DNA of 64,000 bases, from positions 1 through 64,000 of the forward strand of contig UBMP01000001.1 of assembly GCA_900466575.1 (NCBI GenBank). Direction: 5' to 3'. Origin of the DNA: Hyphomicrobiales bacterium (lineage in GTDB: Bacteria > Pseudomonadota > Alphaproteobacteria > Rhizobiales > Rhizobiaceae). Made by a program: the position numbers and the translations under genes. The notes beneath the pieces were generated by a model, which was given only the letters and a program-made list of their open reading frames with translations, searched no databases and was not told the origin of the DNA. This document shows positions 1 through 64,000 of the stretch, piece after piece. Position 1 is the stretch's first letter, and each line of letters opens with the position of its first letter.

Positions 1-176
1 CAGCGTGGCTCTCCGGAAGCTGATGTCCGAAGATAGGGGCGGAAGCGATAGAACCGGAGGTAAACTCGGGAGAGGTTTTTCCCCGAGGGTTTTGGCGTGC
101 GGCCCCTCGAGCCGATTGGCAAGCCCGCCGCGTCGCGCTAGAGCTTGCACCGCAGCATTGCAACGACAGGCAGTCC
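1..176. other. Window edge, no supported gene
   Basis: I see no supportable gene here. One forward frame reads from the edge to a stop at 34-36 and could be the last few residues of a gene cut by the window, but twelve codons cannot be identified. A short stem (CTCGGG at 65-70 with CCCGAG at 82-87) followed by a GGTTTTGG stretch could be a weak terminator for such an upstream gene. The long forward frame that spans this region and the next gene is a shadow with arginine- and proline-rich nonsense composition. Confidence 0.4.
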
Positions 177-1298
177 ATGACACCGATCGACCCGATCCGC
201 CCGGCAACGGCCCGCCCCCGCGAAACCGACGCGTTCCGTTTCCAGATGCGCACCGTCTTCGGATCTCTGCGTCACACGCGAACCAGAACCCGGATCACAG
301 TGCTGACCATCTGCCTCGTCATCCTGATCTGCCTGACGTCCTACATCCAGGTTCTGCTGAACAACTGGAACGGCCCGTTCTACGACTCGATCGAAAAACG
401 CAATCTTCCCGAGTTCGGCCGTCAGCTGGAGATCTTCGTCCTGATTGCCGGCGCGCTTCTGGTCTGCAACGTCGTGCAGGCCTGGCTGACCCAGACGGCG
501 ACGCTGCTGCTGCGTCGTGGCCTCGCGGTCGATCTCCTCAGGCTCTGGAACAGCTGCGGCCGCGCCGTGCCCCAGGAGGCGACGTTGGAGGGCGCAAGAA
601 ACCCCGATCAGCGCATCCAGGAAGACTCGCTCAATGTCGCCGACTGGACCGTGTCGCTCGCCATCGGCCTCTTCCAGTCCACCATCCTGCTCTTGAGCTT
701 CGTTGGCATCCTCTGGTCGATCTCCGGCGCCTTCGCCGTCACGCTGTGGGGCATTCACGTCTCCATTCCCGGCTACATGGTCTGGATTGCGCTGATCTAT
801 GCCGGCGCCGGCACATTCCTGAGCGCCGTCGTCGGCCGCCAGCTTGTCGATCAGAACAACCGCCGCGCCGCCTTCGAGGCCGAATTCCGCAAGGCACTGG
901 TCGAAGCCAATACCGCGCGGGGAACAGACACCGTCACCCGGCAGTCGGTCTACGCCACAAGCTGGCATCTCTACCGCATCTTCTCCAATGTGCTCTCGTC
1001 CACGCGGTTGATCATCATCTCGCAGACGAACCTGACCTGGATCTCCGCCGGCTTCGGCTGGGGCGGGCTCGTGGTGCCGGTTCTGGCGGCAGCGCCCGCC
1101 TATTTCTCAGGGCAGCTTTCCTTCGGTGGGCTGATGATGGCGGTCGGCGCGTTCAATCAGGTCAACACGGCGCTGCGCTGGCAGATCAACAATTTCTCCA
1201 TGATCGCCCAGTGGCGCGCCGCCATGCGCCGCATCGTGCAGTTCAAGCTGCAGCTCGAAGTCTTCCGTCAGGCCACCGGCCGCCCGGTCCAGATGTGA
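177..1298 (+). CDS. SbmA/BacA-like (YddA-type) membrane protein, permease domain only
   Basis: This 373-residue protein carries the transmembrane domain of the SbmA/BacA-like family, including the signature WNGPFYDSIEKR (about residues 65-76) and a C-terminal LRWQINNFSMIAQWRA segment like that of YddA-type ABC transporters. I count about six hydrophobic segments. YddA-type members normally continue into a nucleotide-binding domain of roughly 200 residues, but here the frame stops right after the permease and no Walker A or ABC signature follows before selO. In length it resembles BacA, which is also ATPase-free, but the sequence looks closer to the YddA half. BacA-family proteins import peptides and affect very-long-chain fatty acids on lipid A; whether this one does is unknown. 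It could be a degraded or naturally short member. Confidence 0.7.
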   Translation: MTPIDPIRPATARPRETDAFRFQMRTVFGSLRHTRTRTRITVLTICLVILICLTSYIQVLLNNWNGPFYDSIEKRNLPEFGRQLEIFVLIAGALLVCNVVQAWLTQTATLLLRRGLAVDLLRLWNSCGRAVPQEATLEGARNPDQRIQEDSLNVADWTVSLAIGLFQSTILLLSFVGILWSISGAFAVTLWGIHVSIPGYMVWIALIYAGAGTFLSAVVGRQLVDQNNRRAAFEAEFRKALVEANTARGTDTVTRQSVYATSWHLYRIFSNVLSSTRLIIISQTNLTWISAGFGWGGLVVPVLAAAPAYFSGQLSFGGLMMAVGAFNQVNTALRWQINNFSMIAQWRAAMRRIVQFKLQLEVFRQATGRPVQM

Positions 1299-1369
1299 CA
1301 TCCGTCAATTAGGCTTGCGCCGGTCGGTCCGGGATCCCATCTTGAATCGATCATTGAAAGGACGCCGCG

Positions 1370-2857
1370 ATGCCGCTGATCGGATTCGACAATTCCTATA
1401 CCCGCCTGCCCGAGCGCTTCTATGCGCCGGCTGCGGCGGCGAGCGCGTCGGAACCCTTCATGTTCGCCTTCAACGAACCGCTTGCCCGCGAACTCGGGCT
1501 CGATGTGGCTTTGCTGGAACGCGACGGCGCCGCCCTCTTCTCCGGCAATCTGAAACCCGATGACGCGGCCAATGTGGCGCTCGCCTATGCCGGCCACCAG
1601 TTCGGCCATTTTGTGCCGCAGCTCGGCGATGGCCGCGCCATGCTGCTCGGCGAAGTCACCACGCCGGATGGCCGCCATGTCGATATCCAGCTGAAAGGCT
1701 CCGGCCCCACCCGCTTCTCCCGCAATGGCGATGGCCGCGCGGCGCTTGGGCCGGTGATGCGGGAATATATCGTCTCGGAAGCCATGCATGCGCTCGGCAT
1801 CCCGACCACCCGTTCGCTCGCCGCCGTCACCACGGGCGATGCGGTCTATCGCGAACAGGCGCAGCCCGGCGGCGTGATTGCCCGTGTGGCCGCGAGCCAT
1901 ATCCGCGTCGGCACATTCCAGTATTTCGCCGCCCGTGGCGACGAAGAAGGCGTGAAGCTGCTGGCCGATCATGTCATTGCCCGCCACTATCCGGAGCTTG
2001 AAGGCGAGCCGGGCCGCTATGTCCGTCTCTTCGAGGCCATTGCCGGGAGACAGGCCGCCCTGATCGCCAAATGGATGGGCGTCGGCTTCATTCATGGCGT
2101 GATGAACACCGACAACATGGCCGTCTCCGGCGAGACGATCGATTACGGCCCCTGCGCCTTCATGGACGCCTACTCGGCCACCAAGACCTTCTCCTCCATC
2201 GACCGCAACGGCCGCTATGCCTATGCCAACCAGCCGGCTATCGGCCAATGGAACCTCGCCCGGCTCGCCGAATGCCTGCTGCCGCTCTTCGGTGACGTGC
2301 AGGAAGAGGCGATGGAAAAGGCGAACGCCGCGCTGAAAGCCTATGGCGAACGCTTCCAGGCCGAATGGCTGAAGGTGATGCGGGCAAAGCTGGGATTGTT
2401 GCGCGAGCGCGAGGACGACCTGAAACTGATCCAGTCCTTCATGTCGCTGATGGAGGAAGGCGAAGCGGATTTCACGCTCGCCTTCTTCCGTCTCACGGCC
2501 GCGGCTGGAGGTCCGACGACCGATTTAGAGCGTGCAGACAGGGATCTGCGGGGAGAATTCAGCGCTCCGGATACGGCACAATTATGGCTCGACGGCTGGC
2601 GGCTCTATCTGGAAGGCGACCCGACCACGCCGGAAGAGCGCAAGGCTCTGATGCAAAAGGCCAATCCTGTCTTCATTCCGCGCAACCACAGAATTGAAGA
2701 AGCGATCCGCGCCGCGGTCGATGACGGCGACTTCTCGCTCTTCGACGCGCTGAATCGTGTCCTCGCCCGACCCTATGAGCAGCAACCGGGCTTCGAGCGC
2801 TACATGGCCGCCCCGCTCCATCACGAGATCGTGCCGCGCACCTTCTGCGGGACATGA
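1370..2857 (+). CDS. selO: SelO-family protein adenylyltransferase (YdiU/UPF0061)
   Basis: The 495-residue length matches SelO, a pseudokinase-fold enzyme that transfers AMP from ATP to Ser, Thr or Tyr hydroxyls of protein substrates and is linked to redox homeostasis. Visible landmarks are the YAGHQFGHFVPQLGDGRA motif (about residues 73-90), the LKGSGPTRFSR segment holding the ATP-binding lysine (K109), and the catalytic/metal region HGVMNTDN (D248, N249) followed by DYGP (D258), the counterpart of a kinase DFG motif. The C-terminus ends in FCGT, so a cysteine lies near the end as in other bacterial members, but there is no sign of selenocysteine. The start follows a GGACGC stretch and begins with the usual family N-terminus. 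It is monocistronic as far as can be seen. Confidence 0.95.
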   Translation: MPLIGFDNSYTRLPERFYAPAAAASASEPFMFAFNEPLARELGLDVALLERDGAALFSGNLKPDDAANVALAYAGHQFGHFVPQLGDGRAMLLGEVTTPDGRHVDIQLKGSGPTRFSRNGDGRAALGPVMREYIVSEAMHALGIPTTRSLAAVTTGDAVYREQAQPGGVIARVAASHIRVGTFQYFAARGDEEGVKLLADHVIARHYPELEGEPGRYVRLFEAIAGRQAALIAKWMGVGFIHGVMNTDNMAVSGETIDYGPCAFMDAYSATKTFSSIDRNGRYAYANQPAIGQWNLARLAECLLPLFGDVQEEAMEKANAALKAYGERFQAEWLKVMRAKLGLLREREDDLKLIQSFMSLMEEGEADFTLAFFRLTAAAGGPTTDLERADRDLRGEFSAPDTAQLWLDGWRLYLEGDPTTPEERKALMQKANPVFIPRNHRIEEAIRAAVDDGDFSLFDALNRVLARPYEQQPGFERYMAAPLHHEIVPRTFCGT

Positions 2858-2930
2858 TCATCCCCGCAGGCCAGGGACGTGTTAATCTCTCAAGAAATCC
2901 CCTTGAAGGGTTTTTGCAGACTTCCTAAAT

Positions 2931-2945
2931 CTCTATGAACTAGAG
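2931..2945 (+). promoter_or_regulatory. Likely MerR operator upstream of the MerR-family gene
   Basis: An inverted repeat CTCTA-N5-TAGAG lies about 20 bases upstream of the MerR-family start. Its arms resemble operators of PbrR/CadR-type regulators (CTCTAT...ACTAGAG). A plausible promoter sits just upstream, TTGAAG at 2903-2908 and TAAATC at 2926-2931 with 17 bases between. Autoregulation is the simplest reading. The operator assignment is by pattern only. Confidence 0.5.
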
Positions 2946-2965
2946 GTTCGGGAGCGATCTTTGAC

Positions 2966-3412
2966 ATGATGACCATCGGCAAACTTTCGGTGACCGCCGG
3001 CGTCAAGGTGCCGACGATCCGCTACTATGAAGATATCGGCCTGATGCCGGAGCCGGAGCGGACGGAGGGCAACCAGCGCCGCTATGTCCGCGCCCATCTG
3101 GAACGGCTGAACTTCATCCGCCATGCGCGCGATCTCGGCTTTTCCGTCGAAGCCATCCGCGATCTTCTGTCGCTTCAGGCCAAGCCCGACGCACCCTGCC
3201 ACGATGCCGATCGCATAGCCGCCGAAAATCTGGCCGATGTCCGCGCCAAGATCGCCCGGCTGAAGAAGCTGGAGGCGGAGCTGGAACATATCGTCTCCGA
3301 ATGCGCCGGCGGCCGCGCGGGCGAGTGCAATGTGCTGGCGACACTGGCCGACCATGCGCTTTGCACCACCGATCATGGTCACGTCCATAATTCTCTTCAC
3401 GAGGCCTCTTGA
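2966..3412 (+). CDS. MerR-family heavy-metal-responsive regulator (PbrR/CadR/ZntR-like)
   Basis: This 148-residue regulator begins with the MerR helix-turn-helix (IGKLSVTAGVKVPTIRYYEDIGL) and continues into a dimerisation coiled coil. Three cysteines, C78, C113 and C121, fall where PbrR and CadR bind metal (about positions 77, 112 and 120 if the second ATG is used). A His/Cys-rich tail (H130, C133, H137, H139, H141) resembles the histidine tail of CadR. The family binds promoters with over-long spacers and activates metal exporters when Pb, Cd or Zn is bound. No exporter lies next to it, so its targets must be elsewhere or on its own promoter. The second ATG three bases on is an equally possible start. 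Confidence 0.85.
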   Translation: MMTIGKLSVTAGVKVPTIRYYEDIGLMPEPERTEGNQRRYVRAHLERLNFIRHARDLGFSVEAIRDLLSLQAKPDAPCHDADRIAAENLADVRAKIARLKKLEAELEHIVSECAGGRAGECNVLATLADHALCTTDHGHVHNSLHEAS

Positions 3413-3555
3413 CAATCAATCGGTTTGGGAGAATGTTGCCGCCCATGATCGCACAGGCACACACCACGGCTGTATATTTTTGGGGCTACCGTTAACCGGC
3501 GGCCGCGATCGATCATATCGACAAGAGGCCGCCTTCGGGGCGGCCTTGTTGTTTT
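3409..3555 (+). ncRNA. Candidate leader or small RNA upstream of the acetyltransferase gene
   Basis: A perfect -35 box TTGACA (3409-3414) overlaps the stop codon of the merR-like gene, with a poor -10 candidate AATGTT 17 bases on. About 110 bases later comes a strong intrinsic terminator, which ends only about 20 to 35 bases before the start codon of the acetyltransferase gene. There is no room for a normal promoter between the two. The region is therefore either a free-standing small RNA or a 5' leader with a conditional terminator. I could not match it to a known RNA family. Confidence 0.4.
3526..3555 (+). terminator. Intrinsic terminator before the acetyltransferase gene
   Basis: An eight base-pair GC-rich stem (AGGCCGCC at 3526-3533 with GGCGGCCT at 3539-3546) closes a TTCGG loop and is followed by TGTTGTTTT. 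It is well formed for the plus strand. Confidence 0.8.
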
Positions 3556-3577
3556 CAGCGGCTCTTCCGAAGGCAAA

Positions 3578-4105
3578 ATGAGGAAGAAGGCAATGCTGAA
3601 CTTGGAACAGACCATCACCATCGAAGAACTACCCGCAGCGCCGGCGCCGGAAGCTGCGCGTGTGAGCGTTCGTCGCGCCCTGAAATCGGACCTTTTCGCG
3701 CTCGCCGCCATGATCGAGGCGCTCGCCGCCCATCACGGCGACAAGACGACGAACAGTGCCACCAAGCTCGACCGGGACCTCTTCGGCGACCAGCCCTTCG
3801 CGACCGCCTTCGTCGCTGAAACGGGCGGTGAACTGATCGGCTATGCCCTCCTCTATCCCGTCTACCGCGCCACCGAAGGGGAACGCGGCATGGAACTGCA
3901 CCACCTCTTCGTCAAGGACGGCCATCGCAGCGAAGGCATCGGCCGCCATCTGATCGATCGCGCCAAGGCGCATGCCCGCACGCTTTCCTGCGACTTCCTC
4001 TCGCTGGGTGCCGCCACCGGCAATTTCGCCGCCTACAAGTACTACCAGGGCCTCGACTTCAAGGCCTACCCCGCCACCGGCATGCGCTTCCGCGCCAGTC
4101 TTTGA
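3578..4105 (+). CDS. GNAT acetyltransferase, SSAT-like (diamine acetyltransferase family)
   Basis: The protein (175 residues) has the GNAT fold with the acetyl-CoA-binding motif A in LFVKDGHRSEGIGRHLI. The overall pattern (an early RRALKSDL, DLFGDQPFATAFVAE in the middle, LHHLFV, then Y..LGF-like YYQGLDF near the end) resembles spermidine/spermine N1-acetyltransferases, which acetylate polyamines. Substrate is inferred, not shown. The start is ambiguous: the ATG used here has GAAGG four to five bases upstream, and a second ATG at 3593 has AGGA eight bases upstream. A strong terminator hairpin directly before the gene suggests regulated read-through. It converges with the minus-strand gene that follows. 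Confidence 0.8.
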   Translation: MRKKAMLNLEQTITIEELPAAPAPEAARVSVRRALKSDLFALAAMIEALAAHHGDKTTNSATKLDRDLFGDQPFATAFVAETGGELIGYALLYPVYRATEGERGMELHHLFVKDGHRSEGIGRHLIDRAKAHARTLSCDFLSLGAATGNFAAYKYYQGLDFKAYPATGMRFRASL

Positions 4106-4123
4106 AGCCGCGCAGATACCCGC

Positions 4124-4387
4124 TCACAACACCTGCCCGGCGGCTCCCTGCACGTCACGGCTGGTGATATGGAAATTGCCCGCGCGGCCTCCGGTGCGGG
4201 CAATTTTCGCTTCCGCCGCCTGCCTGAACGCACCCTCTTGTGCTTTGAAATAGGCTAGACACTCTTCGGGCTCCGGCGAACGCTTGCGGGTGAGCGCGCG
4301 AAAGGCAAGCCGATGCATGATGCAGAGCCGCCCCTCGCCCGCCTCGAATTGCAGCGCGTCGATATCCTCGCGCCACTCAACCGTCAT
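4124..4387 (-). CDS. Small protein coupled to cbtA, weakly DUF1488-like
   Basis: This 87-residue protein starts inside the stop codon of cbtA (ATGA overlap), so it is almost certainly translated together with it as the third gene of the B12-riboswitch operon. The sequence has a short beta-like start (DALQFEAGEGRLCIMHRLAFRAL) and a helical part (ECLAYFKAQEGAFRQAAEAKIAR), which faintly resembles DUF1488 proteins. I do not recognise a catalytic motif and assign no function. Its position in a cobalt/B12 operon is the only clue to its role. Confidence 0.65.
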   Translation of the reverse strand: MTVEWREDIDALQFEAGEGRLCIMHRLAFRALTRKRSPEPEECLAYFKAQEGAFRQAAEAKIARTGGRAGNFHITSRDVQGAAGQVL

Positions 4388-5154
4388 GCGGCCCTCGTTT
4401 CCTTCGTGAAATACCCGAGAAGAAGTGCCGTCAGCACGCCGAGCGCCGCCCAGAAGACAAGGCTCGTCACTGTCGCCACAGCCTGGAACCGATGTGCCAG
4501 TGCCTCTGGCGCCAGCGCATGTGCCCCTTCAGGCGGCTGCGGCGCACCGTAAAGATGCGGCGCGACGAGGAGGACCAGCGCCAGAACGGCCGCCCAACCG
4601 CGCGGAACAAACGCAATGAGCGCCAGCCCCACCGCCGTGCAGGCTGCGGTAGCCACCCACCACACCTGACGGTCGGCCAGAGCCGCCGCCGGCGTGCCCG
4701 GAACTTCCGGCGGCAGGCCGAGCGAAGGCGCGGCCAGCACCGAGACGAAGCCGGCGAGCCCGAAGAGCAGGCCCTCGCGCCAGCCGACGGCTTTGCCGCG
4801 CAGCGAGAGGAGCGAGAAAAGCCCCGCCAGCATCAACGCCCATCCAAATGCGGTGAGAATATTGGCCAGCAATGTGAAGGCCGTGCGCTCGAAGCCATCC
4901 GCAGGCTCCCAGCCGCCTTCGTCATGGTGATGGTCGTCGGCCTCCGCCCCCGATGCGTGGGCCGCACCCGCCGTTGTGGTTTGCGCGGCATCATGCGAAT
5001 GCGCAGGCACGGCCGGCGCGACCTCGCCCGCCTTCTCGTAAGTCTCGGCCTGGAGAATGAGTGGACCGGTGCCGAAGTGATCTGCGACAGTGTTGAGAAG
5101 GCCGACGCAAAGCGCCGCCAGCACGGCGGTGAAAAGGATGTTCCTGAGTATCAT
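4384..5154 (-). CDS. cbtA: CbtA, cobalt transporter subunit
   Basis: CbtA is the larger membrane subunit of a cobalt uptake system usually found under cobalamin-riboswitch control. The 256-residue protein starts MILRNILFTAVLAALCVGLL, a first membrane helix, followed by an exported loop with a histidine/acid-rich stretch (EADDHHHDEGG) and about four more hydrophobic helices. The start at 5154 is preferred because GGAGGT lies about ten bases upstream; an in-frame GTG at 5172 would overlap that ribosome site. It lies 123 bases downstream of cbtB and overlaps the next gene by four bases. Confidence 0.85.
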   Translation of the reverse strand: MILRNILFTAVLAALCVGLLNTVADHFGTGPLILQAETYEKAGEVAPAVPAHSHDAAQTTTAGAAHASGAEADDHHHDEGGWEPADGFERTAFTLLANILTAFGWALMLAGLFSLLSLRGKAVGWREGLLFGLAGFVSVLAAPSLGLPPEVPGTPAAALADRQVWWVATAACTAVGLALIAFVPRGWAAVLALVLLVAPHLYGAPQPPEGAHALAPEALAHRFQAVATVTSLVFWAALGVLTALLLGYFTKETRAA

Positions 5155-5277
5155 GATGACAAATACCTCCACGGCCGCCGGCGCAGCGCGCGGGCAGCCT
5201 GCTTGACGGCGCCGTGCCTCCAGTTGGACGCACAGAGCCAGGGGATCAGCGAAAACGAACTGGCAGTCGTTCAGGCT

Positions 5278-5463
5278 TCAGTGGCAGGGGAAGGCATTGG
5301 AATGACGCACGTCATGAGCGGCGTTGTGCACCACTTCGATATGCGAGAAACCGACCATGCCGACGGTGAAAATGCCAAGCATGACGGCGAAAGCCGACTG
5401 CAGGACCACGCCGGAGCGGACGGAAGATTGGGTCTTGGAAATGACGGATACGGAAGCGGACAT
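5278..5463 (-). CDS. cbtB: CbtB, cobalt transporter small subunit
   Basis: This 61-residue protein has one membrane helix (VLQSAFAVMLGIFTVGMVGF) followed by the CbtB-type histidine cluster HNAAHDVRH and a terminal PCH, which are thought to bind cobalt. The start is set by GGGGATAA just upstream. It is the first gene after the cobalamin riboswitch and precedes cbtA, the standard cbtB-cbtA order. A longer in-frame extension would run back into the riboswitch and is rejected. Confidence 0.9.
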   Translation of the reverse strand: MSASVSVISKTQSSVRSGVVLQSAFAVMLGIFTVGMVGFSHIEVVHNAAHDVRHSNAFPCH

Positions 5464-5519
5464 ATTTATCCCCACGATAAACGGTTGCAGTTGTGACCGC
5501 GCCTTTTCCGAGGCGGCGG

Positions 5520-5702
5520 CCTTTTCCGTCAGGGCAGGTCTCCTGGCTGGCGGGTCGTCGCCGCGATCCGCCTTCCCGGTTTCCCAGTGGCATATCGAAT
5601 CCGGCTCGCCGCTTACAGTTGCGGGGGCAGCCATGCTTCGGGCCCGTCATTGGTCATCCCTAGCATGTTCCCTTTTCATCCCGCGAGACTTGGCCTCGCG
5701 GG
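5520..5702 (-). promoter_or_regulatory. Cobalamin (AdoCbl) riboswitch
   Basis: Reading the minus strand, the region has the typical elements in order: GATGAAAAGGGAA near 5665-5683, a GCTGCCCCCGCAACTGTAAG core around 5612-5632, and the B12 box AGCCAGGAGACCTGCC at 5533-5548. This is the class that binds adenosylcobalamin and lowers expression of transporters or B12 synthesis genes. It sits about 60 bases upstream of cbtB, so cobalt uptake should fall when B12 is plentiful. Outer boundaries are approximate. The remaining 120 bases up to 5820 are AT-rich and presumably hold the promoter. Confidence 0.95.
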
Positions 5703-5820
5703 AACCATGACGTGCACACTATGGCCACGAGCTGAAACACAAGTCAACGCGGCTATAAAATTCGAATATCGAATAATACTTATATCAAATAAATTGACTG
5801 AATTCATTGGATTTTCACTC

Positions 5821-6735
5821 TCAACGGGATGGAACGGCCTTGAGATAAGCCGCGATCGCAGCGCGGTCCTCCTTCGTCAGATGTGCCATGTTCTGCTGCA
5901 CGGCCACCATGGAGCCGCCAACGGAATCGAATTCCGGCGTGAAACCCGTCTCGAGATAGTTGGCGATGTCGGACGCGCTCCAGCCGCCTATGTCCTTGGA
6001 ACCCGGGGTAATGTCCGGAATGGTCCCCTTGCCCTCCGGGTTCGGGCCCCCGGCAAGCCAGGCGCTTGTCTTCAGGCCGCCGAGAAAGTCTCGCGGCGTA
6101 TGGCACTCGCCGCAATGGCCGGGCCCTTCGACGAGATATTGTCCGCGCTTGACCTCAGGCGAGGCATTGGCGATCTCCACGCGTGGCTGGTCGTTCAGAT
6201 AGAGAAGCTTCCAGCCGCCCAGCGTGAAGCGCATGTTGAACGGGAATGCGAGATCATGCTCCGGTGCGACATTGTCGCTCTTCGGCAGCGTCTTCATGTA
6301 GGCGAAGAGATCGCGCAGATCGGTGTCCGACATCCGCGAATAGGATGCATAAGGGAAGGATGGATAGAGGTGACGTCCCTCCTCGTCCACGCCGCGCTTC
6401 ATGGCCGAGGCAAACTGGGCGAGCGTCCATCTTCCGATGCCGGCCTTCTCGTCCGGGGAGATGTTCGGCGGATAGAAGGTCCCGAACGGTGTTGGCAGCG
6501 GTGCGCCGCCCGCAAGAACCAGCTTGGCATCGCCTTCGGCACCCTTTGCCGCGTGGCAGCTCTCGCAGCCACCCGCCCAGAAGATCGTCTCGCCATTCTT
6601 GACATCGGCCGGGCCGAGATTGGCGAATTCGCTCTCCGGCAATGGCTGCGGCCGCGTGATCCAGAAAAATGCCCCTGCTCCGACAAGACCGACGCCGATC
6701 AGGGACAGGATGGATTTCGTGAATGCCGAGGCCAT
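5821..6735 (-). CDS. Membrane-anchored di-haem cytochrome c
   Basis: The 304-residue protein has an N-terminal membrane anchor (about residues 9-26) and two class I cytochrome c domains with haem motifs CESCH (C57, C60, H61) and CGECH (C208, C211, H212). A methionine-rich stretch after each offers axial ligands. This build resembles the cytochrome subunits that pass electrons from periplasmic dehydrogenases to the respiratory chain, but no dehydrogenase gene lies beside it. GGAGAG six to ten bases upstream supports the start. It follows the cytochrome c' gene on the same strand, with a terminator between them. Confidence 0.9.
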   Translation of the reverse strand: MASAFTKSILSLIGVGLVGAGAFFWITRPQPLPESEFANLGPADVKNGETIFWAGGCESCHAAKGAEGDAKLVLAGGAPLPTPFGTFYPPNISPDEKAGIGRWTLAQFASAMKRGVDEEGRHLYPSFPYASYSRMSDTDLRDLFAYMKTLPKSDNVAPEHDLAFPFNMRFTLGGWKLLYLNDQPRVEIANASPEVKRGQYLVEGPGHCGECHTPRDFLGGLKTSAWLAGGPNPEGKGTIPDITPGSKDIGGWSASDIANYLETGFTPEFDSVGGSMVAVQQNMAHLTKEDRAAIAAYLKAVPSR

Positions 6736-6765
6736 GATTCGCTCTCCAGGAGGGCTGTCGGAAAC

Positions 6766-6799
6766 GGAAAAAGGGCGCTCCCCGTAAAAGGAAGCGCCC
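6766..6799 (-). terminator. Intrinsic terminator after the cytochrome c' gene
   Basis: On the minus strand a stem GGGCGCTTCC/GGGGAGCGCCC with a TTTTAC loop is followed by TTTTTCC. It lies between the two cytochrome genes, so the downstream gene depends on read-through or on a promoter within the hairpin region. Confidence 0.75.
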
Positions 6800-6817
6800 G
6801 AAACGACCCGAAAGGGC

Positions 6818-7255
6818 TTACTTCTTCAGGCGGAAATCCTGGTGGCAGGCAGAGCAGACCTTGCCGATATCGCCGAGTGCAGCGCCGACCGCCTTCTGGT
6901 CTGCTGGCGGCGCAGCGATGAGCTTCTCGGTGACGGACGCAAGCTCCGTCGCATGCCCCTTGAATCCAGCCATGTCTTCCCAGATCTTCGGGCTGGCATG
7001 GCCATCTTCATCAGGCTTGCCTGCCGGGAAGAGCGTCGGGAATTCCTTGATGGTCGTATTGATCGTCGTCAGCGCCGTCTTCACGACCGCCGCGTCATAA
7101 GGCTTGTCGCCCTTGGCAATGCCGGCGAGCTGCGCGGTTGCGCCGCCAATCTTCTTCATATCCGCTTCGCGCTTGTCACCAAATTCGCTGGCTGAAAAGG
7201 CGGCCGTTGCGCCGGCAAGACAGATAAGGGCTGCGGCAATCGTTCTCTTGATCAT
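6818..7255 (-). CDS. Cytochrome c' (cytochrome c-556 family)
   Basis: The 145-residue product has a cleavable signal peptide (MIKRTIAAALICLAGATAAFSA) and the single C-terminal haem motif CSACH (C134, C137, H138) that defines class II cytochromes c, a four-helix bundle in the periplasm. Members bind NO or CO or carry electrons. The start at 7255 is chosen because GGAGATT lies just upstream; an extension to 7303 would place residues before the signal peptide. It probably shares a promoter with the di-haem cytochrome gene. Confidence 0.9.
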   Translation of the reverse strand: MIKRTIAAALICLAGATAAFSASEFGDKREADMKKIGGATAQLAGIAKGDKPYDAAVVKTALTTINTTIKEFPTLFPAGKPDEDGHASPKIWEDMAGFKGHATELASVTEKLIAAPPADQKAVGAALGDIGKVCSACHQDFRLKK

Positions 7256-7405
7256 CAGTAATCTCCATTGTTCGCCCCGGCGGGGCTGACCGGGACTACA
7301 CATGACTATCCCGATACGATCACTTCAAAATCACAATCCGGTGAAATTCAGGCGACAAGGCCGCGCAATGCCGCAAATGCCGAAAATACTCAAATGAAAC
7401 AGGCA

Positions 7406-7440
7406 CTTAATTTATCATGCCCCCACGCTGATAAATTGAG
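7406..7440. repeat. Inverted repeat between the cytochrome c' and sod genes
   Basis: AATTTATCA (7409-7417) and TGATAAATT (7429-7437) form perfect nine-base arms around a GC-rich 11-base centre. The arms extend to 12 bases with one mismatch. AT-rich arms around a GC-rich centre are more like a protein-binding site than a terminator. It lies about 150 bases upstream of the cytochrome c' start. No regulator is assigned. Confidence 0.5.
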
Positions 7441-7493
7441 AACAATGCGGCTGTACTGTCTGCAAAAGCGAGCAGAAAGCCGCGGCTATCCAC

Positions 7494-7525
7494 GAAAAAG
7501 CCCGCCGCGCGAAGCGCAGCGGGCT
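7494..7525 (-). terminator. Intrinsic terminator of the superoxide dismutase gene
   Basis: On the minus strand a GC-rich stem (AGCCCGCTGCGC with GCGCGGCGGGCT, TTC loop) ends in CTTTTTC about 22 bases after the sod stop codon. Confidence 0.85.
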
Positions 7526-7547
7526 CCATTGAAGCGAGATGAAAGCC

Positions 7548-8150
7548 TTACTTTGCAGCGGCTTCGTACATTTCGAGCACGTAGTCCCAGTTGATCAGGC
7601 TGTCGACGAAGGCTTCGAGATACTTCGGACGCGCGTTGCGGTAGTCGATGTAATAGGAGTGTTCCCAGACGTCGACGCCGAGAATCGGCGATGCGCCATG
7701 AACGAGCGGGTTCTCGCCGTTCGGGGTCTTGGAGATTTCGAGCTTGCCGTTCTTGACGGAGAGCCAGGCCCAGCCGGAGCCGAACTGCGTCGTACCGGCG
7801 GCGATGAAATCAGCGCGGAACTTGTCATAGCCGCCGAGGTCGCTGTCGATGGCGGCCTGCAGCTTGCCCGGAAGCGACTTGCCGCCGCCGTTCTTCTTCA
7901 TCCACTTCCAGAAATGGATGTGGTTGTAATGCTGCGCAGCGTTGTTGAAGAGACCGGCATTGGTGCCGAAGGACTTCTTGACGACTTCCTCGACCGAAAG
8001 ATCGGCGAGGCCAGCTTCTTCAGCCAGCTTGTTGCCGTTGGTCACATAGGCCTGATGGTGCTTGTCGTGGTGATATTCGAGCGTTTCCTTCGACATGAAA
8101 GGCACGAGTGCTTCGTAGTCATACGGAAGGGCGGGAAGTTCGAAAGCCAT
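7548..8150 (-). CDS. sodB: Fe-type superoxide dismutase
   Basis: SodB converts superoxide to oxygen and hydrogen peroxide in the cytoplasm. The 200-residue length is standard. Metal ligands are visible as H27 (YHHDKHH), H77 (QHYNH), D160 and H164 (DVWEHSYYIDY). The NNAAQ segment before the second ligand is typical of iron enzymes, although cambialistic use of Mn cannot be excluded by eye. It has its own promoter and terminator, so it is probably a single-gene unit. Confidence 0.95.
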   Translation of the reverse strand: MAFELPALPYDYEALVPFMSKETLEYHHDKHHQAYVTNGNKLAEEAGLADLSVEEVVKKSFGTNAGLFNNAAQHYNHIHFWKWMKKNGGGKSLPGKLQAAIDSDLGGYDKFRADFIAAGTTQFGSGWAWLSVKNGKLEISKTPNGENPLVHGASPILGVDVWEHSYYIDYRNARPKYLEAFVDSLINWDYVLEMYEAAAK

Positions 8151-8200
8151 CTTGGTCTCTCCTTGATGTCCATTGCGGGGGATTGAAACGGATGAAGTGG

Positions 8201-8229
8201 AACATAGGTGTGTGACACTTGCGAGGCAA
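8201..8229 (-). promoter_or_regulatory. Likely promoter of sodB
   Basis: On the minus strand TTGCCT and TATGTT are separated by 17 bases, about 50 bases upstream of the sod start codon. Good match to a housekeeping promoter. Confidence 0.6.
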
Positions 8230-8328
8230 CCGCAACAATCGGAAAATTTGAGGCTTTTTTACAGAATGCGCGGTCCGTTTCCGCCCTCCGTACATCCAAG
8301 ATGGCAATGCCAGATGGCACGAATATCG

Positions 8329-8715
8329 TCAGATCGGCAGGATGCCTTCCTTATGGGCGATCAGCCCCGGCTTGGCCGTCATCAGCATCAGTCCCTCGTG
8401 GCGAGCCTGCGCCAGCAACAGGCGTGCAAAGGAATCGACCGGCAGGTCCTCGAAGACGCCGACGCCCATCGCATGCTCGGAGCGTACAGGCACCTCGACA
8501 TAGCCCGCATCCAGAAGGCCGCGCCGCAGGAGCCGAAGATCGACGGGGGGACCATCGAAGCCCGAGGCCCCGCGCAAACCGATCTCCCAGATGCTGACGG
8601 CACTGAAATGAAGTTCATTGCCTTCATCCAGAATGAGCCGCCGCGCCGCGTCGTCGAGATGCACGCTGTCTGCGGCAACCCACAGAAGGACCGGGGTATC
8701 GAGCAGGATCTTCAA
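8329..8715 (-). CDS. vapC: PIN-domain VapC-like toxin with missing acidic residues
   Basis: The 128-residue protein has the PIN-domain layout of VapC ribonucleases: LLDTPVLLW (D6), SAVSIWEIGL (E44), then PVDSFARLLLAQA and LMTAKPGLIAH. Active relatives usually read DPFDRLL and T.D in the last two motifs; here the catalytic Asp positions are A97 and K115. Only two of the four metal-binding acids remain, so nuclease activity is doubtful. It overlaps its antitoxin gene by four bases, the standard arrangement. It may be an inactivated toxin or one with altered chemistry. Confidence 0.8.
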   Translation of the reverse strand: MKILLDTPVLLWVAADSVHLDDAARRLILDEGNELHFSAVSIWEIGLRGASGFDGPPVDLRLLRRGLLDAGYVEVPVRSEHAMGVGVFEDLPVDSFARLLLAQARHEGLMLMTAKPGLIAHKEGILPI

Positions 8716-8951
8716 AAGAAACCTCCCAGCAGACCATCAACCTCAGCCGACCCCGAGGCCTCGAACGTGTCGGCGCGTTTGACATGGCCCTTGAGAAAGC
8801 CGATCCGGCCCGTGGTCAGGGGTTCCTCGATCGGGACGATCCGCGCCACCGGCTTGCCGGCGCGCGCCAGGATCACGGTCTCGCCGCGTTCGACCTCTTC
8901 GATCAACCGCGACAGATGTGTCTTGGCCGCGTGCACATTGACCTGACGCAT
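8712..8951 (-). CDS. vapB: Phd/VapB-type antitoxin
   Basis: The 79-residue protein begins MRQVNVHAAKTHLSRLIEEVERGETVILARAGKPVARIVP, the Phd/YefM DNA-binding dimer fold, and ends with an acidic then aromatic tail (EVDGLLGGFF) that would wrap the toxin. It is the upstream gene of the pair, with the toxin start codon inside its stop. Such antitoxins repress their own operon. Confidence 0.9.
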   Translation of the reverse strand: MRQVNVHAAKTHLSRLIEEVERGETVILARAGKPVARIVPIEEPLTTGRIGFLKGHVKRADTFEASGSAEVDGLLGGFF

Positions 8952-9179
8952 GAACCTCTCCCGTGAGACTGACTAAGTTCCATTGGTCTAGTCCGGGACA
9001 AGCCCCGTTTCAAGCCGTAACGGAATGGATCTTCCCTAATTCTGGGGACCACCGGTAACCGCGTGTAAGTATTCGATAGTGTTTCCTGCGATAAAACAGA
9101 ACTCCGCGCAAGAATGCCGCCAATGGAAATGCGGCCGTTACACCGTCTGACGTGACTTTGACGAGATGAAAGAGCCGGG

Positions 9180-10109
9180 ATGCTGCAAGCGCTGAAGATA
9201 GACCGAAACCGCGACGAGGCGTTCGATCGCATCACCGCGCTGGTGCGGGATATCTTCAATGTGGAGATCGCGGCCATTTCGCTCATCGAAGGCGAAACGC
9301 AGCGTTTCCGCTCGATACAGGGTCTCGACTTGACGGAAATCCCGCTGGAAGCGAGCTTCTGCCGCGCGACATGGCGTGAAGGCGCAACCGTGGTTCTGCA
9401 GGACACGCTGGAGGACGAGGAGTTCCGCGATCATGCGCTGGTCAGGGAAACGGGCTTGCGCTTCTATGCGGGCGTGGTTCTGCGCACCGCCGAAGGCATG
9501 CCGATCGGAACCATATGCGCCATGGACAGCAAGCCCCGCGCCTTCTCCGAGCGGGAAATGCGCGTTCTGGAAAACCTGGCGCTGATTGCCTCCAACGAAT
9601 TCCAGCTCCGCGAATTCGCCCACCACGACGCGCTGACCGGCGCCCTCACCCGCCGGCATTTCATGCACGAAACGGCCAGGCTCTGCGAAATTGCCGCGCG
9701 CAAGAAGCTGCAGGTCACGGTCATCATGCTCGATGTCGATCACTTCAAATCCGTCAACGACCAGTTTGGCCATGCCTCGGGCGACGAGGTGCTGCGCTCG
9801 CTGGCCGCAGCCTGCAAGGCCAATCTGCGGGAGTTTGATATCGTGGGCCGGATGGGCGGCGAGGAGTTCGCCATCGCGCTCGAAGGCGCCCCCGAGGACT
9901 CCGCCCGAACCGCCGAGCGCCTCCGCCGCGCCATCTCCCGCCTGCAGTTCACCTTCGATGAAGCCCCGATGCGCGTCACCGCCAGCTTCGGCGTCGCCTC
10001 GCTGCGCAAGAGCGAACGCGACGTCACCGCAGCCCTCGCCCGCGCCGACAAGGCCCTCTACAAGGCCAAGGCCGACGGCCGCGACCGCGTGGTCGTCAGC
10101 AACGGCTGA
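9180..10109 (+). CDS. GAF-GGDEF diguanylate cyclase
   Basis: The 309-residue protein has an N-terminal GAF sensor domain (about residues 10-140) and a C-terminal GGDEF domain (about 150-305). The active-site loop reads GGEEF, and a product-inhibition I-site RxxD (REFD) lies five residues before it, so it should make cyclic di-GMP and be feedback inhibited. There is no membrane segment, so it acts in the cytoplasm. No phosphodiesterase or effector gene is adjacent. The start is the first ATG of the frame and lacks a strong ribosome site. Confidence 0.9.
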   Translation: MLQALKIDRNRDEAFDRITALVRDIFNVEIAAISLIEGETQRFRSIQGLDLTEIPLEASFCRATWREGATVVLQDTLEDEEFRDHALVRETGLRFYAGVVLRTAEGMPIGTICAMDSKPRAFSEREMRVLENLALIASNEFQLREFAHHDALTGALTRRHFMHETARLCEIAARKKLQVTVIMLDVDHFKSVNDQFGHASGDEVLRSLAAACKANLREFDIVGRMGGEEFAIALEGAPEDSARTAERLRRAISRLQFTFDEAPMRVTASFGVASLRKSERDVTAALARADKALYKAKADGRDRVVVSNG

Positions 10110-10169
10110 CCGGACGCACATGACCAAACCCCTCCTGGCCGCAGCCTGAACGACGGCACCGCGTCCGAA

Positions 10170-10239
10170 GCACCCTGGATCTCCTTGCTTCTACGCAATT
10201 CCGGACGCGAAACCGGTTCCCACTTCGGCTCGGCAAGCT
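10170..10239. repeat. Degenerate rhizobial intergenic repeat fragment
   Basis: The stretch ACGCAATTCCGGACGCGAAA and the following ACCGGTTCCCACTTCGGCT look like a decayed copy of an element common in rhizobial intergenic regions (ACGCAATTCCGGACGC-AAAACC...). Assignment is from memory of the family and is not computed. No gene lies between the cyclase and the restriction-modification pseudogene. Confidence 0.35.
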
Positions 10240-13200
10240 TCAGCGCCGCGCCCCCTTCATCGCCTCGGTGATCTCCATCGTCTCGACAGAGACGCGGGTG
10301 ACGCGACCGATCAGGTCGATGACATGCTCCTTGTAGTCGGCGAAGCGATAGGTGTTGAACTTCTCGCGGATCGTCGGGTCCTTCGGCGTCTTCTCCTTGT
10401 ACTGGTCGAGGATCCATTCGAGCCCCGAGCGGTTGCCGAGCCGATAGGAGAACGCCGCCTTCGGAATGCCGGATAGCACCGTCTCGCCGTCAATGCGGAT
10501 CACGCCATTGTCCGGGTCGGCCTTCAGGATCGTCTTCGGGGCGACACCCGCCTCGCGCGCCTTCTCGTCCGGCACATCGGCGCGGGAGACCGGCCACGGC
10601 TCGACCGTCTCGTAGCCGATATGCAGCGCCATCAGCCGCCTGCCCCATTCCGCCCATTGGCGGAAATCGGGATAGAAGGGAATGCGCGGAAACTCGCGCT
10701 TCAGGTTTAGCGCATAGGTCTCGCGGTAAACCGGATCGTGCAGCACGCCATAGACATAGTGGAAGATATCTTCCTTGGTGATCGCGGCCGCCTTCTTCGC
10801 TCTCCCCCCTTGAGGGGGAGATGTCCCGTCAGGGACAGAGGGGGGTGTTGCGGCAGACGCCGCGGCAGATGTGGCACCCTCCTTTGCCAACTCCGCCGAC
10901 ACGTCCTCCGCAGGAGCGGGTGCCTTGCCGTAATGCGCCTGAAACTGCCGAAGTCCCCAGTCGGTGATGTTGTCGATCCGCTCGCCGGTGGGGATGTAGC
11001 GGTAGAGGGGAACGCCAAGACTACTGCCGTTACCTGTCTTTAGTAAGCAAATATCAAATGGCGCTGAAACTGCTAGAGCTGCGAACGGCTGACTCGCCTG
11101 CATGCCGTGAAACGCTATAAGTGGCGGCATTTCCGAGCGTTGAAGCCTAGGCGGCTTAAGTGAAGCCGATTGAAACATCACGCTAATAAGTTCTGGACTA
11201 TACAAAAATGGCCGCTTGACGAACGGACGATAGCTCGCGTCATGAATGTTTTGCGCATCTATTTCCAAGAGCCGTCCGGATCGAAAACGGCGCTCTAATT
11301 CTCGGTCCCATTTTATCTGCTCCGAAGAGGCCGTACCACGCCGAATCTCATTTAACCGATTTGCGAACCACGTCACTCTATCGGTAAGCGCGATATCATT
11401 GTGTGCGTAGAGCCATTCGTCCTTCTTCGTTTGAATACCGTTTGAAAACAATTGGAATATTGCTTGGTCTTTCGTACCGCTCTTCTTCGACTTTAATTGC
11501 TTACTTACAGCAGGGACAAAATCAGCCCAGTTATTAGTTGAGAGATTAATCCAATTAAATTTCTTGTCTGGCTCCACCCTTTCGAGGTTTAGACCCGATA
11601 GCTTGGACGTTGCCAAGTACGCTAGTTTATCGATTGCAGTATCAAGCTCGGGGCGGCGGCAATAGTAAATCTTGCATCCCTTTTTTCCACGGCGCTTGAC
11701 CAAGAATGAGATTGCCACGCCTGTCTGTATACCAAATACATTATGTTTGGTGCCCGAAAGCTTGGGATTTTCACGCACATCTCCGCCAAGGTCCACGACA
11801 TATATTTCGTTGAACTCCTCCTCAACACTGCGCCGAAAACCATCGAAGGCCGCCTTTTCGATAAAATTTCTGTTTGTAATCAGTGCGAGGACGCCATCAT
11901 CGTGCAACCTGTCGGAGGCCCAGCGAAAGAATCGCGTGTACATATCGTAAACTGCGTTTTTGTTTTGAGCTGTACCTTTTGCAATATAACTTTCCCTAAT
12001 ACTGTCATCTATATGCTTGTAGGGGCGATTGGGATTGCGTGCGTTGAAGTTGTCTTGCCACGCATTATACGGCGGATTGCCGATAATGACCGAAATCTTG
12101 CGGGCATTCTGCCGCTTCACGCGCTTGATGTTTTCGTCCGAAAGCGCGCCGAAGAGATCGCCCACATGCTGCCCGGTCTTGATGTTGCGCCAGCTTGCGC
12201 GGATCGCCGCGGAAATATTCGAGCAGTTCGCAGATGAACGTGCCGGTGCCGGTCGCCGGGTCGAGGATTTCGACATGCTCGTCGATAAGGTTCTTGCCGA
12301 AATGCTTCTCGCAGAGCCAGTCGGCGCCCTCGATCATGAACTTGACGATCTCGTTGGGCGTATAGACCACGCCGAGACGGTCGGCCTTCTTGGCGTCGTA
12401 GATCTTGTAGAAATTCTCGTAGATGACCTTGAGGAAGGTCTGCTTCTCGGCATGGCTGCTGATCTGCGCCGCGTTTGACCGGATCGCCGCATAGTAAGGC
12501 TCCAGCGCCTTCAGCGTCTCCTTCTTCACCGCGCCGATGAAGAACTTCTCTTCCAGCTCGTAAAGCTCGTGCGCGATGTTGTTCTTGCGGTGGAAATCGC
12601 CCTCGTCGAAGACATGGGCGAAGATCTCTTCCGTAAGGACATGCTGGATCAGCATCTCGCGAACATCCGCCTCGGTCAGCGTCGGATTGATCGTCTCCTT
12701 GCATGTCTCCAGGAAGCGCTCGGCCGCCTGCCGGAACACCGTATTCTGCGCATAGGCCGTCTCGATGCGCTGACGCAGCGCGTCGAGCACGGTCGGCAGG
12801 TCTGCCTTGAACGTCTCTACCGCCTTGCGGAATTCCGCGATTTCCGGGCGCTCATAGCTGAAGAAGAGCGACACGAGACGGAGCAGGCGTTCCGTGTCGG
12901 TCATCGAGGCGCGCATGACCTCCTGCCGGTTCTGGATCAGCACCGCGACGTCGGAATTCTCAAAGATGATATTGTCCTGCGGATAGCCCTTGGCGAGCTT
13001 CTTGCGGATTTCCTCGTCGAGATCGTCCTTGGTGTCCTTCGCCTCCCAATAGCCGAGCGGCACCCGGATATCGTGCAGCACGGTTCCATCCGGATAGACG
13101 GTGGACTTCATCGACGTGTCATAGGGCAGTTCAGCCACGAAAATCAGCTTCTGCGCGTTCGCCCAGTTGTCGAGCAGGCGATGAAACGCCTGCCGAACGA

Positions 13201-13279
13201 TCATCTCGTTGTTCTGGGCCGAAATCTTGCGAAGCCGATCGACGTCGGCGAGATATTGATTGATCAGCTGCTGGCTCAT
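10240..13279 (-). pseudogene. Broken single-chain restriction-modification enzyme (type ISP/IIG-like)
   Basis: Two minus-strand frames together make one decayed gene. The first part (start 13279, AGAGGG upstream) has a possible PD-(D/E)XK nuclease motif (VLHDIRVPLGYWEAKD) and methyltransferase motif I (DPATGTGTF). The second part carries motif IV (NPPYN) and a type ISP-like C-terminal domain (FHYVYGVLHDPVYRETY) that usually recognises DNA. The frame shifts near 12190-12215, and the residues between motif I and motif IV are about 60 fewer than in intact relatives, including the expected EI.ANE...LPYY..NLNIE segment. So both a deletion and a frameshift are present. A palindromic repeat is inserted in frame near 10801-10837 and the middle is AT-rich. 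Confidence 0.8.
10801..10837. repeat. Palindromic repeat inside the restriction-modification gene
   Basis: Two consecutive hairpins, TCTCCCCCCTTGAGGGGGAGA and then TGTCCC-GTCA-GGGACA, followed by GAGGGGGGTGTTGCGG, match a repeat type I know from rhizobial intergenic DNA. Here it sits within coding sequence and is read as a Pro/Ser/Gly linker (TPPSVPDGTSPPQGG) without breaking the frame. Confidence 0.65.
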
Positions 13280-13430
13280 GATTCCCTCTGGGGCGAGCCT
13301 AGCGGCAAGGCTCACCCTTGGGTAGCGGGTGTTTCGGCGCTGTCCGGTCGGAGGCGCGGGAATTCAGTGTCGCACGGGATGGAAGACCGGGGATTGCAAG
13401 GCGGTGGGCGGCTGCTTGTGGCCGCTCCCC

Positions 13431-13606
13431 CTCTCTTGCGATTTCTAACACTTAGCCTGCGGCTAAGATGTTGAAATCGCTTTCTCCCCCACCAGGGGGG
13501 AGATTGGAGCGAACGGGTCCGGCATCCTCCCCATCTCCCCCCTGGTGGGGGAGAAAGCAAAATCACGGTCTTGGCCGAAGGCTAAGTCGTAGATTTTGCA
13601 AGAGAG
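13431..13606. repeat. Large inverted repeat (two head-to-head rhizobial palindromes)
   Basis: The gene-free stretch 13280-13637 is mostly filled by this element. Left arm 13431-13504 and right arm 13533-13606 are each 74 bases and agree at 61 positions by my hand alignment. The inner 26 bases of each arm (13479-13504 and 13533-13558, containing CCCCCACCAGGGGGG) are perfect inverted copies separated by 28 bases. Each arm also holds its own small hairpin (CTTAGCC...GGCTAAG). It lies between two minus-strand genes. Confidence 0.85.
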
Positions 13607-13637
13607 AGGGTCGAGCCGTAGCCACCTGCCCTCACAA

Positions 13638-14513
13638 TCACCCGCCATGCGCCCAATCCATGTAAAGCCCATAGGCCTTCTCCGTCAGCGGCCCCTTCTG
13701 GTAGTCCCGCCCGTCCAGCTGGATCACCGGCTGCACCTTCGAATAGTTCCCCGACATGAAGACCTCGTCGGCCTTCATGAAATCATCGACCGACAGCGTC
13801 GTCTCGCGCACCTCGACGCCGGCGGCGCGCAAGAGTTTCATGACGCGGGAGCGGGTGATGCCGGCGAGGAACGTGTGGTTCTCGGCGGGCGTATAAGCCA
13901 CGCCGTCCTTGACCATGAAGATATTGGCCGAGCCCGTTTCGGCGACATTGCCCAGCATGTCGCGCACCAGCGCATTGTCGAAGCCGCGCGAGCGGGCTTC
14001 CGACAGGATGCGGCCATTGTTGGGATAGAGGCAGCCGGCCTTGGCATTGGTGGGCATGCATTCCATCGTCGGGCGGCGGAAGGGCGAGAGCGTCAGCTTG
14101 ACGCCCGGCTGATCCTTCGGCGGCATGGCGGCCTCGAAGATGACCAGCGCGAAACGGGTCGATTCCGGATCGACCGCGACGAGCCCGGCGGAGCCGGACT
14201 CACCCCAATACATCGGCTTGATATAGAGCGGGCTGGAGCCGTCGAAACGGGCGATGCCTTCGCGGGCCAGCGCCTCGATCTCCTGCGGGGTCTTGGTGGG
14301 CTTGAGGCCGAGCGCGAGGGCAGACCGGTTGATGCGCTGGCAATGCAGATCAAGATCGGGCGCCACGCCATCGAACCAGCGCGCGCCGTCGAACACCGAC
14401 GAGCCGAGCCACATGGCATGGGTCGACGGACCAGCCACGGGCGGATTGCCGGGCAGCCATTCGCCGTCGATATAGTTCCAGATGGTGATCTTGGTCTCCG
14501 CGCTGCCGTGCAT
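13638..14513 (-). CDS. Class IV aminotransferase (branched-chain amino acid type)
   Basis: The 291-residue PLP enzyme matches branched-chain aminotransferases, which move the amino group between Val, Leu or Ile and 2-oxoglutarate. The PLP lysine is K158 in MPTNAKAGCLYPNNGR; SSVFDGARWF and NVAETGSANIFMVKDG are further family motifs. A D-amino acid or aminodeoxychorismate lyase role within the same fold cannot be excluded. GGAGG ten bases upstream fixes the start. It is divergent from the dehalogenase gene; a TTGACG palindrome lies in the shared 171-base gap. Confidence 0.85.
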   Translation of the reverse strand: MHGSAETKITIWNYIDGEWLPGNPPVAGPSTHAMWLGSSVFDGARWFDGVAPDLDLHCQRINRSALALGLKPTKTPQEIEALAREGIARFDGSSPLYIKPMYWGESGSAGLVAVDPESTRFALVIFEAAMPPKDQPGVKLTLSPFRRPTMECMPTNAKAGCLYPNNGRILSEARSRGFDNALVRDMLGNVAETGSANIFMVKDGVAYTPAENHTFLAGITRSRVMKLLRAAGVEVRETTLSVDDFMKADEVFMSGNYSKVQPVIQLDGRDYQKGPLTEKAYGLYMDWAHGG

Positions 14514-14594
14514 GGCCGCCTCCTCTTCTTCTCATTGGGTCGCCAATGAAGGCGCATTTGGCCGCCGCGTCAACCCGAGGAAAATCCGGGATAT

Positions 14595-14612
14595 ATTGAC
14601 GCGAACGTCAAT
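14595..14612. promoter_or_regulatory. Palindrome in the divergent aminotransferase/dehalogenase gap
   Basis: ATTGACG-CGAA-CGTCAAT forms seven-base perfect arms. A near relative, TTGACGT-GT-ACGTCAA, occurs at 16718-16733 before another minus-strand gene. It may be a regulator site, or simply back-to-back -35 elements. Confidence 0.45.
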
Positions 14613-14684
14613 CTGCCTCATTTTGCGCCGCACAATGGGGAGCCCGCAACCGATTGCGGCCGCACGATAAAAACCGGACGGGAC

Positions 14685-15338
14685 ATGTCATACGCAGCCT
14701 ATGTTTTCGATGCCTACGGCACGCTTTTCGACGTTCACGCGGCCGTGCGCCGCTACGCCGGCGACGTGGGCCCGGACGGGCAGCTTTTCTCCGACGTGTG
14801 GCGCTCCAAGCAGCTCGAATATTCCTGGGTGCGTGCGCTCATGGACGGCTATCAGGACTTCTGGGCGCTGACCGAACAGGCGCTGGACTATGCCTTCTGG
14901 CGCGTGCCGAGCGTCAACAAGACCCTACGCGACAGGCTGCTGCAGGCCTATTGGAAGCTCGACTGCTATCCGGAAGTGCCCGCGACGCTGAAAATGCTGA
15001 AGGCCGGCGGCGCGCGCATCGCCATCCTCTCCAACGGCTCGCCGGCAATGCTGGCGGCGGCGGTGAAGAATTCGGCGCTCGACATGATGATCGACGACAT
15101 CTTCTCGGTCGACGAGATCCGCACCTTCAAGACCGCGCCGCAGGTCTATGACATGGTGACGACTAATTACCGGCTCTATCCCGACGCAGTCTCCTTCCAG
15201 TCGTCCAACCGCTGGGACGTCGCGGGCGCAACCAAATTCGGCTTCCGCACCGTCTGGATCAACCGCAACAACGCGCCCGACGAATACAAGGACTACGGTC
15301 CCTCGCTCATCCTGCCCTCCCTCAACGGATTGGAATAA
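14685..15338 (+). CDS. Haloacid dehalogenase, type II-like HAD hydrolase
   Basis: The 217-residue protein starts [18 protein letters not shown], the HAD motif I of L-2-haloacid dehalogenases with nucleophile D9. Later motifs include ILSNGS (motif II), the lysine region [12 protein letters not shown] and [15 protein letters not shown] (Ser/Asn/Asp of motif IV). These enzymes hydrolyse short 2-halo acids, but many annotated members have unknown substrates. The stop is four bases before tam, so the two are probably cotranscribed. Confidence 0.88.
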
Positions 15339-15342
15339 CCCT

Positions 15343-16116
15343 ATGGCCTGGTCGCCGGCGCAGTATCTCAAGTTCGAAGACGAACGCACCCGCCCGGCCC
15401 GCGACCTTCTGGCCCAGGTTCCACTCGATGAACCGGCGCTCGCCATCGACATGGGCTGCGGCCCCGGCAACTCGACGGAGTTGATCGCCGAGCGCTTCGC
15501 GCAGGCACGCGTCGAAGGCATGGATAGCGACGAGAACATGCTCGAGGCCGCGCGCAAGCGTCTGCCGGGCCTCACCTTCTCGCAGGGCGATCTCGGAACC
15601 TGGCTGCCGGCGGAAAAGGCGGACCTGCTCTATGCCAATGCCGTCTTCCAATGGGTGCCGGACCAGCTTGCCGTGCTGAAGCGGTTGATGGCCGAGGGCT
15701 TGAAGACCGGCGGGGTGCTGGCGATCCAGATGCCGGACAATCTGACTGAACCGACGCATCGCCTGATGGAGGAGACGGCGCTGACCGGTCCATGGGCCTC
15801 GCGCTTTGCCGGCGGCAAGGGCAAGCGGCCGGGAATGCCGAGCCCGGCGGACTACATGAACGCGCTCACGCCGCTCTCGTCCCGCGTCGATCTCTGGCAC
15901 ACGGTCTATTATCACCCGCTTGCGAATGCGGAAGCGATCGTCGAATGGGTGAAGGGAACAGGCCTGAGGCCATGGCTCGATCTGCTGGAGGAAAAGGACC
16001 GTCCGGCCTATCTCGAAGCCTATACGGACGCCATCCGCAAGGCCTATCCGCCGCTGAAGGACGGCCGCGTTCTGCTCCGCTTTCCCAGACTTTTCGTTGT
16101 GGCGACAAAGGCTTGA
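15343..16116 (+). CDS. tam: Trans-aconitate 2-methyltransferase
   Basis: Tam uses S-adenosylmethionine to methylate trans-aconitate, a by-product that inhibits the TCA enzyme aconitase. The 257-residue length fits. The SAM-binding motif [14 protein letters not shown] lies at about residues 35-48, and the N-terminal [19 protein letters not shown] is characteristic of the family. It starts four bases after the dehalogenase gene. The following 200 bases before the next gene are AT-rich and show no ORF. Confidence 0.93.
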
Positions 16117-16275
16117 GTAAAATTCAATTATCAGAATCTTCGACAATCGAGATTTAAGATAATTTAGATAGATGATTATCGAGAGGAATCGCTGACGGTG
16201 TTGAGATGCCTGATCTCGGCGTCTTCTTTCTGGCCTTGCAGATCCCAAAACTTCGTAAACGCCTCCTCCATAACG

Positions 16276-16300
16276 AAGAAGCCCGGCACGAGGCCGGGCT
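16276..16300 (-). terminator. Intrinsic terminator of the DUF2780-like gene
   Basis: On the minus strand AGCCCGGC-CTCGT-GCCGGGCT is followed by TCTTCGTTA, 26 bases after the stop codon of the next gene. The stem is strong; the T-run is weak. Confidence 0.6.
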
Positions 16301-16325
16301 CAAACAAAGGTCCTTTGAGACCATA

Positions 16326-16694
16326 TCAGACGAACTGGCTCAGCCCCGGAACAGAAGCAATCACATCGTCAACGACCTGATCGCCGGCATACTGGCGAGC
16401 AACGCCCATGGTTTCCTTGGCGAGCGAGGTGATTTCGCCCATGCCGAGACCGGCGCTCATCAGCTGCTGACCGAGCGCCATGATGCCACCGCCGAGCAGG
16501 CCACCGAGGAAACCGCCGCCGCCGTTCTGCGAGGCAGCCAGCTCTTCGGCACCCGGAATTGCCGCGATCATGGCGGACACGGCCTGCTCGTCGCCTTCCT
16601 TCTTCAGGAAGGAGAGCATGAGGCCGATCGCCTTCTCGGCAACAGCGGGCTCGAGACCGACAGCATCGGCAACCTTGGAAACCAGTTCGTTCAT
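16326..16694 (-). CDS. Small DUF2780/DUF2267-like protein
   Basis: The 122-residue protein begins MNELVSKVADAVGLEPAVAEKAIGLMLSFLKKEGDE, a helical repeat of the kind found in DUF2780/DUF2267 proteins, then a glycine-rich linker (GGGGFLGGLLGGG) and a second helical part. No catalytic residues are apparent and the function is unknown. GGGAGAA upstream sets the start at 16694. An upstream palindrome (16718-16733) may control it. Confidence 0.8.
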   Translation of the reverse strand: MNELVSKVADAVGLEPAVAEKAIGLMLSFLKKEGDEQAVSAMIAAIPGAEELAASQNGGGGFLGGLLGGGIMALGQQLMSAGLGMGEITSLAKETMGVARQYAGDQVVDDVIASVPGLSQFV

Positions 16695-16717
16695 GAAGTT
16701 CTCCCGTAAAGTCAATT

Positions 16718-16733
16718 TTGACGTGTACGTCAA
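16718..16733. promoter_or_regulatory. Palindrome upstream of the DUF2780-like gene
   Basis: TTGACGT-GT-ACGTCAA, seven-base perfect arms, lies 24 bases upstream of the start codon. It resembles the palindrome at 14595-14612. See findings. Confidence 0.5.
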
Positions 16734-16870
16734 CGTAATAGAATTCGAGGGCAAAGACAAGCCGCCCAACCGCCTCTTGTTGCCGCAGTGGCGCCAGCAC
16801 CATATAAAATCATGTCTACGATTCAATGAACAGCCACCCGCCTCGACGGGGAAGGCGCAGGGAGCACCGC

Positions 16871-18430
16871 ATGACGATGCAACAGGACGGCAAGATCTTC
16901 ATCGGCACCAGCCGCAAACCGGACGACAGCATCAACAAGGGCGAATATCTCGAACTGAAATACGGCAACCGCCACGGCCTCGTGACGGGCGCCACGGGCA
17001 CCGGAAAGACCGTGACACTGCAGGTTCTGGCAGAAGGCTTCTCCAATGCCGGCGTGCCGGTCTTCTGCGCCGACGTGAAGGGCGACCTCTCCGGCATCGG
17101 CGGCAAGGGCGAGCCGAAGGACTTTCTCGAAAAGCGCGCCAAGGAAATCGGCCTGGACGATTTCGCCTACAACAAATTCCCGGTGATCTTCTGGGATCTC
17201 TTCGGTGAGCGCGGCCACCGCATGCGCGCCACCGTCACAGAAATGGGCCCTCTCCTGCTCGCCCGCATGATGGATGCGTCGGACGCGCAGGAAGGCGTCA
17301 TCAACATCGCCTTCAAGCTCGCCGACGAACAGGGCCTGCCGCTGCTGGACCTGAAGGATTTCCAGGCGCTGCTGTCCTACATGTCCGAAAACGCCAAGGA
17401 GATTTCCGGCCGCTACGGCCTCGTCTCGCCCGCCTCGGTCGGCGCCATCCAGCGGCAATTGCTGATCCTCGAACAGCAGGGCGCGACAAGCTTCTTCGGC
17501 GAACCGGCGCTGAAGATTTCCGACCTCATGCGCACCACCTATGACGGGCGCGGCTATATCTCCGTTCTGGCCGCCCAGAAGCTGATGCTGAGCCCGAAGC
17601 TCTACGCCACCTTCCTGCTCTGGCTGCTCTCGGAACTCTTCGAGGAACTGCCGGAAGTCGGCGATCCGGCAAAGCCGAAGCTCGTCTTCTTCTTCGACGA
17701 GGCGCATCTCCTCTTCAAGGACGCGCCGAAGGTCCTGCTGGAGCGCATCGAACAGGTCGTCCGCCTCATCCGTTCGAAGGGCGTCGGCGTCTATTTCGTC
17801 ACGCAGAACCCCGCCGACGTCCCGGACACCGTGCTCGCCCAGCTCGGCAACCGCATCCAGCATGCGCTGCGCGCCTATTCGCCCAACGAGGTGAAGGCGG
17901 TGAAGATCGCAGCCGACACATTCAGACCCAACCCGGATTTCAACGCGGCCGAGGTGATCTCGAATCTCGGCACCGGCGAGGCGCTCGTCTCGACTCTGGA
18001 AGCCAAGGGCACGCCCTCCATCGTCCAGCGCACGCTGATCCGCCCGCCGTCCTCGCTGCTGGGACCGCTCAGCGACGACGGCCTCGCGGAAGTCCTGTCG
18101 CAAACGCCCATCGACGACGCCAACGACACCGATCTCGACCGCGTCTCGGCTTATGAAATGCTGGCCGGCAAGGCACAGGCCGCGGAGAACAAGCAGCAGC
18201 AGGACGCGCCGCATCAGGAAGACATCCAGCCGCAGGATGGGCAACCCGGCAGCAACCGCTGGACGCTGCCCGATCTCGGCTCGGTTCTCGGCGGCGGCGG
18301 CACGACCAAATCCGGCGGCCGCCAGCGCGAGACCGTGGTGGAAGCAGCGATGAAGTCGGCGGCGCGCTCGGTGGCGAGTTCGCTCGGTCGGGCGCTGGTG
18401 CGTGGAATATTGGGCAGCTTGAAGAAGTAA
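16871..18430 (+). CDS. HerA-like P-loop ATPase (DUF853/YjgR family)
   Basis: The 519-residue protein carries Walker A GATGTGKT (residues 40-47) and Walker B LVFFFDEAH (about 273-281), then FVTQNPADVPD and LGNRIQHALRAYSPNE, all typical of the DUF853/YjgR branch of HerA/FtsK-type ATPases. The C-terminal 100 residues are low complexity (Gln, Gly, Ser) with a basic amphipathic end. The cellular role of this family is not established. The start at 16871 is preferred over an upstream in-frame ATG because GGGAGC precedes it. A rhizobial repeat follows the stop. Confidence 0.9.
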   Translation: MTMQQDGKIFIGTSRKPDDSINKGEYLELKYGNRHGLVTGATGTGKTVTLQVLAEGFSNAGVPVFCADVKGDLSGIGGKGEPKDFLEKRAKEIGLDDFAYNKFPVIFWDLFGERGHRMRATVTEMGPLLLARMMDASDAQEGVINIAFKLADEQGLPLLDLKDFQALLSYMSENAKEISGRYGLVSPASVGAIQRQLLILEQQGATSFFGEPALKISDLMRTTYDGRGYISVLAAQKLMLSPKLYATFLLWLLSELFEELPEVGDPAKPKLVFFFDEAHLLFKDAPKVLLERIEQVVRLIRSKGVGVYFVTQNPADVPDTVLAQLGNRIQHALRAYSPNEVKAVKIAADTFRPNPDFNAAEVISNLGTGEALVSTLEAKGTPSIVQRTLIRPPSSLLGPLSDDGLAEVLSQTPIDDANDTDLDRVSAYEMLAGKAQAAENKQQQDAPHQEDIQPQDGQPGSNRWTLPDLGSVLGGGGTTKSGGRQRETVVEAAMKSAARSVASSLGRALVRGILGSLKK

Positions 18431-18439
18431 GCAGCAGCC

Positions 18440-18490
18440 GTCGTTCTCCCTTTGGGGAGAAGCGGCCCCGAAGTGCCGGATGAGGCGCTG
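18440..18490. repeat. Rhizobial intergenic palindromic repeat
   Basis: A hairpin TTCTCCC-TTTG-GGGAGAA (18444-18461) followed by GCGGCCCCGAAGTGCCGGATGAGG matches a repeat often seen between rhizobial genes (read from the other strand, CTCATCCGGC...CTTCTCCCC). It directly follows the HerA-like gene and might also act as a terminator stem, though no T-run follows. Confidence 0.55.
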
Positions 18491-18593
18491 CGGGCGCCCA
18501 ATCACTCCGCACCGGTGTGCGCCGTACGCTATCCTTCTCTTTGTCATCCGGATGGGCCATGATGCAGTCATTGCCCCACCCCGGAGGAACCCT

Positions 18594-19235
18594 ATGACTG
18601 AAGAAATCGTCCAAGGCCGCGATGTCACCATTCGCTTCGATGCTGGCCGCTGCATCCATTCGCGCGGCTGCGTCCTTGGCCACCCGGAAGTGTACGTGCC
18701 CAATGTGCAGGGCGAGTGGATCCATCCCGATTCCGCGACGCCGGAGACGGTGATGGTGACGGCGCTCACCTGTCCTTCCGGCGCGATCCGCGTATCGCGC
18801 AACGATGGTTCTGCCCATTCGGATGTTCCGCCGGTGGTCAACACGGTGCGGGTGCGTGAAAACGGTCCGCTCGCCATCGAGGCGGAACTCACGATCCGTG
18901 GCGAGGCGCAGGCGGCGCCCCGCGCCACGCTCTGTCGCTGTGGGCAGTCAAAGAACAAGCCCTATTGCGACGGCGCCCATGCGGGAGCGGCCTTCACTGC
19001 GACCGGCGAGAACCCCACGAAGGAGTTCACCGCGCTTGCCGTCCGCAACGGCCCGGTGAATATTCAACCGCTGCCGAACGGTCCCCTGCTGGTGACAGGC
19101 AATCTCGAGATCGTCTCGGGAACGGGCCGCACCACGGACAAGGTTACCAAGACGGCGCTCTGTCGTTGCGGCCAGTCCCGGAACAAACCCTATTGCGACG
19201 GCAGCCATGTCGCCGCCGGTTTCACTGCCGATTGA
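18594..19235 (+). CDS. Ferredoxin-like plus double CDGSH iron-sulfur protein
   Basis: The 213-residue protein has three parts: an N-terminal Fer4_19/DUF1271-like region with RCIHSRGCV and ALTCPSGAI cysteines, and two CDGSH zinc-finger-like [2Fe-2S] motifs, LCRCGQSKNKPYCDGAH and LCRCGQSRNKPYCDGSH. The CxCx...CDGxH pattern binds one [2Fe-2S] cluster per motif by three Cys and one His. Redox or iron-sulfur handling in the cytoplasm is likely; no partner is known. The start follows GGAGG seven bases upstream. Confidence 0.9.
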   Translation: MTEEIVQGRDVTIRFDAGRCIHSRGCVLGHPEVYVPNVQGEWIHPDSATPETVMVTALTCPSGAIRVSRNDGSAHSDVPPVVNTVRVRENGPLAIEAELTIRGEAQAAPRATLCRCGQSKNKPYCDGAHAGAAFTATGENPTKEFTALAVRNGPVNIQPLPNGPLLVTGNLEIVSGTGRTTDKVTKTALCRCGQSRNKPYCDGSHVAAGFTAD

Positions 19236-19304
19236 TCGCGCCTTGATATGCCTTCTCCCGCCGCAGTCCTGCGGCGGCGGGACCGGAGGAAGCCGGAGCC
19301 GCCG

Positions 19305-20096
19305 CTAGCGCTTTGCCGCCGTCAGGGCGAACATTGCACGCTGCGGGTCCATGCCCTGCACGATCCAGGCATCGCCGGGCACAGGATGCGGGCCGTTGGT
19401 GATCGTGCCGCCATTGGCCTTGACGCGCTCGATGGCGGCATCGATGGCGTCGACGGTGATGTAGTAATTCCAGAACGGAACGGGCATCTGGTCGAACTTC
19501 CGCATCATCCCGCCAAGGTCGCGCCCCTCGTTGGCGAAGACCTGATAGTCACCCATCTCGCCCATCGGCACGGCCATGGATTTCGTCCACCCGAACAGGC
19601 CGGAATAGAAGTCGAAGGCCTCATCCAGATCACCCGCGTTCAGCTCGTTCCAGCCGAAGGTTCCCGGCGACCCGGGCTTCGGCATGTCCGGCATCGGCCC
19701 GTCGGGCATGATCGGCTTGAAGAGATACAAGGTCGCGCCATGCGGATCGGCGACCACGGAAAAGCGGCCGATGCCGGGAATGTCGGTCGGCCCCATGTGA
19801 ACCGCCCCGCCCCGCGTTGTCACTTCGGCTGTCTTGGCGTCCACGTCGTCGACAAAGACATAGCCGATCCAGGCAGGCCGTGCCCCGCCGGCGCGCATCT
19901 CAGGTGTCAACGCCATCATGCCGGCTGAGCCCATCTCGAATCCGGGAATCTTGAACAGCGTGTAGTCCATACCGCCGGCGGTCGTGTTGCCTGCTTTTTC
20001 AGCCTTCCAGCCCACCACAGCGCTGTAAAATTGTCCTGCTGCCCCAGTATCTGTGGTCATCAACTCGTGCCAGATGAAATTTCCCTCGCCCGCCAT
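19305..20096 (-). CDS. VOC-superfamily protein with two glyoxalase-like domains
   Basis: The 263-residue protein contains two vicinal-oxygen-chelate halves: the first starting FIWHELMTTDTGAAGQFYSAVVGW, the second FGWNELNAGDLDEAFDFYSGLFGW. The family includes glyoxalases, dioxygenases and resistance proteins that bind metal; this hydroxylase-like subgroup has no fixed substrate. The start at 20096 is chosen for GGAGG six to seven bases upstream; an ATG at 20111 lacks a ribosome site. It is divergent from the MarR gene 58 bases away, so it is the likely regulatory target. Confidence 0.85.
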   Translation of the reverse strand: MAGEGNFIWHELMTTDTGAAGQFYSAVVGWKAEKAGNTTAGGMDYTLFKIPGFEMGSAGMMALTPEMRAGGARPAWIGYVFVDDVDAKTAEVTTRGGAVHMGPTDIPGIGRFSVVADPHGATLYLFKPIMPDGPMPDMPKPGSPGTFGWNELNAGDLDEAFDFYSGLFGWTKSMAVPMGEMGDYQVFANEGRDLGGMMRKFDQMPVPFWNYYITVDAIDAAIERVKANGGTITNGPHPVPGDAWIVQGMDPQRAMFALTAAKR

Positions 20097-20154
20097 GGGA
20101 TCCTCCGCCATAGTGAAAATCAGATATTTGACTATAGGTTGATACCAACATACT

Positions 20155-20619
20155 ATGACAGACATGTCAAACCCGTCCTCAGTCCCCTACCAGACGACCC
20201 TGCATGTGCGCGATCACTGCCTGTGCCTCCACGCGCAGCGGGCCGCGCGAGCGCTGGCTCGGCGCTTCGACCGCGCCTTCAGGCACCTGGGGATCAACAA
20301 TGGCCAGTTCTCGCTGCTGATGTCGCTGAACCGGCCGGAGCCGCCGGCCATGTCGCCGGTCGCCGAACTCCTGGCCATGGACCGGACGACCTTGACCGCC
20401 GTTTTGAAGCCACTCACGCGGCGCGGACTGGTGGAGATCGTGTCGGGGGAAACGGACCGGCGCGAGCGGCGCCTGAAGCTCACCCCTGCAGGACTCGCCC
20501 TCCTGGCCGAGGCGACACCCATCTGGATCGCCGAGCATGCCGAGGTCGAAAAGAAACTGCCGCAGGGCGATGGCGATCGCCTGCGGCAGGATTTGCTGAT
20601 CATTTCAAAGGAAGTTTAA
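20155..20619 (+). CDS. MarR-family transcriptional regulator
   Basis: A 154-residue winged-helix regulator. The MarR core runs from about residue 40 (INNGQFSLLMSLNRPEPPAMSPVAELLAMDRTTLTAVLKPL) to the wing with RRGLVEIVSGETDRRERRLKLT, including the conserved D-x-R. It has several cysteines near the N-terminus (DHCLCLHAQ), which might sense oxidants or metals. It is divergent from the VOC-protein gene and probably represses it and itself; AT-rich partial palindromes lie in the 58-base gap. A second ATG is three codons in. Confidence 0.85.
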   Translation: MTDMSNPSSVPYQTTLHVRDHCLCLHAQRAARALARRFDRAFRHLGINNGQFSLLMSLNRPEPPAMSPVAELLAMDRTTLTAVLKPLTRRGLVEIVSGETDRRERRLKLTPAGLALLAEATPIWIAEHAEVEKKLPQGDGDRLRQDLLIISKEV

Positions 20620-20629
20620 ACGCCCCCGC

Positions 20630-21049
20630 TCAGGCGAGAACGGCGGAGACTTCCTTCGGCGTGCGCATGGCGTGGCTGTACGGGCAGACCTGGTGTGCCT
20701 TGGCCACCAGGTCTTCAGCCTGCGCGCGGTCGAAGCCGGGGATGGAAACGGAAACGGCCGGGTGGATTTCGAAGCCGCCTTCGCGCGGGCCGATGCCGAC
20801 GCTGACCGAAACGCTCGTGTCATCGGGCAGCTTCACCTTGGCCTGGCCGGCCACATAGCGCAGCGCGCCGAGGAAGCAGGCTGCATAGCCCGAGGCAAAG
20901 AGCTGTTCCGGATTGGTGCCGCGTGCGCCGTCGCCGCCCAGTCCCTTCGGGACCGTCAGGTTCAGATCAATGACGCCATCGTCAGACTTCGTGTGGCCGT
21001 TGCGGCCGCCGCCGGTTGCCGTTGCATTCGCGGTATAAGCTACAGACAT
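20630..21049 (-). CDS. ohr: Organic hydroperoxide resistance protein Ohr
   Basis: Ohr is a thiol peroxidase that reduces organic and fatty acid hydroperoxides using lipoyl proteins. The 139-residue protein has the catalytic cysteines C58 (GYAACFLGAL) and C122 (HQVCPYSHA), plus R16 and E48 that complete the active site. GGAG eight to nine bases before ATG 21049 fixes the start. It is divergent from ohrR, and a shared operator lies between them. Confidence 0.95.
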   Translation of the reverse strand: MSVAYTANATATGGGRNGHTKSDDGVIDLNLTVPKGLGGDGARGTNPEQLFASGYAACFLGALRYVAGQAKVKLPDDTSVSVSVGIGPREGGFEIHPAVSVSIPGFDRAQAEDLVAKAHQVCPYSHAMRTPKEVSAVLA

Positions 21050-21090
21050 TATGCTCTCCATCCTTGAGTGTTGCTGTTGCATTTTATATA

Positions 21091-21111
21091 GCGCATAATT
21101 ATATTGTGCGC
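21091..21111. promoter_or_regulatory. OhrR operator between ohr and ohrR
   Basis: GCGCATAAT-TAT-ATTGTGCGC is an inverted repeat with one mismatch, centred in the divergent gap. It is the right place and size for an OhrR dimer to repress both genes. Confidence 0.7.
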
Positions 21112-21176
21112 AATAGGATTTTGCAGAATTTTTCCGCTTCTGCTATCAGGGAGCGGGGAATTTGGGGAGTAAGGTC

Positions 21177-21632
21177 ATGAAACCACAGGACAATGTGCTG
21201 AAGCTCGAGCAGCAGCTCTGCTTTGCGGTCTATTCGGCCGCTCACGCCTTCAACCGTGCCTATAAGCCACTGCTGGATTCGCTGGGCCTCACCTATCCGC
21301 AATACATCGTCATGATGGTGCTTTGGGAGCGAAACGGCCAGACGGTCAAGGAGATCGGCGCGAAGCTGGACCTTGATTCCGGCACACTGTCGCCGCTGCT
21401 CAAACGCCTCGAAAAGCTGGGCATGATCACGCGCACCCGTGACGAAAACGACGAACGCCAGGTCGTCATCTCGCTGACCGAACAGGGCAAGGCCACGCGT
21501 CGACAGGCGCTCGACAAGATAGCGCCAGCCATCGGCCATCTCGTCGGCTGCGGCGTCGATGACATGAATGAAATGCGCGACAGGGTGATCAAACTGAAGA
21601 CGGCGCTGGATGGCGCCGTCAACCACGACTGA
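21177..21632 (+). CDS. ohrR: OhrR, peroxide-sensing MarR-type repressor
   Basis: The 151-residue protein carries the single sensing cysteine C15 in [16 protein letters not shown], the position oxidised by organic hydroperoxides in OhrR proteins, and a MarR winged helix ([27 protein letters not shown], then [15 protein letters not shown]). Oxidation releases it from DNA and turns on ohr. Two further cysteines would decide 1-Cys or 2-Cys type; C at about residue 124 (LVGCGVDD) fits the 2-Cys type. GGAGTAAGG before ATG 21177 is preferred to an upstream TTG. Confidence 0.93.
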
Positions 21633-21643
21633 CGCAGACCGGA

Positions 21644-21988
21644 TCAGCCGGACACCTTGCATCCGGCTGCGCCCGCAACAGGATCGCGGCCCAGGACCTG
21701 ACGCAGTTTCCGCACCTTCCTGAGCTTCTTGCCCTGCTGCGGAACCAGAATGCCGCATTCTACGCAGGCCGAAACGAAGGCCTTGCGAGCATCTTCAACC
21801 GGAACAAGACGCGCCAACGCGGCGCTGAGGACCTCGACGGCCTTCTCATGACGTTTGCCACGCGGCGACGGCCATTCGTGTTGAAGGCAGTCGAGCGCAT
21901 CGTGAACACAATCAAACTGGCGGACAGCCCCGTTTCCGAACTTTGCCATCACGGGCGTCGCCCAGCGCACAGAGACCAACATCATCAT
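21644..21988 (-). CDS. DUF982-domain protein
   Basis: A 114-residue DUF982 protein, a family largely restricted to Rhizobiales. The central part reads VHDALDCLQHEWPSPRGKRHEKAVEVLSAAL and then ARKAFVSACVECGIL, matching the family pattern (A...L...WP...G..Y..A......A...AFI.AA..AGI). The function is unknown. GGAG upstream supports the start. It ends 11 bases from the convergent ohrR stop. Confidence 0.8.
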   Translation of the reverse strand: MMMLVSVRWATPVMAKFGNGAVRQFDCVHDALDCLQHEWPSPRGKRHEKAVEVLSAALARLVPVEDARKAFVSACVECGILVPQQGKKLRKVRKLRQVLGRDPVAGAAGCKVSG

Positions 21989-22140
21989 ACACTCCTCGCA
22001 TTCTCAAGCGCATAACCAGCGCCGGACACAGAACGACCTCCCGAGGCGAATGTTCCGCCGCCCGCGATCAGGATTGAGAAGATTTTTATGAAAATCGATT
22101 CGACGTCCCTGATCTGGATCAGGTCCCCGGTAAACCAAGT

Positions 22141-23178
22141 CTACATCACCACGATGACAGCGCCATCGCGGACGCGGTTGTAGAGGTCGACGACATCCTG
22201 ATTGTACATGCGGACGCAACCCGACGAGACCTGTTTGCCGATCGACTGCCAGTCCGGCGTGCCATGAACGCGATAGAGCGTGTCCTTGCCGTCCTTGTAG
22301 ATGTAAAGCGCCCTCGCCCCGAGCGGATTGTCGATGCCGGCGATCATGCCGCCGCGAACCTTGATGTTGTTGATATCCGTCGAGGCGTCGGCCATGCCGT
22401 CCGTCGGCGTCCAGCGCGGCCATTGCTGCTTGTAGCGGATGATGCCGCGGCCGGACCAGGCATAGCCCTGCCGCCCGAGACCGACTCCATAACGCAGCGC
22501 CTGCCCGTTGCCCTCAACGAGATAGAGAAATCGCGAGCGCGTATCGACGACGAGAGTGCCGGGCTTCTCGGCCGTCGGATAGGCAACCTTCTGGCGAAGC
22601 AGGGTAGGACTGACGCGTTCGATCGGGATGGCAGGCAACAGATGGCCGGCATCGTTCAGGGAACCATAGCGGTTCCAAACGTCCAGATCGAGCTTCGCCA
22701 CCTTTGTGTCCGGCTGCGGGTCGGAAAGCGCCGGGCGCGCGGAGGACTGTTCGCCGAGGCTGGAAGACGGCGCGGCTGGATAATAGGTCTGCTGCGGCCC
22801 CCGGACTCGAGACGGATCGAGTATGGTGGACGTGGCCGGCGCCTGATACGTCCGCTGCGGCGGTTGCGAGCCCTGGGGCTGCAGCGCGTAGGGCGTACCC
22901 GTGGGCTGCATGAAGACGGGGAAGGTCTGGTCGCCAAAGCGCTCCGCATTTGTCGAGCCGGTATCCGGGAAGAACGGGATCTTCGAAGGGTTGCGGGCGT
23001 CGCCGACCAGGGGCCGGCCATCGTCAAAATCAACCGGCCTTCCATCGGCCCCGACGCAGCCCGCCAAAGAGAACGAAAGGCCGATCAGCGCCGCCAGGCT
23101 CGGCAGCGCGGTTCTCAACTTTGCGGCCACAGCCCCGGACTTGGTTTCCGTCATGGGCTCGGTCTTGCGCACGGTCAT
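22141..23178 (-). CDS. L,D-transpeptidase lipoprotein (YkuD family)
   Basis: The 345-residue protein has a lipoprotein-type signal with lipobox LAGC, a proline/glutamine/serine-rich spacer of about 150 residues, and a C-terminal YkuD domain with the catalytic motif HGTPDWQSIGKQVSSGCVRM (His and Cys near residues 305 and 320). Such enzymes form 3-3 peptidoglycan cross-links, important at rhizobial growth poles, or attach proteins to the wall. The start at 23178 has GGAG seven bases upstream; another ATG lies at 23199. The cytoplasmic tail before the hydrophobic segment is unusually long. Confidence 0.9.
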   Translation of the reverse strand: MTVRKTEPMTETKSGAVAAKLRTALPSLAALIGLSFSLAGCVGADGRPVDFDDGRPLVGDARNPSKIPFFPDTGSTNAERFGDQTFPVFMQPTGTPYALQPQGSQPPQRTYQAPATSTILDPSRVRGPQQTYYPAAPSSSLGEQSSARPALSDPQPDTKVAKLDLDVWNRYGSLNDAGHLLPAIPIERVSPTLLRQKVAYPTAEKPGTLVVDTRSRFLYLVEGNGQALRYGVGLGRQGYAWSGRGIIRYKQQWPRWTPTDGMADASTDINNIKVRGGMIAGIDNPLGARALYIYKDGKDTLYRVHGTPDWQSIGKQVSSGCVRMYNQDVVDLYNRVRDGAVIVVM

Positions 23179-23248
23179 CGGCAGTCTCCGGACATTCATC
23201 GTCGTCCGGCTTTATGCACCGCCCGGCTGGCGCGTGGCTTTCTTCTCC

Positions 23249-23443
23249 TCATGCGCTGCGCGTGAGTGCGAATATGTGCTTGCCGACGACCCAGGCCACC
23301 GGAAGCGCAATCACCGCGCCCACCAATGCCGAAAGCGCGATATCCGAGCGGCCGAAGTGACCGAGCGACAGCACCGCGGTGACGGCAACGCCGGCAAGAA
23401 CGGTTGCGACAAGCACATAGAGAATGGCGATGAGCCGGAACAT
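23249..23443 (-). CDS. Small two-helix membrane protein (often misnamed CTP synthetase)
   Basis: The 64-residue protein is nearly all hydrophobic: MFRLIAILYVLVATVLAGVAV and a second helix ALSALVGAVIALPVAWVVGKHIF. Similar small rhizobial proteins carry the erroneous label CTP synthetase in databases; it has no nucleotide-binding features. AAGGGGACC upstream supports the start. It is 70 bases upstream of the transpeptidase gene on the same strand and might be cotranscribed. Confidence 0.75.
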   Translation of the reverse strand: MFRLIAILYVLVATVLAGVAVTAVLSLGHFGRSDIALSALVGAVIALPVAWVVGKHIFALTRSA

Positions 23444-23567
23444 GGAAGGTCCCCTTTCCTGGTGAAAACAGGAAAAAGGCTACGCCGGGTCCGCCTGCTG
23501 GCGTTGATCCATCTCAACTAAAATATGAATATTCGTATGTATCTTGCCGAGCGTCAAATTCGAGGGG

Positions 23568-24146
23568 TCAGCTGGTTGAAAAGCCGCGTTCGAACCGCCG
23601 GTCCGGAATGAACCAGACGGCTGCGATCACGATATAGATCCCCACCGAAATGACGGGCGTCACGAATGCCGCCGGGAGCGCTACCACATAAGCAACTGCC
23701 GAAAAGATCCCCTTCGCGTCACTGCCGAGGGCCTTCGCAAAGTCCGAGTCGCGCCCATGGATCGCAATCAGGCAATGCGCCAGGATGTAATAGGCCATCG
23801 CCGCCATCAACATGACGACTCCATAGATCACGACCGGCGTTGTGGAGAAATGCGTTTCCCCCATCCATTCGGTGGTCACGGGAACCAGCGACAGCCAGAA
23901 AAGCAGATGGAGGTTCGCCCACAGCGCGCCGCCCGTGACATGCTTCACCGCGTGGATCATGTGATGGTGGTTGCTCCAGTAGATGCCGACATGCACGAAG
24001 CTCAGAACATAGGCCAGAAAGACCGGCCAGAGCGGCCACAAATCCTGCAGGCTTTCGCCATGCGGAACTTTCAGCTCCAGCACCATGATCGTGATGATGA
24101 TCGCGATCACGCCATCCGAGAACGCTTCCAACCTGCCTTTTGTCAT
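23568..24146 (-). CDS. TMEM175-family (DUF1211) potassium-channel-like protein
   Basis: The 192-residue protein starts MTKGRLEAFSDGVIAIIITIMVLEL, holding the RxxxFSD signature (R5, F9, S10, D11) of bacterial TMEM175 channels, and has about six membrane helices. Bacterial members are leaky K+ channels built as tetramers. It is divergent from creA with 137 bases between. GGGGAC lies upstream of the start. Confidence 0.85.
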   Translation of the reverse strand: MTKGRLEAFSDGVIAIIITIMVLELKVPHGESLQDLWPLWPVFLAYVLSFVHVGIYWSNHHHMIHAVKHVTGGALWANLHLLFWLSLVPVTTEWMGETHFSTTPVVIYGVVMLMAAMAYYILAHCLIAIHGRDSDFAKALGSDAKGIFSAVAYVVALPAAFVTPVISVGIYIVIAAVWFIPDRRFERGFSTS

Positions 24147-24283
24147 TTACAGTCCCCAAAACCCCTGCAAACGACTGTAGCAGCGTGGCTTTCGGGTGCA
24201 AGCCGGATTGAAAGCGTAGCCAGCGCTTTCTATGTCTGATGCGAAGGCGACGCGAAGTCGCCCACATCGAGGAAGGATATTCC

Positions 24284-24784
24284 ATGAAGCGCATGGCACA
24301 ATTGGCAGCAGCGGTCGCAGCAGCCGTCGTCTTGGGCGGCCCCGCCGCAAAGGCCGAAGTCGTCGGTCAGGTTGGTGTCGACTGGATGGGCAACGACATC
24401 ATGATCGACGCGCTGACGGACCCCAAGGTCAAGGGTGTGACCTGCCATGTGACCTATTTCGACCGCTCGGTGGTGGACCGGCTGAAGAACGGCAAATGGT
24501 TCGAGGATCCCTCCAACAACTCCATCGCCTGCCGCCAGACGGGCCCGATCGAGATCGGCGATATCGATCTCGGCAAGGGTGGCGAGGAGGTCTTCAAGTC
24601 CGGCCTCTCGCTCATCTGGAAGAAGCTCGTCGTCAACCGGATCTATGACAAGCAGAACGATACGCTGATCTATCTCGTCCATTCGCGCCAGATCGTAGAC
24701 GGCTCGGCCAAGATGTCTATCTCGACCATCCCGCTCTATAACCAGAACGTGACCTGGGAAAAGGGCAAGCCGGCCGCGAAGTAA
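24284..24784 (+). CDS. creA: CreA-family periplasmic protein
   Basis: The 166-residue protein has a signal peptide (MKRMAQLAAAVAAAVVLGGPAAKA) and the CreA body: MGNDIMIDALTDPKVKGVTCHV, SNNSIACRQTGPI with two cysteines likely to form a disulfide, and SIWKKL-like LIWKKLVV. CreA is an exported protein of unknown function. GAGGAAGG before ATG 24284 sets the start. A monocistronic unit. Confidence 0.9.
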   Translation: MKRMAQLAAAVAAAVVLGGPAAKAEVVGQVGVDWMGNDIMIDALTDPKVKGVTCHVTYFDRSVVDRLKNGKWFEDPSNNSIACRQTGPIEIGDIDLGKGGEEVFKSGLSLIWKKLVVNRIYDKQNDTLIYLVHSRQIVDGSAKMSISTIPLYNQNVTWEKGKPAAK

Positions 24785-24893
24785 GGCAAGCCGCCTCTCC
24801 TCGCCGGTTGAGGCCCCATGAGACAAGCCCGCCCCCGGCGCGGGTCACGCACCGGAGGCGGCGATTGGTTCAACCGACCCTGTCTGCGAAGGC

Positions 24894-25358
24894 TTAAGCA
24901 GCCATCGTCAGTTCGTCGGCAATGACGGTGTCGAGGTTGAGGAAGCAGACCATGTTCTTCTCAAGCGCCACGATGCCGCGGCAGAAGGCGCGCTGAGCCT
25001 CCGGTATGATTTCCGGTGCCGGCTGCAGATCTTCGGCCTTGATCGACATCATGTCCGACACTTGCTCGACCAGAAGGCCGACAAGCTTGCCCTTGATGTC
25101 CGTGACGATGATGGCGGAGCGTTCCGACGGTTCCGTCATTGGCATGCCGAGACGGCAAGCCATGTCGATGACCGGAATCACCGCACCACGCAGGTTGATG
25201 AGGCCGAGCACATAGCGCGGCGTATGCGGCATCGGCGTCACCGGAGCCCAGCCGCGGATTTCGCGGATGGCCATGATGTCGATGCAGAATTCCTGTTCGC
25301 CCAGATGGAAGGAGACGATTTCCAGATAGGCTCCGGACTGCTTGATAACATTGGTCAT
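24894..25358 (-). CDS. cheW: CheW chemotaxis coupling protein
   Basis: A 154-residue CheW-domain protein (YLEIVSFHLGEQEFCIDIMAIREI, then YVLGLINLRGAVIPVIDM and GLLVEQVSDMMSI) that links receptors to the CheA kinase. It starts one base after the stop of the receptor gene, so the two form a bicistron. GGGAAG upstream and inside the receptor stop region supports the start at 25358. Other che genes are not in the window, so this pair may serve a distant cluster. Confidence 0.93.
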   Translation of the reverse strand: MTNVIKQSGAYLEIVSFHLGEQEFCIDIMAIREIRGWAPVTPMPHTPRYVLGLINLRGAVIPVIDMACRLGMPMTEPSERSAIIVTDIKGKLVGLLVEQVSDMMSIKAEDLQPAPEIIPEAQRAFCRGIVALEKNMVCFLNLDTVIADELTMAA

Positions 25359-25359
25359 T

Positions 25360-27411
25360 TCAGAACTCTTCCCATTGATCGGTTGAAGGAGAAGCTTGTG
25401 TGCTGGCGCGCTGGCCGGAAGACTGGAGTGTGGACTTGGCGGGCGCCCCACCGAATGCATTCTCAAGCCGCCCCATCAGCTTCTGCGCGGGCGACGTACG
25501 GGCGCGCTGCCCCGGCTGGGCGGGAGCGACCGCAGGCTTGAAACCCGTGGAGACGACCGGCGCCCGTGGCGGGATCGGCGTATTGGCACGAACGACCGGA
25601 CGCTCCGCATGAGACCCTGCAGGCATGCCGAGCCTGGTACGGAATTGCGAGATGACATTTTCGAGTCGAGTCGTATCTTCGTTGAGCGTCTGGCACGCGG
25701 CGTTCGTCTGCTCGACCATGGCCGCGTTCTGCTGCGTGACGTGATCCATCTGGCCGATGGCCGTATTGATCTCGGCAAGGCCGGCATTCTGTTCGCGCGC
25801 TGCATTGACGATCGAGATCATGTGTTCGTTGATCTTGACGACATCCGCGCCGATGGCGCGCAACGCCTGTCCCGTGGCGGTGACAAGCTCCGCGCCGGTC
25901 TGAACTTCCGCGCCGGATCGCGCGACGAGCTGCTTGATGTCCTTGGCGGCGGTCGCTGCACGGTTGGCAAGTTCCCGGACTTCCTGTGCAACAACGGCAA
26001 ACCCCTTGCCGGCCTCGCCGGCCCGCGCCGCCTCGACGCCCGCGTTCAGGGCAAGAAGGTTGGTCTGGAAGGCGATCTCGTCGATCACGTTGATGATCTT
26101 GCCGATTTCAGCAGAGGCACTTTCGATGCGTTCCATGGCCTGCATCGCCTCGCGCACAACCGCGGTCGACTTTTCAGCCTGCGCCTTGGTGCCCTCGACC
26201 ATCGCCCCGGCCTCTTCGGCCTTGCTGGTCGAGCCGCGCATCGTGATGGTGATCTGCTCGAGCGCCGAGGAGGTTTCTTCAAGCGACGCGGCCTGCTGTT
26301 CGGTGCGCTTCGCGAGATCGTCAGCCGCCATGCGGATCTGGACGCTGCTGGAATGGATGGAGGATGACTGGTCGGTGATATTGCCGATCACCGTGCTTAG
26401 ACGCGTGACGGCGGCATTGTAGTCCTGACGCAGACGTTCGAGGTCGGCGCGGAACGGATCGTCGATCTGCTGTGTCAGGTCACCCTCGGCCAGACGGGCG
26501 AGACCGCCAGCGAGGATGGTGACGCAACGACGGATCTCTTCCTCGTCGCGCTGACGCTCGGTTTCGTTTTCGGTACGCTCGCGATCGACGCTGAGGCGAG
26601 CCTCATGAGCTGCAGCTTCCGCACGGTCCTTCTCGACAGTTGCCTTGCGCAGGATGTCGGCAACCCGGGCGATCTCGCCAATTTCGTCAAGGCGCTGCGT
26701 GCCATCCACAGAAGTTGCGATGTCACCTTCCGCAATCCGGTTCATGCTGCGGCGAACGGCATTCAGCCCCTTCATGATATTGCGCGACTGCCAGGCGATC
26801 AGGCCGCTGGCAAGAATGACGGCTACGGCGCCGATCAGAAATTGCAGGACTGCCGATTGCTGGGACTGCGCAACCGCTGTGTCAACTTCGTGCGTCTGGG
26901 CTTCACTGGTTGCCTTGGCCACGACATCCAGCACGGTCTTGATACGTCCACCGGCGGCGTCGATATCATCATCGATCTTGTCGAATTCCGCGTCCGGCGC
27001 ACCACCGGCAACGAGTGCAGGCAGTCGCTCATTGGACGCCTTGACGATATCGTCCACATCGGCACTCAGCTTGGCGATGTCGATATTGAGCCCGGCGGAC
27101 TTGGAGAAGCTCTCGACCGCGCTGACGCCGCTTTTCAGAAACTTCGTGTTTTCTTCCAGCGTGGTCTTGCGTTCCGCGGTAACCGCCTTGCTTGCACGGT
27201 CGATAATGACATCCATCGACGCGAGGCGGATTTCCTCGTTGGCAAAGCGGAGGTCGTTCACCTGCTTGTCGATCACATCGATCGTCTGCGAATTGGCGAG
27301 CGCATGTGAAACCGTATTGCTCGAATACCAACCAACGACAACAAGAGAACCGATACCGATAAACGCCGCGACACCAGACACCCATAATCTCTGGCTGACC
27401 GAAAGTTTCAT
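25360..27411 (-). CDS. Methyl-accepting chemotaxis protein
   Basis: The 683-residue receptor has TM1 (about residues 12-31), a helical sensor domain with many Asp/Lys residues (to about 190), TM2 (about 191-210), HAMP regions, and a long signalling coil with the hairpin tip [20 protein letters not shown]. The C-terminus is a flexible Ala/Pro linker ending QWEEF, a CheR/CheB tether pentapeptide. The signal it senses is unknown. The start at 27411 places TM1 at the N-terminus. Confidence 0.95.
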
Positions 27412-27626
27412 ATGAAAGTCCTTCGTGAAGGAGCCGCCCCAAGGCTCGAATGGCACGAGACTGACAAACAACTTTTAAAGATTTGCTAACTCAACCTCCC
27501 AATTCTCCGGGTACGCAGACCCGCCCTCGCCCCGTTTTTTCGCTGTGACAACGTGCCTGTTTACCGCTGCCCGAAGGCGCACTAAAACGGCGTCTCAAGA
27601 AACTGAAAAGAACGGAGAGCGGCGAC

Positions 27627-28226
27627 ATGAAGAAGGCCAGCCTCATCATCTGGATCGCGATCATCGTGCTTGCCGGCTTCCTCGGCTGGTTCACCCTCGA
27701 ATACACACGCGACAAGCAGCAGGTGGCAGACGGCCCCTATGGCGTCCCCTTCCAACTGGTCGACCAGACGGGCAAGCCGATCACCGAAGCCGCATTCCGC
27801 GACAAGCCGACGGCGTTGTTCTTCGGCTATACGCATTGCCCTGATGTCTGCCCCACGACCCTCTTCGAAATGGACGGCTGGCTGCAGAAGGTCGATCCGG
27901 ACGGCACGAAGATGCACGCCTATTTCGTGACCGTCGATCCGGAACGCGACACCCCGCAGATCATGAATGACTATGTCTCGAATGTCTCGAAGCGGATCAC
28001 CGGCATTTCCGGCGACCCGGCCAAGATTGCCGAAGTGGTGAAGGGCTTCCGCATATACGCCAAGAAGGTGCCGATCGATCCGAACAAGCCGGATGGCGAC
28101 TATACGATGGACCACACGGCCTCCGTCTTCCTCCTCAATAATGGCGGCCGCTTCAAGGGCACGATCTCCTATGGTGAGGATGGCGACGTGGCCGTGAAAA
28201 AGCTGGAAAACCTGATCAAGGGCTAG
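27627..28226 (+). CDS. Sco1/SenC-type copper chaperone
   Basis: The 199-residue protein has an N-terminal membrane anchor (residues 5-26) and a thioredoxin-like domain with the copper ligands C71 and C75 (HCPDVCP) and H163 (DHTASVFL). Sco proteins deliver copper to cytochrome c oxidase subunit II or keep its cysteines reduced in the periplasm. GGAGAG upstream supports the start. It precedes prmA by about 45 bases on the same strand. Confidence 0.95.
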   Translation: MKKASLIIWIAIIVLAGFLGWFTLEYTRDKQQVADGPYGVPFQLVDQTGKPITEAAFRDKPTALFFGYTHCPDVCPTTLFEMDGWLQKVDPDGTKMHAYFVTVDPERDTPQIMNDYVSNVSKRITGISGDPAKIAEVVKGFRIYAKKVPIDPNKPDGDYTMDHTASVFLLNNGGRFKGTISYGEDGDVAVKKLENLIKG

Positions 28227-28270
28227 TAGAGCCTTCCCCCAAACAAACACCCGCCACATTGGGGAATGCC

Positions 28271-29155
28271 TTGAGCGAAGTCCGTCTTTACATCCACGCC
28301 ACCGAAAACGACTGCGCCCTTATCCTCGACCGCCTGGGCGCGATCTTCGAAGACGGCGAATATGCCGTGACGACGATGGAAGTCGATGAGGCGAACGATG
28401 TGTGGGAGACAGCAGTCTACACGCTGCAGGGCGATGAGGACGGCGCACGAACCGCCTTCGAACAGGCACTGTCGCCGGACTATGAACACCTTGAAATCCA
28501 GCGTGAGGTTCTCCCCGAGACGGACTGGGTGGCGAAATCGCTGGAAGGTCTTCAGCCTGTCCGCGCCGGCCGCTTCCTCGTCCACGGCTCGCATGACCGC
28601 GACCGCGTCATGCCCGGCGACGTGGCGATCGAAATCGACGCGGGCCAGGCCTTCGGCACCGGTCACCACGGCACGACCGCCGGCTGCCTCGAAATGATCG
28701 ACTGGGTGCTTCGCTCGCGCAAAGTGAGGAATGCACTCGATCTCGGCACCGGTAGCGGCGTGCTGGCCATCGCGGCTCGCAAGATCCAACCCGTCCCGGT
28801 TCTCGCCACCGACATCGACCCCATCGCAGTCCGGGTGGCCCGCGAGAACGCCCGCAAGAACGGCGTGGGCGCAGGATTGCGATTCGAGACCGCCCCCGGC
28901 TTCCACCACGGGGCGTTCCGGCGTAGCGGCCCCTTCGATCTGATCATCGCCAACATTCTGGCCAAGCCCCTGATGAAAATGGCGCCGGATCTCGTCCGAC
29001 ACCTCGTTCCCGGCGGCACGGTCATCCTGTCCGGCATTCTGGCAAGCCAGCGTCTGAAGGTTCTGGCCGCCTATAATGGCCAGCGCCTGGCGCATCGCCG
29101 CACCATCTGGCGCAACGGCTGGGTCACCATCGTGCTGGAACGCGGCACAAAATAA
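28271..29155 (+). CDS. prmA: Ribosomal protein L11 methyltransferase
   Basis: PrmA trimethylates ribosomal protein L11 using S-adenosylmethionine. The methyltransferase fold starts with LDLGTGSGVLAIAA; the later NILAKPLMKMAPDL (post-motif IV) and the N-terminal DIEAGQAFGTGHHGTT-like EIDAGQAFGTGHHGTT are hallmarks. The start is a TTG with GGGGAA five to seven bases upstream, giving 294 residues; a TTG at 28259 is also in frame. It probably shares the sco transcript. Confidence 0.9.
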   Translation: MSEVRLYIHATENDCALILDRLGAIFEDGEYAVTTMEVDEANDVWETAVYTLQGDEDGARTAFEQALSPDYEHLEIQREVLPETDWVAKSLEGLQPVRAGRFLVHGSHDRDRVMPGDVAIEIDAGQAFGTGHHGTTAGCLEMIDWVLRSRKVRNALDLGTGSGVLAIAARKIQPVPVLATDIDPIAVRVARENARKNGVGAGLRFETAPGFHHGAFRRSGPFDLIIANILAKPLMKMAPDLVRHLVPGGTVILSGILASQRLKVLAAYNGQRLAHRRTIWRNGWVTIVLERGTK

Positions 29156-29250
29156 TAAAATCATTCAAGTGAGTTATGCGCATCCAGCATGCCGTTCCGG
29201 CGTGCGGGCGTCGTGCGGCTATCCCGCAATGCTGCAACGCAGCATAAACT

Positions 29251-29294
29251 GGAAAAGAAAAAGGGCGATGCCGGGAGGAGGTGGCATCGCCCTT
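29251..29294 (-). terminator. Terminal hairpin with a CCTCCTCCC loop (RNA 3' end)
   Basis: On the minus strand, a perfect 12-base stem (AAGGGCGATGCC with GGCATCGCCCTT) closes a loop ACCTCCTCCC and is followed by TTTTTCTTTTCC. It is an excellent intrinsic terminator and also the third copy of the CCTCCTCCC loop motif. Confidence 0.9.
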
Positions 29295-29422
29295 GGATCA
29301 GCTAGGCTGATCGTGTCCCGGCATTGGGAGGAGGAGTTGCCGGGAACAAACCGGTTTCGGCTGACCCAGGAGATCTTGGGAGGAGGAGCGATCTCAGGCT
29401 ACCGAAACTGGAACTCAAATTC
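29256..29422 (-). ncRNA. Cuckoo-type small RNA with three CCUCCUCCC hairpin loops
   Basis: Downstream of a 48-codon ORF on the minus strand come three hairpins that each show CCTCCTCCC in the loop: stem GAGATC/GATCTC (29370-29395), stem TCCCGGCA/TGCCGGGA (29316-29345) and the terminal 12-base stem (29261-29294). A small GATCAGC-TAG-GCTGATC hairpin (29296-29312) lies between the last two. This fits the alphaproteobacterial CCUCCUCCC-motif RNAs (CcsR RNAs of Rhodobacter, the cuckoo family), which are cut from the 3' part of an mRNA for a small DUF1127-type protein and respond to stress. The loops could pair with Shine-Dalgarno sequences. Confidence 0.85.
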
Positions 29423-29569
29423 TTAGAAAGGACCCTTTTTCAGGCCTTCACGCATCTTGCCCAGAACGTTCAGGGACGCGTCGTCCATGCCGGCGAGAAC
29501 GCGTGCTACATGACGCTGAGCGGAACGCTCGCGCATGGCCATCACATTCGTCACATCCATCCTGGACAT
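29423..29569 (-). CDS. 48-residue protein upstream of the CCUCCUCCC RNA, DUF1127-like
   Basis: This short ORF is translated MSRMDVTNVMAMRERSAQ and continues basic and helical to KKGPF. It contains L-x-x-M-D-D-x-x-L-x-x-L-G-x-x-R, the spacing of DUF1127 proteins (L..LDD..L.DIG..R), though the match is weak. GAAGGG lies eight bases before ATG 29569; another ATG at 29575 is too close to it. Small DUF1127 proteins in this arrangement bind RNA and the sRNA is released from their mRNA. Its coding nature rests on context and start signals, not on homology I could test. Confidence 0.6.
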   Translation of the reverse strand: MSRMDVTNVMAMRERSAQRHVARVLAGMDDASLNVLGKMREGLKKGPF

Positions 29570-29617
29570 CTTCATTTCCCTTCGACTTCAGACATGTTGG
29601 CGTCTTTCGATGATTTT

Positions 29618-29644
29618 TTTATAGCTCGAATTATTGCGACGCAA
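29618..29644 (-). promoter_or_regulatory. Possible promoter of the small-protein/RNA transcript
   Basis: On the minus strand TTGCGT and TATAAA are 15 bases apart, about 50 bases upstream of the small ORF. The spacing is short for sigma-70 and CTATAA would fit an RpoH-type -10, in line with stress control of related RNAs. Tentative. Confidence 0.35.
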
Positions 29645-29787
29645 CACAGTCGATTGCTCATGGGAGCTATGCATTTTCTGCATAAATTTTACCGAACGGA
29701 TAAAAGCTTGCAGCCAGCGGGGCCCTTGGCGTTCCTCTTCTTGATAGGATAAACCTCGACATCCATTGCAATTCGATCGGGCCCATC

Positions 29788-31620
29788 ATGTTCCAGAGCT
29801 TCGAGACCACAGCCAGTCCAGACCACGGCGCGCCCCGCGTCCACGCCCTGCGGGAGCGCCTCGCGGCCCTTCAGGTTGATGGTTTCCTCGTCCCCCGCGC
29901 CGACGAGTTCCAGGGCGAATATGTGCCGGCCTCGGCGGAGCGGCTCGCCTGGCTCACGGGCTTCACAGGTTCGGCTGGCGCCGCGCTTGTCGCGCCCGAT
30001 CTCGCCGTCGTCTTCGTGGATGGGCGCTATGTGACACAGCTTGCGCAGCAGACGGACCCGAACGTCTTCAAGCCCGGCGATCTCGTGAAGGAACCGCCGG
30101 CCGACTGGATAGCCAATCATGCCGGCAAGGGTTTCCGCCTGGGTATCGATCCCTGGCTGCACACGATTGCCGAAGTCCGCAAACTGAAAGCGGCGCTGGA
30201 GGCGAAGGGCGGCGCGCTGGTCTTCCTTGAAGAAAATCCCCTCGATCACCTCTGGTTGGACCGCCCGGCTGAACCGCTCGGCCGCGTCACGATCCAGAAG
30301 CACCAGCATTCCGGGACCCTAGCACGCGACAAGATCGCCGCGATTGCCGAGGGCGTGAAGGCCCGCGGTGCCGATGCCGTTCTGATCGCCGACCCCTCCT
30401 CCGTTGCCTGGGCCTTCAACATTCGCGGCAGCGATGTCCCGCACACGCCGCACCCGCTTGCCCGCGCCATCATCCATGACGACGGGCTCGCGGAGATCTT
30501 TCTGGACGCCCGCAAGACGGGGATCGAGGAGAAGGCATACCTCACCCAGATCTGCGAAATTCGCGAACCGGCCGAACTGGCTCCGACGCTTGAGGCGCTT
30601 GGCAAACGCGGCTCCATCATCGAAGTGGACGCCGGCATCGTTTCCTATGAACTCGTGCGCCGGATCGAATCCGCGGGCGGAACCATCCGGGAAACAACCG
30701 ATCCCTGCGCCCTGCCCCGCGCCACCAAGAATGAAGCCGAGCTGGCCGGCACCCGTTCCGCCCACATCCAGGACGGCGTCGCCATGGTCGAGTTTCTCGC
30801 CTGGCTGGACCAGGCCGAACCCGGCACAGTCAGCGAAATAGAAACGGTCGAAAAGCTCGAAGCCTGCCGCCGCCGCGTCGGCGAGCGCATGCAGAACCCG
30901 CTCGCTGACATTTCCTTCGACACGATCTCCGGCGCGGGCCCGAACGGCGCTATCATCCATTACCGCGTAACACGCGAGACGAACCGGAAGCTGAAACCCG
31001 GCGAGCTTTATCTGGTGGATTCCGGAGGCCAGTATCGCAATGGCACGACGGATATTACACGCACGGTCGCCATCGGCAGCGTCGGCGAAACCGAGAAGCG
31101 GTTCTTTACCCTCGTGCTGAAAGGCATGATCGCCATTTCGACCGCCCGTTTCCCCGCAGGCTCCCGCGGCGTCGATCTCGATCCCCTCGCCCGCATCGCG
31201 CTCTGGAAGGCGGGCGCGGACTATGGGCACGGGACCGGACATGGCGTCGGCTCCTACCTCTCGGTGCATGAAGGACCACAGCGCATTTCCCGCGCCGCCA
31301 TGCAGGAGCTTCTGCCCGGCATGATCCTCTCCAACGAACCCGGCTACTACCGTCCAGGCGCCTTCGGAATCCGCATCGAGAACCTGATCGTCGTGGAAGA
31401 GGCAAGCGAGATCGATGGCGGCGACAAGCCCATGCTCGGCTTCGAGACCATCACCTGGTGCCCCATCGACAGGCGCCTGGTCCTACCCGGTCTTTTGACG
31501 CGGGAGGAACTGGACTGGCTCAACGCCTATCACGCAAAGACACGCGAGGCCCTCAAGCCGCTCATCGATGACGCCAAGGTCGCCGCCTGGCTGGAGCAGG
31601 CCACGCAGCCGATCGGATGA
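29788..31620 (+). CDS. pepP: Aminopeptidase P-type M24B metallopeptidase
   Basis: The 610-residue protein has two creatinase-like N-terminal domains and a C-terminal pita-bread domain with all metal ligands: DSGGQYRNGTTDITRT (two Asp), GHGTGHGVG (His), NEPGYY (Glu) and ENLIVVEE (Glu). It should remove an N-terminal residue next to proline. The length matches the long cytosolic Xaa-Pro aminopeptidases. It converges with azlD. Gene symbol is by family. Confidence 0.92.
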   Translation: MFQSFETTASPDHGAPRVHALRERLAALQVDGFLVPRADEFQGEYVPASAERLAWLTGFTGSAGAALVAPDLAVVFVDGRYVTQLAQQTDPNVFKPGDLVKEPPADWIANHAGKGFRLGIDPWLHTIAEVRKLKAALEAKGGALVFLEENPLDHLWLDRPAEPLGRVTIQKHQHSGTLARDKIAAIAEGVKARGADAVLIADPSSVAWAFNIRGSDVPHTPHPLARAIIHDDGLAEIFLDARKTGIEEKAYLTQICEIREPAELAPTLEALGKRGSIIEVDAGIVSYELVRRIESAGGTIRETTDPCALPRATKNEAELAGTRSAHIQDGVAMVEFLAWLDQAEPGTVSEIETVEKLEACRRRVGERMQNPLADISFDTISGAGPNGAIIHYRVTRETNRKLKPGELYLVDSGGQYRNGTTDITRTVAIGSVGETEKRFFTLVLKGMIAISTARFPAGSRGVDLDPLARIALWKAGADYGHGTGHGVGSYLSVHEGPQRISRAAMQELLPGMILSNEPGYYRPGAFGIRIENLIVVEEASEIDGGDKPMLGFETITWCPIDRRLVLPGLLTREELDWLNAYHAKTREALKPLIDDAKVAAWLEQATQPIG

Positions 31621-31659
31621 GGCATCCGCGATCGGATGATCTCATGAAGAAAGATGAAA

Positions 31660-31971
31660 TTACAGGATGAAGTGCCGGATCAGCATGGCTACAGCCCAGC
31701 CGATGGCAATGAGTGTGAGGCCTGAAACCCGAAAGCCGGCAACCAGCGCAACCAGAAGCGCAATCGCCGTCTCCGGCCCGCCGGTCAATGCCGACGGAGC
31801 AACCAGCGTCGTCAGAACCGCAGCCGGAACGGCATTCAGCCCCGCTTCGACGCGTGGCGGAATGGTCTTGAACCGCTTGATCATCACGTAGCCGGCAATG
31901 CGGGTGAGATAGGTTGCAACCGCTCCGCCGAGGATGATCAGTAGCATGTCGGCACGGAAAAGATGATCCAT
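31660..31971 (-). CDS. azlD: AzlD, small subunit of branched-chain amino acid exporter
   Basis: This 103-residue protein with three to four membrane helices (LLIILGGAVATYLTRIAGYVM, AVPAAVLTTLVAPSAL) is the AzlD/YgaH partner. It starts one base after the azlC stop, so they are cotranslated. AzlCD pairs export branched-chain amino acids or analogues. Confidence 0.92.
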   Translation of the reverse strand: MDHLFRADMLLIILGGAVATYLTRIAGYVMIKRFKTIPPRVEAGLNAVPAAVLTTLVAPSALTGGPETAIALLVALVAGFRVSGLTLIAIGWAVAMLIRHFIL

Positions 31972-31972
31972 C

Positions 31973-32680
31973 TTAGCCCTCCCCCAGCTCTGACCGCGTG
32001 CCCGGCTTCACCGGCATCAGGGAAGCCGCCAGAATGCCGGCGACCGCACCGATGCTCACATGCCAGGGCGAGCCGACAAATTTGACCGCCGCCATCGAGG
32101 CCAGCGAACTGACGATCACCACCGGCAGCCAGTTCTCCCGCTTGCGAAATCCCATGACGAGGCCAAGGAAGTAAACAGGCAGCAGCACATCGAGTCCGAT
32201 GGACTTCGGATCGCCGATGAAGGCGCCGAGCACGCAGCCGGCATAGGTCATTGCCAGCCACGGCAGGTAAAGCCCCAGGCCCAGCCCCATGACCCAACCG
32301 AACGTGACGGGCTCGCCTCCCTGCGCGTGCCTCTCGATCTCCGCGTAGTGCGGATCTGTCAGCAGGAAGAAATTGACAGCCTTCTGCCACGGCGACAACA
32401 GGTCGATGTGGCGCGCGATCGCCGCCGAATAGAGGATATGGCGGAAATTCACGGCGAGGATCGACAGGATCACGATCCAGGCCGGCAGATGCTGGTCGAA
32501 CAGATTGATGCCGACGAGCTGACTTGCGCCTGCATAGATGACGCCGCTCATCAACACCGCCTCGCCGGTGCTCATGCCATGCTGCACGGCAACGGCTCCA
32601 AAGAGCACGCCGAAGGGCGCTGCGGAAACGATGATGGGCGCAATACGCCTCAGCCCGGCCTTGAAGTCGTCGATGAACAT
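31973..32680 (-). CDS. azlC: AzlC, large subunit of branched-chain amino acid exporter
   Basis: The 235-residue protein shows the AzlC pattern: IAPIIVSAAPFGVLFGAVAVQ, SGVIYAGASQLVGINLF and VNFRHILYSAAIARHI, with six or seven hydrophobic segments. It acts with AzlD in the inner membrane. The start at 32680 follows AAGGTGG; an in-frame ATG further upstream adds residues that do not fit the family. Confidence 0.92.
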   Translation of the reverse strand: MFIDDFKAGLRRIAPIIVSAAPFGVLFGAVAVQHGMSTGEAVLMSGVIYAGASQLVGINLFDQHLPAWIVILSILAVNFRHILYSAAIARHIDLLSPWQKAVNFFLLTDPHYAEIERHAQGGEPVTFGWVMGLGLGLYLPWLAMTYAGCVLGAFIGDPKSIGLDVLLPVYFLGLVMGFRKRENWLPVVIVSSLASMAAVKFVGSPWHVSIGAVAGILAASLMPVKPGTRSELGEG

Positions 32681-32773
32681 CCCGCCACCTTGTTGGAAAG
32701 TTCTCTTAAGACAACCCATCCGACGTGCATGCAAGTCAATTCGTTTGATAACTGCCCCAAAAAAATTTGAGAG

Positions 32774-33847
32774 TCACGCCGCGCTCAGCGTGAAGCGGAA
32801 GACGCTGCCGCCGGACGGGCGCGTCTCGCACCAGATGCTCCCGCCATGACGCTCAACGATCTTCCGGCAAATCGCCAGCCCCAGCCCCGTGCCTTCGATT
32901 TCGGACTGCCGATGCAGCCGGCGAAATGGCTGAAAGATCCGCTGATGTTGGGCTGCCGGCACCCCGATCCCGTTATCGGCGACCGACACCGTAACCTCAC
33001 CACCGGAGGTTTCCGACGAAATGGAGACCTCTGGCCGCGTTTCGCCGCAATATTTCAGGCTGTTGCCGACCAGATTCTGGAGGAGCTGCGTCAGGAGCGC
33101 GAGATTGCCCCGCACCATCGGCAGGTCTGCGCAGGCGATCTGCGCATCCCGTGCCGCAATTTCGCCAGCCAGATTGGAAAGACAGCCCTCCACCGCGCTG
33201 TGGAGCGAGATCAGGGACACTTCAATCGGCTTGTCGCTCATCGAATAGTGCTGCAGCGTGTTGATGAGGTCTTCCATTCTCCGCGCGGTGGCAAACAGAC
33301 GGTCGCGGTTGATGCGCAGCTGTTCGTGATTGCCTTCCTCCAGGTCGCGCTCGATAAACTCGACGAGATACCGGAGTTGGTGGATCGGCGTCTTCAGGTC
33401 ATGCGCCAGGACATGACCGAAACGCTCCAGCTCCTCACGCTGGTCGGCCACGATCCGCTCCAGCTCGGCCTTTCGCAATGCGCTCTGGATCACATGCGCG
33501 ATATAGCTTTCCGACAGCTGCGATTTCGGCACATAATCGGCCGCACCGAGCTTGATCGCCTCCGTGGCGATCAGTTCGTCCCCCTGGCCCGTCACCATGA
33601 TGATCGGCAGGTGCGGATGTTGCTCCCGAAGTGCGACGATCCCCTTCAGGCCGTTTCCGCCCGGCATCCGGTAATCGATGATCGCGCAGTCATAGGCGCG
33701 TGCCGCGCAGGCGGCTTCGGCGTCCCTGAGGTCCAGCGCCTCATCAATCTCGCAGACGAGGCCACAGGCACGGATCAGGCGGCGCAATTGCATGCGGTCG
33801 CCATCATCGTCGTCGGCGATCAGCAGCCGCAGCTTTCCGGGGTTCAT
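32774..33847 (-). CDS. Histidine kinase with N-terminal receiver domain
   Basis: The 357-residue protein has a receiver domain first (D58 in DCAIIDYRMPG), then a coiled linker, a dimerisation domain with H149 (HVLAHDLKTPIHQLR), and a HATPase_c domain with DNGIGVP and GTGLGLAICRKIV. No membrane segment. It overlaps the receiver-protein gene by four bases as the last gene of a three-gene operon. The kinase-after-receiver order suggests that it is controlled by phosphorylation from another kinase. Phosphoryl flow inside the operon is inferred. Confidence 0.93.
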   Translation of the reverse strand: MNPGKLRLLIADDDDGDRMQLRRLIRACGLVCEIDEALDLRDAEAACAARAYDCAIIDYRMPGGNGLKGIVALREQHPHLPIIMVTGQGDELIATEAIKLGAADYVPKSQLSESYIAHVIQSALRKAELERIVADQREELERFGHVLAHDLKTPIHQLRYLVEFIERDLEEGNHEQLRINRDRLFATARRMEDLINTLQHYSMSDKPIEVSLISLHSAVEGCLSNLAGEIAARDAQIACADLPMVRGNLALLTQLLQNLVGNSLKYCGETRPEVSISSETSGGEVTVSVADNGIGVPAAQHQRIFQPFRRLHRQSEIEGTGLGLAICRKIVERHGGSIWCETRPSGGSVFRFTLSAA

Positions 33848-34293
33848 GTCGGCAGTTCCACGATCTTCCAGAAACTGTCGATCATCCCGACAAGATTGAG
33901 GAAGTCCGTGCCGGCGTTCTGCTTCACGATATAGCCTGCAACATTGAGGTCATAGGCCGCCGCCATGTCCTCCTCCCGCTTCGACGTGGTGAGCAGGAAG
34001 GCGACCGTACGCCGCAGATCGGGATGCGCGCGCAGGGCCTTGATGAACTCGATCCCGTTCATCCTCGGCATGTTGAGATCCACGAGCAGCAGGATCGGCT
34101 GTCGGGTCTGCCTTCTGGTCGCATCGCCGGTGAGATAGGCCAGCGCCTCCACGCCGTCCTGCGCGCGGATGATCGGATTGCCGATATTGGCCTTGGCGAA
34201 GGCGCGCGTCACAGCCTTTGCGTCTCCGTCATCGTCCTCGACGAGAAGGATCTTCACATCGGTCGCGCCAGATCTGGCGTAAAGCGTCATCAC
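33844..34293 (-). CDS. Stand-alone receiver protein (Rcp1-like)
   Basis: A 149-residue single-domain response regulator. The phospho-acceptor is D72 (LLLVDLNMPRMNG), with acidic EDDDGD near the start and a KQ in place of the usual K-P near the switch (GYIVKQNAG). Rcp1-type proteins relay phosphate between a sensor kinase and later partners. It overlaps the kinase genes on both sides by four bases. Confidence 0.93.
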   Translation of the reverse strand: MMTLYARSGATDVKILLVEDDDGDAKAVTRAFAKANIGNPIIRAQDGVEALAYLTGDATRRQTRQPILLLVDLNMPRMNGIEFIKALRAHPDLRRTVAFLLTTSKREEDMAAAYDLNVAGYIVKQNAGTDFLNLVGMIDSFWKIVELPT

Positions 34294-36461
34294 CCCGGCT
34301 CTCCCTTGTCCACGCCTTCGACATGCTTGGGATAAGTGAAGGCGAAGACGCTTCCCCTTTCCCCCGCACGCGCGACGGAAAGACTCATTCCCAGAACGTC
34401 GATATGCTTGCGCACAATGGCCAGCCCCATACCGCTGCCCTCCACGCGATCACGCGGACGCAACGTCTGGAACATTGTGAATATCTGCTCGCGATATTCT
34501 TCGGGAATACCCGGCCCGTCGTCAATCACGGAGATCAGGTATGCCGTTCCCTGGTCTTCGGCCTTGACAACGATTTCGCCCTTCTCTCGGTCATGATGCT
34601 TCAGAGCATTCCCAATCAGGTTGATCAGTATCTGCTGCAGCGGCATGCGCATCGCCGAGATCGCCAGGAAAGACGGATCGAACGTCACGTTGAAATCTTC
34701 GCGATGCGGGACCAGCGCCATCACCTCGTCGCGAAGCTGCTCGCCCGTCAGGACCTCGCGCCACTGCTCGTTCGTCTTGCGGCCGATGCGGGAATATTCG
34801 AGGAGATCGTCGAGCAGCCGGTCCATGCGACGCACACGGCTGCGCAGAAGGGTGAGGTTCTCGCGGCTGTCTGCATCGAGCTTGTCCGCAAGATCCTCCT
34901 CAAGCCAGGTTGATGCGTTGTCGATGACCCGCAGCGGCGCCTTCAGATCGTGCGAGGCCACGAAGGCGAATTCGTCCAGCTCACGATTGGAGCGCGCCAG
35001 CGCCTCGATCAGCCGCTCGCGCTCCGCCTCCGCAGCCCTGCGTGCCGAGATGTCGCGGACGTTTCCGGTGAATATCCGCTGACCGTTGATGACTGTTTCA
35101 CTGACCGATAGCTCAGCCGGGAAAAGCGATCCGTCACGTCTGCGGGCGGTGACCTCCTGCATCCGACCGATAATCTTGCGGACACCTGTCGCCTTGTAGC
35201 TCGCGAGATAGACATGATGAGCACCAGACTTCTCCTCGCCCATCAGGCTGTCGATGCTCCGGCCTATCAATTCGCCGGGCTTGTATTGGAAGACGCGCTC
35301 TACGGCCGGATTGTCAGACAGGATGCGCCCATCCTCGTCAATGGAGATAATGGCGTCGAGGGCGCTGTCGATGACCGCCCGTGAACGGCCGGCCACGTCG
35401 ACCACGTAGTCGGCAAAGCGGCGCGATGCGAGAAGCGAGACAACAATAACCCCGAACAGGATCGCGGCACCGATGACCAGCGTCTCCCGCCGCGTTTCCC
35501 AGACCAGCGCCAGCAACCGTCTTTCCGGCTCCCGCAGCGCCACGCCGATGAAGTCATAAGGCCTCTGCGCATTGAAATAGCGGCGCACGAGATAGGAAAT
35601 GGCACCATCCTGCCGTGCTGCGACCTCGTTTCGTCCCGGCCCCATCTGCCTTGGATCGATCAAACTGCTCGGGCTGTCCTGATCACGCCGGAGGAATCGC
35701 ACGGTTTCCTCGCCCGCCGACCGCTCCAGCCTGTCACCATCGCTGTTGAAGAGAAGGATGTCGCGCCGAGATGGAGCATCGCGAAGCACGCCGGTCATCA
35801 TCTTTATGTAGTCGAGATCGATGATCGCGAAACCGATCACCTTTCCCGCCGCATCCGGAACGGGATAGGCCACATGCCACACGGCGAGATCCCCGCGCCC
35901 GGCGTCTTCCGTTTTTCCCGATATCTCGACATGAGAATGGTAGATTGTCCCCACAAGCGTGCCGGACGCCGCTTCGCGGAAAAACGGCTCACCTGCGACA
36001 GAAGCGAGTTCCTGAGCCGGCACGACCCTGATTCCATGCTCTGTCTGGATCACCCGGACAACTTCCCGGCCGTCGAGCGCCACGACCCGAATCTGCAGAT
36101 ATTCCGAGCGCCGCGCGAGAATGCGACCATAGACGATCTCGGGCGCGGACTGAAAACGGGGATTGCCGGGGTCTTGAATGAGCGCTGCCGCAAGAGGCAC
36201 TTCAGCCGCAAAGGCCGCCTCGCGCTCAACCGTGCTGTTGGCAAACTCGACGCGCTGCGCAAGGAGACGGGTTTCGGAGGCGAGACGCTCCATGGCCATG
36301 GTGATCACGAGTTCGGCCGCGCGCCGGTCGTAGAAAAACGCAACCACCGAAACCGCGACAAACGCAATGCCGACAGACAGGATCATGATCCTGGTCTGCA
36401 GCGAACGCGATACTTTCAAAGCGCGACTTGGCAAAGCCACCGCCCCCACGGCATGACACAA
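34290..36461 (-). CDS. Membrane sensor histidine kinase with Cache-like and PAS domains
   Basis: The 723-residue kinase has an N-terminal membrane helix (about residues 26-43), a large periplasmic double-Cache-like region (45-325), a second membrane helix (about 327-347), a PAS domain (about 360-475), then the dimerisation histidine near residue 504 (FAFVASHDLKAPLRVID) and a HATPase domain with DDGPGIP and GSGMGLAIVRKHI. This architecture is like bacteriophytochrome-type kinases paired with Rcp1. The first possible start is TTG; GTG codons at 36449 or 36440 are alternatives. It heads the phosphorelay operon. Confidence 0.9.
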   Translation of the reverse strand: MCHAVGAVALPSRALKVSRSLQTRIMILSVGIAFVAVSVVAFFYDRRAAELVITMAMERLASETRLLAQRVEFANSTVEREAAFAAEVPLAAALIQDPGNPRFQSAPEIVYGRILARRSEYLQIRVVALDGREVVRVIQTEHGIRVVPAQELASVAGEPFFREAASGTLVGTIYHSHVEISGKTEDAGRGDLAVWHVAYPVPDAAGKVIGFAIIDLDYIKMMTGVLRDAPSRRDILLFNSDGDRLERSAGEETVRFLRRDQDSPSSLIDPRQMGPGRNEVAARQDGAISYLVRRYFNAQRPYDFIGVALREPERRLLALVWETRRETLVIGAAILFGVIVVSLLASRRFADYVVDVAGRSRAVIDSALDAIISIDEDGRILSDNPAVERVFQYKPGELIGRSIDSLMGEEKSGAHHVYLASYKATGVRKIIGRMQEVTARRRDGSLFPAELSVSETVINGQRIFTGNVRDISARRAAEAERERLIEALARSNRELDEFAFVASHDLKAPLRVIDNASTWLEEDLADKLDADSRENLTLLRSRVRRMDRLLDDLLEYSRIGRKTNEQWREVLTGEQLRDEVMALVPHREDFNVTFDPSFLAISAMRMPLQQILINLIGNALKHHDREKGEIVVKAEDQGTAYLISVIDDGPGIPEEYREQIFTMFQTLRPRDRVEGSGMGLAIVRKHIDVLGMSLSVARAGERGSVFAFTYPKHVEGVDKGEPG

Positions 36462-36581
36462 CGGCGACTAGTGTTAGTCGAGCACCGACGCGCTGGATAT
36501 CGCGCATTCTAGGGGCTGGATTTCCCGCCTTTGTTCAATTCCGGGCACGCGGCCCTGAACGGTCCGATAGCGTCCCCGCCA

Positions 36582-38750
<2,169 letters not shown>

Positions 38751-38753
38751 TCA

Positions 38754-38800
38754 AGCATGTCGCGCAAAAGTGAGCAGCGGTTTTGCGATTACGACATGCT
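38754..38800. repeat. Rhizobial palindromic element upstream of ligA
   Basis: AGCATGTCG (38754-38762) pairs with CGACATGCT (38792-38800) and CGCAAAA (38763-38769) with TTTTGCG (38781-38787). This two-step hairpin belongs to a repeat type common between rhizobial genes. It lies between the ligA start and the following nuclease gene's stop. Confidence 0.65.
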
Positions 38801-38872
38801 GAAGATAAAGAATTGCTGACTTGTCTTAGCCATTTCCTGACGAATGAAAAGATGGCCTTGGCCTCTATCCCG

Positions 38873-39697
38873 TCACGTCGTGGCAGCATCGAGATCCACC
38901 ACTGCCGCCAGCGGCAGGTGATCCGATGCGAGCCGCGCCAAAGGCGTGTCATGCACCGCGATATCGGCGATCATGCCCCGGCGATTTCCGATGATCCGGT
39001 CCAGCGAGAGGACCGGCATCTGCGCCGGAAAGCTCGGCAGCGCCGGCGGCAAAGGTCCGACCACCGCCTCGAAATGCTTGAGTGCCGAGCGCCTGCCAAG
39101 ACGCCATTCGTTGAAATCGCCCATCAGCAGCGTCGGACAGTCCCCGCGCCTGGACATGAGATCAAGCAGGAATTCGGCCTGCTGCTGGCGCGAGCGGCGA
39201 AGAAGGCCGAGATGAGCCGCGATGATGCGCAGGTTCCCGCCATTGTCCAGCTCCAGTTCCGCTACCAGCGCGCCGCGGGGCTCCAGCCCCGGCAGCGCCA
39301 CCTCATGCACATCCTTGAGCGCCCCCTTGCGTACGAGAATAACGTTGCCGCGCCAGCCATGCGATTTGGAGACCGTCTTCATAGGCACCGCGACAAGCCC
39401 GGTCTCAAGCCGCAGACGCGTGAGGTCGAGCAGCCCGACACGTTCGCCGAAGCGCATGTCCGCCTCCTGCAGCGCCATGACATCAGGTCTTATTTCGCGG
39501 ATGACATCCATCACCCGCCCCGGATCGAACTTCCCGTCCGTGCCCACGCATTTGTGAACATTGTAGGAGGCGACGACAAGTTTGTCGTCAGCCTCGCCAA
39601 ATGCGTTGCGCACCGAAGCCTCCGTCCGCTTGCGCCGGATCGAGGAGACCAGCGCTTCGGCAAGATTTCTGTGAGATTTCATGAAGGGATCGCGCAT
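38873..39697 (-). CDS. Endonuclease/exonuclease/phosphatase-family protein
   Basis: The 274-residue protein shows the EEP fold: ASYNVHKCVG (Asn), DVMALQEADM (Glu), AAHLGLLRRSRQQQ (His), LMGDFNEW (Asp/Asn) and LASDHLPLAA (Asp-His). Substrates in this family range from DNA to phospholipids and inositol phosphates. It starts six bases after the cardiolipin synthase stop, so lipid metabolism is a possible context. ATG 39682 is an alternative start. Confidence 0.88.
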   Translation of the reverse strand: MRDPFMKSHRNLAEALVSSIRRKRTEASVRNAFGEADDKLVVASYNVHKCVGTDGKFDPGRVMDVIREIRPDVMALQEADMRFGERVGLLDLTRLRLETGLVAVPMKTVSKSHGWRGNVILVRKGALKDVHEVALPGLEPRGALVAELELDNGGNLRIIAAHLGLLRRSRQQQAEFLLDLMSRRGDCPTLLMGDFNEWRLGRRSALKHFEAVVGPLPPALPSFPAQMPVLSLDRIIGNRRGMIADIAVHDTPLARLASDHLPLAAVVDLDAATT

Positions 39698-39703
39698 GGG
39701 CCA

Positions 39704-41146
39704 CTATAGATAAGGTGATGCAAGCCAGAAGATACGGTCGAGAAGCCGGATCGGAAAGGGCCGTCGCCGCAATGTCTCGTGCGTCACTTCGCTTACTCCC
39801 TCCATCGCCTCATCAAACCGCGCGTGAAGGTCGCGCACGAAGGCGCGGTCATGCACCTCCATGTCGATCTCGAAGTTCAGCCTCAGCGAACGCGAGTCGA
39901 GATTGGACGAGCCGATATAGGCCCATTTGTCGTCAACGATCATCAGCTTGGAATGGTTGAACACAGCGCCTGCCTTGAAGATGCGAACGCCGCTGCGAAT
40001 CGTCTCGCCGAACTGCGCCGTCATCGCGCGCGCGACGACGCCCAGATTGTTCTTCGCGGGCACGACGATCTCCACCGCCACGCCACGCAGCGCGGCGGTC
40101 GCAATCGCACCCAGAAGAATACCGTCCGGCAGGAAATATGGTGACATGATGCGAACGGAACGCTCGGCGACCGAAATTGCTCCCATGATGACCTTGTGAT
40201 TGGTCTCCAGATTGGCGTCCGGCCCGGAAACGACGACACGTGCCATCATGGAAGCCTCCTCGGCTGCCTCCGTCGAGGCACGCCAGGCATCACCCTCCAG
40301 CAGTTCACCTGTGTCGAAATGCCAGTCATCAGCCGCAACTGCAAGGAGATCGCCGACAATCGGGCCGGTGACGCGGAAATGCGTGTCCAGCGCCGCCCCC
40401 GGGCCGCTGAAGGCCGCTCGGATATTCATGCCGCCCATGAACCCGACCGTGCCGTCGATCACGGCGATCTTGCGGTGCGTGCGCAGGTTCGCATAAGGCA
40501 AACGCAGACCGACGATGACGTGCCCGTTGAAGTCGGCAACCGGGATCGCCCGCTCGCGCAGATAAGGCACGATGCTGGGCACCGAGTAGCGCGCGCCGAC
40601 CGCATCGATCAGCACCCTGACCTCGACACCGCGCGACACGGCCGCCGCCAGCCGCTCGGCAACCCGCAGGCCCACACGGTCGCGGTCGAAGATATAGGTT
40701 TCGAGAATGACGCTGCGCTCGGCGGTGTCGATGGCGGCGCAGAGCGCATCATAGGTCTCATCCCCGCTCGCCAGGACGGTCACCAGATTGCCGTCTCGAA
40801 GCGGCCCGGCCACCCTGTCGCCCAGGATCTTCAGCGCGCCGAAATGCGGGCCGAAGGCCGTCTCGTAATCACCCTGCGACACCGGCTGCGAGACATGCTT
40901 GCCCCGAAGTCTCTCATTACGCAATGTTCCGCGCGCAATGATCGACTGTCGGCGCATGCGGTTGATACCGGCGACCGCATAGATGACTGTGCCGATTATG
41001 GGAGACAGGAGGATGACGCCGACCCAGCCGACGGCAGAGCGCACATCCCGCTTGCTCATCGTCGCATGAACAGCCGCAACGCCACCCATGACGATGGAAA
41101 GCACGAGCAGAATATGCGGCCAGTAGGTCGTCAGAAGGGCATACAC
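39704..41146 (-). CDS. cls: Cardiolipin synthase (phospholipase D family)
   Basis: The 480-residue protein has two N-terminal membrane helices (HILLVLSIVMGGVAAVHAT, VGWVGVILLSPIIGTVIYAVAG) and two HKD motifs, HRKIAVIDGTVGFMGG and HSKLMIVDDKWAYIGSSNLD. It makes cardiolipin from two phosphatidylglycerols in the inner membrane. The C-terminal RLLDRIFWLASPYL is typical. It is cotranscribed with the EEP gene. Confidence 0.94.
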   Translation of the reverse strand: MYALLTTYWPHILLVLSIVMGGVAAVHATMSKRDVRSAVGWVGVILLSPIIGTVIYAVAGINRMRRQSIIARGTLRNERLRGKHVSQPVSQGDYETAFGPHFGALKILGDRVAGPLRDGNLVTVLASGDETYDALCAAIDTAERSVILETYIFDRDRVGLRVAERLAAAVSRGVEVRVLIDAVGARYSVPSIVPYLRERAIPVADFNGHVIVGLRLPYANLRTHRKIAVIDGTVGFMGGMNIRAAFSGPGAALDTHFRVTGPIVGDLLAVAADDWHFDTGELLEGDAWRASTEAAEEASMMARVVVSGPDANLETNHKVIMGAISVAERSVRIMSPYFLPDGILLGAIATAALRGVAVEIVVPAKNNLGVVARAMTAQFGETIRSGVRIFKAGAVFNHSKLMIVDDKWAYIGSSNLDSRSLRLNFEIDMEVHDRAFVRDLHARFDEAMEGVSEVTHETLRRRPFPIRLLDRIFWLASPYL

Positions 41147-41221
41147 ACGCGAACTCCCCGTGGATGGACGATATCGACGCTCAGCGACGTGAAGCTGACC
41201 GCCGGCTTCAGGGCGGACATG

Positions 41222-41548
41222 TTATCGTGGTAGAGCGAGGTGTAACATAAGCGCCTCTTCGAGACGGCGCATCTCCGTCTCATCCAGAGTGTCGATGCGG
41301 CTCTTCAGTCGCCGCTTGTCAGCTGCCATAATCTGGTCTGACATTGCCTTGCCTGGTCGCCCAGCAAGGGTAAGAAGGCATTCACCGGGATAGACACGGT
41401 CAACTCTGCTGGTAATTGGAACAACAACAACGCGCGCAAGATTGCGATTCGCCGCGTCGTTACTGATGATGATGGCTGGCCTCGTTTTACGGATTTCCGA
41501 TCCGATGGATGGGTCGAACTCTACCCACCAAACCTCACCGCGCTTCAT
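41222..41548 (-). CDS. mazF: MazF/PemK-type toxin
   Basis: The 108-residue protein begins MKRGEVWWVEFDPSIGSEIRKTRPAIIIS, the MazF beta-barrel with the conserved arginine, and has VVVVPITSRV and GKAMSDQIMAADKRRL. MazF proteins cut RNA at short sequences. The start at 41548 overlaps the antitoxin gene by 14 bases. The upstream 20 in-frame residues are rejected. Confidence 0.92.
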   Translation of the reverse strand: MKRGEVWWVEFDPSIGSEIRKTRPAIIISNDAANRNLARVVVVPITSRVDRVYPGECLLTLAGRPGKAMSDQIMAADKRRLKSRIDTLDETEMRRLEEALMLHLALPR

Positions 41549-41765
41549 CAGCCAGTTCCCGGCCAAGCGCCTCCGACCACTCCAACGCTTCAGCCTCACG
41601 GGCCTCATCGGCTGCCATCTGCCGATAGCCTTGTTCTAACGCCTCATCGGTCACATAGGGCCTCACGAGATCTTCGATAAACTGACTCATGCGACGACGT
41701 CCGACGACCCGATAGAGGCCTTCGTAGACTTCCTCGTCTAAAGTGATCGTCATCTTCTTGTGCAT
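41535..41765 (-). CDS. mazE: Antitoxin of the MazF pair
   Basis: The 76-residue protein has an N-terminal ribbon-helix-helix-like DNA-binding part (MTITLDEEVYEGLYRVVGRRRMSQFIEDLVRPYV) and an acidic helical tail that would block MazF. ATG 41765 is used; a GTG at 41774 would overlap the putative operator and an ATG at 41753 is possible. Autoregulation is likely. Confidence 0.8.
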   Translation of the reverse strand: MHKKMTITLDEEVYEGLYRVVGRRRMSQFIEDLVRPYVTDEALEQGYRQMAADEAREAEALEWSEALGRELADEAR

Positions 41766-41776
41766 ATCAGACACCG

Positions 41777-41804
41777 CTATACGTATAACTATACGTACAT
41801 AGTA
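41777..41804 (-). promoter_or_regulatory. Likely operator of the mazEF pair
   Basis: Two direct copies of CTATACGTA (41777-41785 and 41789-41797) 12 bases apart, with TATACGTATA a perfect palindrome and ACTAT...ATAGT arms around the second. AT-rich, immediately upstream of the antitoxin start, as expected for an antitoxin-bound site. Confidence 0.55.
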
Positions 41805-41832
41805 GCATCGAGACCAGGTAGAGTAAACGCAC

Positions 41833-43497
41833 CTACCCGCCCAGCAGGCTCGCCGCTGCCGCCCGCGCTTCGTCGGTCACGGTTGCGCCGGCGAGCATGC
41901 GGGCGATTTCCTCGCGGCGGGCGGCCTCGTCCATCCGGTGGACCCGGGTGGCGATCGTGCCGGCGTCGCCGGTCGGGCCCTTGGAGATAAGGAGATGCGT
42001 GGCCGCGCGGGCAGCGACCTGCGGCGCGTGCGTAACGGACAGAACCTGCACCTTCTCCGAAAGGCGCTTCAGCCGCTGGCCGATGGCGTCGGCAACGGCG
42101 CCACCGACACCGGTGTCGATTTCGTCGAAGACCAGTGTGGGTGCCGAACCGCGGTCCGCGAGCGCGACCTTCAGCGCCAGCAGGAAGCGCGAGAGTTCGC
42201 CGCCCGAGGCGACCTTCATGATGGGGCCGGGCCGCGTGCCAGGGTTGGTCTGGACATGGAACTCGACGAGGTCGATGCCCGAGGACGCCGCATTGGCATC
42301 GTCGCTCGCCACATTGGCAAAGAAGCGCGCGCGTTCGAGCTTCAGCGCCGGCAGTTCCGCCATGACGGCTTCCGCCAGCGCGACCGCTCCGTTATGCCGC
42401 TTATCGGACAGAGCGCGTGCCATCACGAAATAATGCTGCTTCGCCTCGGCAACGGCCGCTTCCAGCTTGCCGAGCTTTTCCTCGCCCGCATCGAGATCGG
42501 CCAGATCGCCAATCATGCGCACGGCCAGCGCCGGAAGATCGGAAACAGGCACGTTATATTTGCGCGACGCAGCGCGCAGCGCAAAAAGCCGCTCCTCAAC
42601 GCGTTCCAGTTCGCGCGGGTCAAACTCCGTCTTGCGCAGCGCCGCCTCAACCGCCATCTGCGCATCCGAAAGCTGGTTCAGAGCGCCATCGAGCAGCGCC
42701 ACCGTGTCTTCCAGAAGACCAGGCACCTCATGGCTCTTGCGCTCCAGACGGCGCAGCATGGAAGCAATTTCCGGCACGGGTGAATGATTGCCGTTGAGGA
42801 AGTCGGACGCCTCGGAAATGTCGCCGGCGATGCGCTCGGATTTCTGCATGGCGGTGCGGCGCTCGGCCAGCACGTCCTCCTCGCCATCCTCGGGCGCCAG
42901 CTTTTCAAGCTCCTCGACGGCGGAACGCAGGAAGTCCGCCTCGCGGGCCGCCGCCTCGACCTTCTGCCGATGGGTCTCGAACGCCTTCTCGGCCTGCTTC
43001 CAGCTGCGCCACGCCTGCCCCACCCGCTCGGCCTCACTCGTGAGCCCGGCAAAGGCATCGAGCAGCACGCGATGCGCATGGATGTCCACCAGCGCGCGGT
43101 CATCATGCTGACCGTGAATTTCGACAAGCAGCGCGCCGGCGTCGCGCATCAGCTGCACACTGACGGGCTGGTCGTTCACATAGGCCTTGGTACGACCATC
43201 GGCTGACTGCTGGCGGCGGAAAATCAGGTCGCCGTCATCGTCTATGCCGTTCTCGCGCAAGAGGAGACGGGCCGGATGCTCCATGCCGACATCGAAGGAG
43301 GCCGTCACCTGCCCCCTCTCCATGCCATGACGCACCAGAGAGCCGTCGCCGCGCCCGCCCAGGGCGAGCGACAGACTGTCGAGCAGAATGGATTTGCCGG
43401 CACCCGTTTCGCCGGTCAAAACCGACAGGCCGGCAGAGAACTCCAAGTCCAGCCGTTCGATCAGAACGATATCGCGGATCGACAACTGGGCAAGCAT
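41833..43497 (-). CDS. recN: DNA repair protein RecN
   Basis: RecN is an SMC-like ATPase in double-strand break repair. The 554-residue protein begins MLAQLSIRDIVLIERLDLEF, has Walker A GETGAGKSILLDSL, long coiled coils in the middle, and the signature SGGELSRFLLALKVAL with Walker B TLVFDEIDTGVGG. It follows bamD by four bases on the same strand and is the last gene of that group. Confidence 0.96.
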   Translation of the reverse strand: MLAQLSIRDIVLIERLDLEFSAGLSVLTGETGAGKSILLDSLSLALGGRGDGSLVRHGMERGQVTASFDVGMEHPARLLLRENGIDDDGDLIFRRQQSADGRTKAYVNDQPVSVQLMRDAGALLVEIHGQHDDRALVDIHAHRVLLDAFAGLTSEAERVGQAWRSWKQAEKAFETHRQKVEAAAREADFLRSAVEELEKLAPEDGEEDVLAERRTAMQKSERIAGDISEASDFLNGNHSPVPEIASMLRRLERKSHEVPGLLEDTVALLDGALNQLSDAQMAVEAALRKTEFDPRELERVEERLFALRAASRKYNVPVSDLPALAVRMIGDLADLDAGEEKLGKLEAAVAEAKQHYFVMARALSDKRHNGAVALAEAVMAELPALKLERARFFANVASDDANAASSGIDLVEFHVQTNPGTRPGPIMKVASGGELSRFLLALKVALADRGSAPTLVFDEIDTGVGGAVADAIGQRLKRLSEKVQVLSVTHAPQVAARAATHLLISKGPTGDAGTIATRVHRMDEAARREEIARMLAGATVTDEARAAAASLLGG

Positions 43498-43501
43498 GGG
43501 A

Positions 43502-44374
43502 TCAGCCTTCGCCGAGCACCAGCTTCTTGGCAGCGCGGGCAATCCAGGAGCCCGAATTCTCGCGCGGTTCCAGACCGCCGGACTTCAGGAGCTTGTAGCT
43601 GTCCGCATACCACTGGCTATCGGGATAGTTCGCGCCGAGTACGGCGGCAGCCGTCTGGGCTTCCGTCGTCACACCCATCGCGTAGTAGCATTCCACGAGA
43701 CGCGCGAGCGCTTCCTGCACCTGATTGGTGCTCTGGTAGGCTTCGACGACGTTACGATAGCGCGATACGGCAGCGATATATTCCTTGCGCTCCTGATAGT
43801 AGCGCCCGACCTGCATCTCCTTACCGGCCAGCTGGTCTTTCGCCATACGAATCTTGGAGCGTGCATCGTCGGCATATTCGGAGGTCGGATAGTTGTCGAC
43901 CACAGCCTGCATCGCCTTGATCGTCTCGGCGGCATAGCGCTGATCCTGCGTTACGTCAGGGATCTTCTTGTAGTAGGCAAGACCCACGAGATACTGGACG
44001 TAAGCCGCATCCTTCGATTCCGGGTAGAGCTTCATGTAGCGACTACCGGCAACGATCGCCTCGTCAAACTGACCGTTGCGGTAGTTGAGGAAAGTGCTCA
44101 TGACGAGCGCCTTGCGGGCTTCTTCCGAGAAAGGGTCCTGCTTGTCGATGGCCGCGAACTTCGCCTTCGCTTCGCCGACATTGCCGGAATTCAGGTTGGC
44201 CAGGCCTTGCGCATAGAGCTTGTCCGCCGGATCCGTATTCGCCTTGATCTTGGTGATGTCGATATCCGGATCGCTGTTGCAAGCGGAAAGACCGGCGCCG
44301 GCCACGGCAAGCGCAACAGACAGCAGGGCGAAGCGTACTTTCTTGTTCAGCGCAGCGGTATTCGCAAATTCCAT
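43502..44374 (-). CDS. bamD: BamD outer-membrane assembly lipoprotein (ComL)
   Basis: BamD is the TPR lipoprotein of the BAM complex that inserts beta-barrel proteins into the outer membrane. The 290-residue protein has a lipobox LSAC at the end of its signal ([17 protein letters not shown]) and TPR-type helices ([30 protein letters not shown]). It follows lpxC after a terminator. The start 44374 gives a proper signal peptide; an upstream in-frame extension is rejected. Confidence 0.93.
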
Positions 44375-44498
44375 CGGAAAAGTCCCATTTGGAGCGGCCA
44401 CGCTAAAATTGCCAGGCCGCCAGTGACGCGTTTCTATCTCCAAACGCATGCCAAGAGCAACGCCATGATCGGCCTTTGCCGCAAATTTGTGGCGTTTC

Positions 44499-44527
44499 TA
44501 ACAAAGAACAGCCCCATAGGGCTGTTC
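44499..44527 (-). terminator. Intrinsic terminator after lpxC
   Basis: On the minus strand GAACAGCCC-TATG-GGGCTGTTC is followed by TTTGTTAG, about 90 bases after the lpxC stop. It separates lpxC from bamD, so bamD-recN likely use a promoter in the 120 bases that follow. Confidence 0.8.
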
Positions 44528-44615
44528 ATCACGCAAGAATTTTTGAGATGAATGTCGCAGGAGGCAAATCTAATCCGTCGCCTCACAAGTTAGCGAGAAG
44601 CGGAACGGGTCGACC

Positions 44616-45572
44616 TCATGCACTCCACGGCGCGAATTCGGGCGCGTTAACCGCGATCATCTCGAAAGCGCGGACGCGCTGACGGCTGACGGGGGCCTCG
44701 ACAACTTCATAAGCCGACGGATCCTGCAGCAGTGCCTTGAGCGCCAGCGCGTTCATCTTGTGACCGCCGCGATAAGAGCGGTAGCAGCCAATGAACTGTG
44801 CGCCGGCCAACGCCAGATCGCCCACTGCGTCGAGGGTTTTGTGACGAACGAACTCGTCGCCCTTGTAGCGCAGGCCTTCCGGGTTCACGACCGTATCGTT
44901 GTCCGAAATCACGACCGAATTCTCAAGCGACGAACCGAGAGCAAGGCCGGCTGCCCAAAGGCGCTCCACGTCGCGCATGAAGCCGAAGGTACGAGCACGC
45001 GAAAGCTCGTTCTTGAAAGACGCGGCGGTGAGTTCACCCTTCCACGACTGCTTGCCGATCAGCGGCGTGGCAAAGTCAATCTCGACCTCGAATCGCGTGC
45101 CGTCATGCGGAACGAATTCGCTCCAGCAATTGCCGGCTTCGATTCGCACAGGCTTGATCACGCGAATGTAACGGCGTTTGACGCCCAGCGTCTGCGTGCC
45201 GGCGAGTTCGATCGCTTCGATGAAAGGAGCCGAGCTGCCGTCCATGACCGGAATTTCGGCGCCCGTCACCTGGATCACGACATTGTCGATGCCCATCGCA
45301 TAGAGAGCAGCCATCAGATGCTCGATCGTCGCAACGGAAGTTGCCGGCGTGAAGCCAAGCATGGTGCAGAGATCAGTATTGCCGACCTGCGACGACACGG
45401 CCTTCAGCTCGGTGACGTCGCCATTCTCATGCATGCGATGGAAAACGATACCGGTGCCGGCCTCGGCGGGAATGAAGGTCACACTGACCTCGGATCCCGA
45501 ATGGACTCCCACGCCTTCCAGCGTAAAAGAGTTTGCAATGGTGGTTTGCAAGCCCAGGAAATCAACGCCCAT
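44616..45572 (-). CDS. lpxC: UDP-3-O-acyl-N-acetylglucosamine deacetylase
   Basis: LpxC is the zinc enzyme that commits the cell to lipid A synthesis. The 318-residue protein has SVATIEHLMAAL (first zinc His), FVRHKTLDAVGDLALAG (second His and Asp) and GGHKMNALALKALL (catalytic His). GGAAGG before ATG 45572 marks the start. It lies behind ftsZ but is separated by a strong terminator. Confidence 0.96.
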   Translation of the reverse strand: MGVDFLGLQTTIANSFTLEGVGVHSGSEVSVTFIPAEAGTGIVFHRMHENGDVTELKAVSSQVGNTDLCTMLGFTPATSVATIEHLMAALYAMGIDNVVIQVTGAEIPVMDGSSAPFIEAIELAGTQTLGVKRRYIRVIKPVRIEAGNCWSEFVPHDGTRFEVEIDFATPLIGKQSWKGELTAASFKNELSRARTFGFMRDVERLWAAGLALGSSLENSVVISDNDTVVNPEGLRYKGDEFVRHKTLDAVGDLALAGAQFIGCYRSYRGGHKMNALALKALLQDPSAYEVVEAPVSRQRVRAFEMIAVNAPEFAPWSA

Positions 45573-45787
45573 CAGAACCTTCCGATCATTACCTGCGGCC
45601 GCAGCCGCCATTACGCATACTCGCCGACACCCGGAGCTTTTGCTTCCTGCCTGCGCGGACTCATCTACATGAACCCTTTGTCATGAAACTAGATAGTCCG
45701 GTCCCCGGAAAAGACCAAATCACTGTTTTTATCGCTTTGTAACGTTTTGAAGCGAAGCCGAGAGCCAAACGTTTACAACGCGTTAAA

Positions 45788-45822
45788 ATGAAAAATGCCC
45801 GGCTGTTTCCAGCCGGGCATTT
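45788..45822 (-). terminator. Strong intrinsic terminator after ftsZ
   Basis: On the minus strand ATGCCCGGCTG-GAAA-CAGCCGGGCAT is followed by TTTTTCATTTT, about 20 bases after the ftsZ stop. It closes the dcw cluster transcript. Confidence 0.92.
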
Positions 45823-45842
45823 ACTAGGGTCTGTGGACAAAC

Positions 45843-47702
45843 TCAGTTCGACTGACGGCGCAGGAAAGCCGGGATTTCGAGCTGGTCATCCTCATGCGAA
45901 GAGACGGGCTTCGGAGCCGAACGACCCAGGTCATCGAGCTGGCCACGACGCGGTGCGTAGAGGCTGGCTTCAGCCGAGAGACCACGCCGCTGCTGCTGGG
46001 CGGCCTGCGGTGCTGCCATCTCGGCAGGCGCTGCCGGCATCTCGTCTTCCTTGCGGCCGAGCGAGTTCGTCAGGCGCTTCAGAAGACCCATGGGGCCGCG
46101 CTCATCGCCATGCGACGGGACGTCCCGCGTACGGTGATCCATCTCGGCCTTGACGACCGGCGGGAAGTCCTCGATGCGCGGCATGCGGGCCATGTCGGGC
46201 TCGCGACGGTCCATCACTGGCTGCATGACGGGCTCGGGCGCGATGGCGGCGACCATCGGCTGCGGCGCGACCGGCATCGGAGCGGGCTGCTCCATGCGCG
46301 GCGTCATGTCCATCATCGGCTCGGCGCGACGCGGCTCCTCGATCCGGGGGGCAACGGCGACCGGCTCGATGCGCGGCTGCGGAGCCGGTGCCACGACCGG
46401 CGCTGCTGCAATCGGCTGCGGGACGGGACGCGGGGCGACCGGAGCCGGGGCAACGTCAGCCGGAGGCGCCGTGAAGAGACGGCTCTGCGGACGGAACGAG
46501 TCCTGCTGGGCGGCAGGCTGCTGAACGGCAACCGGAGCCGACTGCTGGGCGATTTCAAGTTCCCGCTCCATGGCGACTTCCGCCTGGCGGATGGTTTCGG
46601 CGACCGGGTCAACGGTCTTGGCGGCCGGCTGCTGATAGGCCGGCGAAATGGCGGCAACCGGAGCAGACGTCACGGCTGCCGCCGGACGAGCGATCGGGCG
46701 TACCGGAGCGGCCGGACGGACGTCCTCCGAGGAAACATTGCGGTCGATGCCGGTGGCGACGACCGACACGCGGATGATGCCTTCCAGCGATTCGTCGAAG
46801 GTGGCGCCGAGGATGATGTTGGCGTCCTGGTCGACTTCTTCGCGGATGCGGGTCGCAGCTTCGTCGACTTCGAAGAGCGTCATGTCGCGACCGCCGGTGA
46901 TGGAGATCAGCAGGCCCTGCGCGCCCTTCATCGAGGTTTCGTCGAGCAGCGGGTTGGCGATTGCGGCTTCCGCAGCGGCCATGGCGCGGCCATCGCCCGA
47001 AGCTTCGCCCGTACCCATCATCGCACGGCCCATTTCGCGCATGACGGAACGGACGTCGGCGAAATCGAGGTTGATGAGGCCTTCCTTGACCATGAGGTCG
47101 GTAATGCAGGCCACGCCCGAATAGAGCACCTGGTCGGCCATCGCAAAGGCATCTGCGAAGGTCGTCTTGTCGTTGGCGATGCGGAACAGGTTCTGGTTCG
47201 GGATGACGATCAGCGTGTCGACCGACTTCTGCAGTTCGGCGATGCCCTGGTCGGCGAGGCGCATGCGGCGCTGGCCTTCGAAGTGGAACGGCTTGGTAAC
47301 GACGCCTACGGTCAGGATGCCCTTGTTGCGGGCGGCCTGGGCGACGATCGGAGCCGCACCCGTGCCCGTGCCGCCGCCCATGCCGGCGGTGACGAAGCAC
47401 ATGTGGGTACCGTTCAGGTGATCGATGATTTCATCAATGCATTCTTCCGCGGCGGCGCGACCGACTTCCGGCTGCGAACCCGCGCCGAGACCTTCGGTGA
47501 CCTGCACGCCCATCTGGATGATGCGGTCGGCCTTGCTCATGGTGAGCGCCTGGGCATCGGTGTTCGCAACCACGAACTCCACGCCCTGCAGACCGGAATT
47601 GATCATGTTGTTGACTGCGTTACCGCCGCCACCGCCCACACCGAACACGGTGATGCGTGGCTTCAGCTCAGTGATATCCGGCTTCTGCAACTTGATAGTC
47701 AT
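45843..47702 (-). CDS. ftsZ: Cell division protein FtsZ
   Basis: FtsZ polymerises into the division ring. The GTPase core shows [15 protein letters not shown], the tubulin signature [12 protein letters not shown] and [12 protein letters not shown]. The 619-residue protein is much longer than E. coli FtsZ because of a linker of about 250 residues rich in Pro, Ala and Gln, a rhizobial trait. It ends [15 protein letters not shown], the peptide that binds FtsA and other partners. ATG 47702 is used; upstream in-frame codons add no family residues. Confidence 0.97.
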
Positions 47703-47780
47703 GGTACCCGTTCCTTCCTGGTTCTTGCCGTTTCGCCGTAACGGCAAATTCATGTTGTTCACTTTTGACCGCCTAGGCGG

Positions 47781-49109
47781 TCAGAAACTGTCTTTGAGCC
47801 ACTGCCCCACGCGGGCGATGCGACCGGTGCCGCCACCAAACCCGCTGAAGAGGCCGCTCTGTGTCGCCAGCTGTTCAAGCTCGGCGACCTGCGGATAGAT
47901 CATCAGCCCGACGGCTGTAGAGAATGCCGGCCCCTTTGCCGCTGCCGGCAGGCCCGAAACACCCAGTGGACGCCCGACGCGGACATTGCGCGCCAGGATC
48001 TTGCGGGCAGTTTCCGGCAGGCCGATCAGCTGGCTGGCACCGCCGGTCAACACGACCCGCTTGCCCACAACCGGAGAAAAACCGGACTTGTGAATACGGT
48101 CGCGGATGAGCTCCAGCGTTTCCTCGATCCGGGCCCGAACGATCCGGGAGACGAGCGCACGCGGCACATTCACCGGCTGGCTCTCGCTATCCCCATCCAT
48201 CGGCGGCACCGAAATGATTTCGCGCTCGTCCATCGTCGTGGCAATCGCCGAACCGTGCACCGTCTTCAGACGCTCGGCGTCCTCGATCCGGGTGGAAAGG
48301 CCGCGCGCCAGATCGGTCGTCACATGATGCCCGCCGAGATTTACGGCGTCCGTGTGCACAAGCCGGCCTTCCGCGAAGACCGAAATGGTCGTCGTGCCGC
48401 CGCCCATGTCGATGGCCGCACAGCCGAGTTCCGCCTCGTCATCGACTAGCGCCGCGAGGCCGCTGGCATAGGGAGTCGCAATCATGCCTTCCACAGACAG
48501 ATGCGCGCGATTTACGGCCAATTCGAGATTCTTCAGCGCGGGACGCTCTGCGGTGACCACATGCATGTCGACGCCAAGAAGTTCGCCATACATCGAGACA
48601 GGGTCCTTGATGCCGCGTTCGCCATCTAGCGAATAGCCCGTCGGAAGCGCATGCAGCATGGCACGGTCGTGCTTCATCGAAGACTGGCTGGCGGCCTGCA
48701 GCACGCGGCGCAGATCCGTTTCCTGAACTTCCTGGCCGCCAAGATCGATCGAGGCGGTGTAGATGTCGCTGCCGAGACGACCGCAGGATACGTTGACGAT
48801 CAGGCTTTCGACGGTCAGGCCGGCCATGCGCTCGGCCGCATCGACGGCGAGGCGCACGACGGTTTCCGCAGCCTCCAGATCGATGATGACACCGTTCTTG
48901 ACCCCACGCGACTTGTGATGACCGATGCCGAGGATTTCGACATTATGCGTGCGACCGGGAAGCACTTCGCTCTCCGAACGCGGCGTCAGTTTGCCGATCA
49001 TGCACACGATCTTGGTCGAGCCGATGTCGAGCACGGAAACCACATGCGACCGCTTTGACGAAAGAGGCCGGAGGCGGGGCAGACCGAAGGAGGAACCGAA
49101 CAGACTCAC
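47781..49109 (-). CDS. ftsA: Cell division protein FtsA
   Basis: FtsA is the actin-like membrane tether of FtsZ. The 442-residue protein has the ATPase motifs VVSVLDIGSTKIVCMIGKL and CAAIDMGGGTTTISVF, the VLTGGASQLIGL segment and a C-terminal amphipathic helix (RIARVGQWLKDSF) for membrane binding. Its start overlaps the ftsQ stop by four bases. The gap to ftsZ is 78 bases. Confidence 0.97.
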   Translation of the reverse strand: MSLFGSSFGLPRLRPLSSKRSHVVSVLDIGSTKIVCMIGKLTPRSESEVLPGRTHNVEILGIGHHKSRGVKNGVIIDLEAAETVVRLAVDAAERMAGLTVESLIVNVSCGRLGSDIYTASIDLGGQEVQETDLRRVLQAASQSSMKHDRAMLHALPTGYSLDGERGIKDPVSMYGELLGVDMHVVTAERPALKNLELAVNRAHLSVEGMIATPYASGLAALVDDEAELGCAAIDMGGGTTTISVFAEGRLVHTDAVNLGGHHVTTDLARGLSTRIEDAERLKTVHGSAIATTMDEREIISVPPMDGDSESQPVNVPRALVSRIVRARIEETLELIRDRIHKSGFSPVVGKRVVLTGGASQLIGLPETARKILARNVRVGRPLGVSGLPAAAKGPAFSTAVGLMIYPQVAELEQLATQSGLFSGFGGGTGRIARVGQWLKDSF

Positions 49110-50038
49110 GCGCCCTTCTCCATCAGCTTCTTGAGCATTTTCGCACGATCGGCGACAGCCTTGTCACGCCGCACGGCTGCATCAGCCGTCAGCTGGATCG
49201 TCGTGCGATCGGGCAGCCGCAGGTCAACCGTTTCAATGTCTCGCTCCAGAACCTGCTGATCCTGCTCCAGCGTCGAGAGCTCATGCATGGCACGCGCGAC
49301 ATTTTCTTCCGGCAGGCGAACAACGACCCCGTTGTCCATGCGCAGATCCCAGCGGCGACCGCCGACACAGATATAAGCCTTGATGCGCGCCTGAATATCG
49401 GGCCAGTTCGAAAGCTGATCTGCAAAGGCGGCAGCATCAAGCTGGGCTCCGTCGCCCACGAAGAGCGGCAGGCTGGCGAACTTGTTGTCGCGCAGCGGCG
49501 CAATGACCTTGCCATCCTTCTCGATCAGCGAGAGTTCGTCACCATGCTGCCAGATGCCATAGGCCGTGCGTTCGGAAAGCTTGATCTCGACCGTGTTCGG
49601 ATAGACCTTGCGCACTTCGGCATTCTCGACCCAGGGCAGAGAAATCAGGCGCTCGCGTGCATTGGCAGCACTGAGAAAGACCACCGAGGACGAACCGTCG
49701 AGGCCAAGCTGCTGCAGGATATCGATCTCGGAGGTCTGCAGATTGCCGGAGACCTTCACGTTGTCGATCGAGAAGCCGATGGCCGAAGTCGTTGCTTCGG
49801 CGACCGCTCCGGTGTGTCCGCCCAGCACCATGCCGTAGAAACCGGTAGCCGCGAAGAGGACCGCAGCACCCGCAATGCCGGCAAAGCGCGGGATCGCAAC
49901 GCGCCCATCAGCCAGAGACACCGCCATGCGGAAGGCGCGACGGATCGGGCGCGGCAGAACGCCCGCCGCATCCGGATCGGATGCAGCTGCGCCGCCAAGA
50001 CCGTGATATGCCCTGCCCCGACGTTTCAACGCAAACAC
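49106..50038 (-). CDS. ftsQ: Cell division protein FtsQ
   Basis: FtsQ links early and late divisome parts. The 310-residue protein has one membrane helix ([19 protein letters not shown]), a POTRA domain starting [23 protein letters not shown], and a beta domain. GTG 50038 is preferred because GGAGG lies seven bases upstream and MFALKRRG resembles rhizobial FtsQ starts; ATG 50059 is the alternative. It overlaps ddl by 13 bases. Confidence 0.92.
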
Positions 50039-50964
50039 GACGCGTCCTCCACCATCCACTTAAGGAATTCACCAAAAGAATGACCGGCATGCGCGGCCAT
50101 TTCGGGCACAAGGGAGGTCGGGGTCATACCCGGCTGCGTGTTGATCTCAAGCCAGATAAGCTCTCCGTCTTCGGAAAAACGGTCGTCATATCTGAAGTCC
50201 GATCGGCTCACGCCACGGCAGCCGACCGCCTGATGCGCCTTCAGGGCTAATGTTTGTATTTTTTGGTAAATTTTCGGTGAAATCTGCGCAGGAAGAATGT
50301 GTTCAGAGCCACCTGCAGCATATTTCGAGTCATAGTCGTAGAAACTGTTCGCTTTCGACACGATTTCCGTGACGCCAAGCGCCACATCGCCCATGACGGC
50401 GCAGGTCAGCTCGCGACCATAGACATAGCGCTCCGCCATGACGCGATCGCCATAGCGCCATTCCGGCGATGTGATGACCTGCGGCGGATGCGACTGATCT
50501 TCCTTCACGATGATGACACCGAAGGAAGAGCCTTCCGCCACCGGCTTGACCACATAAGGCGGCTTGATCGGATGCTCGCTGGTGAAATCGAAGCGGTTGA
50601 GAACCTTGGCTTCGGCCACAGGCACGCCCACCGCCTTGACGACCGTCTTGGCCACAGCCTTATCCATCGCGAGCGCGGAGGCCAGCACACCGGAATGCGT
50701 GTAGGGAATTTCCAGATACTCCAGAATACCCTGAACCTTGCCATCCTCACCGAACGGACCATGAAGCGCATTGAAGACGACATCCGGCTTGAGTTCGAGC
50801 AGGACAGTCGCGATGTCATGGCCGACATCAATACGGCTCACCTGGTAACCCACGGACTCAAGCGCGTCAGCGCACGCGTTTCCCGACGAGAGGCTTACCG
50901 GCCGCTCGGAAGAAAACCCGCCCATCAGAACTGCGACATGCTTGACGCCCACGATACACCCCAT
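50026..50964 (-). CDS. ddl: D-alanine-D-alanine ligase
   Basis: Ddl joins two D-Ala for the peptidoglycan stem. The ATP-grasp protein shows [18 protein letters not shown] at the N-terminus, [28 protein letters not shown] and [20 protein letters not shown] 50964 gives 312 residues; GTG 50952 (308 residues, closer to family N-termini) is possible. It overlaps ftsQ and follows the MoaD-like gene after 256 bases containing CtrA-like sites. Confidence 0.95.
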
Positions 50965-51040
50965 CTCTCTACACGATATTTTCCCGCCGGAGGCTTGCAC
51001 GAGCCTTTTGCGACCCCGGCGCGCAATACCGCGAAAATCG

Positions 51041-51067
51041 TTAACCAATAGACCCACGAATGGTTAA
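51041..51067. promoter_or_regulatory. Inverted TTAACCA half-sites upstream of ddl (CtrA-like)
   Basis: TTAACCA (51041-51047) and TGGTTAA (51061-51067) are perfect seven-base inverted arms 13 bases apart, 77 to 103 bases upstream of the ddl start. TTAACCAT is the half-site form bound by the cell-cycle regulator CtrA. Another GTTAAC sits at 51084-51089. Pattern-based only. Confidence 0.5.
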
Positions 51068-51220
51068 TGAAGCGTTTACTTTCGTTAACTGCAGGGCTTT
51101 GCTGACAAAAATATTTGGAAAATTGCAAGAAAGGCACGAGGCCCGAAGCCCCGAGAAATCAGCGGTTTGGGGAAGATCTTAAAGGCCGGGCGCGCGGATG
51201 TTCCCCACCGGGACGGCGGA

Positions 51221-51505
51221 TCAGCCGCCGCTCACGGCTGTGAGCACATAGACAGTGGCGCCGGGTGCAATTTTCGTCTCGAGCGCGCTCCGCTCGCCAT
51301 CGATCATGATCGAGATGTGCTTGCGAACGGAAGGGCGCGAATCTCTCAGACACGTGCCCATTCCCGGCCAGCGCTGGTTGAGTTCATCGATCAGCGCGTC
51401 GACGTCGGCGGCGGACACGGTCAAGCGCCGTTCCGCCTCCGGATAGAGCCTGAGCAGCGCATCAGGCAGGACCACCTCGCAGGATGAGTCGGACGTCTCA
51501 CGCAT
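51221..51505 (-). CDS. MoaD/ThiS-like ubiquitin-fold protein
   Basis: The 94-residue protein has the beta-grasp pattern of MoaD/ThiS sulfur carriers: CEVVLPDALLRLYPEAERRLTV, DALIDELNQRWPGM, HISIMIDGERS and a C-terminus ATVYVLTAVSGG. The final Gly-Gly is the residue pair activated by E1-like enzymes. No E1-like, Moa or Thi gene is adjacent. It starts inside the end of the BNR gene (8-base overlap), so the two are coupled. A role in cell-wall synthesis is not evident. Confidence 0.8.
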   Translation of the reverse strand: MRETSDSSCEVVLPDALLRLYPEAERRLTVSAADVDALIDELNQRWPGMGTCLRDSRPSVRKHISIMIDGERSALETKIAPGATVYVLTAVSGG

Positions 51506-52580
51506 CGATGACCATGGTCTCCACGGAATGGATGACGGGTAGATGTTGCGCGACCACGCCCCATGTATCGCCCTCATCGCGGCTGCCGTAAAGCGTGCCC
51601 GTATTGGTGCCGAAATAGATGCCCGCCTGATCGAGATTGTCCGTCGCCATCGCCTGCCGCAGCACCCCGAAGAAGGCATTCTCCTGCGGTAACCCGTTGC
51701 GCAGCGCCGTCCATGTATCCCCCGCATCGCGGCTGCGCCACACCGCCGCCTTGCCGTCCGGCACGTAGCGGCCTTCGATCGCACCGTTGAGCGGGATGAA
51801 ATAGACCGTATCCGCGTCGTGGGGATGCGCCGCTGCCGGGAACCCGAACTCGGACGGCAGCCCCTCCTCGATACTCACCCACTGCTCGCCGCCGTCGTCG
51901 CAGCGATACATGCCGGTGTGATTCTGCTGGTAGAGCCGATCCGGTCGCCCGGCGGCCATGACGATGCAGTGCACGCATTGCCCGGTTTCGGGATATTGCA
52001 TCCCCTCCGGCATGAAGCCCGCCCGCGTGCCTTTGTTGCGTGCTTCGAACATCTTGCCGCCATCTGCAGTATGGAACACGCCGGCAGTCGAGATCGCCAC
52101 CCAGAGCTGATCGGGCTCATCCGGATGCGGCACGATGGAATGCAGGATCAGGCCGCCCGCGCCCGGAACCCATGTCTCACGCGAAGGATGGGCCCGAAGT
52201 GATTCAACATGCTCGAATTTTTCGCCATCGTCACCGCTGACAAAAAGCCCAGCCGGCTCGACGCCCACATGCAACCGACCGTGGGATTTGGCGAGGCTCC
52301 AGGCCGATTTCACCGGATCCTCACCCTCCGGATAGTTGAACCCGTTGCCGGAGCGCGTCCACGTTTCCCCGAGATCATGCGATTTCCAGACTGACGGCCC
52401 GAACCACTCATTGCCGCCCGCCGCATAGATCGTACCCGTCGCCGCATCGCCGATCACATGGTTGATCGGCCAGGCATCGCAGAAAGGCCCCTTCAGCGAC
52501 CACTCCCGCCGCCCCTCATCGCTTTCCGCAATGAATGTGCCCTTCTTCGTTCCAATCAACAGAATAACGCGCTTGGCCAT
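51498..52580 (-). CDS. BNR/sialidase-like repeat protein
   Basis: The 360-residue protein is a beta-propeller made of BNR (Asp-box) repeats: SHDLGETWTRSG, SGDDGEKFEHV, TADGGKMFEA, CDDGGEQWVSI, SRDAGDTWTALR and SRDEGDTWGVV. There is no signal peptide, so it is cytosolic, and it lacks obvious sialidase catalytic residues. AGGGGAGTT before ATG 52580 sets the start. It overlaps the MoaD-like gene and lies between murB and ddl. Function is unknown. Confidence 0.88.
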   Translation of the reverse strand: MAKRVILLIGTKKGTFIAESDEGRREWSLKGPFCDAWPINHVIGDAATGTIYAAGGNEWFGPSVWKSHDLGETWTRSGNGFNYPEGEDPVKSAWSLAKSHGRLHVGVEPAGLFVSGDDGEKFEHVESLRAHPSRETWVPGAGGLILHSIVPHPDEPDQLWVAISTAGVFHTADGGKMFEARNKGTRAGFMPEGMQYPETGQCVHCIVMAAGRPDRLYQQNHTGMYRCDDGGEQWVSIEEGLPSEFGFPAAAHPHDADTVYFIPLNGAIEGRYVPDGKAAVWRSRDAGDTWTALRNGLPQENAFFGVLRQAMATDNLDQAGIYFGTNTGTLYGSRDEGDTWGVVAQHLPVIHSVETMVIDA

Positions 52581-52687
52581 GAACTCCCCTCCCTTGGATG
52601 GGAGCACCATAGCGCAAGCAGATGATATGTTGAAGTCAACGTTTACGAAAAAGAAAAACGCCGACGTCTCCGCCAGCGCTTGTTCTT

Positions 52688-53662
52688 TTACTCTGCGGTC
52701 ACGCCCAGAAAAGGCTTGATCTCCAGCCCCGGCATGAAATCGCCGAGGCGCTTGATTTCCCATTCCAGCTTGATGCCGGAATGTTCGAACACGCGGGCAC
52801 GGACCATCTCTCCGAGATATTCCAGATCGTGGGCGGTCGCCTGCCCCGTATTGATCATGAAATTGCAATGGAGCGGCGACATCTGCGCGCCACCATTCAA
52901 CAGACCACGGCAGCCGGCCTCGTCGATCAGCACCCAGGCCGAATGACCTTCGGGGTTCTTGAAGGTCGAACCGCCAGTCTTCTCGCGCACCGGCTGAACC
53001 GTCTCGCGATGCTGGCGCACGGCGTCCATCTCCTGGCGGATTTTTGTCTTGTCGTCTGCATAGCCTTCGAAGACGCCATGCGTGAAGATCAGTCCCTCTG
53101 GAGCCGAGGAATGCCGATAGCCATAGCCCATCTCCGCTTTCGAGAGCACGTGGATATTGCCCTTGCGGTCAACCGCATGCGCCTCAATGAGACGTTCGCT
53201 CGTGTCGCCGCCATTGGCGCCCGCATTCATGCGTAGCGCGCCGCCAATGGAGCCCGGAATGCCATAGTAGAAGGCAAAGCCACCAATCCCGTTGTCGAGC
53301 GCCATGGCGGACAGGTTCTTGTCGGGGCAGATCGCGCCCGCCTTGATGCGATTCTCGCCGACCAGTTCGACATCGCCGAAGCCCTTTGCCGAAAGGCGCA
53401 CGACGACGCCCTTGATACCGCCGTCACGGACCAGAAGATTGGAGCCGACGCCGACCACGGTCAGGGGAACATCGTCCGGCAGCCCCTTCAGGAAGGTCAC
53501 GAGGTCGTCAACGTCATGCGGCTGGAACATGAGTTCGGCCAGACCGCCGGCATGAAACCAGGTGACGCGGTCCATCGGTGCGTCGGGCGTCATGCGACCA
53601 CGCACGTCCTTCATCGCATCGCCAAAGGACGCCAAGAGCTTCTGACCGTCAACCTGTTTCAT
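52688..53662 (-). CDS. murB: UDP-N-acetylenolpyruvoylglucosamine reductase
   Basis: MurB makes UDP-MurNAc with NADPH and FAD. The 324-residue protein shows the FAD-binding [29 protein letters not shown], the catalytic serine in [10 protein letters not shown] and the final Glu region LEWEIKRLG. It starts five bases after the murC stop. Confidence 0.97.
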
Positions 53663-53667
53663 ACGCC

Positions 53668-55074
53668 TTAACCTGCAATCTTCTTCAATTCTTCCGGCAA
53701 TGCTGCCGCCCAGCTTGTAATATTACCCGCGCCCAACATGACTACGAAATCACCCGGCTTGGCAAGGGCCGCCACCACCGGTGCGATATCGGCCGGACCG
53801 GATACGAAGCGCGCGTCACGATGACCGGCGGATTTGATCCGCGAGACGAGTTCCTCCGCGCTGACGCCCTCGATCGGGTCTTCGCCTGCCGCATAGATCG
53901 GCGCGATCATGATCGTATCAGCATCGTTGAAGCAGCCGGCGAAATCCTCGAACAGGCTTGCAACGCGGCTATAGCGATGCGGCTGGTGAACCGCGATGAT
54001 GCGGCCCTGGCAGGCCTCGCGGGCGGCCCGCAGCACCGCCTTAATCTCGACGGGGTGGTGGCCGTAATCGTCATAGACGGACACACCATTCCAGTCGCCG
54101 ACAAAGGTGAAGCGTCGCTTGACGCCACCGAAGGAGGAGATCCCCTTGCGGATCGCATCGGTGGAAATACCGAGGCGCTGCGCGACGGCGACGGCAGCGG
54201 TCGCGTTGGAGACGTTGTGCCGACCGGGCATCGGGAGGCGCAGATTGTCGATCAGGATCGTCTCACCCGTGCGGCGACGACGGATTTCCACGTCGAACAC
54301 CGAAACGGGGCCTTCCATGCGGATATTCAGGAAGCGCACATCGGCCTGCGGGTTCGCGCCATAGGTCACGACCTTGCGGTCCTCGATACGGCTGACCAGC
54401 GCCTGCACTTCCGGATGGTCGAGGCACATGACACCGAAGCCGTAGAACGGCACGTTCTCGACGAACTGCTTGAAGGCCGCACGTACGGCATCGAAGCTGC
54501 CGTAATGGTCCAGATGTTCCGGGTCGATATTGGTGACAATGGCGACATCGGCGGGAAGTTTCAGGAACGTACCGTCGGACTCGTCCGCCTCCACGACCAT
54601 CCACTCGCCCTCGCCCATGCGGGCGTTGGTGCCATAGGCATTGATGATCCCGCCATTGATGACGGTCGGGTCGAGCCCGCCAGCTTCGAGCAGCGCCGCC
54701 ACCATCGAGGTCGTCGTCGTCTTGCCATGCGTGCCGCCGATGGCAATCGCATTGCGGAAGCGCATCAGTTCCGCCAGCATTTCGGCGCGGCGCACGACCG
54801 GCAGCAGCTTCTCGCGGGCCGCGATCAGTTCCGGATTGTTTTTCTTGATGGCCGTCGACACAACGACGACCTCGGCATCGCCCAGGTTCTCTGCCTTGTG
54901 GCCGACGAAGACATCGATGCCCTTGGCGCGCAGGCGCTGCACGTTGGCGCTGTCGGACTGGTCGGAGCCCTGCACGCGGTGGCCGAGATTATGCAGCACC
55001 TCTGCAATACCGCTCATGCCGATGCCGCCGATGCCGATGAAATGGACGAGCCCGATGCTCTGGGGCATTTTCAT
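53668..55074 (-). CDS. murC: UDP-N-acetylmuramate-L-alanine ligase
   Basis: MurC adds L-Ala to UDP-MurNAc. The 468-residue ligase has [18 protein letters not shown] at the start, the P-loop [27 protein letters not shown]-like [15 protein letters not shown] and [11 protein letters not shown]. It overlaps murG by four bases. Confidence 0.97.
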
Positions 55075-56195
55075 GTACGTTGACCTTTGAATTCTGTAAC
55101 CGTCTTGCCCGCCGCAATAGCCTCGACGAGATCGGCAAGCAAGTTCGCCGCATCCGGTTTACCCGCCTGTTTGGCGGCATGCGCGGTCTCGAGCAGCCGC
55201 TGCGGCTCCTCCATCGCGATTTTCAGGATATCGGACAGCTTTTCAGCCGAAAGCTTCGACTGCTGCACGACCTTCGCCCCACCCTTTTCGACGAGCAACG
55301 CGGCATTGGCCGCCTGGTCGTGATCGAGCGCGAAGGGATAAGGCACGAACAGCGCTGGCCGACCGATGACTGCGATTTCCGAAACCGTTGATGCGCCGGA
55401 ACGGCAGACGACGAAATGGGCTGCACCAATCCGATCCGCCATGTCCGTGAAGAAGGGAGCAACCTCGGCATTGATCCCGAGCTTCGCGTAGCAGGCCGTG
55501 ACACCCTCGGCGTCCTCAGGTCGGGCCTGCTGCGTGATGACGAGCCGCTTCTGCAGTTCTTCCGGAAGCAGCGTCACAGCCGTCGGAACCGCCGTCGAGA
55601 AGAACTGCGCGCCCTGGCTGCCACCGAAGACGACCAGCTTGAACGGGTTCCCGCCAGCCGAGGGCACATAAGGCTGCGCCGCCGCCTTCAGCACCGCAGG
55701 GCGCACCGGATTGCCCGTCGTGACCGTCTTGGACGCGAACGGCCCGCCGGTCTCCGGCAGGAAGCCACCAGCGATCGCCTTGACCTTCGGCGCAAGCATC
55801 TTGTTGGCGCGGCCCATCACGGCGTTCTGCTCATGGATCATCGTCGGCAACCCGAGGCGAGATGCCGCGAGCAGTGGCGGCACGGTCGGATAACCGCCGA
55901 AGCCGGCAACGGCCAAGGGTTTGATGCGGCGCATCAGCGCCTTTGCCTGGTTCGTCCCCTGCCACAACGTGAACAGCGTTCTGGCCACCGCAATCGGATT
56001 CTTGGAACCGAGGGTCGCCGACGGAACGACATGGATTTCATCCGCCGGGAACTTGCCGGCATAGCGCTCGGCGCGCGAATCCGTGACCAGATGAACCGAA
56101 TAGCCGCGCGCCTTCAGGCTATGCGCGAGCGCTTCTGCGGGGAAGAGATGGCCGCCGGTTCCCCCGGCAGCAAGCATGACAACGCCTTTGCTCAT
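55071..56195 (-). CDS. murG: MurG glycosyltransferase
   Basis: MurG adds GlcNAc to lipid I to form lipid II at the inner membrane. The 374-residue protein begins [21 protein letters not shown] and has [10 protein letters not shown] and [17 protein letters not shown]-like [15 protein letters not shown]. It overlaps murC and starts six bases after ftsW. Confidence 0.97.
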
Positions 56196-56201
56196 GAAAC
56201 C

Positions 56202-57356
56202 TCACTCGGCGGGATGACCGTGGGCGATGCTGAACAGGCTGCGTTCGCGCGAGCGCGTCTCGGGCCTGTGCCGCGTCAACGCCAGGATGAAACCGGCCGT
56301 GATGCAGATCGCGATCATCGAGGAACCGCCATAGGAGATGAACGGCAAGGTCATGCCCTTCGCCGGCAGCAGTTCGAGATTGACCCCGATATTGATGAAG
56401 GACTGGATGCCGAACTGCAGCACCAGACCGGAAATGGCAAACCGGTTGAACGGGTCCTTCTCGCGATAGGCGATCGAAAGGCCGCGCATCACGATGAAGG
56501 CGAACAGCGCAACCAGCGCCATGCAGAAGATGATGCCGAATTCCTCGGCCGCCACGGAGAAGACGAAGTCGGTATGGGCGTCGGGGATGATCTTCTTCAT
56601 CTGCCCCTCGCCCGGCCCCTGGCCGAACCAGCCGCCGCGGAAGATGGCCTGACGCGCCGTGTCCACCTGGAAGGTGTCCCCCTCACCCGTCAGGAACTTG
56701 TCGATACGGGCCGCCACGTGGGGCAGCAACATATAGGCCGAGGTCAGACCGCCGACGGCAAAGATGGCAAGAAGCGTGATCCAGAGCCACGGCATCCCTG
56801 CCATGAAGAACATGCCGCCCCAGACCGAGGTCGTCAGGATCGTCTGCCCGAGGTCAGGCTCGGCCACCAGCAGCGCCACGACAATGCCGTAAAGCAGGAT
56901 CGCGAAGAGGTTACCCGGAATTTCCGGCTGCTTCTGATGCTCGGCGAAGAGCCAGGCGCAGACCACGATGAAGGCCGGCTTCATGAATTCCGACGCCTGG
57001 ATGCCCAGCGGCCCAAGCGAAATCCAGCGCCGCGAACCCTTTACTTCCACACCGACGAACAGCACCAGCACCATCAGCGTCAGCGATATGATCAACATGA
57101 TCACAGCGGTGCGCCTGACCGTTTTGGGCGTCATGAACGAAAAGCCGATCATCACGGCGAGCGCGGGCAGCAGGAACTCGGCATGCTTGGCAACGAAGTG
57201 AAATTCGGGGGCACCGATGCGCTCCGCCACGGCAGGAGACGCCGCGAAGGAGAGCATGAAGCCGACGCCCATCAGCAGGACGAAGACGAAGAGGAAATAC
57301 CGGTCGATCGTCCAGAACCAGTCTGCAACCCTACCTCTGTCCGCGCGGCTTACCAT
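56202..57356 (-). CDS. ftsW: FtsW, SEDS-family glycan polymerase
   Basis: FtsW polymerises septal glycan together with FtsI. The 384-residue protein has ten hydrophobic segments and the SEDS motifs, for example GSRRWISLGPLGIQASEFMK, VAEPDLGQTI and MTLPFISYGGSSM. It fits between murD and murG in the cluster order. Confidence 0.96.
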   Translation of the reverse strand: MVSRADRGRVADWFWTIDRYFLFVFVLLMGVGFMLSFAASPAVAERIGAPEFHFVAKHAEFLLPALAVMIGFSFMTPKTVRRTAVIMLIISLTLMVLVLFVGVEVKGSRRWISLGPLGIQASEFMKPAFIVVCAWLFAEHQKQPEIPGNLFAILLYGIVVALLVAEPDLGQTILTTSVWGGMFFMAGMPWLWITLLAIFAVGGLTSAYMLLPHVAARIDKFLTGEGDTFQVDTARQAIFRGGWFGQGPGEGQMKKIIPDAHTDFVFSVAAEEFGIIFCMALVALFAFIVMRGLSIAYREKDPFNRFAISGLVLQFGIQSFINIGVNLELLPAKGMTLPFISYGGSSMIAICITAGFILALTRHRPETRSRERSLFSIAHGHPAE

Positions 57357-57377
57357 TCGACCGATCTCCCGCTGTGC

Positions 57378-58775
57378 TCAAACCAGCATCGTGACGTCAT
57401 CAAGGCCCGACACGATCGCAACGAACGAATCACCACGGACCTCGAAATTCTTATATTGGTCGAAGCTTGCGCAAGCCGGGGATAGCATCACGGCCACGGG
57501 ACCGGTCTTGTCTTCTGCCGCATCCTTCGCCGCATGGGCGACTGCGAGGTCGAGCGTACCGGAAATCTCGTAAGGCACCGCTTCGCCGAGCGTTGCTGCA
57601 AACTGCGGAGCAGCCTCTCCAATCAGATAGGCCTTGGCGATCTTCGAAAAGAGCGGCTGCAAAGCCGTGATGCCACCCTCTTTCGGAAGGCCGCCGGCAA
57701 TCCAGTAGATACGGTCGTAGCTCGAGAGCGCAGGTGCCGCCGCTTCCGCATTCGTCGCCTTGGAATCGTTGACGAAGGTGACGTGATCCCGCTTGCCCAC
57801 CGGCTGCATGCGGTGCTTCAAGCCGGGGAACGAGCGGATGCCCGCACGGATGTCGTCGAGGCTCACGCCCACGGCAAGGCATGCGCCGATGGCGGCTGCC
57901 GCGTTCTGCGCATTGTGCCCGCCGCGCAGCGTCTCGACACCCTTCAGGTCCAGAAGTTCGGTGACGTTGCCAGCGTCCGCCTTCAGGATGCGGCTGACAT
58001 CGGCAAAGATACCGTCCTTCAACGCCAGCCGGCGCGAAATGCGGGTGACGGCAACGCCCGCGCGTTCGATCCGGTCGGCGATCTGGCTGCAATAGCTGTC
58101 ATCGACGCCGACAATGGCGTTTTTGCTGCCCGCGACCAGCCGCTCCTTGACGTCGGCATAGTGCTGCATGGTTCCGTGACGGTCGAGATGGTCGGGCGTC
58201 AGGTTCAAGAGAATGCCGGCGGACGGATTGATCGAGGGCGCTAGGTCGATCTGGTAGGAAGAGCATTCGACGACATAGAAACGGTCGGAGGCCGGCGGAT
58301 CGAGCGTCAGCACGGCCGTCCCGATATTGCCGCCAAGCTGCGTGTCGCGGCCGGAGGATTTGAGGATATGCGCAATCAGCGCCGTGGTCGTCGACTTGCC
58401 GTTCGTGCCGGTGATCGCAATGAAGGGGCAATGGGGCGAGAGCTTCATCCGCTCGCGCACGAACAGTTCGACATCGCCGATGATCTCGACGCCGGCCGCA
58501 TGCGCCAGATCGACCGTCCAGTGAGGCTTTGGATGGGTCAGCGGCACACCGGGCGACAGCACGAAGCAGGAGAAAGCCTTCCAGTCGATGCCATGCAGGT
58601 CGGCCGTCGCGATGCCGGCCGCCTTCGCCTTGTCGACGCTGACGGGATTGTCATCCCAGGCCGTGACATCCGCCCCGCCCGCCATCAGCGCCTGCGCAGT
58701 GGCAAGCCCCGAACCGCCTAGCCCGAAAAGGGCGACCTTGCGGCCGCCGAGTGACGTTACCGGCATCATGGGCAA
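57378..58775 (-). CDS. murD: UDP-MurNAc-L-Ala-D-Glu ligase
   Basis: MurD adds D-Glu to UDP-MurNAc-L-Ala. The 465-residue protein has [17 protein letters not shown], the P-loop [28 protein letters not shown] and [12 protein letters not shown]. It abuts the mraY stop; three ATGs (58775, 58769, 58766) are possible starts. Confidence 0.96.
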
Positions 58776-59876
58776 TTACCTGAGCTTGAGCGTGGCAAGG
58801 CCGACCATGGCGAGCCCGACAGCGATGATCCAGAAGCGGATCACGACCTGGCTTTCCGTCCAGCCGAGCTTTTCGAAATGGTGGTGGATGGGGGCCATGA
58901 GGAAGACGCGCTTGCCGGTTCGCTTGAACCAGAAGACCTGGATGATGACCGACAGCGTTTCCATGACGAAGAGACCGCCGATGATCGCCATGACGATCTC
59001 GTGCTTGGTGGCGACGGCGACCGTGCCGATCATGCCGCCCAGGGCCAGCGACCCTGTATCACCCATGAAGATAGCTGCCGGTGGCGCGTTGAACCAGAGG
59101 AAGCCGAGCCCCGCCCCGATGACCGCGCCCATGATGACGGCAAGCTCACCCGTGCCGGGGACGAAATTGATCTGCAGATAATTTGCAAAGACAACGTTGC
59201 CGGCGAGATAGGCAATCACGCCGAAGGAGGCGGAGGCGATCATCACCGGAACGATGGCGAGACCATCGAGACCATCGGTCAGGTTCACGGCGTTGCCGGC
59301 ACCGACGATGACGAAGCCACCGAAGAGGACGAAGAACATGCCGAGATTGATGAAGAAGTCCTTGAAGAACGGAAAGGCGATCGAGGTGCCGATGATCGAG
59401 CCGTTGGGCGCATAGGCCGTCGCGGTCCGCATCATGAAATAGACCGCAGTCCCGGCAATCAGGAATTCGATGCCAAGCCGCGCCTTGCCGGAAAAGCCCT
59501 TGTCCGATTGTTTCGTGACCTTGAGATAGTCGTCATAGAACCCGATGGCACCGAAACCGAGCGTCACGAGAAGTGTCGAGACGACGTAGACATTCGACAG
59601 GTCGGCCCAGAGCAGCGCCGAGACGACGATACCGGACAGGATCATCAGCCCGCCCATGGTCGGGGTGCCGGCTTTCTTGAAGTGGGTCTGTGGCCCGTCG
59701 GCGCGGATCGGCTGGCCCTTGCCTTGGCGAATGCGCAACGAGGCGATCATGCGGGGCCCGAACATGAACACGATGAAGGCGGAAGTGAAGAGCGCAGCGC
59801 CTGCTCTGAACGTGATGTAGCGGAACAGATTGAAAAACTGGATATGATGCGACAGTTCCACAAGCCAGATCAGCAT
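58776..59876 (-). CDS. mraY: Phospho-N-acetylmuramoyl-pentapeptide transferase
   Basis: MraY makes lipid I from UDP-MurNAc-pentapeptide and undecaprenyl phosphate. The 366-residue, ten-helix protein has [42 protein letters not shown] and HHHFEKLGW-like [15 protein letters not shown]. Located 24 bases after murF. Confidence 0.97.
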
Positions 59877-59900
59877 AGCGGCTCTTTCTAATTAAAGTTG

Positions 59901-61334
59901 TCAGACCCCAGCCGCGTTTGCGGGCTGGAATGCATTGAGAAGGGCCGCCGTGATCTTGCCGAATCCTGTCCCCAGCGATGATTTGACGACCAGCACATCG
60001 CCGTCGGATACATGAGAAACCGCATAGTCCGCAAGCTCTTCAGCTGTCGGTCTGTAGGCAACGTCCGCAGAGCCCGCCATGGCTTCTGCAAGGAGGCGCA
60101 TGTCGCGACCTGCGAGCCAGAGATGCTTGATCCCGGCCTGCCGCAATGGTTGTGCCAGATTACCGTGAATGGACGGGGAGTTCTCCCCCATTTCCAGCAT
60201 GTCGCCGAGAACCGCAATCTGCCGTCCCTCGCCCGTGGCGGGCGTGCCGGCAAGCAGGCCGATCGCCGCGCGCATGGAGGCAGGGTTGGCGTTATAGCTC
60301 TCATCGATCAGCGTGAATGTCCCCTTGCCTTCGCCCAGGGAGAGAATATGTCGCTGGCCCCGGCCCTTCTCGGGCGTGAAGGAAGCAAGCGCTTCAGCAG
60401 CGCGGTCCAGATCGGCCCCGGCAAGAGACACGGCGCCCAGGACCGCAAGCGCGTTTTCCGCGATATGCCGGCCCGGTGCCCCGATCGTCACCTCGATCGT
60501 CCGGCCACCGATGACCGCCCAGAGATTGGAACTTGTCGGATGGCCGTTGAATTCCGCGAGCCGAAAGTCGGCGCGGGCATTGTTGCCAAAGGAATGGATA
60601 TGCGGAACGCGGTTCTCGATGGCCACCTTTTCCAGGATGGGAAACTGCTCGATATCGCGATTGAGAATCGCATGGCCGTCCGCCTCGATCCCTTCGAGAA
60701 TTTCCGACTTGGCGTAGGCTATTTCCTCGATCGAGCGGAAATTGCCGAGATGCGCCCCTGCCACCGTCGTAATGATGGCGATATCCGGCCGCACCATCGA
60801 CACCAGCGCACGGATTTCGCCCGGATGGTTCATGCCGATCTCGAAGACACCGTAATCGACATCCTTGGGCATGCGGGCGAGTGTCAGCGGCACGCCCCAG
60901 TGATTGTTGAACGATGCGACCGAGGCATGAACCGTGCCCGAGGATTCCAGCGCCTTGCGCAGCATTTCCTTGGTCGTCGTCTTGCCGACGGAGCCGGTGA
61001 CCGCGATGACCTTGGCGGCCGACCGCACGCGCGCCGCACGCCCGAGGCGCTCAAGGCCGAGAAGAACATCGTCCACGACGATCATCGGAGTCGTCACCCG
61101 GCCCAATGCCGGAAGCTTGGCTTCGCTCACGACCAGCAGGGCCGCACCATTGGCAGCCGCGACGGAAGCATAATCATGCCCGTCCACCCGGTCGCCCTTG
61201 ATGGCGAAGAAAGCTTCACCCTTGCCGATCGAACGACTGTCGATGGAAATGCCGGTCACGCCTTGCGGCAGAGAGCCGAACGGCCTCCCGTGCATCGCGC
61301 TGACGAGTTCGTCCGACGTCCAAAGATAACTCAA
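59901..61334 (-). CDS. murF: UDP-MurNAc-tripeptide-D-Ala-D-Ala ligase
   Basis: MurF attaches D-Ala-D-Ala to the muramyl tripeptide. The 477-residue ligase has the P-loop [29 protein letters not shown] and [18 protein letters not shown]. It overlaps murE by four bases. Confidence 0.96.
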
Positions 61335-62794
61335 GCCTGAAGCCCTCCCAAAGCCTTGTCGATCTCGGCCTGATCCGAGAACGGCAGCACCTTGTCCCCG
61401 ACGATCTGGCCTTCTTCATGTCCCTTGCCGGCGACAATCAGCGTATCCCCGGATTTCAACATCCCGCAGGCTGCGCGGATCGCTTCGGCACGGTCGGCAA
61501 TTTCCAGCGCCTTGGGCGCCGTCGCCAGAATTTCGGAGCGGATGACGGATGGCACTTCCGACCGAGGATTATCATCGGTCACAATCACGACATCGGCGAG
61601 CCGGGACGCGATCTCGCCCATCAGCGGCCGCTTGCCCTTGTCGCGATCGCCGCCACAGCCGAAGACCACGATGACACGGCCCGTCGTGAAGGGACGAACC
61701 GAGGTCAGCACGTTTTCAAGCGCTTCCGGCTTGTGAGCGTAGTCGACATAGGCGAGCGCCCCATCGACCGTGTGACCAACCAGCTCAAGCCGACCGGAGG
61801 CGCCGACCAGCTTGCCGAGCGCGGCCATGACCGCCGCCGGGCTGACACCCGTGGACATGGCAAGACCGGCCGCGACAAGCGCATTCGCCACTTGGAAATC
61901 GCCAGCGAGCGGAATGTCGACCTCATAGATATCTGCACCGCAATGGATTTCCGCCATCTGCTTGTGACGGAAATGCTCAACCCGCTTCAGCGTCAGGAAG
62001 GTTCCCTTGCGGCCGACCGTCAGCACCTCGCAGCCGGCCCGGCCAGCCGCCTCGATGGCATGCAGCGAATACGGATCGTCGGCAAAGATGACCGCAGGCG
62101 CGCCCTTCGGCAGCAGGCTGAAGAGGCGCATCTTGGAGGCCAAATAATGCTCGACCGTCGGATGATAATCCATATGGTCGCGCCCGAGATTGGTGAAAGC
62201 GGCGGCGGCCAGCTTCACGCCATCGAGGCGATGCTGGTCCAGACCGTGGCTTGAGGCCTCCATCGCCGCATGCGTCACGCCTTCGCGCGCGAGTTCGGCG
62301 AGAAGCTTGTGCAGCGACACCGGGTCCGGCGTCGTCAGCGTCCCGTAGTCGGCGCGCCCCGGCGCAATCACGCCCGTCGTGCCGATCATGGCGGCGGCAA
62401 AGCCGGCATGCGCCCAGATCTGGCGGGTGAAGGAGGCAACCGAGGTCTTGCCGGCCGTTCCGGTCACCGCCGTCATGACAGCCGGCTGCGCTCCGAAGAA
62501 CCGGGCGGCAGCCAGCGACAGGAACCGGCGCGGCTCTCCGACCTTCAGAACCGGAACGGATGCTTCGACGGAGGCGTTGGCGGAGATGACGATGGCGCTT
62601 GCGCCCTTGGTCACCGCCTCGCCCGCAAAGGTCGAGCCATCCGCCTTGGAGCCCGGCACTGCCACGAAAAGCGCGCCATGGGCAACCTGACGGCTGTCGG
62701 CCGTAATGGAAGTGATCTGAACGTCTCCGGCAGAGCTCGCAAGCAATGCATCGATTTCCGGAAAGTCTGAACCTGCGAGGTCACGAAGTTTCAT
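61331..62794 (-). CDS. murE: UDP-MurNAc-tripeptide synthetase (meso-DAP type)
   Basis: MurE adds the third residue. The DNPR motif in VTDDNPRSE indicates meso-diaminopimelate, as expected in a Gram-negative. The 487-residue protein has the P-loop [13 protein letters not shown] (Ala instead of the more usual Asn), [12 protein letters not shown] and [11 protein letters not shown]. It overlaps murF by four bases. Confidence 0.96.
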
Positions 62795-62875
62795 CGATGA
62801 TATTCGCCTTTCACGCCCGCTTCTCCGGACGCATCGAATCGGAATTGGTCCATTTTAAACGGAATTGCGTCGATC

Positions 62876-64000
62876 TTAATAAGAAACGAGCGTTGCCGAT
62901 CCATCTGGGCCAAATTTCGGCTGAACGCCAAGAAGCGGGGCAATGCGCGCAATAACACGGCCGGCCATGGGGGTCGCCGTATTACCGGCAATATTGGAAT
63001 TATGCTCACCCGTTCGCGGATCGTCGATAAAGACGAGAAGCACATATTGCGGATCGCTCATCGGGAATGCCGATAGAAACGCGTTGAAGTTATGGCCGTT
63101 GACATAACGGCCTCGAACGAGCTTTTCCGCCGTTCCCGTCTTGCCACCGACATCGAAGCCCGGCACGCCGGCCTGCTTGCCGGAGCCAGCAGCCAGGATG
63201 ACGTTATCACGGAAGAGTTTGCGCATGTCGCGGACGGTCGAATCCTTCACGACCTTCACGGCAATCTTGTCGGCTTCTTCCCGGGTGCGCGGAAGGAAGG
63301 TCGGCTGGATCAGATAACCACCATTCACGAGAGCCGCACCCGCCATCGCCGTCTGCAGCGGTGTCGTCGCTACACCGTGACCGTAGGCGATCGTCATGGA
63401 GTTGATACGCTTCCAGGTGCGGGGCTGCGATGGCGTCGCCACTTCCGGCAATTCGGTATCCATGCGGGTGAGCAGGCCCATGCGCTGGAGGAACGCCTTA
63501 TGCGCATCGATGCCGACAGCATCGGCCATGCGGGCCGCACCGATGTTCGACGAGTGGACGAAGACTTCGTCCACCGTCAGCACGCGGCGTGTGCCATGGA
63601 AGTCGTGAATGGTGAAGCCGCCGATATAGAGCGGCTTGGTGGCGTCGAACGTGGTGTTCAGCGTCATGGTGCCATAGTCGAGACCCATGGCAATGGTGAA
63701 GGCCTTGAAGGTCGAACCCATTTCGTAGGTGCCGGCGGACACACGGTTCAGGCGGTCGGGATCGAGCGCATGCGTCGGATCGTTCGGATCGAAATCGGGA
63801 TAGGAAGCCAGCGCCATGACCTCGCCGGTATGCACATTGAGCACGACACCACCGGCGCCGATGCCCTGATACTTGTTCATGCTGTCGACAAGAACATCAT
63901 GCAACGCGTTCTGCACGCGCAGATCGATCGAGAGCTTGACCGGCTCGAGCTTCGCATCGTTCGTCATGCCCACGGCCGCGAGATCGGCGAGCCCCTGGCT
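62876..64000 (-). CDS. ftsI: FtsI/PBP3 septal transpeptidase, C-terminal part
   Basis: The gene runs off the window, so the N-terminal membrane anchor and dimerisation domain are not seen. The visible 374 residues hold the transpeptidase: catalytic serine in GSTFKAF (SxxK), VHSSNIGAA (SxN) and GGKTGTAEK (KTG). FtsI cross-links septal peptidoglycan with FtsW. The gap to murE is 81 bases. Confidence 0.96.
   Translation of the reverse strand, partial: SQGLADLAAVGMTNDAKLEPVKLSIDLRVQNALHDVLVDSMNKYQGIGAGGVVLNVHTGEVMALASYPDFDPNDPTHALDPDRLNRVSAGTYEMGSTFKAFTIAMGLDYGTMTLNTTFDATKPLYIGGFTIHDFHGTRRVLTVDEVFVHSSNIGAARMADAVGIDAHKAFLQRMGLLTRMDTELPEVATPSQPRTWKRINSMTIAYGHGVATTPLQTAMAGAALVNGGYLIQPTFLPRTREEADKIAVKVVKDSTVRDMRKLFRDNVILAAGSGKQAGVPGFDVGGKTGTAEKLVRGRYVNGHNFNAFLSAFPMSDPQYVLLVFIDDPRTGEHNSNIAGNTATPMAGRVIARIAPLLGVQPKFGPDGSATLVSY

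Follow-up and report, generated by a model that had tools for sequence, protein, structure and literature searches.

A minus-strand unit between prmA and pepP

In the window, the whole 64,000-nucleotide stretch of DNA analysed here, the gap between prmA (PF06325) and an M24 peptidase gene (pepP-like, PF00557) is occupied by a minus-strand unit. Both flanking genes lie on the other strand. Read in its own direction, the unit consists of an LsrB/VtlR-type box, a CTATAA hexamer, a short open reading frame (ORF), hairpins 1 and 2, a spacer stem, and finally hairpin 3 and its U-rich run (Table 1). The stop codon lies 11 bases before hairpin 1, and the hairpins span 29411-29261 of the minus strand. 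Among the best 80 of 531 PrmA matches, the closest (93-94% identity) come from Rhizobiales bacterium AFS022961, Rhizobium sp. C1 and Rhizobium sp. C4, followed at 66-71% by Rhizobium, Ensifer/Sinorhizobium, Agrobacterium, Neorhizobium and others.

Table 1. Features of the prmA-pepP unit, in window coordinates.
Feature	Position	Strand	Basis
LsrB/VtlR-type box TGCA-N6-GCAT (TGCAGAAAATGCAT)	29669..29682	-	match to the published NfeR1 promoter motif
Putative -10 element CTATAA	29619..29624	-	sequence and box-plus-TATA pattern
ORF of 48 codons, DUF1127-like small basic protein (alternative start 29575)	29423..29569	-	dN/dS, family HMM, profile link
Hairpin 1, long interrupted stem, CCUCCUCCC in 14-nt loop	29351..29411	-	fold, genus alignment
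Hairpin 2, CCUCCUCCC in 14-nt loop	29313..29347	-	fold, genus alignment; R1 match 29347-29257 starts here
Spacer stem GAUCAGC/GCUGAUC, motif-free	29296..29312	-	paired bases invariant in 6/6 genus sequences; counterpart covaries in 24 other loci
Hairpin 3 (29294-29261), 12-bp terminator stem, CCUCCUCCC in 10-nt loop, U-rich run	29250..29294	-	fold, genus alignment

Each hairpin carries one exact copy of CCTCCTCCC (29378-29386, 29326-29334 and 29273-29281, minus strand), and in the predicted fold all three copies lie unpaired in their loops. The 167-nt strand folds to -71.2 kcal/mol, against a shuffle mean of -44.45 (z -6.6; none of 200 shuffles as low). When the whole unit including the ORF is folded, the three hairpins stay intact and their loops open (z -4.4). 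Hairpin 3 has the form of an intrinsic terminator in the predicted fold, its 12 pairs being followed by the U-rich run; it was not listed by a simple terminator scan with a loop limit of 8. The motif positions and the fold bear out a preliminary description of this DNA, which had reported three minus-strand hairpins with the motif in each loop, the last a terminator, behind a short ORF. That description had also made its reading depend on conservation of the loops in relatives, and the three motifs are kept in all six distinct sequences of the genus (window, L089-L091, L173 and L174).

When the genus sequences are aligned on the structure of the window, 90.4% of 293 cells pair. Eight pairs have changed on both sides, compared with 3.1 in shuffles that do not preserve relatedness (1 of 500 as high), and further pair types show no excess over these shuffles (179 of 500 as high). 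The spacer stem and hairpin 3 pair in 100% of their cells, and the inner stem of hairpin 1 is the least conserved element (66.7%). In L092, also of this genus, the minimum-energy fold is without hairpin 1 as such.

The ORF comprises 50 codons from the ATG at 29575 and 48 from the ATG at 29569, the second start being shared by the congeners, and is present in all six genomes of the genus that were compared. Third codon positions differ most in 15 of 15 congener pairs. The dN/dS ratio lies between 0.19 and 0.62 in 14 pairs and is 1.12 in the other. Judged by these sequence comparisons, the ORF looks like a real gene under purifying selection that belongs to a wider family. For the 50-residue form, AlphaFold2 predicts helices at residues 3-28, 32-37 and 42-46 (mean pLDDT 74.9, pTM 0.46).

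The LsrB site of NfeR1 is described as TGCA-N6-GCAT between -72 and about -57 (PMC10746234). In the window, 64 nt separate the first base of the box (29682-29669) from the end of CTATAA; we infer a transcription start near 29612, and the box would hence begin near -70. The -10 hexamer is also found in four aligned relatives (as CTATAT in L092). The pattern TGCA-N6-GCAT, 38-62 bases, YTATAW occurs five times in the genome and never in the reversed control. Three of these sites belong to the DUF1127 gene of a second motif cluster (C10, see below), the cuckoo RNA of that cluster and the window ORF, with lengths of 64, 66 and 64 bases, respectively. The other two lie at G000 C18:76944-77019 and C40:46626-46694 and are 76 and 69 bases long. 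Across prmA loci, a loose form of the box is found in 68 of 78 prmA-pepP gaps, against a chance level of 3% by mononucleotide shuffling, and the exact box in 55 of 78 (gap counts cover 78 of the 80 prmA loci, two without a pepP match being left out). A simple sigma-70 scan found no promoter for the unit. In Brucella, activation of AbcR2 and of three DUF1127 genes is reported for VtlR, the counterpart of LsrB (PMC12595884).

A predicted anti-Shine-Dalgarno RNA with its own place

The 9-mer is present in 51 copies in the 5.14 Mb genome, against 74 for the motif read backwards, and genome-wide enrichment of the 9-mer as such is therefore rejected. Clustering alone stands out: 13 of the 51 copies fall into four same-strand clusters of three or four, each within ~130 bases, namely the window (3), C10 (4), C17 (3) and C38 (3). 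The Rfam model ar14 (RF02344) scores 53.1 bits at the window locus (E 7.9e-9, 651 bases searched), below its gathering score of 58.8, and remains below the cut-off in all four of L089-L092 (49.9-55.5 bits). The paralogous clusters C10, C17 and C38 pass it with 108.5, 90.7 and 111.6 bits, and four ar14 matches are found genome-wide at E<=0.001. CcsR1 (RF02791) reaches 24.3 bits at the window locus and does not attain its gathering score of 65.3. The sub-threshold ar14 match and the three passing paralogues support the cuckoo-type assignment that had been made from the sequence alone, with the window RNA predicted to be a cuckoo/ar14-type anti-Shine-Dalgarno RNA and one of four such clusters in the genome.

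With the ar14/NfeR1 RNAs, the cuckoo RNAs of Rhizobiales, the window RNA shares three hairpins with identical CCUCCUCCC loops, the terminator as the last of them, an LsrB box at about -70 and the occurrence of several copies per genome. It differs from them in its score (53.1 against 58.8 bits), in the extra spacer stem and in its position 11 bases 3' of an ORF. The loops also recall AbcR1/AbcR2, which share with the unit LsrB/VtlR activation (proposed here for the window), anti-Shine-Dalgarno-like loops and transport targets (PMC10746234, PMC12595884). In PMC10746234, the AbcR loop motifs are given as similar, not identical, and AbcR1/AbcR2 as sRNAs, not as the tail of a coding mRNA.

At two of the paralogous clusters, DUF1127 genes lie close by. 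In C10 (L009 3172-3643, G000), a true DUF1127 gene is followed by a four-motif cuckoo RNA, and gene and RNA each have their own LsrB-type box and TATA element; in the window, the sole box found lies upstream of the ORF. In C38 (L011 3467-4579, G000), the ar14 RNA lies beside a gene that by eye is trigger-factor-like and a tRNA gene, and two DUF1127 genes follow. This ar14 RNA is probably the nfeR1 orthologue. According to PMC7143759, northern blots reliably detect only one of the six NfeR1 copies of S. meliloti, so the window paralogue could be silent.

The window RNA could be taken for simply a fourth ar14 copy, a reading that we reject. For the RNA outside the genus, 24 loci, none of them from the window's genus, served to build a covariance model (R1) that covers hairpin 2, spacer and terminator. 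The underlying alignment (A3) holds 24 of 32 listed loci. The list was chosen by a hairpin-2 sequence pattern that 19 of 76 scanned loci do not show, and helix 1 of A3 is conserved partly through this selection. In A3, 99.2% of cells pair and 10 pairs have changed on both sides, against 5.4 in shuffles that again do not preserve relatedness (0 of 500 as high); further pair types show no excess (201 of 500 as high). R1 matches the window with 46.4 bits (E 1.1e-8), its congeners with 44.9-46.6, L037 with 57.9 and the S. meliloti locus L099, which lies outside the model, with 76.5 bits. It does not match the cuckoo parts of L009, L010 and L011. The ar14 model, in turn, falls short of E 0.01 in 7 of 11 prmA loci and 6 of 7 R1 loci given to Rfam, where the RNA has no match in Rfam 15 at E<=0.01; the exception among the R1 loci, L250, has an ar14 score of 39.3 bits, still below the cut-off.

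At E<=1e-4, whole-genome searches under stricter Infernal filters give R1 a single match per genome in 29 of 151 genomes (22 of 109 genera). In the window's own genome, that match is the window locus (E 4.1e-7). Nearly all R1 loci (28 of 29) adjoin prmA or pepP, and 11 carry the ORF (A1 profile, E<=0.01). Of the 78 prmA-pepP gaps, 70 have the heptamer CTCCTCC on the ORF strand and one has it on the other strand, the level in shuffles being 6%. Folds outside the genus show hairpin 2, the spacer stem and the terminator, and often hairpin 1; L151 is without hairpin 1 as such, L127 without a separate spacer stem, and the second loop of L111 without an exact CTCCTCC. The terminator loop of these RNAs is mostly UUCG or three bases in place of the motif, with L037 as an exception. 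The window RNA is best explained as orthologous across genera, the form that a separate prmA-pepP RNA would take in this genus. Our literature searches found no published sRNA at prmA-pepP, and Reinkensmeier and Giegerich 2015 may already list the locus. In six loci (L105, L107, L110, L122, L128 and L130), the gap measures only 95-124 bases and contains neither ORF nor RNA motif; the named ones are Agrobacterium or Rhizobium skierniewicense.

The small protein, its DUF1127 kinship and its absence from some loci

At E<=0.1, a search with the single ORF sequence detects relatives in 46 of the 151 genomes from the GTDB family. Among 30 ORF loci, the window's included, 26 have prmA and pepP nearby, three pepP only and one neither. 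With a profile of 17 sequences (A1), matches at E<=0.01 extend to 255 of 394 genomes and 89 of 109 genera, of which the weaker ones may be chance. After iteration, the profile matches 59 of the 80 prmA loci at E<1e-3, always on the expected strand of the gap and nowhere else in the loci. No family model was matched in Pfam (ORF and five relatives) or NCBIfam (ORF and four); among the relatives given to Pfam, two sub-cut-off matches to the unrelated ARMC9 family were seen.

The preliminary description had taken the ORF for a much-diverged DUF1127. The Pfam model (PF06568, cut-off 23.3 bits) does not bear this out, as the ORF and five relatives are unmatched at E<=10, and a DUF1127 search of the whole genome yields six matches, the ORF not being among them. 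A comparison of profiles points to a distant kinship of the family. The hhalign alignment of the ORF family with a DUF1127 profile reaches 93.4% (score 33.8) over 27 columns, whereas 200 column shuffles attain at most 5.2% and a score of 15.3 (0 of 200 reach 93.4%) and the reversed profile 1.0%. The link persists at 91.8% without two bridging rows. It is weak for the genus rows alone (54.8%, and 11.9% without L092). Before the comparison, rows more than 90% identical were dropped from the ORF family (88 to 45) and rows more than 95% identical from DUF1127 (40 to 17), and rows of up to 20 residues were also removed; the 17 DUF1127 rows were drawn from the window's genome and related genomes. 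The ORF resembles DUF1127 in its length, basic character, L..[LM]DD..L..[IL]G..R..[IL] tail and promoter box, and differs from it in the missing Pfam match and in an N-terminal half that does not align. We conclude that the ORF family is likely a distant relative of DUF1127, and do not claim PF06568 membership for the ORF. The reported binding partners of DUF1127 proteins are RNA in one genus and proteins in others (PMC12501420).

The ORF and the RNA do not always occur together. Of 80 prmA loci, 67 contain both a box and a motif, and 13 have no measurable distance between them. Box and first motif lie 291-486 bases apart in the 56 loci with the ORF and 135-190 bases apart in the 11 loci without it. 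This means that box and RNA motifs persist without an ORF-sized segment between them. Nine of the 11 ORF-less loci are from Sinorhizobium/Ensifer, the other two from Rhizobium rhizolycopersici and Ferirhizobium litorale. Conversely, some genera have the syntenic ORF, and CTCCTCC is not found downstream on its strand. Since the ORF is also syntenic in these genera, the simpler reading is that the Sinorhizobium line lost it, a direction of change that we infer.

Other ORFs are seen in some of these gaps. In L099 (3452-3778, minus strand) and also L094, both Sinorhizobium/Ensifer, an ORF with a Cys/His pattern, by eye like a small HNH-type protein, lies between the RNA and prmA. In the Rhizobium rhizolycopersici locus (L161 3804-4682, minus strand), the gap holds an extra long ORF, by eye D-Ala-D-Ala carboxypeptidase-like, upstream of the RNA motifs.

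Proposed mode of action and its alternatives

Taken together, we propose as the probable reading that the unit is an LsrB-activated mRNA for a DUF1127-like protein, the 3' UTR of which yields a ribosome-site-blocking sRNA. This proposal draws on the fold, the conservation of the motifs in the genus, selection on the ORF, and the promoter box with its spacing. It is also supported by synteny, by the orthology of the RNA across genera, by the distant DUF1127 kinship and by the ORF-less loci that retain box and RNA. In this model, LsrB (VtlR) would activate a single minus-strand transcription unit between prmA and pepP from the TGCA-N6-GCAT box. The mRNA would encode the small basic DUF1127-like protein, and its 3' end would fold into three CCUCCUCCC hairpins. 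Cleavage in the short A/U-rich stretch between the stop codon and hairpin 1, likely by RNase E, would release an sRNA of ~160 nt. Each of the three loops of the sRNA would be able to pair with GGGAGGAG-type ribosome sites and so lower the translation of transport and catabolic mRNAs, in the manner of NfeR1. The protein may aid maturation or provide a further output, comparable to the part that CcaF1 plays for CcsR.

A small protein combined with a processed three-loop RNA would be expected by analogy with three published systems. NfeR1 is reported to be activated by LsrB and to silence ntrB through three redundant loops (PMC10746234). SmelA075, with an identical loop motif, gives a strong signal after a heat shift and occurs in shorter forms (PMC2873474, PMC3927594). 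For the CcsR RNAs, cleavage out of the ccaF1 3' UTR is described as involving both RNase E and CcaF1 (PMC10253847, PMC8625941). The ccaF1-CcsR1-4 locus of Rhodobacter sphaeroides is laid out like the window unit: behind a gene for a small basic protein come CCUCCUCCC hairpins and, at the end, a terminator, under one inferred promoter. The two differ in that CcaF1 contains a DUF1127 domain and is expressed from an RpoHI/RpoHII promoter (PMC10253847), whereas the window ORF shows no DUF1127 match and lies behind an LsrB-type box.

Candidate targets were sought as GGGAGGAG-N3-10-ATG, which occurs 33 times in the genome and nine times in the control. Behind these sites (30 of 33 loci), 22 ORFs of at least 100 codons were found, one of them in two overlapping loci. 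Pfam was run on 20 of them and assigned a family at E<=1e-10 to 17. The candidates include two periplasmic binding proteins (Peripla_BP_6 genes, L205 and L214), one ABC ATPase (L207) and several catabolic enzymes. This list would fit the published target class, and any list of strong ribosome sites may look alike, because GGGAGGAG upstream of ATG is of the ordinary Shine-Dalgarno type and the list is thus unspecific.

The hairpins could instead work in cis only, ending transcription, protecting the mRNA or hiding its own ribosome site, with no trans-acting sRNA. The strong predicted terminator in hairpin 3 and the mere 11 bases between stop codon and hairpin 1 favour such a role. However, a terminator does not need three identical 9-nt loops, and the CTCCTCC motifs and the promoter box are retained in the 11 loci that have no ORF match. 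The fold of the whole unit also leaves the loops open, none being occupied by the start region of the ORF, and we consider a role restricted to cis quite unlikely. The same 11 loci, nine of them Sinorhizobium/Ensifer, can be read the other way: as the ORF evolves fast and is not found where box and motifs are kept, the RNA alone might matter, with the ORF a decaying or non-functional leader. This appears unlikely to us, given that dN/dS is below 0.65 in 14 of 15 pairs and that genera without CTCCTCC downstream on the ORF strand nevertheless have the ORF in the prmA-pepP gap. There, selection would appear to maintain the ORF in the absence of the RNA, provided that no diverged loops escaped detection.

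A further possibility concerns what the loops bind. The motif resembles the 16S anti-Shine-Dalgarno sequence and is identical in all loops, which leaves little target choice, and the calculated pairing with GGGAGGAGG amounts to -19.9 to -20.3 kcal/mol, against -14.1 for a 16S-tail sequence. The loops might thus serve as a sponge for a protein or the ribosome instead of being antisense to chosen mRNAs. Yet the paralogue NfeR1 is reported to silence by pairing with mRNA start regions (PMC10746234), and a sponge strikes us as improbable.

With the mRNA-derived, ribosome-site-blocking sRNA as the preferred reading, the preliminary description appears right in kind, as a cuckoo-type unit with a DUF1127-like ORF, and incomplete, so that it is partly supported. 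The present comparison adds to it a putative ORF family that is conserved and mostly syntenic, a predicted separate prmA-pepP RNA, the LsrB-type box and the apparent persistence of the RNA without the ORF. As far as sequence can tell, the window unit belongs to a branch of its own, syntenic and with an LsrB box, whose members have protein and RNA either jointly or singly. An evenly balanced proposition goes further. The prmA-pepP gap of Rhizobiaceae may have its own RNA family, which would record an sRNA gene separating from a protein gene: an LsrB-driven, DUF1127-like mRNA with a cuckoo 3' UTR would have given rise to a stand-alone sRNA in Sinorhizobium-type lineages, with the same kind of promoter in the same place. 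In the window's genus, the motif in the terminator loop would make a three-loop RNA from a mostly two-loop one, and protein and RNA would both take part in LsrB-controlled metabolism.

The locus offers a natural comparison for the question of why DUF1127 proteins accompany anti-Shine-Dalgarno RNAs. In one conserved place, and mostly with one kind of box, some loci combine protein and RNA, some have the protein but no recognised RNA, and others have the RNA but no recognised protein. The coupling of protein and RNA is thus testable by species comparison and small edits. With the Rfam, Pfam and NCBIfam models applied here, both halves of the unit go undetected or are narrowly missed. On the same window, a cobalamin riboswitch lies at 5516-5724 of the minus strand (Rfam RF00174, 116.9 bits).
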